A stretch of DNA of 45,930 nucleotides, taken from positions 1 through 45,930 of the forward strand of contig MFER01000016.1 in the NCBI GenBank assembly GCA_001777655.1. The letters run 5' to 3'. This stretch comes from Candidatus Doudnabacteria bacterium RIFCSPHIGHO2_02_FULL_43_13b (lineage in GTDB: Bacteria > Patescibacteriota > Doudnabacteria > UBA920 > O2-02-FULL-48-8). A program made the translations under genes and the position numbers. The notes under the pieces are model-generated. The model saw only the letters and a program-made list of their open reading frames with translations. It was not told where the DNA came from and did not search any database. Of the stretch, positions 1 through 45,930 are shown piece by piece (position 1 is the stretch's first letter; each line of letters begins with the position of its first letter).

Positions 1-2
1 GT

Positions 3-122
3 CCACCTGAGGAAGGGACGCAAGTGATACTCGAAGACGTTCACAAGAAGAGCGCCGGATGGCGCGCAGAGCAAGCTAGGTACTACAGACCCTCAGATGA
101 GGGAGGAGCAGAAGAGCAATGA
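3..122 (+). CDS. C-terminal end of a truncated upstream ORF (PPEEGTQVILEDVHKKSAGWRAEQARYYRPSDEGGAEEQ*)
   Basis: Open frame from window start to TGA at 120-122, overlapping the ATG at 119 in an ATGA junction; high GC like the following ORF. Confidence 0.5.
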   Translation, partial: PPEEGTQVILEDVHKKSAGWRAEQARYYRPSDEGGAEEQ

Positions 123-989
123 GTAACGCAGCACTGGTTCCACTCAAGGCGACCATGAGTATTCCAGACATGGTGGCCGCAATCCGCAAGCACATCACCG
201 ACGGCGGCGCGACTGTCCGTCGCTCACTCGAAAGCGTGAACCTGACGTTCTTTGTCAGGATGCGTCTGGATGAGAACCGGGTATTCGTGCTGGCCGACGA
301 GATCGAAGGCGGCCAGCGCCTGGATCCGATGGTCGTCACCATCAACAGCAACGAGCTGATCGACGGCCGGCATCGCAAGGAAGCACGAGCTCGCCAAGCG
401 CAAGGAAGGGGAGTTCATCCTGATCCCTGATCTTGATCGGCCGACGCTCATCGCACTGGCGATGACGCTGAACACTGGCGGTGCGCTGCCGCCGACCAAG
501 CGGGACATCGAGCACACAGTCGAGATGCTGCTGGGTCAGGAACTCCCGACCAAGCGTATCCTCGAGCTCATGCCGTTTCCACCGAGCATGGTGCGTAAGT
601 ACGTTCAGTCGGTGCAGTCACGACTGGCACACACCCGGCTCATGAGCGCTGCCGATGCCGTCGCCGAGTCGAAGATGACGGTGGCACAGGCCGCGAAAGA
701 GTTCGGCGTTGACGAGACGAGGCTGAAGGAGCACACCTCGGGCACGAAGCGCGGGCGGAGGAAGGGCATCGCCGAGATGAAGTCGATGCTGTCGCTCAAG
801 TACCGCGGGTACTCGGGCTCGACCGCTCACGTCTTCAAGCAGCTGTTCGAGCAGCTCGAGGACGGCGAGGTGAGCGCGAAGACAGTGAGTGATGTGGTTG
901 CCCACGTCCAGCACCTCAACAAGCGGGCGGCGCGCACGCTCAAGGGCTGGGAGGATCGCCTCAACGCGAAGATCGCCAACGGGTCCTAA
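119..989 (+). CDS. ParB/Srx-like nuclease-fold protein, split by an apparent +1 frameshift near 378-386
   Basis: Frame 2 encodes ...VVTINSNELIDGRHRKEA, a ParB-like motif; frame 3 continues HELAKRKEGEFILIPDLDRPTLIALAMTLNTGGALPPTKRDIEHTVEMLLGQ... to 989. GGAGGAG-type SD upstream of 119. Confidence 0.55.
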
Positions 990-1014
990 CGGACTCTGCG
1001 GCGTCACGTAACAC

Positions 1015-1052
1015 ACGGCAGGTGCCTGAACAGCGCCTGCCGTTTTCTTTTT
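1015..1052 (+). terminator. Intrinsic terminator after the ParB-like ORF
   Basis: ACGGCAGG...CCTGCCGT stem followed by TTTTCTTTTT. Confidence 0.8.
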
Positions 1053-1056
1053 ATGC

Positions 1057-1062
1057 TATAAT
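1057..1062 (+). promoter_or_regulatory. -10 box TATAAT, 6 nt before ATG 1069 (probable leaderless transcript)
   Basis: tatgcTATAATtcttttATG. Confidence 0.55.
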
Positions 1063-1068
1063 TCTTTT

Positions 1069-1647
1069 ATGCTCAATAAAATTGTTTTTGATTTGGAAAC
1101 GCAGAAATCTTTTGATGACGTGGGCGGGCGCGATCGCAATCATTTGCTGAAAGTCTCGGTGCTGGGGCTTTATTCATATCCGGAAAATAAATATTATACT
1201 TTTACTGAAGATCAGATTTATAAAGCCGCGGAAATATTCACAAACGCCGACCAGATCATCGGGTTTAATATTATCAATTTTGACTATCCAGTCCTGCAGC
1301 CATATGTGCATTTCAAACTCGCCGATTTGCCAACTTTGGATATTCTCTCAGAAGTGGAAAAATTGATTGGCCATAGAGTCAAACTGGATAATTTGGCTCA
1401 AACGACACTTAAAACGGCTAAAACAGGGGATGGCCTGTTGGCTTTGAAATATTGGAAACTAGGACAGCTTGATGAGCTGAAGAAATATTGTTTGGACGAC
1501 GTAAAAATTACCAAGGATTTGTATGATTACGTGCTCAAATACGGCAAGTTGTTGTATAAAGATTATTTTGAGACGAGAGAAATAAATATTGCTTTTCCTG
1601 AGCCAGTTGCCAGGAAATCCGTGAGTAGGCAGGCGAGCCTGTTTTGA
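1069..1647 (+). CDS. Predicted RNase H-like / DEDD 3'-5' exonuclease family protein
   Basis: N-terminal FDLET, GFNIINFDYPVL, and KYCLDDVKIT motifs typical of DEDD exonucleases. Confidence 0.65.
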   Translation: MLNKIVFDLETQKSFDDVGGRDRNHLLKVSVLGLYSYPENKYYTFTEDQIYKAAEIFTNADQIIGFNIINFDYPVLQPYVHFKLADLPTLDILSEVEKLIGHRVKLDNLAQTTLKTAKTGDGLLALKYWKLGQLDELKKYCLDDVKITKDLYDYVLKYGKLLYKDYFETREINIAFPEPVARKSVSRQASLF

Positions 1648-2110
1648 CTACGAAATACGAAATCACGAAAATACGAACTATGTTTAAACCTAACGTTTTA
1701 AAAAAAGACTTAGTTTACCCCGAACTAAGCTACACAATAGTCGGTATTTTATTTAGGGTTTATAAAGCAATAGGCGCTGGATTTGATGAAAAACATTATC
1801 AGAGAGCTGTGGCAAGAGAATTAGAAAAATCTGGCTTAAATTTTTTAGAACAAGTTAGATTACCCCTAAGTTACTCAGGTCAGAGTATAGGTTCATTTGC
1901 CTTGGATTTTCTAATAGAAGAAAAAATAATTTTAGAGATTAAAAAGGATAAAAATTTTGGCAGTAAAAATTTGGACCAAGTTTACTCCTATCTAAAAGCG
2001 ACAGGATTACAGCTTGGGATTCTTGCAAATTTCACAAAAGACGGTTTGAAGTTTAAAAGAATTGTGAATTTAAAGTCCAGTTCGTAGTTCGATTTTTCGT
2101 ATTTTCGTAG
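1648..2110. repeat. Imperfect inverted repeats flanking the GxxExxY ORF
   Basis: Left 1648-1680 CTACGAAATACGAAATCACGAAAATACGAACTA; right arm 2080-2110 reverse complement CTACGAAAATACGAAAAATCGAACTACGAAC. Confidence 0.7.
1680..2087 (+). CDS. GxxExxY family protein (PD-(D/E)XK nuclease superfamily)
   Basis: IGAGFDEKHYQRAVARELEK and DFLIEEKIILEIK motifs; the track start at 1644 is a TTG inside the left inverted-repeat arm, ATG 1680 is more likely. Confidence 0.75.
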   Translation: MFKPNVLKKDLVYPELSYTIVGILFRVYKAIGAGFDEKHYQRAVARELEKSGLNFLEQVRLPLSYSGQSIGSFALDFLIEEKIILEIKKDKNFGSKNLDQVYSYLKATGLQLGILANFTKDGLKFKRIVNLKSSS

Positions 2111-2121
2111 AAAGGCAGCTT

Positions 2122-2937
2122 ATGAGAAAGGTTTTAGTGATTCTTGGAGGAATTATAATTATCGCTGCCTTAGTTTTTTTTATTTTCGTTCCGGCATTTC
2201 AGGGAAAGCTGGTGATTGACCCGATTATCCATTTGGGACCGCTTAGTATCCGCTGGTATGGGTTGATTTTAGCTGCCAGTATATTGACGGGTTATTTTAT
2301 TATCCGGAAGAATTCCTGGAAATTTGGAATTTCCGCCAAAGACATTGATGATTTTGCGTTTTGGTTAGTGATTGTCGCTGTGGTGGGAGCCCGGATATAT
2401 TTTGTGCTATTTAATTGGGCGTATTTTTCCCAAAACCTCGCTGAGATCTATAAAATTTGGTACGGTGGCATATCGATTTATGGTTCCCTGATCGCCGGCG
2501 TTATTTTTTCCTATTTTTATACGAGGAAAGCTGCCTATAGTTTTTGGCAGTTAACTGACTTGCTTGCTTTGGGACTGCCCCTTTCGCAGGCGATTGGCAG
2601 ATTGGGCAATTTCGTCAATCAAGAAGCCTATGGAACACACACAAATTTACCTTGGAAGATGTATGTGGCTGCAAAACAAGATTACGTGCATCCCACCTTT
2701 TTGTACGAAGCAGTCGCGAATGTTTTGGTCTTTGTGGTATTGAAAAAAATGATCGGTAAATTCAAACCCGGGGTTTTAGTGTTGACATATTTTATGGCGT
2801 ATTCTGTCATCAGATTTGTTGTGGAAGGGTTGCGCACCGACAGTTTATATATTTCAATTTTTCGGGTGGATCAAATCGTCGCGGTTATAATTTTGCTCAT
2901 CTCCGGCCTACTGCTTTGGATGAGGTCCAAGCATTGA
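2122..2937 (+). CDS. lgt: Prolipoprotein diacylglyceryl transferase
   Basis: IRWYGLILAASIL, GRLGNFVNQEAYG, HPTFLYE, DQI motifs of Lgt. Confidence 0.9.
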   Translation: MRKVLVILGGIIIIAALVFFIFVPAFQGKLVIDPIIHLGPLSIRWYGLILAASILTGYFIIRKNSWKFGISAKDIDDFAFWLVIVAVVGARIYFVLFNWAYFSQNLAEIYKIWYGGISIYGSLIAGVIFSYFYTRKAAYSFWQLTDLLALGLPLSQAIGRLGNFVNQEAYGTHTNLPWKMYVAAKQDYVHPTFLYEAVANVLVFVVLKKMIGKFKPGVLVLTYFMAYSVIRFVVEGLRTDSLYISIFRVDQIVAVIILLISGLLLWMRSKH

Positions 2938-2974
2938 TTTTTGGGCCAAAAATTGATATCCTAGTTGGGTCATG

Positions 2975-3115
2975 CCCAGTAATACAACTTCGATCGTTTT
3001 TGCATTTAAATGATTTTTTATCTAAATTCTGATCGGTAGATTGTGCTGGTCAATGCATCAAATTTTGACGTCGCAAAAACGTTAAAAAAATCATTAATCG
3101 AAGTTGATATACTGG
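2975..3115. repeat. Small element with about 20-bp imperfect terminal inverted repeats
   Basis: CCCAGTAATACAACTTCGAT (2975) versus ATCGAAGTTGATATACTGGG ending 3115, directly before the ATG at 3117. Confidence 0.55.
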
Positions 3116-3116
3116 G

Positions 3117-3824
3117 ATGTTTAATAAGATTTCATCTCTGGCCCTGGCCATTTTGTTGTTTTTGGTTCTTTGGGGGACCCAGAGTCATTTTTATATTTTT
3201 TTGGCCGCAGTTGGCGGGCTGATTTTAGCCACAATTGCAATTAATTATCGGCGATTAAATTTTACTTGGCCGCATCTGATGTTGCCTATCATCTATTTGA
3301 TTGGAGTCGCAGTTGTGTTCGCGGTTGTCGGCAGCGGGACTGTAAGATTAATTTTTTTGATTTTCGCGGCATTGGCATTTTATGTTCTGGAATTTAAATT
3401 AGGAAAAGAAAGTCATTTTTTACAAAATATTTTTTTGTTGTCAACGTTTGGCTGGTTTCTCGGCATATTCGCTCTAGAATTTTATCTTCGATTACCGACG
3501 ATCTTTTTGGCTATCTTAGTTTTTGTTATCACGTATTTGTTCGCGGTGCAAGGATTTGCGGGTTTCACGCTGCCGAGTAAAAAATACTTTTATTTGTTGT
3601 TAGCCTTGGTTTGTGCCGAGGCGGCCTGGGGGATAATGTTGTGGCCGACTTTTTATTTCGTTAATGCGGTTGTATTATTTTGTATTTTCTATCTGATTTG
3701 GCTGTTTGCTTTTTCCGCTTTTTTCGGCAAACTGACAAAGGCAAAAATGTATTGGCAGGTAATTTTGGTGGTCATAGTATTAACCGCGGTGTTATCAACC
3801 GCCGCCTGGAAACCCTTAAGATAA
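3117..3824 (+). CDS. Hypothetical multi-pass membrane protein
   Basis: Long ORF with repeated hydrophobic segments, no recognisable family. Confidence 0.7.
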   Translation: MFNKISSLALAILLFLVLWGTQSHFYIFLAAVGGLILATIAINYRRLNFTWPHLMLPIIYLIGVAVVFAVVGSGTVRLIFLIFAALAFYVLEFKLGKESHFLQNIFLLSTFGWFLGIFALEFYLRLPTIFLAILVFVITYLFAVQGFAGFTLPSKKYFYLLLALVCAEAAWGIMLWPTFYFVNAVVLFCIFYLIWLFAFSAFFGKLTKAKMYWQVILVVIVLTAVLSTAAWKPLR

Positions 3825-3931
3825 TGATCAATATATACCTTGTCATCGGGTAGTAGGGTATAATGGAACAGGTGGCTACAGCGCGCAAGGCGGGATTAGG
3901 AAAAAGTTAAAATTACTAAAGAAAGAAGGTT

Positions 3932-4981
3932 ATGAATCGTAAGCAGGTGATAATCATTATTTTAATCGCTTTTGTTTTTGGTGCTGTGGGCAGCATAGTT
4001 TTTGGCCGTTACATCTTGCCGCCCTTGGCTCAAGTAAAAGGTTTTGGCTGGGTTAGTCAGTTAATCAGCGATGCCCCGATTGTCATCAACCGTCGGGAAG
4101 AAGTTCAATATACCGAAGGGGTTAATCTCATCGATTTGATTAAGCAAACCAACGGAATTACTGCTTCCGTTTTTTCTTTGGATAATAAATTTTTAGGCAA
4201 TGGCATTATCATCACTTCCGATGGATTAATTTTTTCTACGGATGTCATTTTGAGCGGCCAAACACAAGTCAGAATTGTTTTAAACGACGGTCGGAGCTTC
4301 GAAGGGTTGGTCAGGGGCAGGGATTTGAAAAGTGAATTAGTGGCGATAACTATTCAAGCAAGCGGTTTGCCAGTGGCGCAGTTTTTTGAAGGAACGACGT
4401 TGGGCGCAGGACAGCGAGTCGTCGCCTTGGGAAAATCCGTTACAGTTTTTGATCACATGTTTCGAACCGGTTTTGTCACACAAACGCCACAAAATTCTGC
4501 CAGCGCTTCTGTTTTGAAAGACTCAGAGCGCATCAGTGAAAGTCTTATGACTGATTTATCAATTAATTCTGATATGCTGGGAGCCCCCGTGGTTGATCTG
4601 GCCGGCCGGGTAGTCGGCATCATCGCGACAGAGCAGCAGATAATTTTTTCCGAACATCTGCAGACCGCCATGAATTTGTATTTAAGCAGCGGCGGTATTT
4701 TTCGACCAGCGTTTGGCGTAAAGTATTTTTTTCTTAGCTCGAGCCTGGCCGGATTGGAAGGATACCCCCAGGCAGGAGCATTGGTCTCTTCGCTTTCTAC
4801 TGGCAGCAGTGCCCAAAAAGCTGGATTATTAAAGAATGATTATATCCTCGCAATCAACGGGCAGGAATTTGGCAACGATACGTTCGAAGAGGTCTTGAAC
4901 CGGCACACGAGTGGGGAAATTAAATTAACGGTTTTACGAGCAGGGGTTGAGCGGGAATTAATTGTGAACTTAATCAAATAA
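3932..4981 (+). CDS. HtrA/DegP-like (S1C) protein with C-terminal PDZ domain; catalytic triad apparently lost
   Basis: N-terminal TM; trypsin-like fold pattern and C-terminal PDZ (AGALVSSLSTGSSAQKAGLLKNDYILAINGQEF). NSDMLGAPVV replaces GNSGGP. Confidence 0.75.
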   Translation: MNRKQVIIIILIAFVFGAVGSIVFGRYILPPLAQVKGFGWVSQLISDAPIVINRREEVQYTEGVNLIDLIKQTNGITASVFSLDNKFLGNGIIITSDGLIFSTDVILSGQTQVRIVLNDGRSFEGLVRGRDLKSELVAITIQASGLPVAQFFEGTTLGAGQRVVALGKSVTVFDHMFRTGFVTQTPQNSASASVLKDSERISESLMTDLSINSDMLGAPVVDLAGRVVGIIATEQQIIFSEHLQTAMNLYLSSGGIFRPAFGVKYFFLSSSLAGLEGYPQAGALVSSLSTGSSAQKAGLLKNDYILAINGQEFGNDTFEEVLNRHTSGEIKLTVLRAGVERELIVNLIK

Positions 4982-4983
4982 TT

Positions 4984-5400
4984 ATGAACTCTGACTGCAT
5001 TTTTTGTAAAATCATCAGCGGTGGGATTCCATCAGATAAAATTTACGAAGACGACGCAGTTTTGGCGTTTATGGATATCCGACCGGTCAGTCGCGGCCAT
5101 ACTTTGGTCGTGCCCAAAACGCATACCGATGATTTTTTATCAACTGATGACCAGACACTTTCTGATTTGATCCCAAAAATAAAAAAAATCGCCCACGTTG
5201 TGATGCAAGCTGTTGGGGCCCAGGGGATGAATATTAGCACCAACCATGGTGAAGCGGCCGGTCAAGTGGTCATGCATCTGCATTTCCATTTAATCCCGCG
5301 TTTTTCTAATGATGAGCTTAAACCCTGGCCACATCAAGAGCTTGATCCAAAAATCCGCGCGGAGATCGCAGAAAGAATAAAAAGCAGGTTAAATGAATAA
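4984..5400 (+). CDS. HIT family protein (histidine triad)
   Basis: CIFCKIISGGIPS and HLHFHLIPR motifs. Confidence 0.9.
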   Translation: MNSDCIFCKIISGGIPSDKIYEDDAVLAFMDIRPVSRGHTLVVPKTHTDDFLSTDDQTLSDLIPKIKKIAHVVMQAVGAQGMNISTNHGEAAGQVVMHLHFHLIPRFSNDELKPWPHQELDPKIRAEIAERIKSRLNE

Positions 5401-6277
5401 GACAATTGTTATTGGTAAGAAAAATTTTAGTTTACAAAACCGGCGGGCATATAAGCCTGTTTATGTTTATAAGGGAAGGGATTTATTTTTAAGATTAGGT
5501 CCTGCGGCGATAGTTCAAAAAGAATTAAAGCTCCATCAACGCCTGATTAAGCTTGGTTTTCCCTTCGCTCCAATCGTCTCATCGGGAAAACAGGGGAACC
5601 GATTTTATTATATAGAGGAATCTTTAGGTAATATTCATTTTGGTCAAATTTTTTCCAAAGACATCCAGAATCAAAAGTGGATTTCAAAGCAAAACTTCGA
5701 CGCATTTTTGACTATCACCAAGAAATTTGCTGAAGCACAGTTAAGAACTGTCTTGAGGATAGGATTCCGAAAAAATTTCGCTGTCGGGACTAATTTTGTA
5801 AACATTATAAAGGAACTCCCGACAATGAAGTTACAATTTACAAAAGCTTATAAAATTCTCTCAAAGCGTCTAGAAGGACTCCCTTTTGTTTTAACCCACG
5901 GTGATTTTAGCCCGTTTAATATCTATCGCAGGGGCATAATTGACTTAGAATCGTTTTTTTGGGCACCAGCCGGTTATGATTTAGTATCCAATTTGTGTCA
6001 TAATGAGTTTTTCCCGAAAAATAAGGGCTACGAAATGCAGCGGGTCTATGAGTTTACCAAGGATCAAAAAAATCTCTATCTAGACTTGGTAGATCGCATA
6101 TATTTGAAACACAAATTACCAAAACCCTCGAATTATTATTTGGATTTTTATGTGTGCCGATGTATTTGGAGCGCCGCCCGGATGGGAAAGTGGCCCAAAA
6201 TTCAGCAGTGGCGCTATGAACAGTCGAAGAAGGTTATACGAAATTATTTAAGACTAAATAGTAAAATCAGGTTATAA
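5393..6277 (+). CDS. Aminoglycoside phosphotransferase/choline kinase-like protein
   Basis: LTHGDFSPFNIYRRGIIDLESFFWAPAGYDL resembles the APH HGDxxxxN...ID motif. Confidence 0.65.
   Translation: MNKTIVIGKKNFSLQNRRAYKPVYVYKGRDLFLRLGPAAIVQKELKLHQRLIKLGFPFAPIVSSGKQGNRFYYIEESLGNIHFGQIFSKDIQNQKWISKQNFDAFLTITKKFAEAQLRTVLRIGFRKNFAVGTNFVNIIKELPTMKLQFTKAYKILSKRLEGLPFVLTHGDFSPFNIYRRGIIDLESFFWAPAGYDLVSNLCHNEFFPKNKGYEMQRVYEFTKDQKNLYLDLVDRIYLKHKLPKPSNYYLDFYVCRCIWSAARMGKWPKIQQWRYEQSKKVIRNYLRLNSKIRL
6272..6277 (+). promoter_or_regulatory. -10 box TATAAT, 7 nt before the first duplicated ATG (6285)
   Basis: gtTATAATaggcatATG; overlaps the stop codon of the APH-like gene. Confidence 0.55.
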
Positions 6278-6284
6278 TAGGCAT

Positions 6285-6450
6285 ATGCGCTATTTAATTA
6301 CAGGTGGAGCGGGGTTCACCCAGCACCACCTGATGTTATGTCAGTTTATTTTTTAAACCTATCTTAGATGCGCTATTTAATTACAGGGGGAGCGGGGTTC
6401 ACCCAGCACCACCTGATGTTATGTCAGTTTATTTTTTAAACCTATCTTAG
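6285..6450 (+). repeat. Two tandem 83-bp units duplicating the 5' end of rfbB; each holds a 23-aa minigene (MRYLITGGAGFTQHHLMLCQFIF*)
   Basis: Units 6285-6367 and 6368-6450, nearly identical (one visible GGT/GGG change), followed by the true ATG at 6451. Confidence 0.9.
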
Positions 6451-7398
6451 ATGCGCTATTTAATTACAGGTGGTGCTGGGTTCATCGGTTCCAATTTTAT
6501 CCATTTTTTGTTTGCCAAAAATCCAGATTGTGAAATTGTCAATCTGGATAAACTGACTTATGCGGGCAATCTGGATAATTTGAAAGATATAGAAAACAAT
6601 CCGCGCTACAAGTTTGTGAAAGGGGATATTGCAGATCCCAACGCCGCAAACCTTTTAGTGGCGGATTGCGACGTGGTCGTCAACTTTGCGGCCGAAACCC
6701 ACGTGGATCGATCAATCATGGGGCCTGCTGAGTTTATCCAAACCAACGTAGTCGGCACTCAAGTATTATTAGACGCCTGCGTCAAAAACCAAAAACGGTT
6801 TCATCATATTTCTACTGATGAAGTCTTTGGGGATTTAAAGGTTGGCGGGAAAGAAAAATTTACTGAAAATACCCCGTATAACCCCTCTAGCCCTTATTCT
6901 GCCAGTAAAGCCGCTTCTGACCATCTGGTTCGCGCCTATGTTCGGACTTATGGTTTGCCGGCAACGATTTCTAACTGTTCGAATAACTATGGGTCGTATC
7001 AATATACTGAGAAATTTATTCCGTTAATGATTACGAATGCGCTCGCGAATAAAAAACTTCCAGTTTACGGTGATGGACTAAATGTCCGCGATTGGATCCA
7101 CGTCGATGATCATAATGCTGCGGTTGATTTGGTGATCCAAAAAGGGAAAATTGGTGAGACATATTTGATTGGCGGTAATAATGAAATGGCCAACATTGAT
7201 GTGGTCAAGATGATTTTGAAAATACTAGGTAAGCCGGAGAGTTTGATTGAGTTTGTAACCGACCGTAAAGGCCATGATCGGCGCTATGCGATCGATTCCA
7301 GTAAAATTGAAAGAGAATTGGGCTGGAAGCGAGAAATCGAGTTCGAAGCCGGCCTACAAAAAACTATCATTTGGTACAAAGATTTTTATAGGTTATAA
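6451..7398 (+). CDS. rfbB: dTDP-glucose 4,6-dehydratase
   Basis: MRYLITGGAGFIGSNF, AAETHVDRSI, STDEVFGD, YSASKAASDHLVRAY. Confidence 0.92.
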   Translation: MRYLITGGAGFIGSNFIHFLFAKNPDCEIVNLDKLTYAGNLDNLKDIENNPRYKFVKGDIADPNAANLLVADCDVVVNFAAETHVDRSIMGPAEFIQTNVVGTQVLLDACVKNQKRFHHISTDEVFGDLKVGGKEKFTENTPYNPSSPYSASKAASDHLVRAYVRTYGLPATISNCSNNYGSYQYTEKFIPLMITNALANKKLPVYGDGLNVRDWIHVDDHNAAVDLVIQKGKIGETYLIGGNNEMANIDVVKMILKILGKPESLIEFVTDRKGHDRRYAIDSSKIERELGWKREIEFEAGLQKTIIWYKDFYRL

Positions 7399-7416
7399 TA
7401 CTTTAACGTATTATAA
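7393..7416. promoter_or_regulatory. Palindrome TTATAATAC-tttaac-GTATTATAA upstream of the TrpR-like gene (candidate operator)
   Basis: Perfect 9-bp inverted repeat with 6-nt centre; repeated before rfbC. Confidence 0.5.
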
Positions 7417-7425
7417 GTTAAATAA

Positions 7426-7815
7426 ATGACTAAAATATCCACAAAACCTGTTCCAGAAAATCGAATGGGGCAGATGATTGATCAACTTTGGAGAGCGGTG
7501 GCAAGTCTGGAAACCAAAGACGAAGTTCATGATTTCCTGCATGATATTTTGACGCATACAGAGCTCCAAATGCTGGCCAAACGATTGCAAGTAGTCGTGA
7601 TGCTTGATGAAGGATTTAAATATGAAGAGATTAAAAAAGCGCTAAGCATTAGTGAGGCAACAATTTCGAAAATTCAAAACTGGCGACAGGCTTTTGGGAA
7701 AGGGTATAGTGTTGTGATCGAAAGACTAAAAAACAAAAAGAAAAATTATCGAAACGTAAAGTCAGGTAGGATTTACAGTAGCCGTACGGCAGCTCTAAGA
7801 ATGTGGAAAAGTTAA
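7426..7815 (+). CDS. TrpR-like (YerC/YecD family) transcriptional regulator
   Basis: LTHTELQMLAKRLQVVVMLDEGFKYEEIKKALSISEATISKIQ matches the TrpR/YerC helix-turn-helix pattern. Confidence 0.8.
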   Translation: MTKISTKPVPENRMGQMIDQLWRAVASLETKDEVHDFLHDILTHTELQMLAKRLQVVVMLDEGFKYEEIKKALSISEATISKIQNWRQAFGKGYSVVIERLKNKKKNYRNVKSGRIYSSRTAALRMWKS

Positions 7816-7835
7816 AATACTTTAACGTATTATAA
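7812..7835. promoter_or_regulatory. Second copy of palindrome, TTAAAATAC-tttaac-GTATTATAA, upstream of rfbC
   Basis: Near-identical to 7393-7416. Confidence 0.5.
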
Positions 7836-7845
7836 GTTCAGATTT

Positions 7846-8394
7846 ATGAGTCAGATCACTGAATTTAAAATTAAACAAACTGAAATCCCGGGCCTGTTAG
7901 AGATTGATATTAGTTTGATGGAAGACGAGCGCGGGTATTTTCAGGAAAAGTTTCAGAAAGAAAAGTTGGTCGCAGCCGGGTTTCCTGAAAGTTTCACGCC
8001 GGTTCAGCAAAGTGTTTCATACAATAAGGAAGTGGGCGTGACGCGGGGTTTTCACGCCGAGCCTTGGGAAAAATATATCGCGGTAATTACCGGTAAAGCT
8101 TTCGGCGCTTATCTCGACCTGCGACCTGGCCAAAATTTCGGGAAAATTGTGACAATAGAGCTTAATCCGACTAAGGCCGTTTTTCTGCCCCGTGGAGTAG
8201 CCAATGCCTTTCAAACATTGACTCCAGACGTATATTATTCCTATTTGATCAATGCTCACTGGTCTTCTCAAGCCAAATATCAATCCGTGAATTTGAAAGA
8301 TCCGGAGATTCATATTGATTGGCCGATAAATTTGGCAGAAGCAATTATTTCTGAAAAGGATTTAAACAATCCCTTCTTGAAAGATTTCCGATGA
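7846..8394 (+). CDS. rfbC: dTDP-4-dehydrorhamnose 3,5-epimerase
   Basis: MEDERGYFQEKF, QQSVSYNKEVGVTRGFHAEP, FLPRGVANAFQTL. Confidence 0.88.
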   Translation: MSQITEFKIKQTEIPGLLEIDISLMEDERGYFQEKFQKEKLVAAGFPESFTPVQQSVSYNKEVGVTRGFHAEPWEKYIAVITGKAFGAYLDLRPGQNFGKIVTIELNPTKAVFLPRGVANAFQTLTPDVYYSYLINAHWSSQAKYQSVNLKDPEIHIDWPINLAEAIISEKDLNNPFLKDFR

Positions 8395-9218
8395 AAATTT
8401 TAATTTTAGGAGCCAAAGGCAGTCTAGGGCAGACGTTTGTGGATCTTTATTCCGACCATGAAGTTTCGGCATGGGATCGGCAGGAGTTGGATATTACGGA
8501 TGAAAATCTTGCTCATGACCATATTACTGAGCTGGCTCCGAAGCTGATTATAAACTGCGCGGGTTATAATAATGTCGATCAAGCCGAAGATGAACGCGAG
8601 GCGGCGGATTCGATTAACGGTTACGCTGTCGGGTTTATCGCCAGAGCGGCGGATGAAATTGGCGCAATTTTAGTTTCTTATTCCACCGGCCAGGTATTCG
8701 ACGGCGGTAATGCTTCCGGCTATAATGAGGATGATGAGACCCGGCCAGTTAATGCTTATGGCAAATCCAAGCTTCTAGGAGAAATGGAGCTTCAGGAAAA
8801 AGCAGAGAAATATTATCTCATTCGGACTTGTTGGTTATATGGCCAGCCAGCTGCCGGAAAGAAAAGCTTCACGGATATCATGCTCGATTTGGCGGCTGGG
8901 CATCAGCCAATCAATGCCGTCACAGACGAGTTTGGCAAACCGACCTTTGTCGTCGATTTAGCTCAAGCCACTCGCGCATTGATTGAGGAGCGGAAACCAT
9001 TCGGCATATATCATTTGACGAATTCCGGGGTCGCGAGCCGCTATGATTGGGCGAAAGAAATTTTTGCGATCAAAAAAATGAAAGTGAATTTACAAGCCAT
9101 GGACGCCAGTTTTTTTGAACGAAAAGCCAAGCGGCCGAAATACGAAGTATTAAATAACACGAAATTTATCGAGCTGAGGCCTTGGACCGAAGCTTTGAAA
9201 GAATATTTAAATACATGA
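8391..9218 (+). CDS. rfbD: dTDP-4-dehydrorhamnose reductase
   Basis: ILGAKGSLGQTFVDLY, ELDITDE, STGQVFDGG, NAYGKSKLLGE. Confidence 0.88.
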   Translation: MKILILGAKGSLGQTFVDLYSDHEVSAWDRQELDITDENLAHDHITELAPKLIINCAGYNNVDQAEDEREAADSINGYAVGFIARAADEIGAILVSYSTGQVFDGGNASGYNEDDETRPVNAYGKSKLLGEMELQEKAEKYYLIRTCWLYGQPAAGKKSFTDIMLDLAAGHQPINAVTDEFGKPTFVVDLAQATRALIEERKPFGIYHLTNSGVASRYDWAKEIFAIKKMKVNLQAMDASFFERKAKRPKYEVLNNTKFIELRPWTEALKEYLNT

Positions 9219-9695
9219 TGCTAATCTGCGAATGATATGCCAATCTACGAATTGCTAATATGGAACCCTCGAATTTAGTTTATCCCAAAGAATCATATAG
9301 AGTTACCGGGGTATTATATGCAACTCATAACGAACTAGGTCGATTTTGTAACGAAAAGCAATACTGTGATCGAGTTGAGCAGATTTTTAAAGAGCTAGGT
9401 ATTAAATACGAACGAGAAAAGATTTTACCACCAAGTTTTGAAGCAGAATTACCAGGACGGAATAAAATTGATTTTATTGTGGAAGGTAAAATTATATTAG
9501 AATGCAAGGCGAAAAGAGTATTAACCCGAGAAGATTACTATCAGGCTAAACGTTATTTAAGATCGTACAATAAGAAACTTGCATTATTAGTTAACTTCCG
9601 AGATAAATATATTAGACCGAAAAGAATTTTGAATTCATTAGTGAAAGAAGATTAGCAATTCGCACAATTGGCATTAATTAGCAAATTCGCATCAT
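9215..9695. repeat. 45-nt imperfect inverted repeats exactly flanking the second GxxExxY ORF
   Basis: Left 9215-9259 versus reverse complement of 9651-9695: about 38 identities by hand alignment, no net length difference. Confidence 0.85.
9260..9655 (+). CDS. GxxExxY family protein (PD-(D/E)XK nuclease superfamily)
   Basis: YATHNELGRFCNEKQYCDRVEQIFKELGIKYERE and DFIVEGKIILECKA motifs. Confidence 0.75.
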   Translation: MEPSNLVYPKESYRVTGVLYATHNELGRFCNEKQYCDRVEQIFKELGIKYEREKILPPSFEAELPGRNKIDFIVEGKIILECKAKRVLTREDYYQAKRYLRSYNKKLALLVNFRDKYIRPKRILNSLVKED

Positions 9696-9699
9696 ACTT

Positions 9700-10458
9700 A
9701 TGAAAGGCATAATTTTAGCCGGCGGGCTAGGAACCAGACTATATCCACTCACTCATGCGACGAATAAACATTTGTTGCCGGTGTTCGACAAGCCTATGAT
9801 TTATTATCCGATCAGAACCTTGGTTCGGGCTGGGATTCGGGACATTATGGTTGTTGTTTCTGGGCCTCATTCCGGCGACTTTATCCGGGTCCTGAAAAAC
9901 GGCAAGGAATTTGGGATCAAACATTTGGAATACGCTTATCAGGACGCGCCAGACGGCGGGATTGCTGACGCGCTGGTAAAAGCCGAAAGCTTTGCTGATA
10001 ATCAACCCGTCACCGTGATCTTGGGCGATAATTGCACGGATGCGAATATCGGCAAGGAAGTCCGAAGTTTTAAGGGTGGTGCCTTGGTTTTTTTGAAGAA
10101 AGTTGATGATCCTAATCGATTCGGGATTGCAGAGTTTGACAAAAAAGACTCGAGCAAGGTTATCGGCATCGTGGAAAAACCCAAAAAACCGAAAAGTAAT
10201 TTTGCTCAGACCGGGGTTTATATTTATGATAATAAAGTATTTAATTATATAAAAAAAATTAAACCCTCGGCTCGAGGCCAGTTAGAAATCACTGATTTAA
10301 ATAATATCTATATCAATGCGAAGAAATTTAATTGGGCCGAACTGAAAGGATTTTGGTCTGATGCGGGAACTTTCGAGAGCCTTTATAAAACCAGTGTTTA
10401 TTGGGCGAGAAAAATTTTGGGTAAACGAAACGAACGGAATTTAACCAGATTTGACTAG
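9700..10458 (+). CDS. rfbA: Glucose-1-phosphate thymidylyltransferase
   Basis: MKGIILAGGLGTRLYPLTHATNKHLLPVFDKPMIYYPI. Confidence 0.9.
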   Translation: MKGIILAGGLGTRLYPLTHATNKHLLPVFDKPMIYYPIRTLVRAGIRDIMVVVSGPHSGDFIRVLKNGKEFGIKHLEYAYQDAPDGGIADALVKAESFADNQPVTVILGDNCTDANIGKEVRSFKGGALVFLKKVDDPNRFGIAEFDKKDSSKVIGIVEKPKKPKSNFAQTGVYIYDNKVFNYIKKIKPSARGQLEITDLNNIYINAKKFNWAELKGFWSDAGTFESLYKTSVYWARKILGKRNERNLTRFD

Positions 10459-11374
10459 CATGCGCAATTTATTTAACGAGCGGACCCATAAATATATCTC
10501 AATCTTAATCGTGACCTTCGGAGCTTTTTTCGGCTTTGAGGCGGTCAGTTATGCTATCGGGATTTATCAGCTGAATTCCAGTCTTTATCTTTCTTTGTAT
10601 ATCTACGCCTTTCATATTTTTTGGTTGACTTTTCTGTTTGATTTGCATTTTAAGAAGCGCGGAGTGCTAGCTATCGCCCGTTTAAACCACCAGGGTCTGA
10701 AAATGTTTTGGGAAGCGTTTAAAGACCGGATCGCCCACGTCCGGAAATGGGAATACTTCCGGCATTATCAAAACTACCTTGTCCTCCCCGGCGTACTTTA
10801 TTGGGGAGTCGTGGTTTTGTTGTTTTTAAATCCATTTAAATACGGATTGAAACAGATGATAATTCTTTCTGGTACATTTGCTATGAGTGTGGCTTATTGG
10901 TATATGAAAGAGCATATCAGCCGGCAATTAGAACACCAGGCCTCTTGGATTAAAGTTTTGGCCATGGTTAAGTTGTTCGCCGCATTTTTGATTTACTCCG
11001 CCCTTTTAGGCGTGACTCTGCGATATGGATTTGAAGCCTGGTTTTTGGTCGCCGCCACATTGACTATTACTTTTCTGTTGGTTTATCAAGCGTTATTCCA
11101 ACATCGCCTGTTAACCTTTGATACTTTTTTATGGGTTGTTATAATCGCCTTTGTGGTCGGGCTGGTGTCGATTTGGGTTTACTCGCACTGGAATACCCAG
11201 TACTTTACGGGAGGATTAGTCATGCTGGCGGTTTACAATACTCTCTGGGGATTGCTTCATCATTATCTTGAACATACTTTAAGTAGGAAAATTGTTTTCG
11301 AATATTTACTAATGATGATTTTTATCATTTCTTTTCTTCTTGCTTCACACAACTTCAATCAAAAAGTAATTTAA
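10451..11374 (+). CDS. Hypothetical multi-pass membrane protein
   Basis: Long hydrophobic ORF translationally overlapping rfbA. Confidence 0.75.
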   Translation: MTSMRNLFNERTHKYISILIVTFGAFFGFEAVSYAIGIYQLNSSLYLSLYIYAFHIFWLTFLFDLHFKKRGVLAIARLNHQGLKMFWEAFKDRIAHVRKWEYFRHYQNYLVLPGVLYWGVVVLLFLNPFKYGLKQMIILSGTFAMSVAYWYMKEHISRQLEHQASWIKVLAMVKLFAAFLIYSALLGVTLRYGFEAWFLVAATLTITFLLVYQALFQHRLLTFDTFLWVVIIAFVVGLVSIWVYSHWNTQYFTGGLVMLAVYNTLWGLLHHYLEHTLSRKIVFEYLLMMIFIISFLLASHNFNQKVI

Positions 11375-11400
11375 AAAGCCCCAGGCCCGGGGCTTTTTTT
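11373..11400. terminator. Bidirectional intrinsic terminator between convergent genes
   Basis: AAAAAGCCCC aggc CGGGGCTTTTTTT. Confidence 0.9.
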
Positions 11401-11413
11401 AAATGCGCAGAAT

Positions 11414-12643
11414 TTACCAATTAGTAAACAGCGCCACTGCGGCGATTAGGAGAAAAAGTAAAATATGCGTGTGGGAATGAATGCCTGGTCGTTGAATTTT
11501 AGCGCGATGAATGATCAGGGCGTCGATAATTAGAAAACCCATGTAGATTGCCGCGAATATACCAAACAATAATCGCAGGATTTTAATCACACCTGCTTCG
11601 TTGCTCGCAACCTCAGTCGGAATCGTTTTTGAGGTTTCGTCTTCTAGACCTGAAACGCCCGGGGAAGATATGTTAACAGGGAATTCCGAAAAAGTTTTTG
11701 CGCCGTCTTGGTCTCGGGCCTCGACAACCAGGGCCTGATTTTCCAAGTTTTCGCCCGGATTAAAAGTAAATGTTCCCAAATATTGCCCATCAGTTTGGCT
11801 AGGCAGCAAAGTGATAGATTGAGCTTTAAGAGTTGCGGTAACTAGGGTTGGCTTGCCTTGAATTACGATATCGACCCCGATTTTAGTTTGATTCGAGGTA
11901 AAATCAGGTTGAATTTTTAAATCCTTAAATATTTTAATCTCAACTTTTGGTTGGGGTGGGGGAGGAGTTGGAGTTGGGATGGGCGTTGGTGTTGGCGTAG
12001 GTGTCGGCAGCGGTGGAGGCACTGGTTTAGGAGTAGGGGGAGGCGCTGGCGTTGTTTTTTTGTAAAGTGTTCCGAACAAACTGGTGATCAAAATTGCCTC
12101 CTGGTTGGGTTCATAGAGTCCGAAGAGGGAAGCCAACCCTTGATCCTCGAATTTTGTGTTGAGGATGTTGGTTCGGTGGGTGGGACTGTTCATCCACGCA
12201 TTAGTTACCGAATCGGCGTCAGTATAACCCATCGCCAAATTTTCGCCCAAAGTTAAGTAAGGCGTAAATCCGGCCGCTTCAATCCGAACCCAGACATAAT
12301 TGCCATCTGGATCAATGTGGGCAAAATAGCTTCGGTCGAGCATATCTTGGGATTTACCGTTGGCCGCGCTAACCAGTTTCGAGTTGGTGGCTAGGCCGGC
12401 AATAAATCGTTGAGTCCGTTCAAAGTTGATTTTATTCATCAGATCAGTTGGATCGATGCTGGGGGCGGCGATGGTGAAGGTATTGGGTAGCAAAAAGCGA
12501 ATTCCCCAGATCACGACACAAAAAACCGCCAAAGCTTGCGGAGTCAGCAGCCAGGGCTTATAGTCATTATATTCAGTGGGAATTAGGTAATGTTTGAGTT
12601 TCAAGGCAATTAAATTATAGCCTATCGCAAGAAGTATTGACAA
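11414..12643 (-). CDS. CAP/SCP-PR1 domain secreted/membrane protein with Pro/Thr-rich linker
   Basis: SYFAHIDPDGNYVWVRIEAAGFTPYLTLGENLAMGY...WMNSPTHRTNIL; TPTPTPTPIPTPTPPPP linker; TM segments. Confidence 0.8.
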   Translation of the reverse strand: MSILLAIGYNLIALKLKHYLIPTEYNDYKPWLLTPQALAVFCVVIWGIRFLLPNTFTIAAPSIDPTDLMNKINFERTQRFIAGLATNSKLVSAANGKSQDMLDRSYFAHIDPDGNYVWVRIEAAGFTPYLTLGENLAMGYTDADSVTNAWMNSPTHRTNILNTKFEDQGLASLFGLYEPNQEAILITSLFGTLYKKTTPAPPPTPKPVPPPLPTPTPTPTPIPTPTPPPPQPKVEIKIFKDLKIQPDFTSNQTKIGVDIVIQGKPTLVTATLKAQSITLLPSQTDGQYLGTFTFNPGENLENQALVVEARDQDGAKTFSEFPVNISSPGVSGLEDETSKTIPTEVASNEAGVIKILRLLFGIFAAIYMGFLIIDALIIHRAKIQRPGIHSHTHILLFLLIAAVALFTNW

Positions 12644-12665
12644 ATTTTCGAATTTGTGTTAATAT
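12637..12665 (+). promoter_or_regulatory. Sigma70-type promoter for the sortase gene
   Basis: TTGACA - 17 nt - TAATAT. Confidence 0.7.
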
Positions 12666-12696
12666 TATCTGTTTTGATTAAACAGTCATAAATTTT

Positions 12697-13806
12697 ATGC
12701 CCAGTAGTGAATACGCTTCTGAAATTCATCGGTTACTGAAAATTCCTGATCCCGGCTCTCAAAACGCAGGATTGCCGGAAGATTTGCCTGTAGCCGAAAC
12801 ACATTCAAAAGAAGAACTCCCGAAAATTGAGCAACCGGCCCATCATTTGGAATTTGTGCCGGAGAAAGTCCGAACGCTGAAGTTTCGGGGCTTGATTATT
12901 TACCCTACGATTTTTATCGTCGCGTTTATCATTTTCTACGCGGCATTAAATTTTTCGTCTCTAGTATCGCAGGTCGAAGGTTTTTTTATGAAACCGCAAG
13001 AAGAGGTGGTACTGGGTGATCAATTAGTTCCTTACTATCAATGGATTAGCGGTTATTATTTTTCCGTCGGCGACAGTAAATTATTGGAACCAAATAACGA
13101 TATAGACAAGGACGGTCTTTCCAACATGGATGAATTTATCATGCGGACTAATCCAATCGTTGCTGACTCAGACAGCGACGGCTATTCTGACGGAACGGAA
13201 ATTATCAATTATAAAAATCCATGGGGCAGCGGAAATATGAGTGAGACGCAAAAAAAATTGGCAGAAAATATTGATCTGAGTTTGATTAATAACCGCGTCA
13301 GCTTCAACACCTATGAGCAATCGCTGGCCGGTCAAGTTTTGGGCGCCAATACGTTTAATTATGATTTAGAAAAACCAGGCAAATTATCCATACCGCGATT
13401 ATCCACGCAAGTTCCTTTGGTCTGGTCCAAAGAGCCTGCTAATTTCGAAAACGATTTAACACAGGGAGTGGTGCATTATCCAGGCACCGCTCTGCCAGGA
13501 GAATTGGGGACGATTTACGTTTCCGGGCATTCGTCTGATTATATCTGGAAAAAGAATCCTTATCGGCAGGTATTCGCCAAACTAAATTATTTAAAACCCG
13601 GGGATGATATCTTCATTGAGCTCTTCGGAGTAGATGGTAAAACTTATAACTATCGCTACCAGGTTATGGCTACCAAAATATATGCACCAGATGATCAAAC
13701 CCAGTTTATCGACGGCTCGGGTAAAATTTTGAATCTTTCGACGTGCTGGCCGATCGGCACCCAGAAGGATCGGTTAGTGGTAACAGCAGTTCAAGTTGGG
13801 TTGTAA
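12697..13806 (+). CDS. Sortase with N-terminal TM and thrombospondin type-3-like calcium-binding repeats
   Basis: NDIDKDGLSNMDEFIMRTNPIVADSDSDGYSDGTEI; sortase core VSGHSSD and LNLSTCWPIGTQKDRLVV (catalytic His, Cys, Arg). Confidence 0.85.
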   Translation: MPSSEYASEIHRLLKIPDPGSQNAGLPEDLPVAETHSKEELPKIEQPAHHLEFVPEKVRTLKFRGLIIYPTIFIVAFIIFYAALNFSSLVSQVEGFFMKPQEEVVLGDQLVPYYQWISGYYFSVGDSKLLEPNNDIDKDGLSNMDEFIMRTNPIVADSDSDGYSDGTEIINYKNPWGSGNMSETQKKLAENIDLSLINNRVSFNTYEQSLAGQVLGANTFNYDLEKPGKLSIPRLSTQVPLVWSKEPANFENDLTQGVVHYPGTALPGELGTIYVSGHSSDYIWKKNPYRQVFAKLNYLKPGDDIFIELFGVDGKTYNYRYQVMATKIYAPDDQTQFIDGSGKILNLSTCWPIGTQKDRLVVTAVQVGL

Positions 13807-13816
13807 ATAGTCGCTT

Positions 13817-13924
13817 GGCACAGTCAAAAAATTACCGGTTGTCCAAATGCTTACGCATTTGGCAACCTGCGTGCTCGTCCCGACATTAAGTCGGGACTGC
13901 GCAGGCTAATTTTTTGCCAGTGCC
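13817..13924. repeat. Nested hairpin element: outer arms plus two internal hairpins
   Basis: Outer GGCACAGTCAAAAAATTACC / GGCTAATTTTTTGCCAGTGCC; inner GGTTGtCCAAATGC-ttac-GCATTTGGCAACC and GTCCCGAC-attaa-GTCGGGAC. Confidence 0.7.
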
Positions 13925-13975
13925 TCGCTTCAAAAAAGATTTTTGAAAAGCGGTTTTTTTGAGTTAAGTAGGGTA

Positions 13976-14014
13976 AAAAAGAGGGCGGGAATTCTTGCGA
14001 ATTCCCGCCCTTTA
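13976..14014 (-). terminator. Intrinsic terminator of the minus-strand collagen-like gene
   Basis: AAGGGCGGGAATTC gcaa GAATTCCCGCCC TCTTTTTT read on the minus strand. Confidence 0.8.
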
Positions 14015-14036
14015 GTTTGGGGCGCCGCTTAAAAGC

Positions 14037-15314
14037 TTAGCGGCGACCGAAACGGTAGTTGAAGCCCATCGTGACAGCGGACAGATTCGTTCGCTCGTGC
14101 GCGGTGAACGTGTTGGGACGGGTCGAACTGATTCCCATCCAATCCAACGCCATCGTGCCATGCAGCCCTCCGACGAGCCGCACGTTGGCTTCCGCGCGGA
14201 AACCGTAGGAGCGCGCGTCTTCCTCAGGTCGGGTGACCTTTGGAAAGTCGATGCCTTGGTAGGTCTGGTGCGTCCACGCCTTACGGCGCAGAAACCCGAA
14301 TTCACCAATGGCACTGACCTCGACGCGGCCGTTGCCAGTCTGACCTCTCGCCTCCACACCGACGATTGGCCCTGCGTAGGACCGCTCAGCGTCAGTGTTG
14401 GCTCCCTGGGCGACATATTCTTCGCACAGACACAGTCGAGACCAGCCGCCGTAGCCGCCGATGGTGAGGTCTCCCAGTGAGCGTTGATAGCCGAGCTTCA
14501 CTTTCAGCAGTTCATCGCGGCTATCGTCACTGTCACGATCCTTGTCGACCCAGTTGCCAGTGATGTCCTGGAACTCCATGCCTAAGGTTGAGCCCAGGGC
14601 ATTGGACGAGACGGATCCGAACACGCCGCTGCCTGCTCGCTCGACTCGAAGGATCGGCACCACAGCTCGGAAACTGTGCTTTTGGGGCACATCTCCGGAG
14701 TTGGGTACCGGTTCCGTATAGTCGGAGCGAACGTTTCCCATCGTGACGCCAACGCCGAACGAAATCGCGAACCCACGGCCGACTTTCTTTGTCGTCCGTG
14801 TGACGGGTGCGGGAGGCGGAGGCGGGAGAGCGACGATTGCATCAGTACCCTTTGGTCCCTGCGGACCCACGGGGCCTCGTGGACCTTGAGGTCCTTGCGG
14901 ACCAGTCGGCCCTTGCGGTCCTGGCGGACCAGGGAGGGGTTTCAGTGTTGGGAATGCAACGATCTGAAACGAATCGTTGTTGCATGCCGTCATTCGTAGC
15001 GGCAATCCGGTGCCACGGTCGTAGACGAACTCTCGCCCCTTTTCGACCTTCACGAAGCCGCGCTTGCCTTCACGGTCCGGGAGGACCATATCGACGCAGC
15101 TGTCCGAGGGGAGACCACGGACGACTTCGTTGGCGGCGAGAACGCGAGTTTTGATGACACTGGGGTAGTAGAACGGCGCGTCGACGGACGCCAGACATTC
15201 CGTGCTGGTCTTCCAATGGTCGACCAGTGTCGGTGTCTGTGCCGTCGGGCTGCTGGCGCCAAGTCCAACGAGGAGTACGAACACTCCTACGAACACTCCG
15301 ATGATATTGCGCAT
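14037..15314 (-). CDS. Secreted protein with collagen-like Gly-X-Y repeats and probable C-terminal beta-barrel-like domain
   Basis: Signal-like N-terminus MRNIIGVFVGVFVLLVGLGASSPTAQT; GPPGPQGPTGPQGPQGPRGPVGPQGPKG; ends FNYRFGRR. Strong SD AAAGGAGGGG before ATG. High-GC segment (36/60 GC in line 14041). Confidence 0.75.
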   Translation of the reverse strand: MRNIIGVFVGVFVLLVGLGASSPTAQTPTLVDHWKTSTECLASVDAPFYYPSVIKTRVLAANEVVRGLPSDSCVDMVLPDREGKRGFVKVEKGREFVYDRGTGLPLRMTACNNDSFQIVAFPTLKPLPGPPGPQGPTGPQGPQGPRGPVGPQGPKGTDAIVALPPPPPAPVTRTTKKVGRGFAISFGVGVTMGNVRSDYTEPVPNSGDVPQKHSFRAVVPILRVERAGSGVFGSVSSNALGSTLGMEFQDITGNWVDKDRDSDDSRDELLKVKLGYQRSLGDLTIGGYGGWSRLCLCEEYVAQGANTDAERSYAGPIVGVEARGQTGNGRVEVSAIGEFGFLRRKAWTHQTYQGIDFPKVTRPEEDARSYGFRAEANVRLVGGLHGTMALDWMGISSTRPNTFTAHERTNLSAVTMGFNYRFGRR

Positions 15315-15445
15315 TGTATTTACCCCTCCTTTGGGGCGCCAGTCTAGCTGGCTGATCGATCGAAAGAACGAAAGTGGTTGTGTCCTGCCCCTGATTGCCC
15401 CGAAAGGGACAGGGTAGAACTGTATATTATTCTCCTTTTCAACGA

Positions 15446-15511
15446 TTTTGTCAATAGCTCGTTAACAGTGGCGCTACCACTATTGACAAAACCACTCATC
15501 TTTGCTAAACT
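15446..15511. promoter_or_regulatory. Divergent promoter pair with inverted-repeat -35 regions
   Basis: TTTTGTCAATAG (15446-15457) and CTATTGACAAAA (15480-15491); plus strand TTGACA - 17 nt - TAAACT (15483-15511). Confidence 0.65.
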
Positions 15512-15619
15512 ACGGTGTTCATGTAATTTTTGTATTAATGGCTCGTTTTATATTCAAACGAAAGCGGCAGCATAATTTGGGTAAATTAATAATTAAGATT
15601 TAGGAAGTAGAATAGGTTT

Positions 15620-18600
15620 ATGATAAATATGCTACAAAATATTAATAAATCAACGGTGACAAAAACCGCGGCTTTGGCTTTGATTGCAGCCGTATCTGTT
15701 TCGTTTGTCGCGTTAAGTAATGCTAACACCACTTATCAACTTACAGTTAACGTCTCTGATGAGTGCGGTCCAGTTATAGGGGCTCAAGCCACGATTGTTA
15801 ATGGGCCGGATGACGGCGCGTTTGGCATCACCAACCAAGCCGGGACTTTTACTTTTAATAATCTTAGCGCCGGCGTGTTTTATATTCACGCCGCTGCCGC
15901 CGATCATGTCAGCCAAGATTCTAATTCTATTGTTTTGGACAGAAACCAAACTGTGAACTTTACTTTGACGCGCACCAACGGTGGATGTGAGCCCCTGCCG
16001 CCGCCAACCTGCACGATTACTGCTAATCCCGCTGCGATTGTTGCCGGTACTTCCTCAACTCTGTCTTGGACCTCTACCAATGCCACCAGCGCCTCGTTAA
16101 ATCAAGGCATTGGCAATGTTAGTCTCAGTGGTACGCGCATAGTTTCCCCAGCCGTAACTACTACTTATACTTTATCAGTTGCTGGTGCTGGTGGGTCTGC
16201 TACTTGCAGCGCGCCAGTTGTCGTTAACCAACCAGTGGAAAATTTTTACAATCTCACAGTCAATGTCCGCGATGTCTGCGGCCCGATCGTGGCGCAAGTG
16301 ACTATCGTTAATGGGCCGGATGACGGCGCCTTTGGCATAACGAACAACAGCGGTCAATTTATTTTCAACAACCTCAATGCTGGAGTATTCTATCTCCGTG
16401 TTGTTTCAGCCAACCATATTCCAAAAGACACCGGAACAATTGTTCTTAATTCGAATCAAACCGTGAATGTGGTCTTGGATCGCACGAATGGACCGTGTAA
16501 TCTGCCTGTCATTGGAACAATTACAGTCAGCAAACAGGTGCGCAATCAAACGCAGAACCAATCAACTTTTGTCGAAACCACTGCGGCCAACCCATCAGAT
16601 ATCGTGGAATTTAAAATTGCAGTGCCTGCCAACAATGGGGCGGTATCGAGCGTGGTTGTTTCAGACATTCTGCCGGCCAAGTTAAGTTATGTTGGCGGCT
16701 CGCTTAGAATTGACAATGTGATTAACGGCAACAGTTTGACCAACATTAGTTTGGGGGATTTGTCTGCCGGTCAGACGAAAACGATCTTGTTTAGAGCCTT
16801 AGTGGCCCAAACCTCTGAATTCGGTTTTGGGACAACTACTTTGACGAATACCGCCAATGTTAATTCCCAAAGCAATTCCGCATCCGACACTGCTTCCGTT
16901 ACGGTAACCAAAGACCAGCTCCCACAAGGTTTTTTGGACGTTGCTGACTGTAATATTATCGCGGGTTGGGCCAAAGATCCTGATAATGAATTAGCGCAGA
17001 CTGTAAAAATTTATCGCGATGGTGATTTTAATACGGGCACTCTGATTTCTACCCTGATTGCTGACCAGAATCGCGCTGACGTGGGTGCACACGCCTTCCA
17101 AATTGCCACTCCGAGTGTGCTGAGAGATGGTAATTCTCATCAAGTCTACGCCTATGTCATGAGTGGGTCGTCACATATCTTGCTTAATAATTCTCCAAAA
17201 AATGTGGTTTGCCCGATTAGTGGCCAAGTTAATGTTTCTAAAACTGTAAGAAACTTAACTCAAGGACAAATGATCTTTACAGACAGTATCGCTGCTGGCG
17301 GAGCAGACCAAGTTGAATTTAAGATCGTTGTTGGCGCCAACGCTGGATTTGTGAACAATATAATTCTTAGCGACATTCTGCCAAATAAATTGACTTATGT
17401 TTCAAATTCTCTAAGGATCAACGCAGTTAGTGTCGGGAACAGTCTTAACCAAATCAATCTGAATAATTTAACCAACGGTCAATCAAAGTTAGTTACCTTC
17501 CAAGCATCTGTAGCCGCAAGTTCTGCTTTTGCGGTTGGCACCACAGTCCTTACCAACACTGCTAACGTGGTTTCAGATCAAAACTCTGATTCGGATACTG
17601 CCAGTGTTAGCGTGACTATTTCTCAAGAACCTCACGCCCAGTTATTTATTGATAAAATGGCGAAAAATATTACTCAAGGACAAAATGTTTACGACAGCAC
17701 TATTGTTGCCAATCCGGGAGATCAGATAAGTTTCAAAATTTCCGTTACCGCTTCTGGCAACACCAGCGCACAAAACGTCGTGGTAACTGATGTTTTACCT
17801 GCCAACTTTAGCTTGGTTTCTGGGAACATTACATTCAACTTAGGGTCAGTACCAGTTGGCACTACGGAAACCGTAACTTTGGTTGCGCAGGTTGCCCAAG
17901 CTTCCAATTTCGCCTGTGGTGAAAACCCTCGGACCAACACTGCGACTGCTACTGCCAGCAATACTTCTACGGTTTTGGATTCAGTAGGTATAATTATTAA
18001 TAAAACTGAAGGTTGTGGCGGGATCAGTCCGTTATTGTCAGTGGTGAAGTTGTCTCGGAACTTAACTGCCGGCCAAACGGTCTTTACTGATAACATCTCG
18101 GCCAATCCTGGTGATCAAGTTCAATTCCAAATTCAAGTCTCTACGTCAGGCAATACTACCGCTCAGAACGTTGTGGTAACAGACACTCTTCCTGCTAATT
18201 TCAGTTTGTCTTCGGGTTCGTTGGTAAATAACCTTGGCAATATGACTGCGGGATCGGTTCAAACAGTAACCCTTACCGCTAATATTGCTTCTGATTCAAA
18301 CTTTGATTGCGGGTCAACGACAAGGACGAATACTGTCCAAGCTACGGCTACCAATTCAAATTCGGCGACAGATACGACTAATGTTGTGGTTTTGCGCAGT
18401 AATGGATGCGGGGGAGGCGGATCTAATTTCGTCACGCTTTCATTTACTAAAGAAGTAAGGAATATTAGCACCAATACTTCTTTCGCCAATACAGTTAACG
18501 CTTCCAACAACGACCGCGTACAATTTAAGTTGGTTGTTCGAAATAACAATGTTTCGACGGCTGCCAACAATGTCAGAATTACTGATACGCTGCCTTCTGG

Positions 18601-19357
18601 TCTAACTTATATTCCAGGTTCCTTCTTTGTTGATTTTGGAAGCGCATCGGGAAATCTTTTCAGTGGTGGAGAAAACTTAGGTAATTTGTCCGCAGGTCAA
18701 TCAAGAACCATTACTTTTGATGCTCAAGTTATCGCTTCGACCACCCAAACCTTAGTTAACCAGGCTTTGGTTACTGCTGATAACGCCTTCTCAACTTCTG
18801 CCTCCGCTTCGGTTTTCGTGCAAGGGGTAGTCGCCGGTACCAATATTGATTTGGTGCTCTTCAAGAAAGCGTTTAATAGAACACAAAACGTAGACGCAAC
18901 CACAGTCGTCGCAAAGCCTAATGACGTAATAGCTTATACTCTGACTGTCGAAAATCGGGGCAATGGGGCTACTAGTAATTATGTATTCCAAGATAATATC
19001 GAAGATATTCTCCAACTGGCGCAACTAGAGGATTTTGGCGGCGCAGAATTTTTACTGGGGCAGTACTTATTGAAATGGCAGCCAGTAACGATTGGAGCCT
19101 TTTCTAAAGTTGAGAAAACCTTCACCGTGACAGTTAGATCGTCTTTTCCCCAAGGATCAGACAATATTATGACTAACTTTTTCGGCAATACCGTGAATGT
19201 CACAGTAAATAAACCGGCAGTAGCTGGGGTGTTTATTGCGCCTAAAACCGGTTCTACCGCTACCTTAAGTTTCGGCCTAGCGGTGCTATCCGTGCTAGGT
19301 TTTGCGGTTTATAGAAAAAGAGAGCAATTGAAATTATTCTGGCAAAAAATTGTATGA
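15620..19357 (+). CDS. Large cell-surface protein: carboxypeptidase-regulatory-like repeats, multiple DUF11 repeats, C-terminal APKTGS sorting-like signal
   Basis: Repeats such as VVVTDxLPANFSL...NTATATA; C-terminus IAPKTGSTATLSFGLAVLSVLGFAVYRKRE. Confidence 0.85.
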   Translation: MINMLQNINKSTVTKTAALALIAAVSVSFVALSNANTTYQLTVNVSDECGPVIGAQATIVNGPDDGAFGITNQAGTFTFNNLSAGVFYIHAAAADHVSQDSNSIVLDRNQTVNFTLTRTNGGCEPLPPPTCTITANPAAIVAGTSSTLSWTSTNATSASLNQGIGNVSLSGTRIVSPAVTTTYTLSVAGAGGSATCSAPVVVNQPVENFYNLTVNVRDVCGPIVAQVTIVNGPDDGAFGITNNSGQFIFNNLNAGVFYLRVVSANHIPKDTGTIVLNSNQTVNVVLDRTNGPCNLPVIGTITVSKQVRNQTQNQSTFVETTAANPSDIVEFKIAVPANNGAVSSVVVSDILPAKLSYVGGSLRIDNVINGNSLTNISLGDLSAGQTKTILFRALVAQTSEFGFGTTTLTNTANVNSQSNSASDTASVTVTKDQLPQGFLDVADCNIIAGWAKDPDNELAQTVKIYRDGDFNTGTLISTLIADQNRADVGAHAFQIATPSVLRDGNSHQVYAYVMSGSSHILLNNSPKNVVCPISGQVNVSKTVRNLTQGQMIFTDSIAAGGADQVEFKIVVGANAGFVNNIILSDILPNKLTYVSNSLRINAVSVGNSLNQINLNNLTNGQSKLVTFQASVAASSAFAVGTTVLTNTANVVSDQNSDSDTASVSVTISQEPHAQLFIDKMAKNITQGQNVYDSTIVANPGDQISFKISVTASGNTSAQNVVVTDVLPANFSLVSGNITFNLGSVPVGTTETVTLVAQVAQASNFACGENPRTNTATATASNTSTVLDSVGIIINKTEGCGGISPLLSVVKLSRNLTAGQTVFTDNISANPGDQVQFQIQVSTSGNTTAQNVVVTDTLPANFSLSSGSLVNNLGNMTAGSVQTVTLTANIASDSNFDCGSTTRTNTVQATATNSNSATDTTNVVVLRSNGCGGGGSNFVTLSFTKEVRNISTNTSFANTVNASNNDRVQFKLVVRNNNVSTAANNVRITDTLPSGLTYIPGSFFVDFGSASGNLFSGGENLGNLSAGQSRTITFDAQVIASTTQTLVNQALVTADNAFSTSASASVFVQGVVAGTNIDLVLFKKAFNRTQNVDATTVVAKPNDVIAYTLTVENRGNGATSNYVFQDNIEDILQLAQLEDFGGAEFLLGQYLLKWQPVTIGAFSKVEKTFTVTVRSSFPQGSDNIMTNFFGNTVNVTVNKPAVAGVFIAPKTGSTATLSFGLAVLSVLGFAVYRKREQLKLFWQKIV

Positions 19358-19974
19358 ATAAAATTCTGTTAGGCGTAATTGTCCTGCTGGTTATCTTAGC
19401 AGGTATCATCTGGTTTTACCAAAGTCCCAAAGAAACACAAGAAAATTCTTTACCCGTATTGTCTGTGTCTGCGTTTAATCAAACGCAAAGTAATGACGCC
19501 ACAAAAGTTTCAGCCAGACCACAGGATTCAATCGAATTTATTTTAACCGGTCAGAATCAAACCGATCAAATTATCTTGGGTTATGTCATGACGATTGATA
19601 TTTTCAAGCTTTCTGATTCAGCCACCCTGATTGATGCCGGTGGAGCAAGTTACAATTCGGCCAGTAATTCCTTGGTTTGGACGCCACTAGACATTCCGGT
19701 GGGTGGATCAATCGAAAAAAAGTTCACCGTACGGGTCAACGAGTTACCTCCCAACACGCCATCGCAAATAATGGAGGTAGAATTTAGCAATAAAATACAA
19801 ATCACGGTTAGCCCAAAATTACAGGTTTTGGGCAACACTGTGCCAGCAAGTTCACAAGACCCATATACGGCCCCCATAACTGGATCAACCACAGGGTTGG
19901 TTTTGATCTTGTCGGTTTTAACCACTTTTGCCGGATTGATTATACGAAAGATCTGGTTTAGAGCCTGGGGATAA
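19354..19974 (+). CDS. Surface protein with N-terminal TM and C-terminal APITGS sorting-like signal
   Basis: ATGA-type overlap with previous gene; C-terminus YTAPITGSTTGLVLILSVLTTFAGLIIRKIWFRAWG. Confidence 0.75.
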   Translation: MNKILLGVIVLLVILAGIIWFYQSPKETQENSLPVLSVSAFNQTQSNDATKVSARPQDSIEFILTGQNQTDQIILGYVMTIDIFKLSDSATLIDAGGASYNSASNSLVWTPLDIPVGGSIEKKFTVRVNELPPNTPSQIMEVEFSNKIQITVSPKLQVLGNTVPASSQDPYTAPITGSTTGLVLILSVLTTFAGLIIRKIWFRAWG

Positions 19975-19999
19975 GCTTTCATAAAAACGAAGAAAATAA

Positions 20000-20032
20000 A
20001 CAGACCGCATGATCTTGCGGTCTTTTATTATT
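20000..20032 (+). terminator. Intrinsic terminator
   Basis: AGACCGCA tgatct TGCGGTCT TTTATTATTTT. Confidence 0.85.
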
Positions 20033-20159
20033 TTAGATATGATTGATTTATAGCAAGAAAACCAAAGACAAAAACCGAAAAATAGATTCGGTTTTTAATT
20101 TTATCCAGCACCAGTTTTGACAGTCTAAATTATTGAAAGTAGCTGCGTTTACCCAATTT

Positions 20160-21167
20160 ATGGCAAACTCTAAAAAAATTTTAGTCACCGGCGGGGCGGG
20201 ATTTATCGGTTCTCATACCACAAAGTTGCTCCAAGAGCAGGGGAGAGACGTTGTTGTTCTGGATAATCTTTCAACAGGACACGTCAGTAGTGTTTCGTGC
20301 CCGTTGATTATAGGTGATTTATCCGATCGAGGACTGCTCAATAAGATTTTTTCAGATTTTGATATAGATACTGTAATTCATTTTGCCGCCTCGGTGATTG
20401 TTGAAGAATCAATGATTCTGCCGGGTAAGTATTTTGAAAACAACGTGGTCAACAGTCTAAATTTATTAAACGCAATGGCGGCGCATGGTATTTCGAAAAT
20501 TATTTTTTCTTCCAGCGCAGCGGTTTATGGCGAACCCCATTATTTGCCCATTGACGAGGATCACCCCAAGATGCCAACCAACCCTTATGGTGAAACCAAA
20601 CTCATGGTGGAGAAAATTTTAAAATGGTATCTTACTTCACACAATCTTTCTTCGGTGAGTTTACGATACTTCAATGCTTCTGGGGCCCACTCTGATGGGA
20701 GTTTAGGAGAGAATAAAGCGATTGTGACCCATTTGATCCCGCGAGTTTTGCGGGTTGCCGCCCATCAGACCGAAGTTTTGCAAATTTACGGCAACGATTA
20801 TTCCACTCCTGATGGGACTTGTATTCGCGATTATGTTCATGTCCTCGATTTGGCGCAAGCTCATTTTTTGGCGCTTGAGAAATTAGATAAAGAACAAGGA
20901 TGTTTTGCCTACAACGTCGCCACAGGAAAGGGCCATTCGGTGACAGAGGTAGTTAACGCAGCCGTTGAGATTACCAAAAAAATGATTCCGATCGAATATG
21001 CCATAAGACGAAGCGGCGACCCCACCAGTTTAGTCGCGGATGCATCGAAAATTACCAACGAATTAGGGTTTAGTCCAAAATATTCAGATCTCGAAACGAT
21101 TATAGGAACCGCTTGGGTTTGGCACCAGAGATTGTTACAAGAAAATCTTGCGAAAATAGTTGCGTAA
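20160..21167 (+). CDS. galE: UDP-glucose 4-epimerase
   Basis: ILVTGGAGFIGSHTTKLL, SSSAAVYGEP, NPYGETKLMVEKIL, LRYFNASGA. ATG 20160 is more plausible than 20133. Confidence 0.88.
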   Translation: MANSKKILVTGGAGFIGSHTTKLLQEQGRDVVVLDNLSTGHVSSVSCPLIIGDLSDRGLLNKIFSDFDIDTVIHFAASVIVEESMILPGKYFENNVVNSLNLLNAMAAHGISKIIFSSSAAVYGEPHYLPIDEDHPKMPTNPYGETKLMVEKILKWYLTSHNLSSVSLRYFNASGAHSDGSLGENKAIVTHLIPRVLRVAAHQTEVLQIYGNDYSTPDGTCIRDYVHVLDLAQAHFLALEKLDKEQGCFAYNVATGKGHSVTEVVNAAVEITKKMIPIEYAIRRSGDPTSLVADASKITNELGFSPKYSDLETIIGTAWVWHQRLLQENLAKIVA

Positions 21168-21222
21168 AATCCATTTTTTTGGTACAATTTGTCTTGCAAA
21201 TTCACCATTTTAGAAACAAACA

Positions 21223-21948
21223 ATGAGTGTTAAATTATCAGTTATAATCCCCGCCCATAATGAGGAAAAGAGGATCGAACGAACCCTAAGGGATGTTGAT
21301 GATTATTTGGAAAAACAGCATTACCCTTATGAAATAATAGTGGTTGATAACGCGAGTAACGACCGCACCTCCCAAGTCGTTGAAAAACTGGCTGCAACCA
21401 GCGTGCAAAACTCAAAAATATTACTCCAGCCAATCGTCGGCAAAGGGATGGCTGTTAAAATGGGGGTTGAGGCTGCCGTTGGAGATTACATTATGTTCAT
21501 GGATGCCGATAACGCTACTCCGATTTCGGAAATTGAACAATTTTGGCCATCTCTCGAACAGGGAATAGAAGTGGTAATTGGTGATCGTTATTTGGATATT
21601 AAACATCGCGCCAAACAGCCGTTTATCCGGACAGTTTTATCCCGCGCGAGCAACTATCTGATCCAACTAGTTTTAATTCCTCACATTCATGACACCCAGG
21701 CGGGGTTTAAAGCATTTCAAGGTTTTGCAGCAAAACAAATTTTTAAACATATTACAATCCGTGGTTGGGCCTTCGATATGGAACTATTGGCTATTGCCTT
21801 AAAATTAAGCTACCGAATTAAAGCGGTTCCAATTACCAGAGAAGAAGAAGGAGGCTCGACTGTCCCCCCAACCGCTTTTTTACAATCCCTACGCGATCTA
21901 TTTGTAATTAAATGGAATGCACTGACTGGAAAATATTCGACTAAATGA
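21223..21948 (+). CDS. Family 2 glycosyltransferase (dolichyl-phosphate glucosyltransferase-like)
   Basis: SVIIPAHNEEKRIERTL, VDNASNDRT, MDADNATP. Confidence 0.85.
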   Translation: MSVKLSVIIPAHNEEKRIERTLRDVDDYLEKQHYPYEIIVVDNASNDRTSQVVEKLAATSVQNSKILLQPIVGKGMAVKMGVEAAVGDYIMFMDADNATPISEIEQFWPSLEQGIEVVIGDRYLDIKHRAKQPFIRTVLSRASNYLIQLVLIPHIHDTQAGFKAFQGFAAKQIFKHITIRGWAFDMELLAIALKLSYRIKAVPITREEEGGSTVPPTAFLQSLRDLFVIKWNALTGKYSTK

Positions 21949-23768
21949 CAAAATTTAAAGTAATAATTTGCAAAAAAATCACCGTAGGCATCTTAATGCC
22001 AGTTTTTTTATTTATGCTGTTTCCAACTCCAGGTTTGGCCACTTTAAGGGACTCAACACTTACAGCTGCTGCCATTACCACCTCTGATCCTTTTTTTACG
22101 ACTGATGCCAGCAAGGAAGATCGACAGTGGTATCTGGCCAAAACTCGGGTGATTGACGCGTGGGATTTCATCCAAGGCAGCTCTTCGGTCGTGGTGGCAG
22201 TGATAGATACGGGCATTCACGCCAGTCACATTGAGCTAAACGACGGACGAGTTATAGAAGGATACAATGTCATAACCAAGCAAATTATCGCCGCAGGCGC
22301 TAACTCCGATGATAATGGACATGGGACAGCTGTGGCTGGGGTAATTGGGGCAATTTCTAACAATCAAAAAGGAATAGCCGGGATCAATTGGGACGTTAAA
22401 CTAATGCCGGTAAAAGCTCTGGCAGCTGATGGGACAGGCAGCGTTTCGGCAGTCGCGGAGGGAATTGTTTGGGCTGCCGATCACGGAGCGAATATTATTA
22501 ATTTAAGCATTGGTGGTGGGGGATTTGCTGCCAGTCAAACTTTATCAACTGCGATTGCCTATGCTTACAACAGGGGAAGTTTAGTCATCGCCGCGGCCGG
22601 TAATGATTTGGTCGAAGATGGCATTAACTTAGATTTTTCTCCAACTTACCCAGTTTGTGGTGATAATGGTTTAGATATGGTTTTGGGCATCGCCGCCAGC
22701 GACGTGTTTGATCAGAAAGCCAGTTTTTCTAACTTTGGCTCCAAATGTATTGATTTGATCGCTCCCGGCAAACGAATTCTTACTACAGCATATTTCCCCC
22801 AAGATCCCGCTGACAACGTTTTAATTTATGGCTCAGGAACTTCTTTAGCCGTCCCAATAGTTTCGGGAATCGCCGCTTTGTTGAAATCCGCCAATTCCAA
22901 TCTAAGCAATGTTGAGATTCGAAATATTTTATTACGAACAGCAGATAACGTGGATTCTTTAAATACTACCAATTGCGACGGGGTTTCTTGCAACGGCTTG
23001 ATCGGCAAGGGCAGAGTGAATGCTTTTAATTTTTTCGCGCCGAAATCGATCGTTGAGGGTTCCTTAGTTCGCGAAAGTGTTTCCAATAATCTTTATTATA
23101 TTACTGGCAAGTCGAAACGAATTGTATCCTCTTTCGTCTTTACACAAAGAGGGATGGATATAAATAACGTGATTGTTGATAACAGTAATCAACTGCGTTT
23201 TTATGATTTAGGATCGCCATTGCCACCATTGGAAGGGACCCTGATTAAATCCGTCACAGACCCGACAGTTTATGTCATACACCAGGGGCTCAAAAGACCT
23301 TTAATGTATTTGGTTTTTACTTCGCGAGGTTACAAGTTTGACAACGTTTTAACACTACCAGATTTAGAAGTTGGAAATTATCCTTTGGGTGATTGGTATT
23401 GGCCCGCCGATTCCACTATGGTTTTGGTGGCTGGTAATCCGCTAGTTTATGTGATGGATAAAGAACTGCGCCGCCCAGTTACTTATTTTGTGTTTACGCA
23501 GCGAAAATTGTCTTTCGCTAAAGTAGTAAGGATCACGCCTGATGAATTTTCACACATCCCTTCACCCAACGATATATACTGGCTGCCGCCGTTGGATGGG
23601 ACTTTGATTAAATCAAACACTGACCCGGCGGTTTATGTGATAGAGAGTGGTAGAAGACGACTTTTATCCTATTCGGCTTTTATTTCTCGTAAGTACAAAT
23701 TTTCTAACGTAAAGACCCTGCCTCAAGTCGAAGTTGATGTTATAGCGACGGGCGAACCTCTAATTTAA
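21945..23768 (+). CDS. Subtilisin-like (S8) serine protease with four C-terminal surface repeats
   Basis: VIDTGIH, NGHGTAVAGV, GSGTSLAVPIVSGIAALL; GTLIKSVTDPTVYVIHQGLKRP repeats. Confidence 0.88.
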   Translation: MTKFKVIICKKITVGILMPVFLFMLFPTPGLATLRDSTLTAAAITTSDPFFTTDASKEDRQWYLAKTRVIDAWDFIQGSSSVVVAVIDTGIHASHIELNDGRVIEGYNVITKQIIAAGANSDDNGHGTAVAGVIGAISNNQKGIAGINWDVKLMPVKALAADGTGSVSAVAEGIVWAADHGANIINLSIGGGGFAASQTLSTAIAYAYNRGSLVIAAAGNDLVEDGINLDFSPTYPVCGDNGLDMVLGIAASDVFDQKASFSNFGSKCIDLIAPGKRILTTAYFPQDPADNVLIYGSGTSLAVPIVSGIAALLKSANSNLSNVEIRNILLRTADNVDSLNTTNCDGVSCNGLIGKGRVNAFNFFAPKSIVEGSLVRESVSNNLYYITGKSKRIVSSFVFTQRGMDINNVIVDNSNQLRFYDLGSPLPPLEGTLIKSVTDPTVYVIHQGLKRPLMYLVFTSRGYKFDNVLTLPDLEVGNYPLGDWYWPADSTMVLVAGNPLVYVMDKELRRPVTYFVFTQRKLSFAKVVRITPDEFSHIPSPNDIYWLPPLDGTLIKSNTDPAVYVIESGRRRLLSYSAFISRKYKFSNVKTLPQVEVDVIATGEPLI

Positions 23769-23776
23769 AAAAAACA

Positions 23777-25480
23777 ATGAGTCAAGTTATAAAAAAAATT
23801 ATCGGGATCGGTCTATTATTTTTGTTGGTTAGTCCTGCGAATTTTGTTTTGGCTCAAACTTCGATTGACCCCTTATTTAATCCGAATCTGCTGATTCCCG
23901 ACGAAGCCTTTGGCGATGTTGGGACGTTCGGTTCGTCTGCCGGTATTCAGAAATTTTTAGAATTAAAGGGATCGGTTTTATCTAACACCACTCCGGAGTT
24001 TTTGTTTAAACTCAAAGAGCCGGATACCCTGACGAAAGTTGGACTGGAAGATTTGCAACCTAACTTAACCAGACTTCGATCCGCAGCTGAATTGATTTAT
24101 GATGCTGGTAGAAAGTGGGGATTGAACCCACAGGTCATTCTGGTATTGCTTCAGAAAGAACAAAGCTTGATTACCGGCACATTTTTCTCTGATTCGGATT
24201 TGCAACGGGCCTTAGACCGGGCCGTAGGGTTTGGCTGTCCTGATTATGAAGGCTGTGGTGATATTTTCGTCGGTTTTTATAGGCAACTATTTGGTAGTTT
24301 CGATCCAGCGGGCAATCGTTGGCTGGGAGCGGCGGCGTCTTTGATGAAATCGTTCCGAACGGAAGTTGGCGGAGTTAGGGTTGGCCGCGGTCCGATGGTT
24401 GATTCAGCCAGTAGATCGTTCGGCCGACCGGTTGTGCGAACATCGAGAGTGGGGGACACGATTATTTTGGATAATACTAATGGTGGTTTTTTTGGTGTAG
24501 CAGGCCAGCAATCGGTAACATTGGGCAACTTTGCGACAGCTGCGCTTTATCGTTATACGCCCCATGTTTTTAATGGTAATTATAATTTTTGGCGATTTTA
24601 TTCCAGCTGGTTTAAATACCCCAACGGCACAGTGATTCAGCACCCAGGAATTCTTACTCAATATGTGGTTGACAACGGCACCAAGCGGCCATTTTCGGCT
24701 TTTGTTGCGCAGCAGCGAAAATTTAAAGTTGATAATGTTATCCTCGTTTCGCAAACTGAGCTTGATTCATATTTGACCGAAAAACCGATGCCGCCGCTGG
24801 ATGGGACTTTGATTATGGGAGACAGCGAAGGAACGGTCTATCTGGTCCAAGATTCGGTTAAGCTTCCAATTTCTTATCCCGTGTTTGTGCAGCGCAAATT
24901 TTCATTTGCCAACGTCATAACTTTACCGCAAGCTGAAATTGCTAGCTACGGTCAGGGCACCTATGTTCCTCCTTTTGATGGAACCCTGATTAAGGGCCAG
25001 ATTGATCCCACTGTCTATATGATCGATGGCGGGCTGAAACGGCCAATCTCGTTTGAGATTTTCAAAATCCGAAAATTATCGTTTGCGAAATTAATGATCC
25101 TTTCTGATGCGGAAGTTTTAACCATTCCTTTGGGCCCGTTTCTTACGCCACCCAACCTAGTTGCGATTAAGACGGCGAATGACCCAACGATTTATTGGTT
25201 TCGTGACAATATAAAACGCCAAGTGTCAGCCTTTGTTTATAAACAGCGGGGAGTCGCTTACTTTCCCCAAATCGTGATTTCAGACCAGGAGCTGGCATCG
25301 ATCCCAACCGGCACACCGTTTCCTCCGCGCGACGGCTCAATCATCAAAGGCGACGCTTCAACCGCGATCTATAAAATGGAAAACGGACTAAAGAGGCTTT
25401 TAACCGCCGAAGAGTACCGACGACTTGGGTATCCAAAGCCTTCAGTTTTAGCACAGACAGAGGTTGATTCGTACCAATAG
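23777..25480 (+). CDS. Secreted SLT-like domain protein with about five C-terminal repeats shared with the preceding subtilase
   Basis: Signal peptide; AGRKWGLNPQVILVLLQKEQSLI...FGCPDYEGCG; repeats DGTLIKGQIDPTVYMIDGGLKRPISF. Confidence 0.7.
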   Translation: MSQVIKKIIGIGLLFLLVSPANFVLAQTSIDPLFNPNLLIPDEAFGDVGTFGSSAGIQKFLELKGSVLSNTTPEFLFKLKEPDTLTKVGLEDLQPNLTRLRSAAELIYDAGRKWGLNPQVILVLLQKEQSLITGTFFSDSDLQRALDRAVGFGCPDYEGCGDIFVGFYRQLFGSFDPAGNRWLGAAASLMKSFRTEVGGVRVGRGPMVDSASRSFGRPVVRTSRVGDTIILDNTNGGFFGVAGQQSVTLGNFATAALYRYTPHVFNGNYNFWRFYSSWFKYPNGTVIQHPGILTQYVVDNGTKRPFSAFVAQQRKFKVDNVILVSQTELDSYLTEKPMPPLDGTLIMGDSEGTVYLVQDSVKLPISYPVFVQRKFSFANVITLPQAEIASYGQGTYVPPFDGTLIKGQIDPTVYMIDGGLKRPISFEIFKIRKLSFAKLMILSDAEVLTIPLGPFLTPPNLVAIKTANDPTIYWFRDNIKRQVSAFVYKQRGVAYFPQIVISDQELASIPTGTPFPPRDGSIIKGDASTAIYKMENGLKRLLTAEEYRRLGYPKPSVLAQTEVDSYQ

Positions 25481-25495
25481 AAGAGTTATACTGAT

Positions 25496-26416
25496 TTGAT
25501 GGATTCTATTATTGAAGTCAGGAATTTAACCAAGCAATATAAAACCGTCACCGCGGTTGACGGGATTAGTTTTATCGTAAACCAAGGCGAGATTTTTGGA
25601 ATTTTGGGTCCTAATGGCGCTGGCAAAACTACGACCTTAGAAATGATTGAGGGCCTAAAACCCATAAGTTCAGGGCTTGCCTTACTGGATGGAAATGATG
25701 TAGCCAAACATACCCACAAGGTTAAATCTTTAATCGGAGTGCAACTGCAATCGTCTTCGTTTTTTGAAGGTCTAACTTTGCTGGAACTTTTGGATACTTT
25801 CGCCGCGCTTTATGGACGGCGAGTAGATGCGGTTGAATTGTTGGCTGAAGTCCAACTGCAAGAAAAAGCCAAGTCGCAAGTCAAAGAATTATCAGGCGGC
25901 CAAAAACAGCGTTTCTCCATCGCCGCCGCTTTGGTTAATGATCCGAAGGTTTTGTTTTTGGATGAGCCGACGACTGGCCTGGATCCTCAGGCCCGGCGCC
26001 ATCTGTGGGATTTGATCTCCAGTATCAACAAGAAAGGCAAAACCATCGTTCTAACCACCCACTACATGGACGAAGCGGAGATTTTATGCGATCGGATCGC
26101 AATTATGGATCATGCAAAAATTGTCGCCTTGGATAAAACCGAAAACTTGCTCAAACTGCCCAGCCTTTCATCCTCGATTCATTTTCGGGTTAATAAGCCT
26201 TGCAGTATCGAGCATCTGAAAAACTTGCCAGCAGTGATTGAAGTTGATGCCGAGGACCACAGTTATAAACTAAACACGAATAATGCTGAGGAAACTCTCC
26301 CAGCTTTGTTTAAACACGCGAAAGAATGCGGGTTTAATCTAGTTGATTTGCAACTTCATCAGCCAACATTGGAAGATGTTTTTTTGAAATTAACAGGTCA
26401 CGCCTTAAGAGAATAA
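25496..26416 (+). CDS. ABC transporter ATP-binding protein (DrrA-like)
   Basis: GPNGAGKTTTLEMIEGL, ELSGGQKQRFSIAAALVNDPKVLFLDEPTTGLDP. Confidence 0.92.
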   Translation: MMDSIIEVRNLTKQYKTVTAVDGISFIVNQGEIFGILGPNGAGKTTTLEMIEGLKPISSGLALLDGNDVAKHTHKVKSLIGVQLQSSSFFEGLTLLELLDTFAALYGRRVDAVELLAEVQLQEKAKSQVKELSGGQKQRFSIAAALVNDPKVLFLDEPTTGLDPQARRHLWDLISSINKKGKTIVLTTHYMDEAEILCDRIAIMDHAKIVALDKTENLLKLPSLSSSIHFRVNKPCSIEHLKNLPAVIEVDAEDHSYKLNTNNAEETLPALFKHAKECGFNLVDLQLHQPTLEDVFLKLTGHALRE

Positions 26417-26509
26417 TTATTCCGTGACCTGTTATCCCGGACCCCGATCCGGGATCTAGTAATTAGATTCCCGCTTTCGCGGGAATGGAAAAATCGCCTT
26501 AAGAGAATA
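26401..26509. repeat. Palindromic-hairpin insertion flanked by a 15-bp direct repeat CGCCTTAAGAGAATA
   Basis: CGCCTTAAGAGAATA at 26401-26415 and 26495-26509; internal ATCCCGGA...TCCGGGAT and ATTCCCGC-tttc-GCGGGAAT. Confidence 0.75.
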
Positions 26510-26511
26510 GA

Positions 26512-27612
26512 ATGAGAACTCTGTTAATTCTAACCTTATCAACTTTCAAAATGTTCGCACGGAACCGTCAAGCGGTTTTTTTTACGTTTTTTGCCCCCTT
26601 GATGATCATGACGATTTTTGGGCTTATCGGGTTTGACAACGTGGCCAAAATTGAAATTGGGACTGTGTTAAATGCTCCTCCGACATCGGGCACGAAAATG
26701 TTTTTAGAGCAACTAAAACAAATCCCGGCTTTTAACATTCATGAAGGAACGGTAGAAGATGAACGCGCAGCAATTATTGACGGTGATCGGTCAGTGGTTT
26801 TGATTATCCCTTTTGATTTAATCCCGCAAGTGCCCCAGATTAATTCGCCCAAGACCGTTATTGCGTTAACCAATGAAGGCCAGGCCCAACAGGCCAACAC
26901 CGCCATCAGTATCGTCAATCAAATTTTGGACAAAACCACCATCGCCCTGGCTCGTACCCCCACGATGTTTAATTTGGTTTCGGAAACTATCAATGCCAGA
27001 AATTTAAAATATATTGATTTTTTGATTCCGGGCGTGGTGGCTTTGGCCGTCATGCAGATGTCGGTGTTTTCCGTCGGCTTTGTCTTTACCAGTTATAAAG
27101 AAAAGGGGATTTTGAAAAGATTAATCGCGACCCCGATGCGACCCTATCAATTCGTGACGGCAAACGTCATTACGAGATTACTTGTCACGGTTGTTCAAAC
27201 TCTCGTTTTGATAGCGATCGGAGTTTTTCTATTTAAAGCCCACATGTTAGGTTCGTATTGGCTTGTATTGTTAATCTCCAGTCTTGGCGCCATTATGTTT
27301 TTGGGGTTAGGGTTTACGATTTCTGGGATCGCTTCAACCGTGGAAGCGGTGCCTGCGATTGCCAATTTAGTGGTTTTTCCCATGCTGTTTTTGGGGAATA
27401 CTTTCTTTCCGATTTCTACCATGCCGGATTGGTTGCAGAAAGTGGCCAATGTTTTACCCCTAACTTATTTTTCTTCTTCTTTGCGGGAAGTCATGATTAA
27501 GGATGCTTCGATCAGCGCGATTGCTCCGGATTTACTTTGGATGTTGTTATGGTCCGTAGTTTTGGTCATTACCGCGATCATCACTTTTGGGTTTGAGGAA
27601 AAACGACAATAA
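26512..27612 (+). CDS. ABC-2 type transporter permease
   Basis: TM-rich ORF following the ATPase; FVFTSYKEKGILKRLIATPMRPYQF. Confidence 0.88.
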   Translation: MRTLLILTLSTFKMFARNRQAVFFTFFAPLMIMTIFGLIGFDNVAKIEIGTVLNAPPTSGTKMFLEQLKQIPAFNIHEGTVEDERAAIIDGDRSVVLIIPFDLIPQVPQINSPKTVIALTNEGQAQQANTAISIVNQILDKTTIALARTPTMFNLVSETINARNLKYIDFLIPGVVALAVMQMSVFSVGFVFTSYKEKGILKRLIATPMRPYQFVTANVITRLLVTVVQTLVLIAIGVFLFKAHMLGSYWLVLLISSLGAIMFLGLGFTISGIASTVEAVPAIANLVVFPMLFLGNTFFPISTMPDWLQKVANVLPLTYFSSSLREVMIKDASISAIAPDLLWMLLWSVVLVITAIITFGFEEKRQ

Positions 27613-27719
27613 AATCGCTCGGCACAGATTGAAATCCACCGCAAAAAGAAATTGGAATATTAGAGGAAATATTTTTGTACTCACAATTGATCGATCGGTC
27701 AAATGAGAGTACATTTTCC

Positions 27720-27758
27720 CAAAAAGAAAAGTCCTGAACCCTATCTCGGCCAGGACTT
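27720..27758 (-). terminator. Intrinsic terminator of minus-strand small ORF
   Basis: AAGTCCTG...CAGGACTT followed (minus strand) by TTCTTTTT. Confidence 0.7.
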
Positions 27759-27962
27759 GAGCACTTTGATGGTTGCACAGATTTCCTCGCGGAGCTCACC
27801 CGGCTCCAGGTCTGGCAGCAGAGCCTCGTAAAACGCAAGACGCATTTGGATGTAGTCCGAGAGAAGATTCTGCGGGACGAGCCGTAATTCCTCTCTCGTT
27901 GTTTGTGCACAACGGCCCGGCTGTTGGTTCCGATCATTTGTTGCATTTTGCTTCGTGCACAA
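27741..27962 (-). CDS. Small orphan protein in a high-GC island
   Basis: ...LVPQNLLSDYIQMRLAFYEALLPDLEPGELREEICATIKVLKSWPR, protein-like composition; start uncertain. Confidence 0.4.
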   Translation of the reverse strand: MCTKQNATNDRNQQPGRCAQTTREELRLVPQNLLSDYIQMRLAFYEALLPDLEPGELREEICATIKVLKSWPR

Positions 27963-27993
27963 AGCGACTTTTTTGGGTATAATATTGGAGAAT

Positions 27994-29451
27994 ATGCTTC
28001 ACATTGGACGCAATATTATAAGTCTGGTGATTTCGAGGGTGCTGGCCGCAGTCATCCTGTTTTTAATTTACACCAGACTGGCTCAATATTTGGGGCCAGA
28101 GGCCGCCGGCCAATACGGACTGCTGGCCAGCTACATCACGATTTTTAGCATTTTTGTTGATTTGGGCATGTCACAGTTGGTGATTAAGAAGGTCAGCGAA
28201 GACCAAACCCACGCGTCGAAATATTTAAGTAATTATTTTTTTATCCAAACTAGTTTGGCTGCCCTGTTCATGTTGATTATGGCCGCCATAGTTTATTTTG
28301 CCGATTATCCAGTAATTGTAAAAAATTCTCTTTATGTCACGTCTTTGGTACTATTTCTTTCTTCATTGAGTTTACCTTTTCGTTCGGTCATCAACGCTTT
28401 TCAAAAATTAACAGTTATCGCCAAAGTTAATTTTTTTAATTCCATGATTAATGCCCTCTTCATGGTTTTGGCGATTGTGCTGCGAAAGAATATATTCTTT
28501 TTGGCGTTTATCGGAGTGACCGTCAGCCTGTTCGATTTGATTGTCTATAGTTACATCACTCACAAAAAATTTGCCCGATTTAAATGGGAAATCGACTGGA
28601 CCTTTGTCAAGCAACTGTTTATCTGGACCTGGCCGTTTACCTTGGTGACTTTTTTTAGCGTTTACAACCGAATTGACACTGTGTTGCTCGCGCATTTTCG
28701 GGATTTTCACGAAGTTGGCTACTATGCGGTCGCGTATAAATTTTGGGACGTACTGGCTTTTTTACCCACGGTGATCGGAATATCTCTCTATCCGTTTTAT
28801 GCCCAGCGCCTGAGTGTCGGAGCGAAAGAAGACGTCCGCAGGGGAGTGGAAACCTATACTCGGTATATGATCGCGCTGGCATTGCCGCTTTCGGTAGGCG
28901 CTTTTTTGACCTCGACCAATTTGATCTCGGTGTTTTATGGTCAAGAATTTCTACCGGCAGCGCCCGCACTTTGGTTGCTCGTATTGTCGGTGTCAATTTT
29001 GTTAGTTTATTCGCCGGTGAACAGTTTGATTCTTTCGCAGAAAACCAAGACAGCTACAATTATTACTGGCGGGACCCTGTTTTTCAATGTCGCGACCAAT
29101 ATTATTTTCATTCCCAAATACGGTTTTGTTGCGGCAGCGGTGATTACCGCCATCAGTGAATTGATCCAGGCGGTTTGTTATTCTTACGTTATCAAACATC
29201 GGGTGATTGATTATCGAATTTTTCGAAATTTCGCCAAGCCGCTGGTTGCGGTTGCCGTCATGGCAGCATTTATAGTCCTGACACAGTCTTACTTGACTGT
29301 TTGGTTGGTAATAATTTTGGCCGGTTGTGTTTATGGTCTGATGCTGTTGCTCTCAAAATTTTTCCACAAAGAAGATTGGGAATTATTCAAAGCGGCAATT
29401 GATATACGAAAAAAAGTTGTAACCGAGATTAAACCAGACATAACCCTATGA
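27994..29451 (+). CDS. Polysaccharide flippase (Wzx/MATE-like)
   Basis: IISLVISRVLAAVILFLIYTRLAQYLGPEAAGQYGLL; 12-TM pattern. ATG 27994 follows TATAAT at 27978. Confidence 0.85.
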   Translation: MLHIGRNIISLVISRVLAAVILFLIYTRLAQYLGPEAAGQYGLLASYITIFSIFVDLGMSQLVIKKVSEDQTHASKYLSNYFFIQTSLAALFMLIMAAIVYFADYPVIVKNSLYVTSLVLFLSSLSLPFRSVINAFQKLTVIAKVNFFNSMINALFMVLAIVLRKNIFFLAFIGVTVSLFDLIVYSYITHKKFARFKWEIDWTFVKQLFIWTWPFTLVTFFSVYNRIDTVLLAHFRDFHEVGYYAVAYKFWDVLAFLPTVIGISLYPFYAQRLSVGAKEDVRRGVETYTRYMIALALPLSVGAFLTSTNLISVFYGQEFLPAAPALWLLVLSVSILLVYSPVNSLILSQKTKTATIITGGTLFFNVATNIIFIPKYGFVAAAVITAISELIQAVCYSYVIKHRVIDYRIFRNFAKPLVAVAVMAAFIVLTQSYLTVWLVIILAGCVYGLMLLLSKFFHKEDWELFKAAIDIRKKVVTEIKPDITL

Positions 29452-29732
29452 ATCCCGTTAGAGACAACTATATGCACTATGTATATATAATTCAAAGTCA
29501 ACGAGATAAACATTTATATACCGGATCAACGAATGATTTACGGAAACGCTTCAGTGAGCATAATAATCGAAGAGTTTTTTCTACCAAAGGTCGGGGTCCT
29601 TTTACTTTGATCTATTACGAAGCTAGTTTAAATAAACAAGATGCTCGTGCTAGGGAAAAGTATTTGAAAACAGGAATGGGCAAGCGTTATATTAAAAACA
29701 GACTGAAGCGTTTCCTGTCTCTAACGGGATGA
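29448..29732 (+). CDS. GIY-YIG nuclease superfamily protein
   Basis: YVYIIQSQRDKHLYTGSTNDLRKRFSEHN...KTGMGKRYIKNRLKRFL; core may start at the ATG at 29472. Confidence 0.88.
   Translation: MNPVRDNYMHYVYIIQSQRDKHLYTGSTNDLRKRFSEHNNRRVFSTKGRGPFTLIYYEASLNKQDARAREKYLKTGMGKRYIKNRLKRFLSLTG
29452..29730. repeat. Perfect 14-bp inverted repeats ATCCCGTTAGAGAC/GTCTCTAACGGGAT flanking the GIY-YIG ORF
   Basis: 29452-29465 and 29717-29730; flanked by direct repeat ATGAA (29448-29452, 29729-29733). Confidence 0.9.
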
Positions 29733-30841
29733 AAATAGGTTTGGAAGCAGAGCGAGCGAATTTACCCAACCCGACGGGGGTTGAGCGGTATGCGGCCGAA
29801 TTGATCAAGCACCTAGCGTTGATCGATCGACAGAATGGATATGTGTTATATTTCCGTACGAAACCGCAGCCTTGGTTTTATGATTTGCCGAAAAATTTTC
29901 GTTTGCGTGTGATCCCGTTTCCGAAATTTTGGACCCAAATTAGATTATCTTGGGAAATGATCACTCACCCGGTGGACGTTTTGGTTATTTTGGCTTCGGT
30001 GTTGCCTCTTTGGCATCCGAAAAATTCAATTTTTACCACTCACGACGTCGCTTATGAGATGTTCCCCCAAGCCTTTACGAGATTTATGAGAAATTACTTG
30101 GTTTGGTCCACTCGCTTTGCGGTTAAACACGCCAGAAAGATTTTTGCGGTTTCAGAATCAACCAAGCAAGATCTGATAAAAATTTATCAGACTAATCCAG
30201 ATAAAATTGTAGTTACTCATTTGGGTTTTGATAATAAGAAATTTCACCCCAGAAGCTATCAAGAGGTTCAAGCCGTTTTGGACAAGTATAATTTAGTTTA
30301 CCAAAAATACGTGTTGTTTGTGGGCACTATTCAGCCACGAAAAAATATCATTCGTCTAGTGGAAGCGTTCCAGAAATTAAAACGGCAAAACCACATTGAA
30401 GAAAAATTAGCAATTGTAGGTGGTCGAGGGTGGTTGTGGGAGCCTATCGTCAAAAAAATTAAAATGGCCGGGTTAGATGGGTCCATAAAATATTACGATT
30501 ATATTCCGGAAGAAGATATATCCTTCATCTATGCCGGGGCTAAACTTTTGACGTTGCCTGCGTTATATGAAGGTTTCGGTCTGCCGCCGCTCGAGGCCAT
30601 GGCTTCCGGCGTGCCAGTAGTGGTGTCGAATGTCTCTTCCATGCCTGAAGCGGTGGGGGAGGCAGGGGTTTTGGTTGATCCCAACTCGACCGACTCCATC
30701 GCCGAAGGATTACTAAAAGTTTTGACTAATCAAAATGTCAGAAACCAGATGATCCAGCAGGGGTTAGAGCAGGCCAGAAAGTTTACTTGGGAGAATACGG
30801 CGAGAAAGACTTTGGAGGTAGTAGAAAGTTTGAAAGAATAA
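29729..30841 (+). CDS. GT4-family glycosyltransferase
   Basis: VLFVGTIQPRKNIIRLVEAF, LPALYEGFGLPPLEAMASGVPVVVSN. Confidence 0.92.
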   Translation: MKIGLEAERANLPNPTGVERYAAELIKHLALIDRQNGYVLYFRTKPQPWFYDLPKNFRLRVIPFPKFWTQIRLSWEMITHPVDVLVILASVLPLWHPKNSIFTTHDVAYEMFPQAFTRFMRNYLVWSTRFAVKHARKIFAVSESTKQDLIKIYQTNPDKIVVTHLGFDNKKFHPRSYQEVQAVLDKYNLVYQKYVLFVGTIQPRKNIIRLVEAFQKLKRQNHIEEKLAIVGGRGWLWEPIVKKIKMAGLDGSIKYYDYIPEEDISFIYAGAKLLTLPALYEGFGLPPLEAMASGVPVVVSNVSSMPEAVGEAGVLVDPNSTDSIAEGLLKVLTNQNVRNQMIQQGLEQARKFTWENTARKTLEVVESLKE

Positions 30842-30850
30842 ATTAAGTCT

Positions 30851-30992
30851 GTCTTTGCGAGGAGTCCCGTCATGGCGGGACGACCCGCCCGACTGATCGT
30901 CGGATCGGGCGGGCGAAGCAATCTTAGCTAAGAGATTGCTTCGCGACTACCAAGACTAATTCTAAGTAAATAAAGCAGTCGCTCGCAATGAC
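30851..30992. repeat. Nested palindromic interspersed repeat (tttgcgag...gcgaagcaatct family)
   Basis: GTCTTTGCGAG...CTCGCAATGAC outer arms; inner GTCCCG-tcatgg-CGGGAC, CCCGCCCGA...TCGGGCGGG, AGATTGCTTCGC. Confidence 0.8.
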
Positions 30993-31007
30993 AAGAAGAG
31001 ATAGTCT

Positions 31008-32327
31008 ATGCAAACATTCTTAATTACAATTTTCACTTTTTTGTCTATTGCCAGTTTTTGGTTTTTTTTGCGAGGCAAATTAAAATTTTCGCCACTTTGG
31101 ATTATGTTATCGGCGTGGTTTTTGGCGATTGCAATTTCACAGCTGTATTTATCGCGTCTGGAAGTAGTCTGGCCCACCAAATACTGGGTTTTGGTTTTTA
31201 TATCATTAGCTAGTTTTGCGCTCGGGGTTTGGGCATTCAGTCACCCCAGACTTGATCTGTGGTCCAAGAAATGGATCCCCGCTTTCGCGGGGATGGGAGT
31301 AAAGGCGGGGATGGGAGTAAAGGCGGGGATGGGAGAAGAAAAGGGAAGCATGATTAAAAAACTTCGTCTAGTTATTTACTTCCTGTTTCTAGCCTCATTG
31401 GTTGGGCTTTACATGTTTTACACCCGCGCCGGGAATTTTCCGCTACTGACCCAAAACCCTGATGAATTTCGGTTTATCGCCGACGAACAAGTGCCCGGGC
31501 TAATTAACTATGCGGCTCAACTGGCCAGGATTTTTATCCCACTTTCTTTTTTCTTGATTTTTTTTCAGGGATTTTCCTGGCGCAAACATTGGGACATCAG
31601 TCTCATCGGTCTGGTCGGTCTTACAGGTTTGATTTTATTTGCATCCCGCACGCAGATTTTTTTAATTGATTTGTGGGTCATGGCCTTGTATCTGTTCATC
31701 CGAAAACCAAGTTTTCGACAGGCAGTTAAATTTTATCCTATATTTCTTTTAGTTTCGATTTTGGTTTTGGCGATCGTTCCCTTATTCCGGCAATATAAAA
31801 GTTATGGCGCGGATTATCTCGGCGTCATCACAGGTATCGATACCAGCCACTATAACGCAGTCCAAAAAGCTCTGGTCCCGATCTATGTTGGGGTTTCCTT
31901 CAACCAGCAAGCCTTGCTCCATTCTTGGCAGTATTATCAAACCCACCCCTTGCAATATGGCAAAGTTACTCTGGATCCCTTCACGAATATTTTAGGACTT
32001 GATCAGTTTAAATCCCAATATGATTTGGGTGCGATATTTTATCCGTGGTGGAATACCGGAACCTATCTATTTCCATTCGTTCAGGATTTTGGGGAGTCGG
32101 CCTTTTATTTCACGCCTTTTGTTATTGCGGGAATTTTGACACTCGCCTGGAAATACTCGCAAGCCAACCCAAACTTTCTCTCGATTAACCTTTATGCTTA
32201 TGCTATGTTTTTTATAGTCATGACCGTGTATTTATCATTCACGGTCCGCGCCGAGATGTATATTGATTTGTTTTTATTGGGATTAAGTTATGTTTATATT
32301 TCTAAAATCAATTATGCCCAAAGTTAG
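31008..32327 (+). CDS. O-antigen/oligosaccharide polymerase-like membrane protein (Wzy-like)
   Basis: Multi-TM ORF in polysaccharide cluster with large loops; contains in-frame repeat insertion WIPAFAGMGVKAGMGVKAGMG. Confidence 0.65.
   Translation: MQTFLITIFTFLSIASFWFFLRGKLKFSPLWIMLSAWFLAIAISQLYLSRLEVVWPTKYWVLVFISLASFALGVWAFSHPRLDLWSKKWIPAFAGMGVKAGMGVKAGMGEEKGSMIKKLRLVIYFLFLASLVGLYMFYTRAGNFPLLTQNPDEFRFIADEQVPGLINYAAQLARIFIPLSFFLIFFQGFSWRKHWDISLIGLVGLTGLILFASRTQIFLIDLWVMALYLFIRKPSFRQAVKFYPIFLLVSILVLAIVPLFRQYKSYGADYLGVITGIDTSHYNAVQKALVPIYVGVSFNQQALLHSWQYYQTHPLQYGKVTLDPFTNILGLDQFKSQYDLGAIFYPWWNTGTYLFPFVQDFGESAFYFTPFVIAGILTLAWKYSQANPNFLSINLYAYAMFFIVMTVYLSFTVRAEMYIDLFLLGLSYVYISKINYAQS
31275..31335 (+). 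repeat. Hairpin ATCCCCGCTTTCGCGGGGAT plus 18-bp tandem repeats inside the Wzy-like CDS
   Basis: GGGGATGGGAGTAAAGGC at 31289-31306 and 31307-31324, partial third copy at 31325. Confidence 0.85.
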
Positions 32328-33357
32328 CGTCATAGTTTTAATTTACGAAGGCAAAAAGTTTATCAAACCAGTGTTTGATGCGATTTTCGCGCAGACACAT
32401 AAAGATCTGGAAGTGATTGCGGTGATTAACAAATCGACAGATGGTGCTAAGGAAGCAATCCAAGCCAATTATTCAAGCGTCAAAATTATTGATCCCGGTC
32501 GAAATACAGGTTTCGCTGAGGGCAATAATATTGGTATCAAAGCTTCAACTGGTGAATTCATTCAGCTAGTCAATCAAGACTTGATTTTAGAGCCAAATTA
32601 TATTGAAGAAATTCTGAAAGATTTTGCGGATCTGAAAGTGGCCGCGGCTACTGGCAAGATTTTGCGTTATAATTTCGATAAAAATCAGAAGACCAAAATT
32701 ATTGATACGACCGGAATTATCATGCAAAAATCAGGGAGGGCGAGGGACAGGGGGCAGAACCAAGTGGACGCGGGACAATTTGACAATAATGATAGCCGAA
32801 TTGTTTTTGGCGTTTCTGGAGCCGGCCCGATGTATCGCCGAAGCGCCTTGGAGCAGGTTAAGTATTGTAATCCTGTCTTTGCGAGCGAAGCGAAGCAATC
32901 TCCGCCAAATGAAGGGATTGCTTCGTCGCCTGCGGCTCCTCGCAAAGACGAAAATTGCGAATACTTTGACGAGAACTTCTTTATGTATTGGGAAGATGTG
33001 GATTTGAGCTGGCGGCTCGATAACGCGGCGTATATATGTGCGTATATACGTGAGGCTGTTGCGTATCATGGCCGCACCGCTGGCCAGGCGGCGGGTGGAT
33101 ATTTGCACTTATTCAAATTTATCCAACATCACAAAAAGTTATCACCGCAGGTTTTGCGCTTAAATTACAAAAATCATATTTTGATGTATCTAAAAAATGC
33201 CCGGCACATTTGGCACCCGGCGTTTATCTTCCGCGAGTTAGCGATGCTGATTTATGTTATAATCTTTGAGACTAGGACTTTAAAAGTAGTGCCGGAATTG
33301 TGGCGGCAAATTCCTCAAACTTGGCGCAAACGTCATCTACAAAAGAAGAGGCCGTGA
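32290..33357 (+). CDS. Family 2 glycosyltransferase with in-frame palindromic insertion
   Basis: SVIVLIYEGKKFIKPVFDAI, NTGFAEGNNIGIK, NFFMYWEDVDLSWRL. Confidence 0.88.
   Translation: MFIFLKSIMPKVSVIVLIYEGKKFIKPVFDAIFAQTHKDLEVIAVINKSTDGAKEAIQANYSSVKIIDPGRNTGFAEGNNIGIKASTGEFIQLVNQDLILEPNYIEEILKDFADLKVAAATGKILRYNFDKNQKTKIIDTTGIIMQKSGRARDRGQNQVDAGQFDNNDSRIVFGVSGAGPMYRRSALEQVKYCNPVFASEAKQSPPNEGIASSPAAPRKDENCEYFDENFFMYWEDVDLSWRLDNAAYICAYIREAVAYHGRTAGQAAGGYLHLFKFIQHHKKLSPQVLRLNYKNHILMYLKNARHIWHPAFIFRELAMLIYVIIFETRTLKVVPELWRQIPQTWRKRHLQKKRP
32875..32949. repeat. 75-bp palindromic element in frame within the GT2 CDS
   Basis: GTCTTTGCGAG...CTCGCAAAGAC with inner GCGAAGCAATC...GATTGCTTCGTCGC; translates to VFASEAKQSPPNEGIASSPAAPRKD. 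Confidence 0.88.
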
Positions 33358-33386
33358 CCTAGAGCGGGAAGCTCCAAGGTCACGGC
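33345..33386 (-). terminator. Intrinsic terminator of minus-strand island ORF
   Basis: GCCGTGACCT...AGGTCACGGC then CTCTTCTTTT (minus strand). Confidence 0.75.
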
Positions 33387-33425
33387 GGGGGCGAGTTCGT
33401 CGACCGCCGTCAGTACAGCCACGGG

Positions 33426-33833
33426 TCAGGCTTTGGTCAGGTCGCCTTGCGCTGCGTACCAGGAGACGTACTGCCGAGCCATGCCGAGGAATTGTTTGAC
33501 GCTCAGTGGTAGTCCAGGAAAGGCTTTGGTCAGGGCCGGCTCGACCACGGACAGATATGGCTCCACGTCGGTCATACCGCCGCGGTCGAATTCCTCCTCG
33601 ATATCGGTCTGCCAGTTGGTGACGTATTTGTCCACGAGCATGAGCGCGGCCAGGTTGCGCAACGACGCGGCAATTTCGGCGGCGGCTACCTCGGTCGGCA
33701 CGTCGTAGCGGGCGAAGTTGTAGAGTTGCTTGAGGGCATCTGGATTGCTTCCCGCCCACAGCAGGTCCGATGCTGTTTCGAGATTAGCGACCCAGAGCAC
33801 CTCGTTGAAGAATTGCGGCCGGCGTGTAATCAT
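33426..33833 (-). CDS. Orphan ~135-aa protein in a high-GC island
   Basis: Strong SD AAGGAGG before ATG at 33833, upstream TTGGCA-17 nt-TATATT promoter on the minus strand, terminator downstream; MITRRPQFFNEVLWVANLETASDLL... Confidence 0.65.
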   Translation of the reverse strand: MITRRPQFFNEVLWVANLETASDLLWAGSNPDALKQLYNFARYDVPTEVAAAEIAASLRNLAALMLVDKYVTNWQTDIEEEFDRGGMTDVEPYLSVVEPALTKAFPGLPLSVKQFLGMARQYVSWYAAQGDLTKA

Positions 33834-33894
33834 GGACTTCCTCCTTGGATGTTTAGAATATAACAAGATTTACTCTTATTGCCAATAGTAACTT

Positions 33895-34746
33895 ATGGAT
33901 TTATCCGTCATAATTGTCAATTATAATACCAAAGAACTACTCAAACGGTGCTTAAAGTCCGTCATGGCCTCGCACACTGATTTTGGGTTTGAAACCATCG
34001 TTTCAGATAACGGTTCGACTGACGGCAGCCAGGCTTTGGTAAAAGAAGAGTTTCCCGAAGTTGTTTTGCTCGAAAATGGTGCAAATTTAGGCTTTTCTAA
34101 GGCCAATAACATAGCTATCAGACGGGCTACCGGACGATATTTGTTATTACTAAACTCTGATACCCAAATTCAATCTGATACCCTGACTCTTTGCATTAAG
34201 CGGATGAATCAAGATGATTCGATCGGGATTTTAGGCTGTAAAGTATTGTTACCAGATGGGAAACTTGATCCGGCTTGCCGGCGGAAATTTCCCAATCCCC
34301 GGAATTCATTTTTACGACTATTCGGTCTGGAAAAATTTAGCGATTATAATATCAATGCTCCGATTGATAAAGAAGGGGAAGTTGATTCGGTCACTGGAGC
34401 CTTCTTGATGATTCGAAAAACAGTGGTTGACCAAATTGGGCTTTTGGATGAAGAATTTTTTATGTACGGCGAGGATTTGGATTGGTGCTGGCGCGCAAAA
34501 GCAGCAGGATTCAAAGTTTTATATTATCATGGCGCACAAATTACTCATTTCAAATACGGTTCCTCGCAAAAAAAACCGTTTTTTATAATTCGATCGGCCC
34601 ACGAAGCGATGAAGATTTTTTATCGCAAGCATTATGCTGCTCGCTATTCGTGGATTTTTAACCAACTTGTATTCTTAGGGATTAGTTTCCGGAAGTATCT
34701 GGTGATGTTGATAAATATATTTAGAACAAAAAAAGTAGTTCATTAA
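33895..34746 (+). CDS. Family 2 glycosyltransferase (rhamnosyltransferase-like)
   Basis: SVIIVNYNTKELLKRCLKSV, SDNGSTDGSQ, NLGFSKANNIAIR, FMYGEDLDWCWRAK. Confidence 0.9.
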   Translation: MDLSVIIVNYNTKELLKRCLKSVMASHTDFGFETIVSDNGSTDGSQALVKEEFPEVVLLENGANLGFSKANNIAIRRATGRYLLLLNSDTQIQSDTLTLCIKRMNQDDSIGILGCKVLLPDGKLDPACRRKFPNPRNSFLRLFGLEKFSDYNINAPIDKEGEVDSVTGAFLMIRKTVVDQIGLLDEEFFMYGEDLDWCWRAKAAGFKVLYYHGAQITHFKYGSSQKKPFFIIRSAHEAMKIFYRKHYAARYSWIFNQLVFLGISFRKYLVMLINIFRTKKVVH

Positions 34747-34835
34747 TCCCGCACCACTTTTTATCAAAATTGGCAAAAAATTGGCTTTGCCTAGCCTCCC
34801 TTGCCAGTTCGGCGGGCAGGTGCTAAAGTATTTTT

Positions 34836-36077
34836 ATGGATTATCCACTAGAAACAAATTTTCCCGAAACTCCTGTCAAGAATAAAAAGATAAAACTTTA
34901 CACCATTTTGGTGGTTTTATTTTTGGTGGTTTTCGGGTTAGGTTTTTTCACGGGCAGGGGACAAATCAAACTTCAGAACGGCAAGATTGAGATTACAAAA
35001 GGCGATCAACCAGCCACCTCAGCAGATTATTCGCTACTTTGGGATGCTTTGAATATTTTGAATAACAAATACGTGGATCGGCCACTGGATCAGCAAGAAC
35101 TAATGTATGGAGCGGTTGCCGGTTTGATCCAAGCCGCCCGTGATCCTTACACGGTATTTTTCGACCCCAAAGAAGCCAAAAGTTTCGCCGAAGAGTTAAA
35201 AGGATCTTTCGATGGCATCGGCGCAGAAATCGGGATCAAAGATGAGCAATTGGTAATTATCGCGCCCTTGGATGATACCCCGGCGCAGCGAGCCAATCTG
35301 CGCGCCGGCGACGCGATCATCGCGATTAATGACGAAGGAACGGTTGGGATGACTACGGATCAGGCGGTATCTAAAATTCGCGGCAAAGCCGGCAGCCAAG
35401 TGATTCTGACGATTATTCACAAAGGAGAAACAAAGTCCGAAGAGATTAAGATCACACGAGCAAAAATTGTAATTAATAGTGTTAAATTTAGTTCGAAAGA
35501 AATCAGCGGCCAAAAAATCGCGGTAATCAAAATCAACCGTTTTGGCGACGACACGAAAGGGCTTTTGGATCACGACATTGACCAAGCGGTTTCCGGCGAT
35601 TATGCCGGGTTAATTCTTGATCTGCGCAATAACCCCGGCGGGTACTTAGAAACTGCTGTTACCACCGCTTCCAATTGGGTGGATGATGGTTGGGTCGTAC
35701 TAAAAGAAGTTGCCTTTAACAACGCAGAAAAAATTTATAAAGCCGAAGGGGTGCCCAGGCTTAAGGGCATGAAAACCGTTGTTTTAATAAATGTCGGCTC
35801 TGCTTCTGCTTCAGAGATTGTCGCCGGCGCTCTGCAAGATTATAAGTTAGCGACTCTGGTCGGTGAAAAAACCTTTGGTAAAGGATCAGTACAGGAATTA
35901 GAGAACTTACGGGATGATTCTCAGCTGAAGATTACAGTCGCCAAGTGGTTTACGCCGAAAGGAAGAGGGATTGATAAAACCGGCTTGGAACCGGATGTCT
36001 TGGTCGAACTGACGGCTGATGATGCGCAGAATAAGCGGGATCCCCAGATGGATAAGGCTTTAGAATTGCTCAAATAG
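34836..36077 (+). CDS. S41 C-terminal processing peptidase (CtpA-like) with PDZ
   Basis: DLRNNPGGYLETAV, NVGSASASEIVAGALQD, FGKGSVQEL. Confidence 0.92.
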   Translation: MDYPLETNFPETPVKNKKIKLYTILVVLFLVVFGLGFFTGRGQIKLQNGKIEITKGDQPATSADYSLLWDALNILNNKYVDRPLDQQELMYGAVAGLIQAARDPYTVFFDPKEAKSFAEELKGSFDGIGAEIGIKDEQLVIIAPLDDTPAQRANLRAGDAIIAINDEGTVGMTTDQAVSKIRGKAGSQVILTIIHKGETKSEEIKITRAKIVINSVKFSSKEISGQKIAVIKINRFGDDTKGLLDHDIDQAVSGDYAGLILDLRNNPGGYLETAVTTASNWVDDGWVVLKEVAFNNAEKIYKAEGVPRLKGMKTVVLINVGSASASEIVAGALQDYKLATLVGEKTFGKGSVQELENLRDDSQLKITVAKWFTPKGRGIDKTGLEPDVLVELTADDAQNKRDPQMDKALELLK

Positions 36078-36085
36078 TTTTGACC

Positions 36086-36195
36086 CCATCGCGAGCTCCG
36101 ACGTTTTTGGTCGGAGCGTGGCGATCTCTTTTTTAGATTGCTTCGTCGTTGCCCAAATTAGCGCTTATTTGATCAATTGCAACTCCTCGCAATGG
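36086..36195. repeat. Nested palindromic interspersed repeat upstream of alaS
   Basis: GCTCCGAC-gttttt-GGTCGGAGC nested in ...AGATTGCTTCGTCG...CTCCTCGCAATGG. Confidence 0.65.
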
Positions 36196-36218
36196 TATTT
36201 TCGTGATATAATCACGCC

Positions 36219-37949
36219 ATGGACTCCAAAGAATTAAGAAATAAATTTCTCAACTTTTTCGTAGAAAAAGGACATGAAATCATTCCTTCCGCATCGTTGG
36301 TACCGGCAGATGATCCAAGTGTCCTGTTTACGACTGCTGGCATGCACCCGCTGGTTCCTTTTTTGCTTGGCGAGAAGCATCCAGCCGGCATAAGATTGGT
36401 TAGTGTCCAAAAATCCTTGCGGACCGACGATATCGATGAGGTCGGCGACAATGTCCATAATACTTTTTTCGAAATGCTCGGCAACTGGTCGCTCGGAGAT
36501 CCCGCCCGACCGGACGACCCCGGTCGTTCGGGCGGGTATTGGAAACAGGAATCGATTGCTTGGTCATACGAATTTTTGACCGACAAAAAATGGCTGGGAT
36601 TAGAAAGAGAGAAATTAAAAGTCAGCGTGTTTGCCGGAGATCAAGACGCGCCCAAGGACGAGGAGTCAGCCAAAATTTGGAAAAGTTTGGGATTTAGAGA
36701 TGACCAGATTGAATACCTGGGAAAAAAAGATAATTGGTGGGGACCGCCCGGCATAACTGGCCCGTGCGGCCCGGACACGGAAATTTTTTATAATACCGGC
36801 AAAGAATGGGTCGAGATTTGGAATAACGTCTTCATGCAGTATGAAAAAACTGCGGAAGGCAAATTTATTCCGTTGAGGCAAAAAAATGTTGATACTGGCA
36901 TGGGCATGGAGCGTACGACCGCGGTTTTGGAAGGCAAGGAATCGATCTATGATACAGAATTATTTTTACCAATCATTGAAAAGATTCGGATTCTATCAAA
37001 AGTACAAGGCCAAAAAGCGGAGCGAATTATTGCCGATCATTTGCGCGCTGCGGTGTTTTTGATTGCTGACGGCATAATACCTTCAAATAAAGATCGCGGC
37101 TATATTTTGCGGCGGTTAATTCGCCGCAGTATTACTTATGGCCAGAAGCTGGGAATTGAACAGGATTTCACCACTGATATTGCCGACGTAATTAGACATA
37201 TATATGGACGTATATATGCGGAATTAAACAATTCCAAAATCGAAGATGAGTTAAAAAAAGAGGAACTGAAGTTTCGAACTACCCTGGCTAAGGGCATGAA
37301 AATTTTAGAAAGGAAAGAGGGAATTACGGGCAAAGAAGCTTTTGATTTGTTTCAAACTTTTGGTTTCCCCTTTGAATTAACGAAAGAATTTGCTACCGTT
37401 GCAAACATCTCACAGTTTGAAGAAGAATTTAAAAAACACCAAGAGCTTTCTCGCACCGCTTCAGCCGGGCAGTTTAAGGGCGGCCTGGCTTCGCATTCCG
37501 ACAAGATTATCCGTTTGCATACAGCAACTCATCTGATGAATGCTGCTTTGCGCAAAGTTTTGGGTGAAAATGTTTGGCAAAAGGGGAGCAATATCACCGA
37601 AGAACGGACGCGGTTTGATTTTACTTTTGACCGAAAAATGACGGATGAGGAAAAAGCCGAAGTTGAAAAGCTGGTCAATGGATGGATCAAGGCAGATTTA
37701 TCGGTAAAAAGACAAAACTTGCCGTTAGAAGAGGCAAGGAAACTTGGGGCCATCGGGGTATTTGGGGAAAAGTACGCTGAGACGGTTTCGGTGTATACTA
37801 TATATGATAAGGAGAGCGGGGAAGTGATTTCCGCGGAATTCTGTGGCGGCCCGCACGTGGAGCACACCGGAGTGATCGGAATGTTTAAGCTCATAAAGGA
37901 AGAGGCAGTGGCATCAGGCCTGAGGAGAATTAAGGGTGTAATTAATTAG
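36219..37949 (+). CDS. alaS: Alanyl-tRNA synthetase, short form (576 aa, no evident C-Ala/DHHA1 tail)
   Basis: FTTAGMHPLVPFLLG, QKSLRTDDIDEVG, FFEMLGNWSLGD, LHTATHLMNAALRKVLG, FCGGPHVEHTGVIG. Confidence 0.93.
   Translation: MDSKELRNKFLNFFVEKGHEIIPSASLVPADDPSVLFTTAGMHPLVPFLLGEKHPAGIRLVSVQKSLRTDDIDEVGDNVHNTFFEMLGNWSLGDPARPDDPGRSGGYWKQESIAWSYEFLTDKKWLGLEREKLKVSVFAGDQDAPKDEESAKIWKSLGFRDDQIEYLGKKDNWWGPPGITGPCGPDTEIFYNTGKEWVEIWNNVFMQYEKTAEGKFIPLRQKNVDTGMGMERTTAVLEGKESIYDTELFLPIIEKIRILSKVQGQKAERIIADHLRAAVFLIADGIIPSNKDRGYILRRLIRRSITYGQKLGIEQDFTTDIADVIRHIYGRIYAELNNSKIEDELKKEELKFRTTLAKGMKILERKEGITGKEAFDLFQTFGFPFELTKEFATVANISQFEEEFKKHQELSRTASAGQFKGGLASHSDKIIRLHTATHLMNAALRKVLGENVWQKGSNITEERTRFDFTFDRKMTDEEKAEVEKLVNGWIKADLSVKRQNLPLEEARKLGAIGVFGEKYAETVSVYTIYDKESGEVISAEFCGGPHVEHTGVIGMFKLIKEEAVASGLRRIKGVIN
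36501..36536 (+). repeat. 36-bp in-frame palindromic insertion in alaS
   Basis: CCCGCCCGACCGGACGACCCCGGTCGTTCGGGCGGG, encodes PARPDDPGRSGG between GNWSLGD and YWKQESI. Confidence 0.85.
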
Positions 37950-38010
37950 ACTGCTTCGCTTAGTTCGCAGATGCGCATTTGCGAGGAGGCGAAGCCGACG
38001 AAGCAATCTA
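37948..38010. repeat. Palindromic interspersed repeat between alaS and the GPI gene
   Basis: AGACTGCTTCGC...GCGAGGAGGCGAAGCCGACGAAGCAATCT. Confidence 0.65.
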
Positions 38011-38014
38011 TTTT

Positions 38015-38815
38015 ATGATCAATTTAGAAAAAATTTCTGGGTTGCCGATTGAACTGACTGATGATTATCATCTGAAATTCAATCCGCCGCTAACTGATAG
38101 AGAGCCGACCATTGTACGGAAGTTTTCTGAATTGATGCCGGTCTTGATGGAACAGGGTTTAAAACCCGATTACGAAGATCGATATTTCGTCTACCGAGCG
38201 ATATCCTTGCCGGAAGACGAAGCAAAAGTCAAAAAGTATCATCTAACTTACGATGTTACGATTCTTCCACCCGGCAAGCTCGGAGCGGAGTTTAACAAAA
38301 CTGTTGGCCATTATCATGCAAATATTCCGGGCAAAAATATTGCGCACCCGGAAATATATGAAGTCCTAAACGGTCGCGCTTTGTTCGTTTTACAAAAAAT
38401 GGATGCGGAGTTTAGAAAAGTCATTTCTGTTTTAGTGATCGAGGCTGATCGCGGCCAGAAAGTTGTTTATCCGCCCAACTACGGACACGTGATTTATAAT
38501 ATAGGCCCCGATCCTGTGGTTACGGCAAATTGGTGCTCGACTAACTATAAAGCGCTCTATGAACCGGTGGCTCAATTGCACGGTTTAGCATATTTTGTCA
38601 CAGCCTCACCCCACCAGCCGTTTGATTTAGCGGCGAATAGAAATTATGGAGAAATTCCCGCCGCTCGGATGTTTACGAATAAATTTATGTCGGGTTTTTC
38701 GATCGTCGCCACTAATCGTCCGATGTATATAGAAGGAATGCTTCATCCGGATGAATTGGAATTTTTAAGCAATCCAGAAAAATACGCCGTAGAGCTTTCT
38801 TCCATTAGTTCTTGA
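38015..38815 (+). CDS. Cupin-type glucose-6-phosphate isomerase
   Basis: TVGHYHANIPGKNIAHPEIYEVLNGRALFVLQK, VVYPPNYGHVIYNIGPDPVV. The track start at 37979 lies in the repeat. Confidence 0.82.
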   Translation: MINLEKISGLPIELTDDYHLKFNPPLTDREPTIVRKFSELMPVLMEQGLKPDYEDRYFVYRAISLPEDEAKVKKYHLTYDVTILPPGKLGAEFNKTVGHYHANIPGKNIAHPEIYEVLNGRALFVLQKMDAEFRKVISVLVIEADRGQKVVYPPNYGHVIYNIGPDPVVTANWCSTNYKALYEPVAQLHGLAYFVTASPHQPFDLAANRNYGEIPAARMFTNKFMSGFSIVATNRPMYIEGMLHPDELEFLSNPEKYAVELSSISS

Positions 38816-38819
38816 TTTT

Positions 38820-40364
38820 ATGTCCCCGAAAATTATCAAACTGAATAAGTCAGACGATATCGTTTCAGTCGTCAAACAGATTCGAAAAATCAAAGATCGC
38901 GAAGTGATCTTTGAATTGGAAAAAGGTTCCACCCTGCTTCGCAGTTCGGATAATTTGAAGCTCATGAAAAGGACCGGCGAAGCTATGGGTAAGAAAATTT
39001 TGGTAACGACCGACGATGAAGTCGGGCGGGTGTTAGCCAAAAAAGCCGGGGTCCTAAATAGCGCGATTGAAGTAAAAATGCCCAAAGGAGGTTCATTGAT
39101 GCGAACCTCGCAAGACATCAAGGTCCGATTTTCTGATATTGCAAGCCGACCAATTCGCAGTGTTCAAAACCAGATTGAAACGATGCCTCTACCCAGTGTT
39201 GTGAAAGCCGTCAAAACAGCTTCCCAGCGCGTATCCTCGAAACTTACTAAAACCGTCATAATAAGTTTAATCGTGCTGGTCGCAGTTTTTTTGGCTCTGG
39301 CGGTTTTGCTTCCTCGGGCGAATATCGAAGTCTATGCTCGTTCCGAGCCCATCACCAGAGATTTGGAAATCACAGTTGATAAAACCGCGACCAACGCGGA
39401 TCCGGTTAAATTGACGGTCCCGGCGATTTTGATCAACCAAGAGGTTTCGAAAACAAAAAATTTCGAAACTTCTGGAATCAATCCGGTCGGCACGAATGCC
39501 TCCGGCGAGGTTGTGATTTATAACAACACTTCATTTACCCTGACCCTGAAGGCAGCAACCACCACGTTACTCGTTGACGGAAAAAAATACTTTTTCACCA
39601 AAGATCAATCGGGGATTCGTCCCAATGCTGCCAGCAACCCAGTCTCGATCGTGGCCGAATTGCCCGGCGAAGCGTACAATCTGTTACCGAATCAAAAATT
39701 TGAAATCATCAATACGGCTTTGGGAAATCGTGATGTCTATGGCATGAATCCCAAAACTATCAGCGGGGGAGCCGCCATCAAGACGAAAGTATTGTCCCAG
39801 AAGGATCTGGACGAAGCGCGGGAGATTTTGATCGGCGAAATATTAAAACAACTGGAAACTGATTTAAGCGATCAGCGAGGAGTTGCCGTGAAAATTCCCC
39901 GCAATGGTATCACGCTTGATGTTTTGGCTGACGCGGCCAACCAAAATGTCGGAGATGAGACAGAGAGTTTTGACATGACACTAATTATCAAAGTTGCGGG
40001 TGTGGGTTTTAGTGAAGACGATATCAAATCCGTGGCTGTCGCTAAAATTCAAGAAGTTTTGTCCGCCGATAAATATCTACTTGATGAAGCAAGCAAGCAA
40101 GTGGTGGCTGCCTATAAAACCGTGGATATCCAAAACGGTCGGGGGGTTTTGACCGTGCATTTTGAAACAGTAGCTTCTTATCAGGTGGACTCATCAAATT
40201 TAACCAAAATTTTAGCCGGCAAGACCGAGTCAGAAATCAAAGAGATCATGCTGAGCAAACCAGAGGTGGATGATGTGAAGGTAGAATTTTGGCCGTCCTG
40301 GCTGGTGCATAAAGCTCCCAGGTTGAATGGCAGAATCGAAATTGAAACCATATTGTCTGAGTAA
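38820..40364 (+). CDS. Membrane-anchored baseplate J-like domain protein
   Basis: Central TM (LIVLVAVFLALAVLLPRA) followed by long beta-rich extracellular region; common CPR architecture. Confidence 0.5.
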   Translation: MSPKIIKLNKSDDIVSVVKQIRKIKDREVIFELEKGSTLLRSSDNLKLMKRTGEAMGKKILVTTDDEVGRVLAKKAGVLNSAIEVKMPKGGSLMRTSQDIKVRFSDIASRPIRSVQNQIETMPLPSVVKAVKTASQRVSSKLTKTVIISLIVLVAVFLALAVLLPRANIEVYARSEPITRDLEITVDKTATNADPVKLTVPAILINQEVSKTKNFETSGINPVGTNASGEVVIYNNTSFTLTLKAATTTLLVDGKKYFFTKDQSGIRPNAASNPVSIVAELPGEAYNLLPNQKFEIINTALGNRDVYGMNPKTISGGAAIKTKVLSQKDLDEAREILIGEILKQLETDLSDQRGVAVKIPRNGITLDVLADAANQNVGDETESFDMTLIIKVAGVGFSEDDIKSVAVAKIQEVLSADKYLLDEASKQVVAAYKTVDIQNGRGVLTVHFETVASYQVDSSNLTKILAGKTESEIKEIMLSKPEVDDVKVEFWPSWLVHKAPRLNGRIEIETILSE

Positions 40365-40523
40365 TGGCTTAGATTAGCCAAAAATTGATCATTAAGTAGA
40401 TCTGACAAAATGAGGGTTTGACAAGGAGTGGTAGTTTTGTTACTATTTTTGAGCAATTAGCTTTATATCACTTTTATTTCTACAGTAAATCCAGACTTAG
40501 GGAAGTCTAACTTACAAAAAAAT

Positions 40524-40727
40524 ATGATTGAGTTGGAGGGGAAAGTTATTGAAACTTTGCCTAATGCTGTTTTTCGTGTGCAGATTGAGTCCGGTCAAGT
40601 GATTTTGGCTCATATTGCGGGAAAATTGCGAGTGAACAAAATTCGAATTTTGCCAGGGGACAAAGTCATCGTCGAAGTGACACCATATGATTTGACTCGC
40701 GGGAGAGTGATAAGACGCTTGCGGTAA
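40524..40727 (+). CDS. infA: Translation initiation factor IF-1
   Basis: [58 protein letters not shown]. Confidence 0.92.
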
Positions 40728-40844
40728 TACGGTTTACGGCAGCGCCACGCGTATCGGTAACCGTTAGGCGTTAAACGGCCGTAAGAACGCAGCCGTAAGA
40801 GACGATACGCGCAGCGCAAACGAATAACGATTAACGATAAATTT

Positions 40845-40958
40845 ATGAAAGTAAGAGCCTCAGTAAAACCGATGTGTAAGAAATGTAAAATTGTCCGCCG
40901 GCAGGGTCGGATTTATGTTATTTGTTCGAATCCTAAACACAAGCAGCGCCAAGGTTAA
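40845..40958 (+). CDS. rpmJ: 50S ribosomal protein L36 (absent from the ORF track)
   Basis: [37 protein letters not shown], 37 aa. Confidence 0.95.
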
Positions 40959-40995
40959 CTTTTGACTTTTTATTTTTAACCTTTAACTTTGAAAC

Positions 40996-41391
40996 ATGGC
41001 ACTAGTTAGAATCGCGGGCGTGACCCTCCCGCAACAAAAAAGAATCGAAGCAGCTCTCCCTTATATTTTTGGGATTGGCTGGCCGGCCAGCCAACGGATT
41101 TTAAAGGCCGTGAAAGTTGATCCGAATAAGCGCACTTCCGAACTTAACGAAAATGAAGTGGCGAAAATTCGCGAATTTATAGAAAAAAATTACACCGTGG
41201 AAGGAGCGTTGCGGCAACAGGTCACTATGAATATTAAACTTAAGAAAGAAATTGGCTCTTATCAAGGTATCCGACATATCAAGGGATTACCAGTCCGCGG
41301 GCAGCGAACCAAGACCAATTCTAGAACTCGCCGGGGTAATGTGCGAAAGACCGCCGGTTCCGGCCGCAAATCATCAGCAGAAAAGACTTAA
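40996..41391 (+). CDS. rpsM: 30S ribosomal protein S13
   Basis: RIAGVTLPQQKRIEAALPYIFGIG...HIKGLPVRGQRTKTNSRTRRG. Confidence 0.95.
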   Translation: MALVRIAGVTLPQQKRIEAALPYIFGIGWPASQRILKAVKVDPNKRTSELNENEVAKIREFIEKNYTVEGALRQQVTMNIKLKKEIGSYQGIRHIKGLPVRGQRTKTNSRTRRGNVRKTAGSGRKSSAEKT

Positions 41392-41474
41392 TGCGGTTTT
41401 ACGGCAGCGCCATGCGTATCGGCAAACGTCAAACGATACGCGCCGCGCCGACGAATAACAATTAACGAATAAGT

Positions 41475-41921
41475 ATGGGACAACAAAAAGCTACCACAAT
41501 TCCCGGAGAAGCAGTTAAGGTTGGAGCCCAGACGGCGCCAGCCCCAACTTCGAAGAAGAAAAAATCGAGAATCAAAGTTGCTCGAGGCCGAATTTGCGTT
41601 GAATCAACTTATAACAATACGATTGTGACTATCACTGATGTTAACGGCAATGTAATCGGTTGGGGTTCGGCCGGTCGCACGGGATTCAAAGGATCGAAAA
41701 AATCAACTCCGTACGCCGCCCAAAAAACCATGGAGGATGCCCTGGCTCGTCTAAAAGATGTTGGCCTTACCGAAGTGGATGTATTGGTAAAAGGTATCGG
41801 TACCGGACGAGAGAGCGCGATTAGGGCTTTGCAAGGTAGTGGTCTGAATATTCTCTCAATTAAGGACCGAACCCCGATCCCGCATGGGGGCGTGCGTCCC
41901 AAGAAAGCAAGGAGAGTTTAA
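41475..41921 (+). CDS. rpsK: 30S ribosomal protein S11
   Basis: YNNTIVTITDVNGNVIGWGSAG...GVRPKKARRV. Confidence 0.95.
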   Translation: MGQQKATTIPGEAVKVGAQTAPAPTSKKKKSRIKVARGRICVESTYNNTIVTITDVNGNVIGWGSAGRTGFKGSKKSTPYAAQKTMEDALARLKDVGLTEVDVLVKGIGTGRESAIRALQGSGLNILSIKDRTPIPHGGVRPKKARRV

Positions 41922-42530
41922 ATGGCTCGCTACACCGGTCCTAAAATTCGACAATCCCGCAAGTTTGGCGAAGCTTTTACGAAAAAAGCCGAAAAGTATT
42001 TGGCGAAGCGAAATTATCGCCCTGGTCAGCACGGTCAGAACCCACAGCGGATTTCAGAATTCGGTATGCAGCTGCGCGAAAAACAGAAGGCCAAAATTAT
42101 TTACGGATTAATGGAGCGACAATTTCGCAGATATTATGAAGTTGCCAGTCGAAAGGTTGGCGCGACCGGAGACGCCTTGATGCAACTTTTGGAAACCAGA
42201 CTTGATAACGTGGTTTTCAGGCTAGGGATCGGCGCGACCCGAGCTCAGGCCAGGCAGTTGGTTAGTCATGGTTTTTTTGATGTCAACGGACAGAAAGTCA
42301 ACATCCCATCATATCAACTGAAGGTTGGTGATGAGATCAAAGTGCGGGAGAGCAAAAAGAACTCGAAATATATAAAAATCCTCCAACCAAGTTTGAATAA
42401 TACAAAGACTGTGGAATGGTTGTTGTTGGACCCTAAAAATCTTTCCGGAAAACTTTTATCCAAACCGACTCGCGAACAGATTGATAGTAATTTAAATACG
42501 CAATTAATCGTCGAATATTATTCCCGTTAA
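41922..42530 (+). CDS. rpsD: 30S ribosomal protein S4
   Basis: LETRLDNVVFRLGIGATRAQARQLVSHGFFDVNGQKVNIPSY. Confidence 0.95.
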   Translation: MARYTGPKIRQSRKFGEAFTKKAEKYLAKRNYRPGQHGQNPQRISEFGMQLREKQKAKIIYGLMERQFRRYYEVASRKVGATGDALMQLLETRLDNVVFRLGIGATRAQARQLVSHGFFDVNGQKVNIPSYQLKVGDEIKVRESKKNSKYIKILQPSLNNTKTVEWLLLDPKNLSGKLLSKPTREQIDSNLNTQLIVEYYSR

Positions 42531-42559
42531 TTTTAATCATTAATCTTTAATCTAATTTT

Positions 42560-43489
42560 ATGGAAAACATAGCGCTCCCGAATAAAATTTCATTTCAAGA
42601 CCTAGGTTCGAATAAATATAAAGTGATTATGGAGCCGCTTTATCCAGGCTATGGTGTTACGCTTGCCAACAGTCTTCGCCGCGTTTTGCTTTCTTCCTTG
42701 CCTGGGGCCGCGGTTGTGGCGGTTAAAATCAAGGCTGTGGATCATGAGTTTTCCACGATTCCGAACGTCAAAGAAGATGTGATTGAGATTATTCTTAATT
42801 TAAAGCAGCTGCGCATGAAAATTCATACTGACGCAACGGTCAAACTGGAACTGAAAGTGAAAGGTGAAAAGCAGGTAACCGGCGCTGATTTTAAGAAAAA
42901 TTCGGACGTGGAAATCGTCAATCCAGATATGCATATCGCGACCTTGGATAACAAATCGGCGGAGCTGGACATGGAAGTGACTGTGGCCAGAGGCCGAGGT
43001 TACGTTCCGGTCGAGCAACGGGAACATGAGAAATTAGAAATCGGAACGATTGCCGTGGACGCAATTTACACTCCGATTCGGATGGTTAATTATGAGATTA
43101 ATAACGTCCGGGTTGGTCAAATCACCAACTATGACGAATTGATTTTAACTTTAGAGACTGACGGCACCATCAACGGTCAAGATGCAATTGATCAAGCTGC
43201 AAAGATTTTAGTCGATCATTTCAATTTGTTCAGCAAAGATCAACTGAGTCAAACCCAAGAGCCGGTTTTAGACGCGGCCAAAGAAGAGGGAATCAAAACG
43301 CCGGAAGAGGACGATCTCAAATCCTTGGGTCTGTCGAACCGATCTTACAACGCGCTGATCAAAAATAACATTACGACCATTTCACAAGTAGCCGGCTTAA
43401 CCCATGACCAACTGATGACCACTGATGGCTTGGGTGCCAAATCAGTCGAAGAAATAGAGCGATTACTAGCAGGGTATTTAGGGAAATAA
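42560..43489 (+). CDS. rpoA: DNA-directed RNA polymerase subunit alpha
   Basis: MEPLYPGYGVTLANSLRRVLLSSLPGAAV; C-terminal alphaCTD. Confidence 0.95.
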   Translation: MENIALPNKISFQDLGSNKYKVIMEPLYPGYGVTLANSLRRVLLSSLPGAAVVAVKIKAVDHEFSTIPNVKEDVIEIILNLKQLRMKIHTDATVKLELKVKGEKQVTGADFKKNSDVEIVNPDMHIATLDNKSAELDMEVTVARGRGYVPVEQREHEKLEIGTIAVDAIYTPIRMVNYEINNVRVGQITNYDELILTLETDGTINGQDAIDQAAKILVDHFNLFSKDQLSQTQEPVLDAAKEEGIKTPEEDDLKSLGLSNRSYNALIKNNITTISQVAGLTHDQLMTTDGLGAKSVEEIERLLAGYLGK

Positions 43490-43523
43490 TTTCTAATTGA
43501 CCTAATTGATCTAATTTCTAAAA

Positions 43524-43868
43524 ATGAGACATCGAAAGAAGCAGAAAATTGGCAAAGGTAGAGATCACAAAAGGAAACTTTTGCGGGCTTTGGCTGCTTC
43601 AGCGATTGTTTACGAAAAAATCCAAACCACGGCCGCCCGCGCTAAGGTTACCCGTTCTTTGGTTGAAAAATTGATCACCAAAGGCAAAAACGACAGTCTG
43701 CATTCTAAGCGTCAGATTTTCTCAGCACTGCCAATCAATGCCGCACGTAAGGTCATCGAAGTGTTAGGACCACGTTATAAAACCCGCCCCGGAGGATATA
43801 CTCGGATTGTGCGAATTGGCAAATATAAAGATGGTATGCCAAAAGTAATGCTGGAGCTAGTCGAGTAG
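43524..43868 (+). CDS. rplQ: 50S ribosomal protein L17
   Basis: MRHRKKQKIGKGRDHKRKLLRALAASAIVYEKIQTTAARAK. Confidence 0.95.
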   Translation: MRHRKKQKIGKGRDHKRKLLRALAASAIVYEKIQTTAARAKVTRSLVEKLITKGKNDSLHSKRQIFSALPINAARKVIEVLGPRYKTRPGGYTRIVRIGKYKDGMPKVMLELVE

Positions 43869-43879
43869 GATATAGGGGA

Positions 43880-43905
43880 TAGGTTATAGAAAAATCTATA
43901 ACCTA
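43880..43905. repeat. Hairpin TAGGTTATAG-aaaaat-CTATAACCTA in the rplQ-rplM spacer, followed by CCTATAACC-type word repeats
   Basis: Perfect 10-bp stem plus repeated acctaaaacctacaacctataaccta. Confidence 0.8.
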
Positions 43906-43931
43906 AAACCTACAACCTATAACCTAAATCC

Positions 43932-44351
43932 ATGAAAACATTTATTCCAAAAACGAAAGATATCAAAAGAGCCTGGTACGAAGCCGACGCGTCGAAGTTT
44001 ACTTTGGGTCGGTTGGCTTCGAAAGCGGCTTCAATTCTTCGTGGTAAGCACAAAGTAACATTTACCCCTCACATGGATGTGGGAGATTTCGTGATTGTAA
44101 AAAACGCAGAATTGATCAGATTTACCGGACGCAAATTGGCGCAGAAGAAGTATTACCGATTTTCTGGTTACCCGGGCGGATTATATACCAAGAAACTTTC
44201 TGATCGAATGAAAACCGAACCGGACAAAGTTATCCGCGACGCGGTTTACAACATGCTGGATAAAAATCGGTTACGCAAACATATTTTAAGACGACTGAAA
44301 GTGGTGGTCGGTGACAAACACCAGTTTCAGGTGGATAAGGAACTTTTATAA
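43932..44351 (+). CDS. rplM: 50S ribosomal protein L13
   Basis: LGRLASKAASILRGKHKVTFTPHMDVGDFVIVKNAE. Confidence 0.95.
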   Translation: MKTFIPKTKDIKRAWYEADASKFTLGRLASKAASILRGKHKVTFTPHMDVGDFVIVKNAELIRFTGRKLAQKKYYRFSGYPGGLYTKKLSDRMKTEPDKVIRDAVYNMLDKNRLRKHILRRLKVVVGDKHQFQVDKELL

Positions 44352-44845
44352 TGGAAGCGATACCTAAAAAAATAGCGAAGAAAACCGTGCACAAAAAAGC
44401 AACAATCAAAGCGGCCAAAACCACCAAGCCTGCCGTTGAAACTCCGAAGGTTGCTCACGCTAAGCATTTTTACGCGGTCGGTCGCAGAAAAACCGCAGTG
44501 GCTCAAGCAACTCTCAGCTCTGGAGACGGGACCATCACCGTGAATCAATTGCCGCTGGAAGGTTATTTTATGACGGCTAGCTTGCAGCACATCGTCAAGC
44601 AACCACTGGCGACCTTAGGTCAAGAAAAGAAACTGAATGTTAGAGCGAAAGTTCATGGTGGCGGCATCCATGCTCAAGCCGAAGGTTTACGGCATGCGAT
44701 CGCCCGCGCCATCATTGCCCTGGATCCTGAATCTCGAAGAACTTTGAAAAAACTAGGCTTTTTGACTCGCGACCCGCGGGTGAAAGAACGAAAGAAACCA
44801 GGGTTGAAACGAGCCCGCCGCGCCCCACAGTTTTCCAAGCGATAA
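44351..44845 (+). CDS. rpsI: 30S ribosomal protein S9
   Basis: YAVGRRKTAVAQATL...DPRVKERKKPGLKRARRAPQFSKR. Confidence 0.95.
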   Translation: MEAIPKKIAKKTVHKKATIKAAKTTKPAVETPKVAHAKHFYAVGRRKTAVAQATLSSGDGTITVNQLPLEGYFMTASLQHIVKQPLATLGQEKKLNVRAKVHGGGIHAQAEGLRHAIARAIIALDPESRRTLKKLGFLTRDPRVKERKKPGLKRARRAPQFSKR

Positions 44846-44908
44846 AGAGCTGACATTATAAAAATACTTATACCAATCAAGTCCTTGGTTCGATATAAAG
44901 CATAAGGT

Positions 44909-44945
44909 AAAGCTCTGTTCATTTGGGGGACAGAGCTTTTTGCTT
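44909..44945 (+). terminator. Intrinsic terminator after rpsI
   Basis: AAAGCTCTGT tcatttggggg ACAGAGCTTT TTGCTT. Confidence 0.88.
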
Positions 44946-45033
44946 ATCATAATACCTCGATTTATATCCAGTTTTCATCTGTCATTTGCTGCCAATATTT
45001 TTGCCAAAATAAATTTAATAGTCTCAGTCCTAG

Positions 45034-45071
45034 TGTCCAACATGCTGTCCGATCGGACGAAGAATTGGACA
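45034..45071. repeat. Interrupted palindrome copy R1 (38 bp)
   Basis: TGTCCAA-CATGCTGT-CCGATCGG-ACGAAGAA-TTGGACA. Confidence 0.85.
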
Positions 45072-45134
45072 AGGTGTTTTAACCATTAGGGTCTAATATT
45101 CGTTAATACGATAACCTGTTAATATAATATCCAT

Positions 45135-45172
45135 TGTCCAACCATATAACCGTACGGGCGGCAAATTGGACA
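45135..45172. repeat. Interrupted palindrome copy R2 (38 bp)
   Basis: TGTCCAA-CCATATAA-CCGTACGG-GCGGCAAA-TTGGACA. Confidence 0.85.
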
Positions 45173-45215
45173 TTTAAGTTATTTGTATTTATAGTATAAG
45201 TTATAGTATAAATTT

Positions 45216-45698
45216 ATGAATAAAGAAGAATTGAAAGAAGCATTTATTGAAACCATCAAAGATATGGGCGGGTTGATTGATGATATAATCTTCCGACCAT
45301 ATAGCTTGCGTATTAGCCGAATGTATTATCCCAGGTCCACTTATTATCACCGACTGAATAAGTTCGAAATGCAAGGCTTGGTCAAAAGAAAGCAACATCG
45401 AAAATACGGCAACCCTTTTGTCGTCACACAAAAAGGGAGAACGTTGCTGCATAAGCCGAGCATTCAAAAAAGAAGATCTGATGGGTTCTCAAGCATTATT
45501 ATTTTCGACATTCCAGAAGATAAGCATCGGGAGAGAAATATCTTTCGGCGCTATTTGAAACGAAATGGTTACACTCTCATCCAAAAAAGCGTCCTGATCA
45601 GCCCATTGGAAATTTCACGTGAATTAGAAGAGTTGATGGAGGAACTTAAAATCAGACCTTACGTAACCAAGATTTCAGGTAAAATCAATTTTTCCTAA
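45216..45698 (+). CDS. Winged-helix + Cas2-like (PaaX C-terminal-like) protein
   Basis: C-terminal SIIIFDIPEDKHRERNIFRRYLKRNGYTLIQKSVLISPLEIS resembles Cas2/PaaX-like ferredoxin fold; N-terminal wHTH-like YYHRLNKFEMQGLVKR. Confidence 0.7.
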   Translation: MNKEELKEAFIETIKDMGGLIDDIIFRPYSLRISRMYYPRSTYYHRLNKFEMQGLVKRKQHRKYGNPFVVTQKGRTLLHKPSIQKRRSDGFSSIIIFDIPEDKHRERNIFRRYLKRNGYTLIQKSVLISPLEISRELEELMEELKIRPYVTKISGKINFS

Positions 45699-45724
45699 AA
45701 AGTCGCATATATGGCATAAAACAG

Positions 45725-45768
45725 TGTCCAAGCCCAACCATATGCCCGTACGGACGCGGGATTGGACA
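45725..45768. repeat. Interrupted palindrome copy R3 (44 bp)
   Basis: TGTCCAA-GCCCAACCATATGC-CCGTACGG-ACGCGGGA-TTGGACA. Confidence 0.8.
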
Positions 45769-45865
45769 GTTAAATTCTCTAAGAATGTTATACATTTTTT
45801 AGATTTGGCAACCAATTTTCGACTTGACAATCAACCACCAGCATTGATATATTGGGGTCATCTTT

Positions 45866-45930
45866 ATGCAGAATCGAGACGTCAAAGCAGTATTGTTCGG
45901 AGCGCTGTTTTTCAGCGCTTTTTTGATTCT
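45866..45930 (+). CDS. Start of a truncated ORF with hydrophobic N-terminus (MQNRDVKAVLFGALFFSAFLI...)
   Basis: Preceded by TTGACA - 18 nt - TATATT; runs off the window. Confidence 0.5.
   Translation, partial: MQNRDVKAVLFGALFFSAFLI

What the first reader, a model, noticed from the sequence alone, without database searches (positions are those of the whole stretch)
9215..9695. GxxExxY nuclease-like ORF packaged in a 45-nt inverted-repeat cassette inside the rhamnose operon
Seen: the left arm (9215-9259) ends at the base before the ATG and starts at the rfbD stop; the right arm (9651-9695) covers the ORF stop and ends just before rfbA. The two arms align as reverse complements over 45 nt (about 38 matches). 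In RNA this would form a long stem with the ORF as its loop, inserted between otherwise contiguous rfbD and rfbA. This resembles the architecture of 23S rRNA intervening sequences with small ORFs, but in an mRNA. Inference: a mobile or RNA-excised cassette, with the PD-(D/E)XK-family protein as candidate mobility or maintenance factor.
Basis: partly seen in the sequence, partly recalled or inferred. Interest (0 to 1): 0.85.

Follow-up and report, generated by a model that had tools for sequence, protein, structure and literature searches.

The report
Jumping nuclease gene framed by arrays
A small nuclease gene wedged into a sugar-synthesis operon of an ultra-small (Patescibacteria/CPR) bacterium is one copy of a widespread, apparently undescribed mobile cassette, whose two ends are mirror-image arrays of a short repeated DNA word that changes in step with the nuclease, which suggests that the nuclease recognises its own ends.

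Summary
Observation confirmed: arms 9215-9259 / 9651-9695 align with 38/46 identical positions; 0 of 5000 dinucleotide shuffles reach that score. The window holds a second GxxExxY cassette (1648-2110) with different arms. In 151 GxxExxY loci, 87% have such arms; other genes in the same loci reach that score only when they are cassettes or lie beside one. Each arm is an array of about 4-5 copies of a 7-nt unit (general form RCNRA-like; TRCNAAT here) pointing inward from both sides. The unit 'flavour' is cassette-specific and follows the protein phylogeny (Mantel r 0.50, permutation maximum 0.13). Mobility is supported by empty sites at exonuclease-lgt, inside LepA and inside RecG, by close relatives at unrelated housekeeping junctions, and by ORF-less mini-elements. 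The RNA-excision idea is not supported: no GU bias, no pair-by-pair compensation at the variable unit position, fold z-score only -1.33. Best reading: a single-gene mobile DNA cassette, RAYT/REPIN-like in organisation but built on a PD-(D/E)XK (RecB/Cas4-like) nuclease that probably recognises its terminal arrays. The same layout frames 23S-IVP four-helix-bundle genes. Catalysis of mobility is inferred, not shown.

The parts
9215..9259 (+). cassette 1, left arm: inward array of TRCNAAT units (TGCTAAT, TGCGAAT, TGCCAAT, TACGAAT, TGCTAAT)
9260..9655 (+). GxxExxY ORF, 131 aa, PF13366/TIGR04256, PD-(D/E)XK core (E32, D71, E81, K83, Q95, Y99) present
9651..9695 (-). cassette 1, right arm: inverted array of the same unit (on the - strand TGCGAAT, TGCTAAT, TGCCAAT, TGCGAAT, TGCTAAT); overlaps the ORF stop
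1648..1679 (+). cassette 2, left arm: four TACGAA-type units, starting directly after the upstream stop
1680..2087 (+). second GxxExxY ORF (the frame is open from a TTG at 1644), HMM E 7.9e-32
2079..2110 (-). cassette 2, right arm: inverted TACGAA-type units
8391..9218 (+). rmlD (rfbD), upstream neighbour of cassette 1
9700..10458 (+). rmlA (rfbA), downstream neighbour of cassette 1
1069..1647 (+). ORF upstream of cassette 2 (looks like a DEDD-type 3'-5' exonuclease, from its sequence); directly followed by lgt in 8 of the 10 closest relatives (empty site)
2122..2937 (+). lgt-like prolipoprotein diacylglyceryl transferase (named from its sequence), downstream neighbour of cassette 2

Best explanation
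Window 9215-9695 is a single-gene mobile DNA cassette. SHOWN: it and its relatives come and go at defined sites (gene junctions, and in frame inside LepA and RecG), almost always in the sense direction, without a detectable target-site duplication. The ORF lies between two inverted arrays of about 4-5 short units whose flavour is shared by both arms and follows the protein's phylogeny. ORF-less mini-elements made of the same arrays exist. INFERRED: the encoded PD-(D/E)XK (RecB/Cas4-like) nuclease binds the unit arrays at both ends, in cis for its own cassette and in trans for mini-elements of the same flavour, and cuts or processes DNA there to start transposition or recombination-driven copying into a new site. 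Insertion without a duplication points to a cut-and-repair or single-strand route rather than a DDE-type staggered insertion. Sense insertions between co-transcribed genes are the ones that survive, because the promoter-less ORF is then expressed from the host operon and does least harm.
For: Arms at 87% of 151 loci; background among other genes in the same loci is explained by further cassettes. Unit density 3.15 per 100 nt on the inward strand of the left flank and 2.9 on the inward strand of the right flank, against about 0.5-0.7 on the other strand and far away. Arm flavour against protein distance: Mantel r 0.50, permutation maximum 0.13 of 2000. Empty sites: exonuclease-lgt gap of 1-15 nt in 8 of the 10 closest relatives; LepA loop without the ORF in 27 of 30 listed genomes, filled in 3; RecG loop without it in most genomes, filled in G029, G039 and G035. 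Closest relatives sit at polA-ppa, pgk-DHH and prfA-ABC junctions, and upstream of a class I tRNA synthetase and of a cpn60 gene. Mini-elements, mostly flavour-matched to a cassette of the same locus or genome; none found in 360 kb of G004, which lacks the family. Invariant E32, D71, K83, Q95, Y99, R122, near-invariant E81; model pLDDT 91.8 with lambda exonuclease and Cas4 as best, though weak, fold matches.
Against: No transposition, binding or cleavage has been observed. No pair of near-identical cassettes at two sites of one genome was found. The window's own rmlD-rmlA site has no clean empty counterpart: G004 carries a different 89-aa ORF there. The nuclease family also occurs without arms: domesticated-looking LepA copies with a decayed right arm, L055 and L032, and two of three non-CPR plasmid copies. 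The correlation of flavour with protein may be plain co-inheritance rather than recognition. Mirrored unit position 1 does match more than shuffles (248 against 224 +/- 4.6), so some arm-to-arm constraint is not excluded. Fold matches stay above E = 1e-3.
Confidence: 0.6

Rival explanations
1. RNA-level intervening sequence: the arms pair in the polycistronic mRNA, RNase III (or the encoded nuclease) cuts the stem and releases the ORF, as for 23S rRNA IVS.
For: The arms do pair in the predicted RNA fold, with an arm:arm duplex of -38.9 kcal/mol. Orientation is almost always sense (114 against 4). IVP genes, the classic IVS ORF, have the same layout in these genomes. [quoted passage not shown]
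Against: No GU bias in mismatches (91 against 112; 36 against 43). No pair-by-pair compensation at the variable unit base. z-score only -1.33. Cutting would sever essential mRNAs where the cassette is in frame in lepA or recG, and there the reading frame is kept open through the whole insert. No ligation machinery is suggested.
Confidence: 0.12
2. Homing-type selfish gene: the nuclease cuts cassette-free alleles and the cassette is copied in by homologous repair; the arms are not its target but by-products, for example boundary or insulator sequence.
For: Small free-standing nuclease, patchy distribution (50 of 294 Patescibacteria genomes), the same site filled in several relatives (LepA in G002, G003, G005).
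Against: Insertion sites are unrelated in sequence; flanks show no shared consensus; homing does not explain ORF-less mini-elements or the flavour-protein correlation.
Confidence: 0.1
3. Host-beneficial or autoregulated nuclease (for example defence or repair) whose arms are operator or translational control sites; apparent mobility is ordinary gene gain and loss.
For: Arms touch the start and stop codons and the neighbouring genes' stop and start; inward arrays could serve as operators on both sides; unit flavour co-varies with the protein.
Against: No PADLOC match; arms exist without any ORF and in frame inside LepA loops of other genomes; insertion into essential genes is hard to see as regulation.
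Confidence: 0.13
4. Artefact: AT-rich low-complexity spacers that look complementary by chance, or assembly error.
For: The arms are AT-rich and the sources are mostly metagenome-assembled genomes.
Against: 0 of 5000 dinucleotide shuffles reach either window cassette; the pattern recurs in 151 loci of many independent CPR assemblies; GIY-YIG ORFs in the same genomes mostly lack it (13% at score 34 or more).
Confidence: 0.02

Closest known systems
RAYT / REPIN (REP-associated tyrosine transposase with REP doublets; PMC3116915)
   Same: A small nuclease-type gene with cognate palindromic repeats beside it; ORF-less inverted doublets scattered in the genome; distinct 'flavours' matched to distinct gene copies; short extragenic sites.
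   Different: RAYTs are Y1 (IS200-like) tyrosine enzymes, here a PD-(D/E)XK nuclease; REPs are about 16-25-nt palindromes, here each arm is an array of 4-5 degenerate 7-nt units without internal palindrome; RAYTs are described as single-copy and not self-moving, here the ORF with its arms occupies many sites.
23S rRNA intervening sequences with S23/IVP ORF (Coxiella, Leptospira, Salmonella; PMC4990558)
   Same: ORF of about 130 codons between two inverted arms; insertion into transcribed regions; sense orientation; IVP proteins in these very genomes have the same kind of cassette.
   Different: Host site is mRNA operons and protein genes, not 23S rRNA; unrelated protein fold; no sign that base pairing is selected; no evidence of RNase III excision.
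Insertion sequences and MITEs
   Same: Gene framed by terminal inverted repeats plus ORF-less derivatives of the same ends.
   Different: No DDE, HUH or serine/tyrosine transposase; no target-site duplication detectable; ends are inverted arrays of short units; almost always sense orientation.
Homing endonuclease genes, including PD-(D/E)XK homing nucleases
   Same: Compact nuclease ORF, patchy distribution, insertion into conserved genes.
   Different: No intron or intein around it; sites differ in sequence; the arms are part of the unit.
Rickettsia palindromic elements (RPE)
   Same: Short inverted-repeat elements inserted in frame in protein genes (like the ORF-less arrays in the LepA loop). 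Known from general knowledge, not tested here.
   Different: RPEs carry no nuclease ORF.

Membership tests
GxxExxY / PDDEXK_3 (TIGR04256, PF13366) | Profile match above the curated cut-off | tested here: met
   PF13366 72 bits (cut-off 22); TIGR04256 70.8 bits (cut-off 35)
PD-(D/E)XK nuclease superfamily (RecB/Cas4-like) | D...ExK plus QxxxY motif and core fold | tested here: met
   D71, E81, K83, Q95, Y99 invariant or nearly so in 57 sequences; model pLDDT 91.8 with lambda exonuclease and Cas4 as best fold matches, though at E 8e-3 and above
PD-(D/E)XK nuclease superfamily (RecB/Cas4-like) | Nuclease activity | not testable with these tools
   needs purified protein
23S rRNA IVS | Located in 23S rRNA | tested here: not met
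   between rmlD and rmlA; relatives at other protein-gene junctions
23S rRNA IVS | Encodes an S23/IVP four-helix bundle protein | tested here: not met
   PF13366, no PF05635 match
23S rRNA IVS | Arms form a stem conserved by base pairing and cut by RNase III | tested here: inconclusive
   pairing is possible but there is no covariation or GU signal; cleavage not testable
RAYT/REPIN | Y1/HUH tyrosine transposase | tested here: not met
   PD-(D/E)XK fold
RAYT/REPIN | Gene framed by inverted repeats, with ORF-less inverted doublets of the same flavour elsewhere | tested here: met
Insertion sequence (DDE type) | Transposase domain | tested here: not met
   only PDDEXK_3 found
Insertion sequence (DDE type) | Target-site duplication | tested here: not met
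   longest common substring of outer flanks 3.81 own against 3.77 mispaired over 129 cassettes
Mobile element (general) | Filled and empty alleles of one site; same element at unrelated sites | tested here: met
Anti-phage defence protein | Match in PADLOC-DB | tested here: not met

The most novel reading that the evidence does not exclude
A new class of minimal mobile genetic elements, widespread in Patescibacteria: inverted arrays of a degenerate 7-nt recognition unit form the ends, the occupant is an interchangeable small protein (a PD-(D/E)XK nuclease, or an unrelated four-helix-bundle IVP), ORF-less forms are moved in trans, and the classic 23S rRNA IVS would be a relative of this class that settled in rRNA. 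Insertion into gene junctions and, in frame, into loops of essential proteins would be by a mechanism not yet known for any transposon.
Probability: 0.35. Interest if true: 0.92.

Novelty: new variant of a known kind. Interest (0 to 1): 0.8.

Why it matters
GxxExxY proteins are abundant and, as far as the searched library shows, have no assigned role: two papers in 5.4 million open-access texts name them, neither with a function, and none was found that links them to inverted repeats. The finding gives them a concrete, testable one: a self-framed mobile cassette with a readable recognition code, since arm flavour changes with the protein. It would explain in-frame insertions in LepA and RecG and much of the strange inverted intergenic sequence in CPR genomes, and it offers a route to the long-open question of where 23S rRNA intervening sequences come from and how they move, because IVP genes use the same layout. 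A compact nuclease with variable, array-based end recognition could also be of practical use if activity is confirmed.

Tried and rejected
RNA stem as selected feature: tested by strand-specific wobble counts, unit-level mirror matching and folding; not supported. Target-site duplication: none. Clean empty site at rmlD-rmlA: the nearest syntenic genome G004 has another small membrane-protein-like ORF there, so the site is cassette-free but not a simple junction. GIY-YIG ORFs as a third cassette type: only 4 of 30 reach score 34 and several share one fixed short inverted repeat instead, so they serve as a contrast. Ungapped inverted-repeat scan of the window missed both cassettes because of small gaps. 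Rfam: no match in the window. PADLOC: none. PDB sequence search: only sub-threshold T7 endonuclease I and Cas4. Search of other phyla by genome sampling was not possible; only three plasmid copies could be tested, one with an inverted repeat. Literature searches on inverted repeats with GxxExxY or IVP, and on arm strings themselves, found no prior description; subscription papers and preprints are mostly not covered.

Full report
1. The observation. The inverted arms at 9215-9259 and 9651-9695 are present as described: 73% complementary without gaps and 38 of 46 columns identical with small gaps. The alignment score is 54, against a shuffle mean of 18.1, sd 3.3 and maximum 46; none of 5000 dinucleotide shuffles reaches it. 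The left arm starts one base before the rmlD stop codon and ends at the base before the ORF's ATG. The right arm overlaps the ORF stop and ends 4 nt before rmlA. The ORF belongs to PF13366 / TIGR04256.

2. It is a rule, not a single case. A search of 41 related genomes gave GxxExxY genes in 26. Of the loci read, nearly all have arms directly at the ends of the ORF (median score 38 against 17 for arms paired with those of another locus). A search of public genomes with the window's subfamily gave 80 loci, nearly all Patescibacteria/CPR (Doudna-, Roizman-, Staskawicz-, Sung-, Falkow-, Magasanik-, Giovannonibacteria and others; the nearest ones are Doudnabacteria), with the same layout. Over 151 loci, 87% have arms at score 34 or more. 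Of 66 other genes in the same loci 12 reach it, and on inspection these are themselves cassettes (five GxxExxY, four IVP, one GIY-YIG) or lie next to one. Fourteen of 17 loci from elsewhere in the phylum also have arms. GIY-YIG nuclease ORFs of the same genomes serve as contrast: 13%.

3. Anatomy of the arms. Each arm is an array of about 4-5 short units. In the window's subfamily the unit is TRCNAAT; elsewhere TACGAAa, TACTAAa, TACGGAt, CGCGGAT, CACAGAT and so on, all of a general RCNRA-like form. Units point inward on both sides: 3.15 per 100 nt on the sense strand of the left flank and 2.9 on the antisense strand of the right flank, against 0.5-0.7 on the other strands and in distant DNA. 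Both arms of one cassette share a flavour, and flavour follows the protein: Mantel r 0.50 over 130 cassettes, permutation maximum 0.13 in 2000. This holds across different genomic sites, so the arms travel with the ORF.

4. Stem or recognition arrays? Three tests were made for selection on RNA pairing. (a) Mismatches between arms that would be GU pairs in the transcript number 91 (GxxExxY) and 36 (IVP); those that would be GU only in the opposite strand number 112 and 43. No sense-strand excess. (b) In 296 mirrored unit pairs the variable base N agrees in 164, against 167 +/- 5 when units are permuted within the cassette, although both are far above the 95 expected over all cassettes. So similarity of the arms comes from shared flavour rather than from base-by-base compensation. 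One caution: unit position 1 (A or G) agrees in 248 against 224 +/- 4.6, so a mirrored order of unit types is present. (c) The RNA fold of the cassette pairs the arms but is not unusual, z -1.33, 9 of 100 shuffles as good. The data fit inverted arrays of a recognition unit better than a conserved stem; they do not exclude that a hairpin also forms.

5. Mobility. Cassette 2 has a clean empty site: in 8 of the 10 closest relatives the upstream ORF and lgt are 1-15 nt apart; the window has 474 nt there. In G002, G003 and G005 a GxxExxY ORF lies in frame inside LepA, between QPVRM and the LIDTPGH motif, where 27 of the 30 listed genomes have no ORF. In G029, G035 and G039 it lies in frame inside RecG between the DEQHRFG and ATPIP motifs, where most listed genomes are empty. 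Left arms in these are readable units (CGCAGAC and similar); in LepA the right arm has decayed in part. The closest relatives of the window cassette sit at polA-ppa, pgk-DHH and prfA-ABC junctions, and upstream of a class I tRNA synthetase and of a cpn60 gene. For rmlD-rmlA itself the best comparison, G004, lacks the cassette but has an unrelated 89-aa ORF. Orientation: both neighbours are on the ORF's strand in 114 cases, both opposite in 4. Outer flanks show no target-site duplication.

6. Mini-elements. A scan for array, short spacer, inverted array finds ORF-less copies with loops of 4-50 nt, often with the flavour of a full cassette in the same locus or genome, for example in L042, L098, L149, L200, L227, L230 and L261. 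In 394 kb of G039, which has 12 GxxExxY matches, there are 33 arrays (2 in a shuffle) and 5 mini-elements; in 360 kb of G004, which has neither GxxExxY nor IVP genes, 1 array and no mini-element. The window's own genome has one between a nusB-like gene and an HU-like gene. ORF-less inverted arrays also sit in the LepA loop of G023, G033, G034, G038 and G040 (read); that of G033 resembles the arms of an IVP cassette in the same genome.

7. The same layout with another protein. The window's genome has six PF05635 (23S rRNA IVP, four-helix bundle) matches. Five of them lie between inverted arms next to neighbouring genes; the weakest does not. In 33 measured loci of relatives and the own genome the median score is 38 against 20 mispaired, and the units tend to have an exact period of 7.

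8. The protein. Alignment of 57 sequences keeps E32, D71, K83, Q95, Y99 and R122 without exception and E81 almost so, the D-ExK-QxxxY pattern of RecB/Cas4-type PD-(D/E)XK nucleases. The AlphaFold2 model has pLDDT 91.8. The best PDB fold matches are lambda exonuclease and Cas4 SSO0001, at E 8e-3 to 4e-2. These matches are weak but agree with the motifs.

9. Mechanism. Shown: a mobile unit with inverted unit arrays, strong sense bias, no target-site duplication, flavour following the protein, ORF-less derivatives. Inferred: the protein binds its arrays and cuts there; mini-elements are moved in trans; sense insertions survive because the ORF depends on the host operon and antisense copies would be silent or harmful. 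Not shown: binding, cutting, movement. My confidence is about 0.9 that this is a mobile cassette, about 0.65 that the protein recognises the arms, about 0.5 that it drives mobility; 0.6 for the statement as a whole.

10. Comparison with the known. It works most like RAYT/REPIN (PMC3116915): a small nuclease-type gene with matching inverted repeats and ORF-less doublets in matched flavours. It is not a member, since the enzyme is not a Y1 transposase and the repeats differ. It is not an rRNA IVS, not a DDE insertion sequence, and not an intron- or intein-borne homing gene. No earlier description was found in the open-access library; work outside that library could exist. The choice of 'new variant of a known kind' is conservative, because the mechanism is open.

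11. Limits. Most genomes are metagenome assemblies. Gene borders come from a simple ORF caller. The unit pattern was defined on these data, so its density is partly by construction; the strand asymmetry and the mirror test are not. The Mantel test does not separate co-inheritance from recognition. Only three non-CPR copies could be read.

Noticed in passing
window 7396-7419 and 7815-7838: A TrpR-like ORF (7426-7815, PF01371) between rmlB and rmlC is framed by two near-identical palindromic repeats in direct orientation (AATACTTTAACGTATTATAAGTT), possibly autoregulatory operators.
   Followed up: no
window 6284-6450: Two tandem copies of about 84 nt just before rmlB, each starting like the rmlB start (ATGCGCTATTTAATTACAGGTGGAGCGGGGTTCA) and followed by the same unrelated tail: truncated tandem duplications of the gene start or an assembly oddity.
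   Followed up: no
window 29453-29467 and 29716-29730: A GIY-YIG ORF (HMM match 29472-29675) is framed by a perfect 15-nt inverted repeat ATCCCGTTAGAGACA; the same or nearly the same short repeat frames GIY-YIG ORFs in G002 and G017 (L399, L388). A different, fixed-sequence framing, unlike the cassette-specific arrays.
   Followed up: partly
window 1-1000 and 14001-15000: G+C 61% and 60% in a genome stretch otherwise near 43%; the second holds a collagen-like GPPGPQGP repeat ORF (14037-15314, minus). Foreign or chimeric sequence possible.
   Followed up: no
L156, L158, L160, L162, L163 (LepA loop in G023, G040, G034, G038, G033): The loop between QPVRM and the LIDTPGH motif of LepA is a hot spot for in-frame ORF-less inverted arrays as well as full GxxExxY cassettes.
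   Followed up: partly
L004, L005, L007 (own genome IVP loci): Some IVP ORFs in the cassettes are broken by stop codons (L004, L005) or truncated (L007) while their arms are still recognisable, so arms outlast the ORF.
   Followed up: partly
G004 (964 kb single contig): A close relative with no GxxExxY and no IVP gene at all, useful as a cassette-free reference genome.
   Followed up: yes
L369 (Gemmatirosa kalamazoonensis plasmid), about 1383-1455 and its mirror downstream of the ORF: A GxxExxY copy outside CPR with a long inverted repeat (54/78 aligned; score 51 against shuffle maximum 36) of another sequence type; the layout may reach beyond CPR.
   Followed up: no
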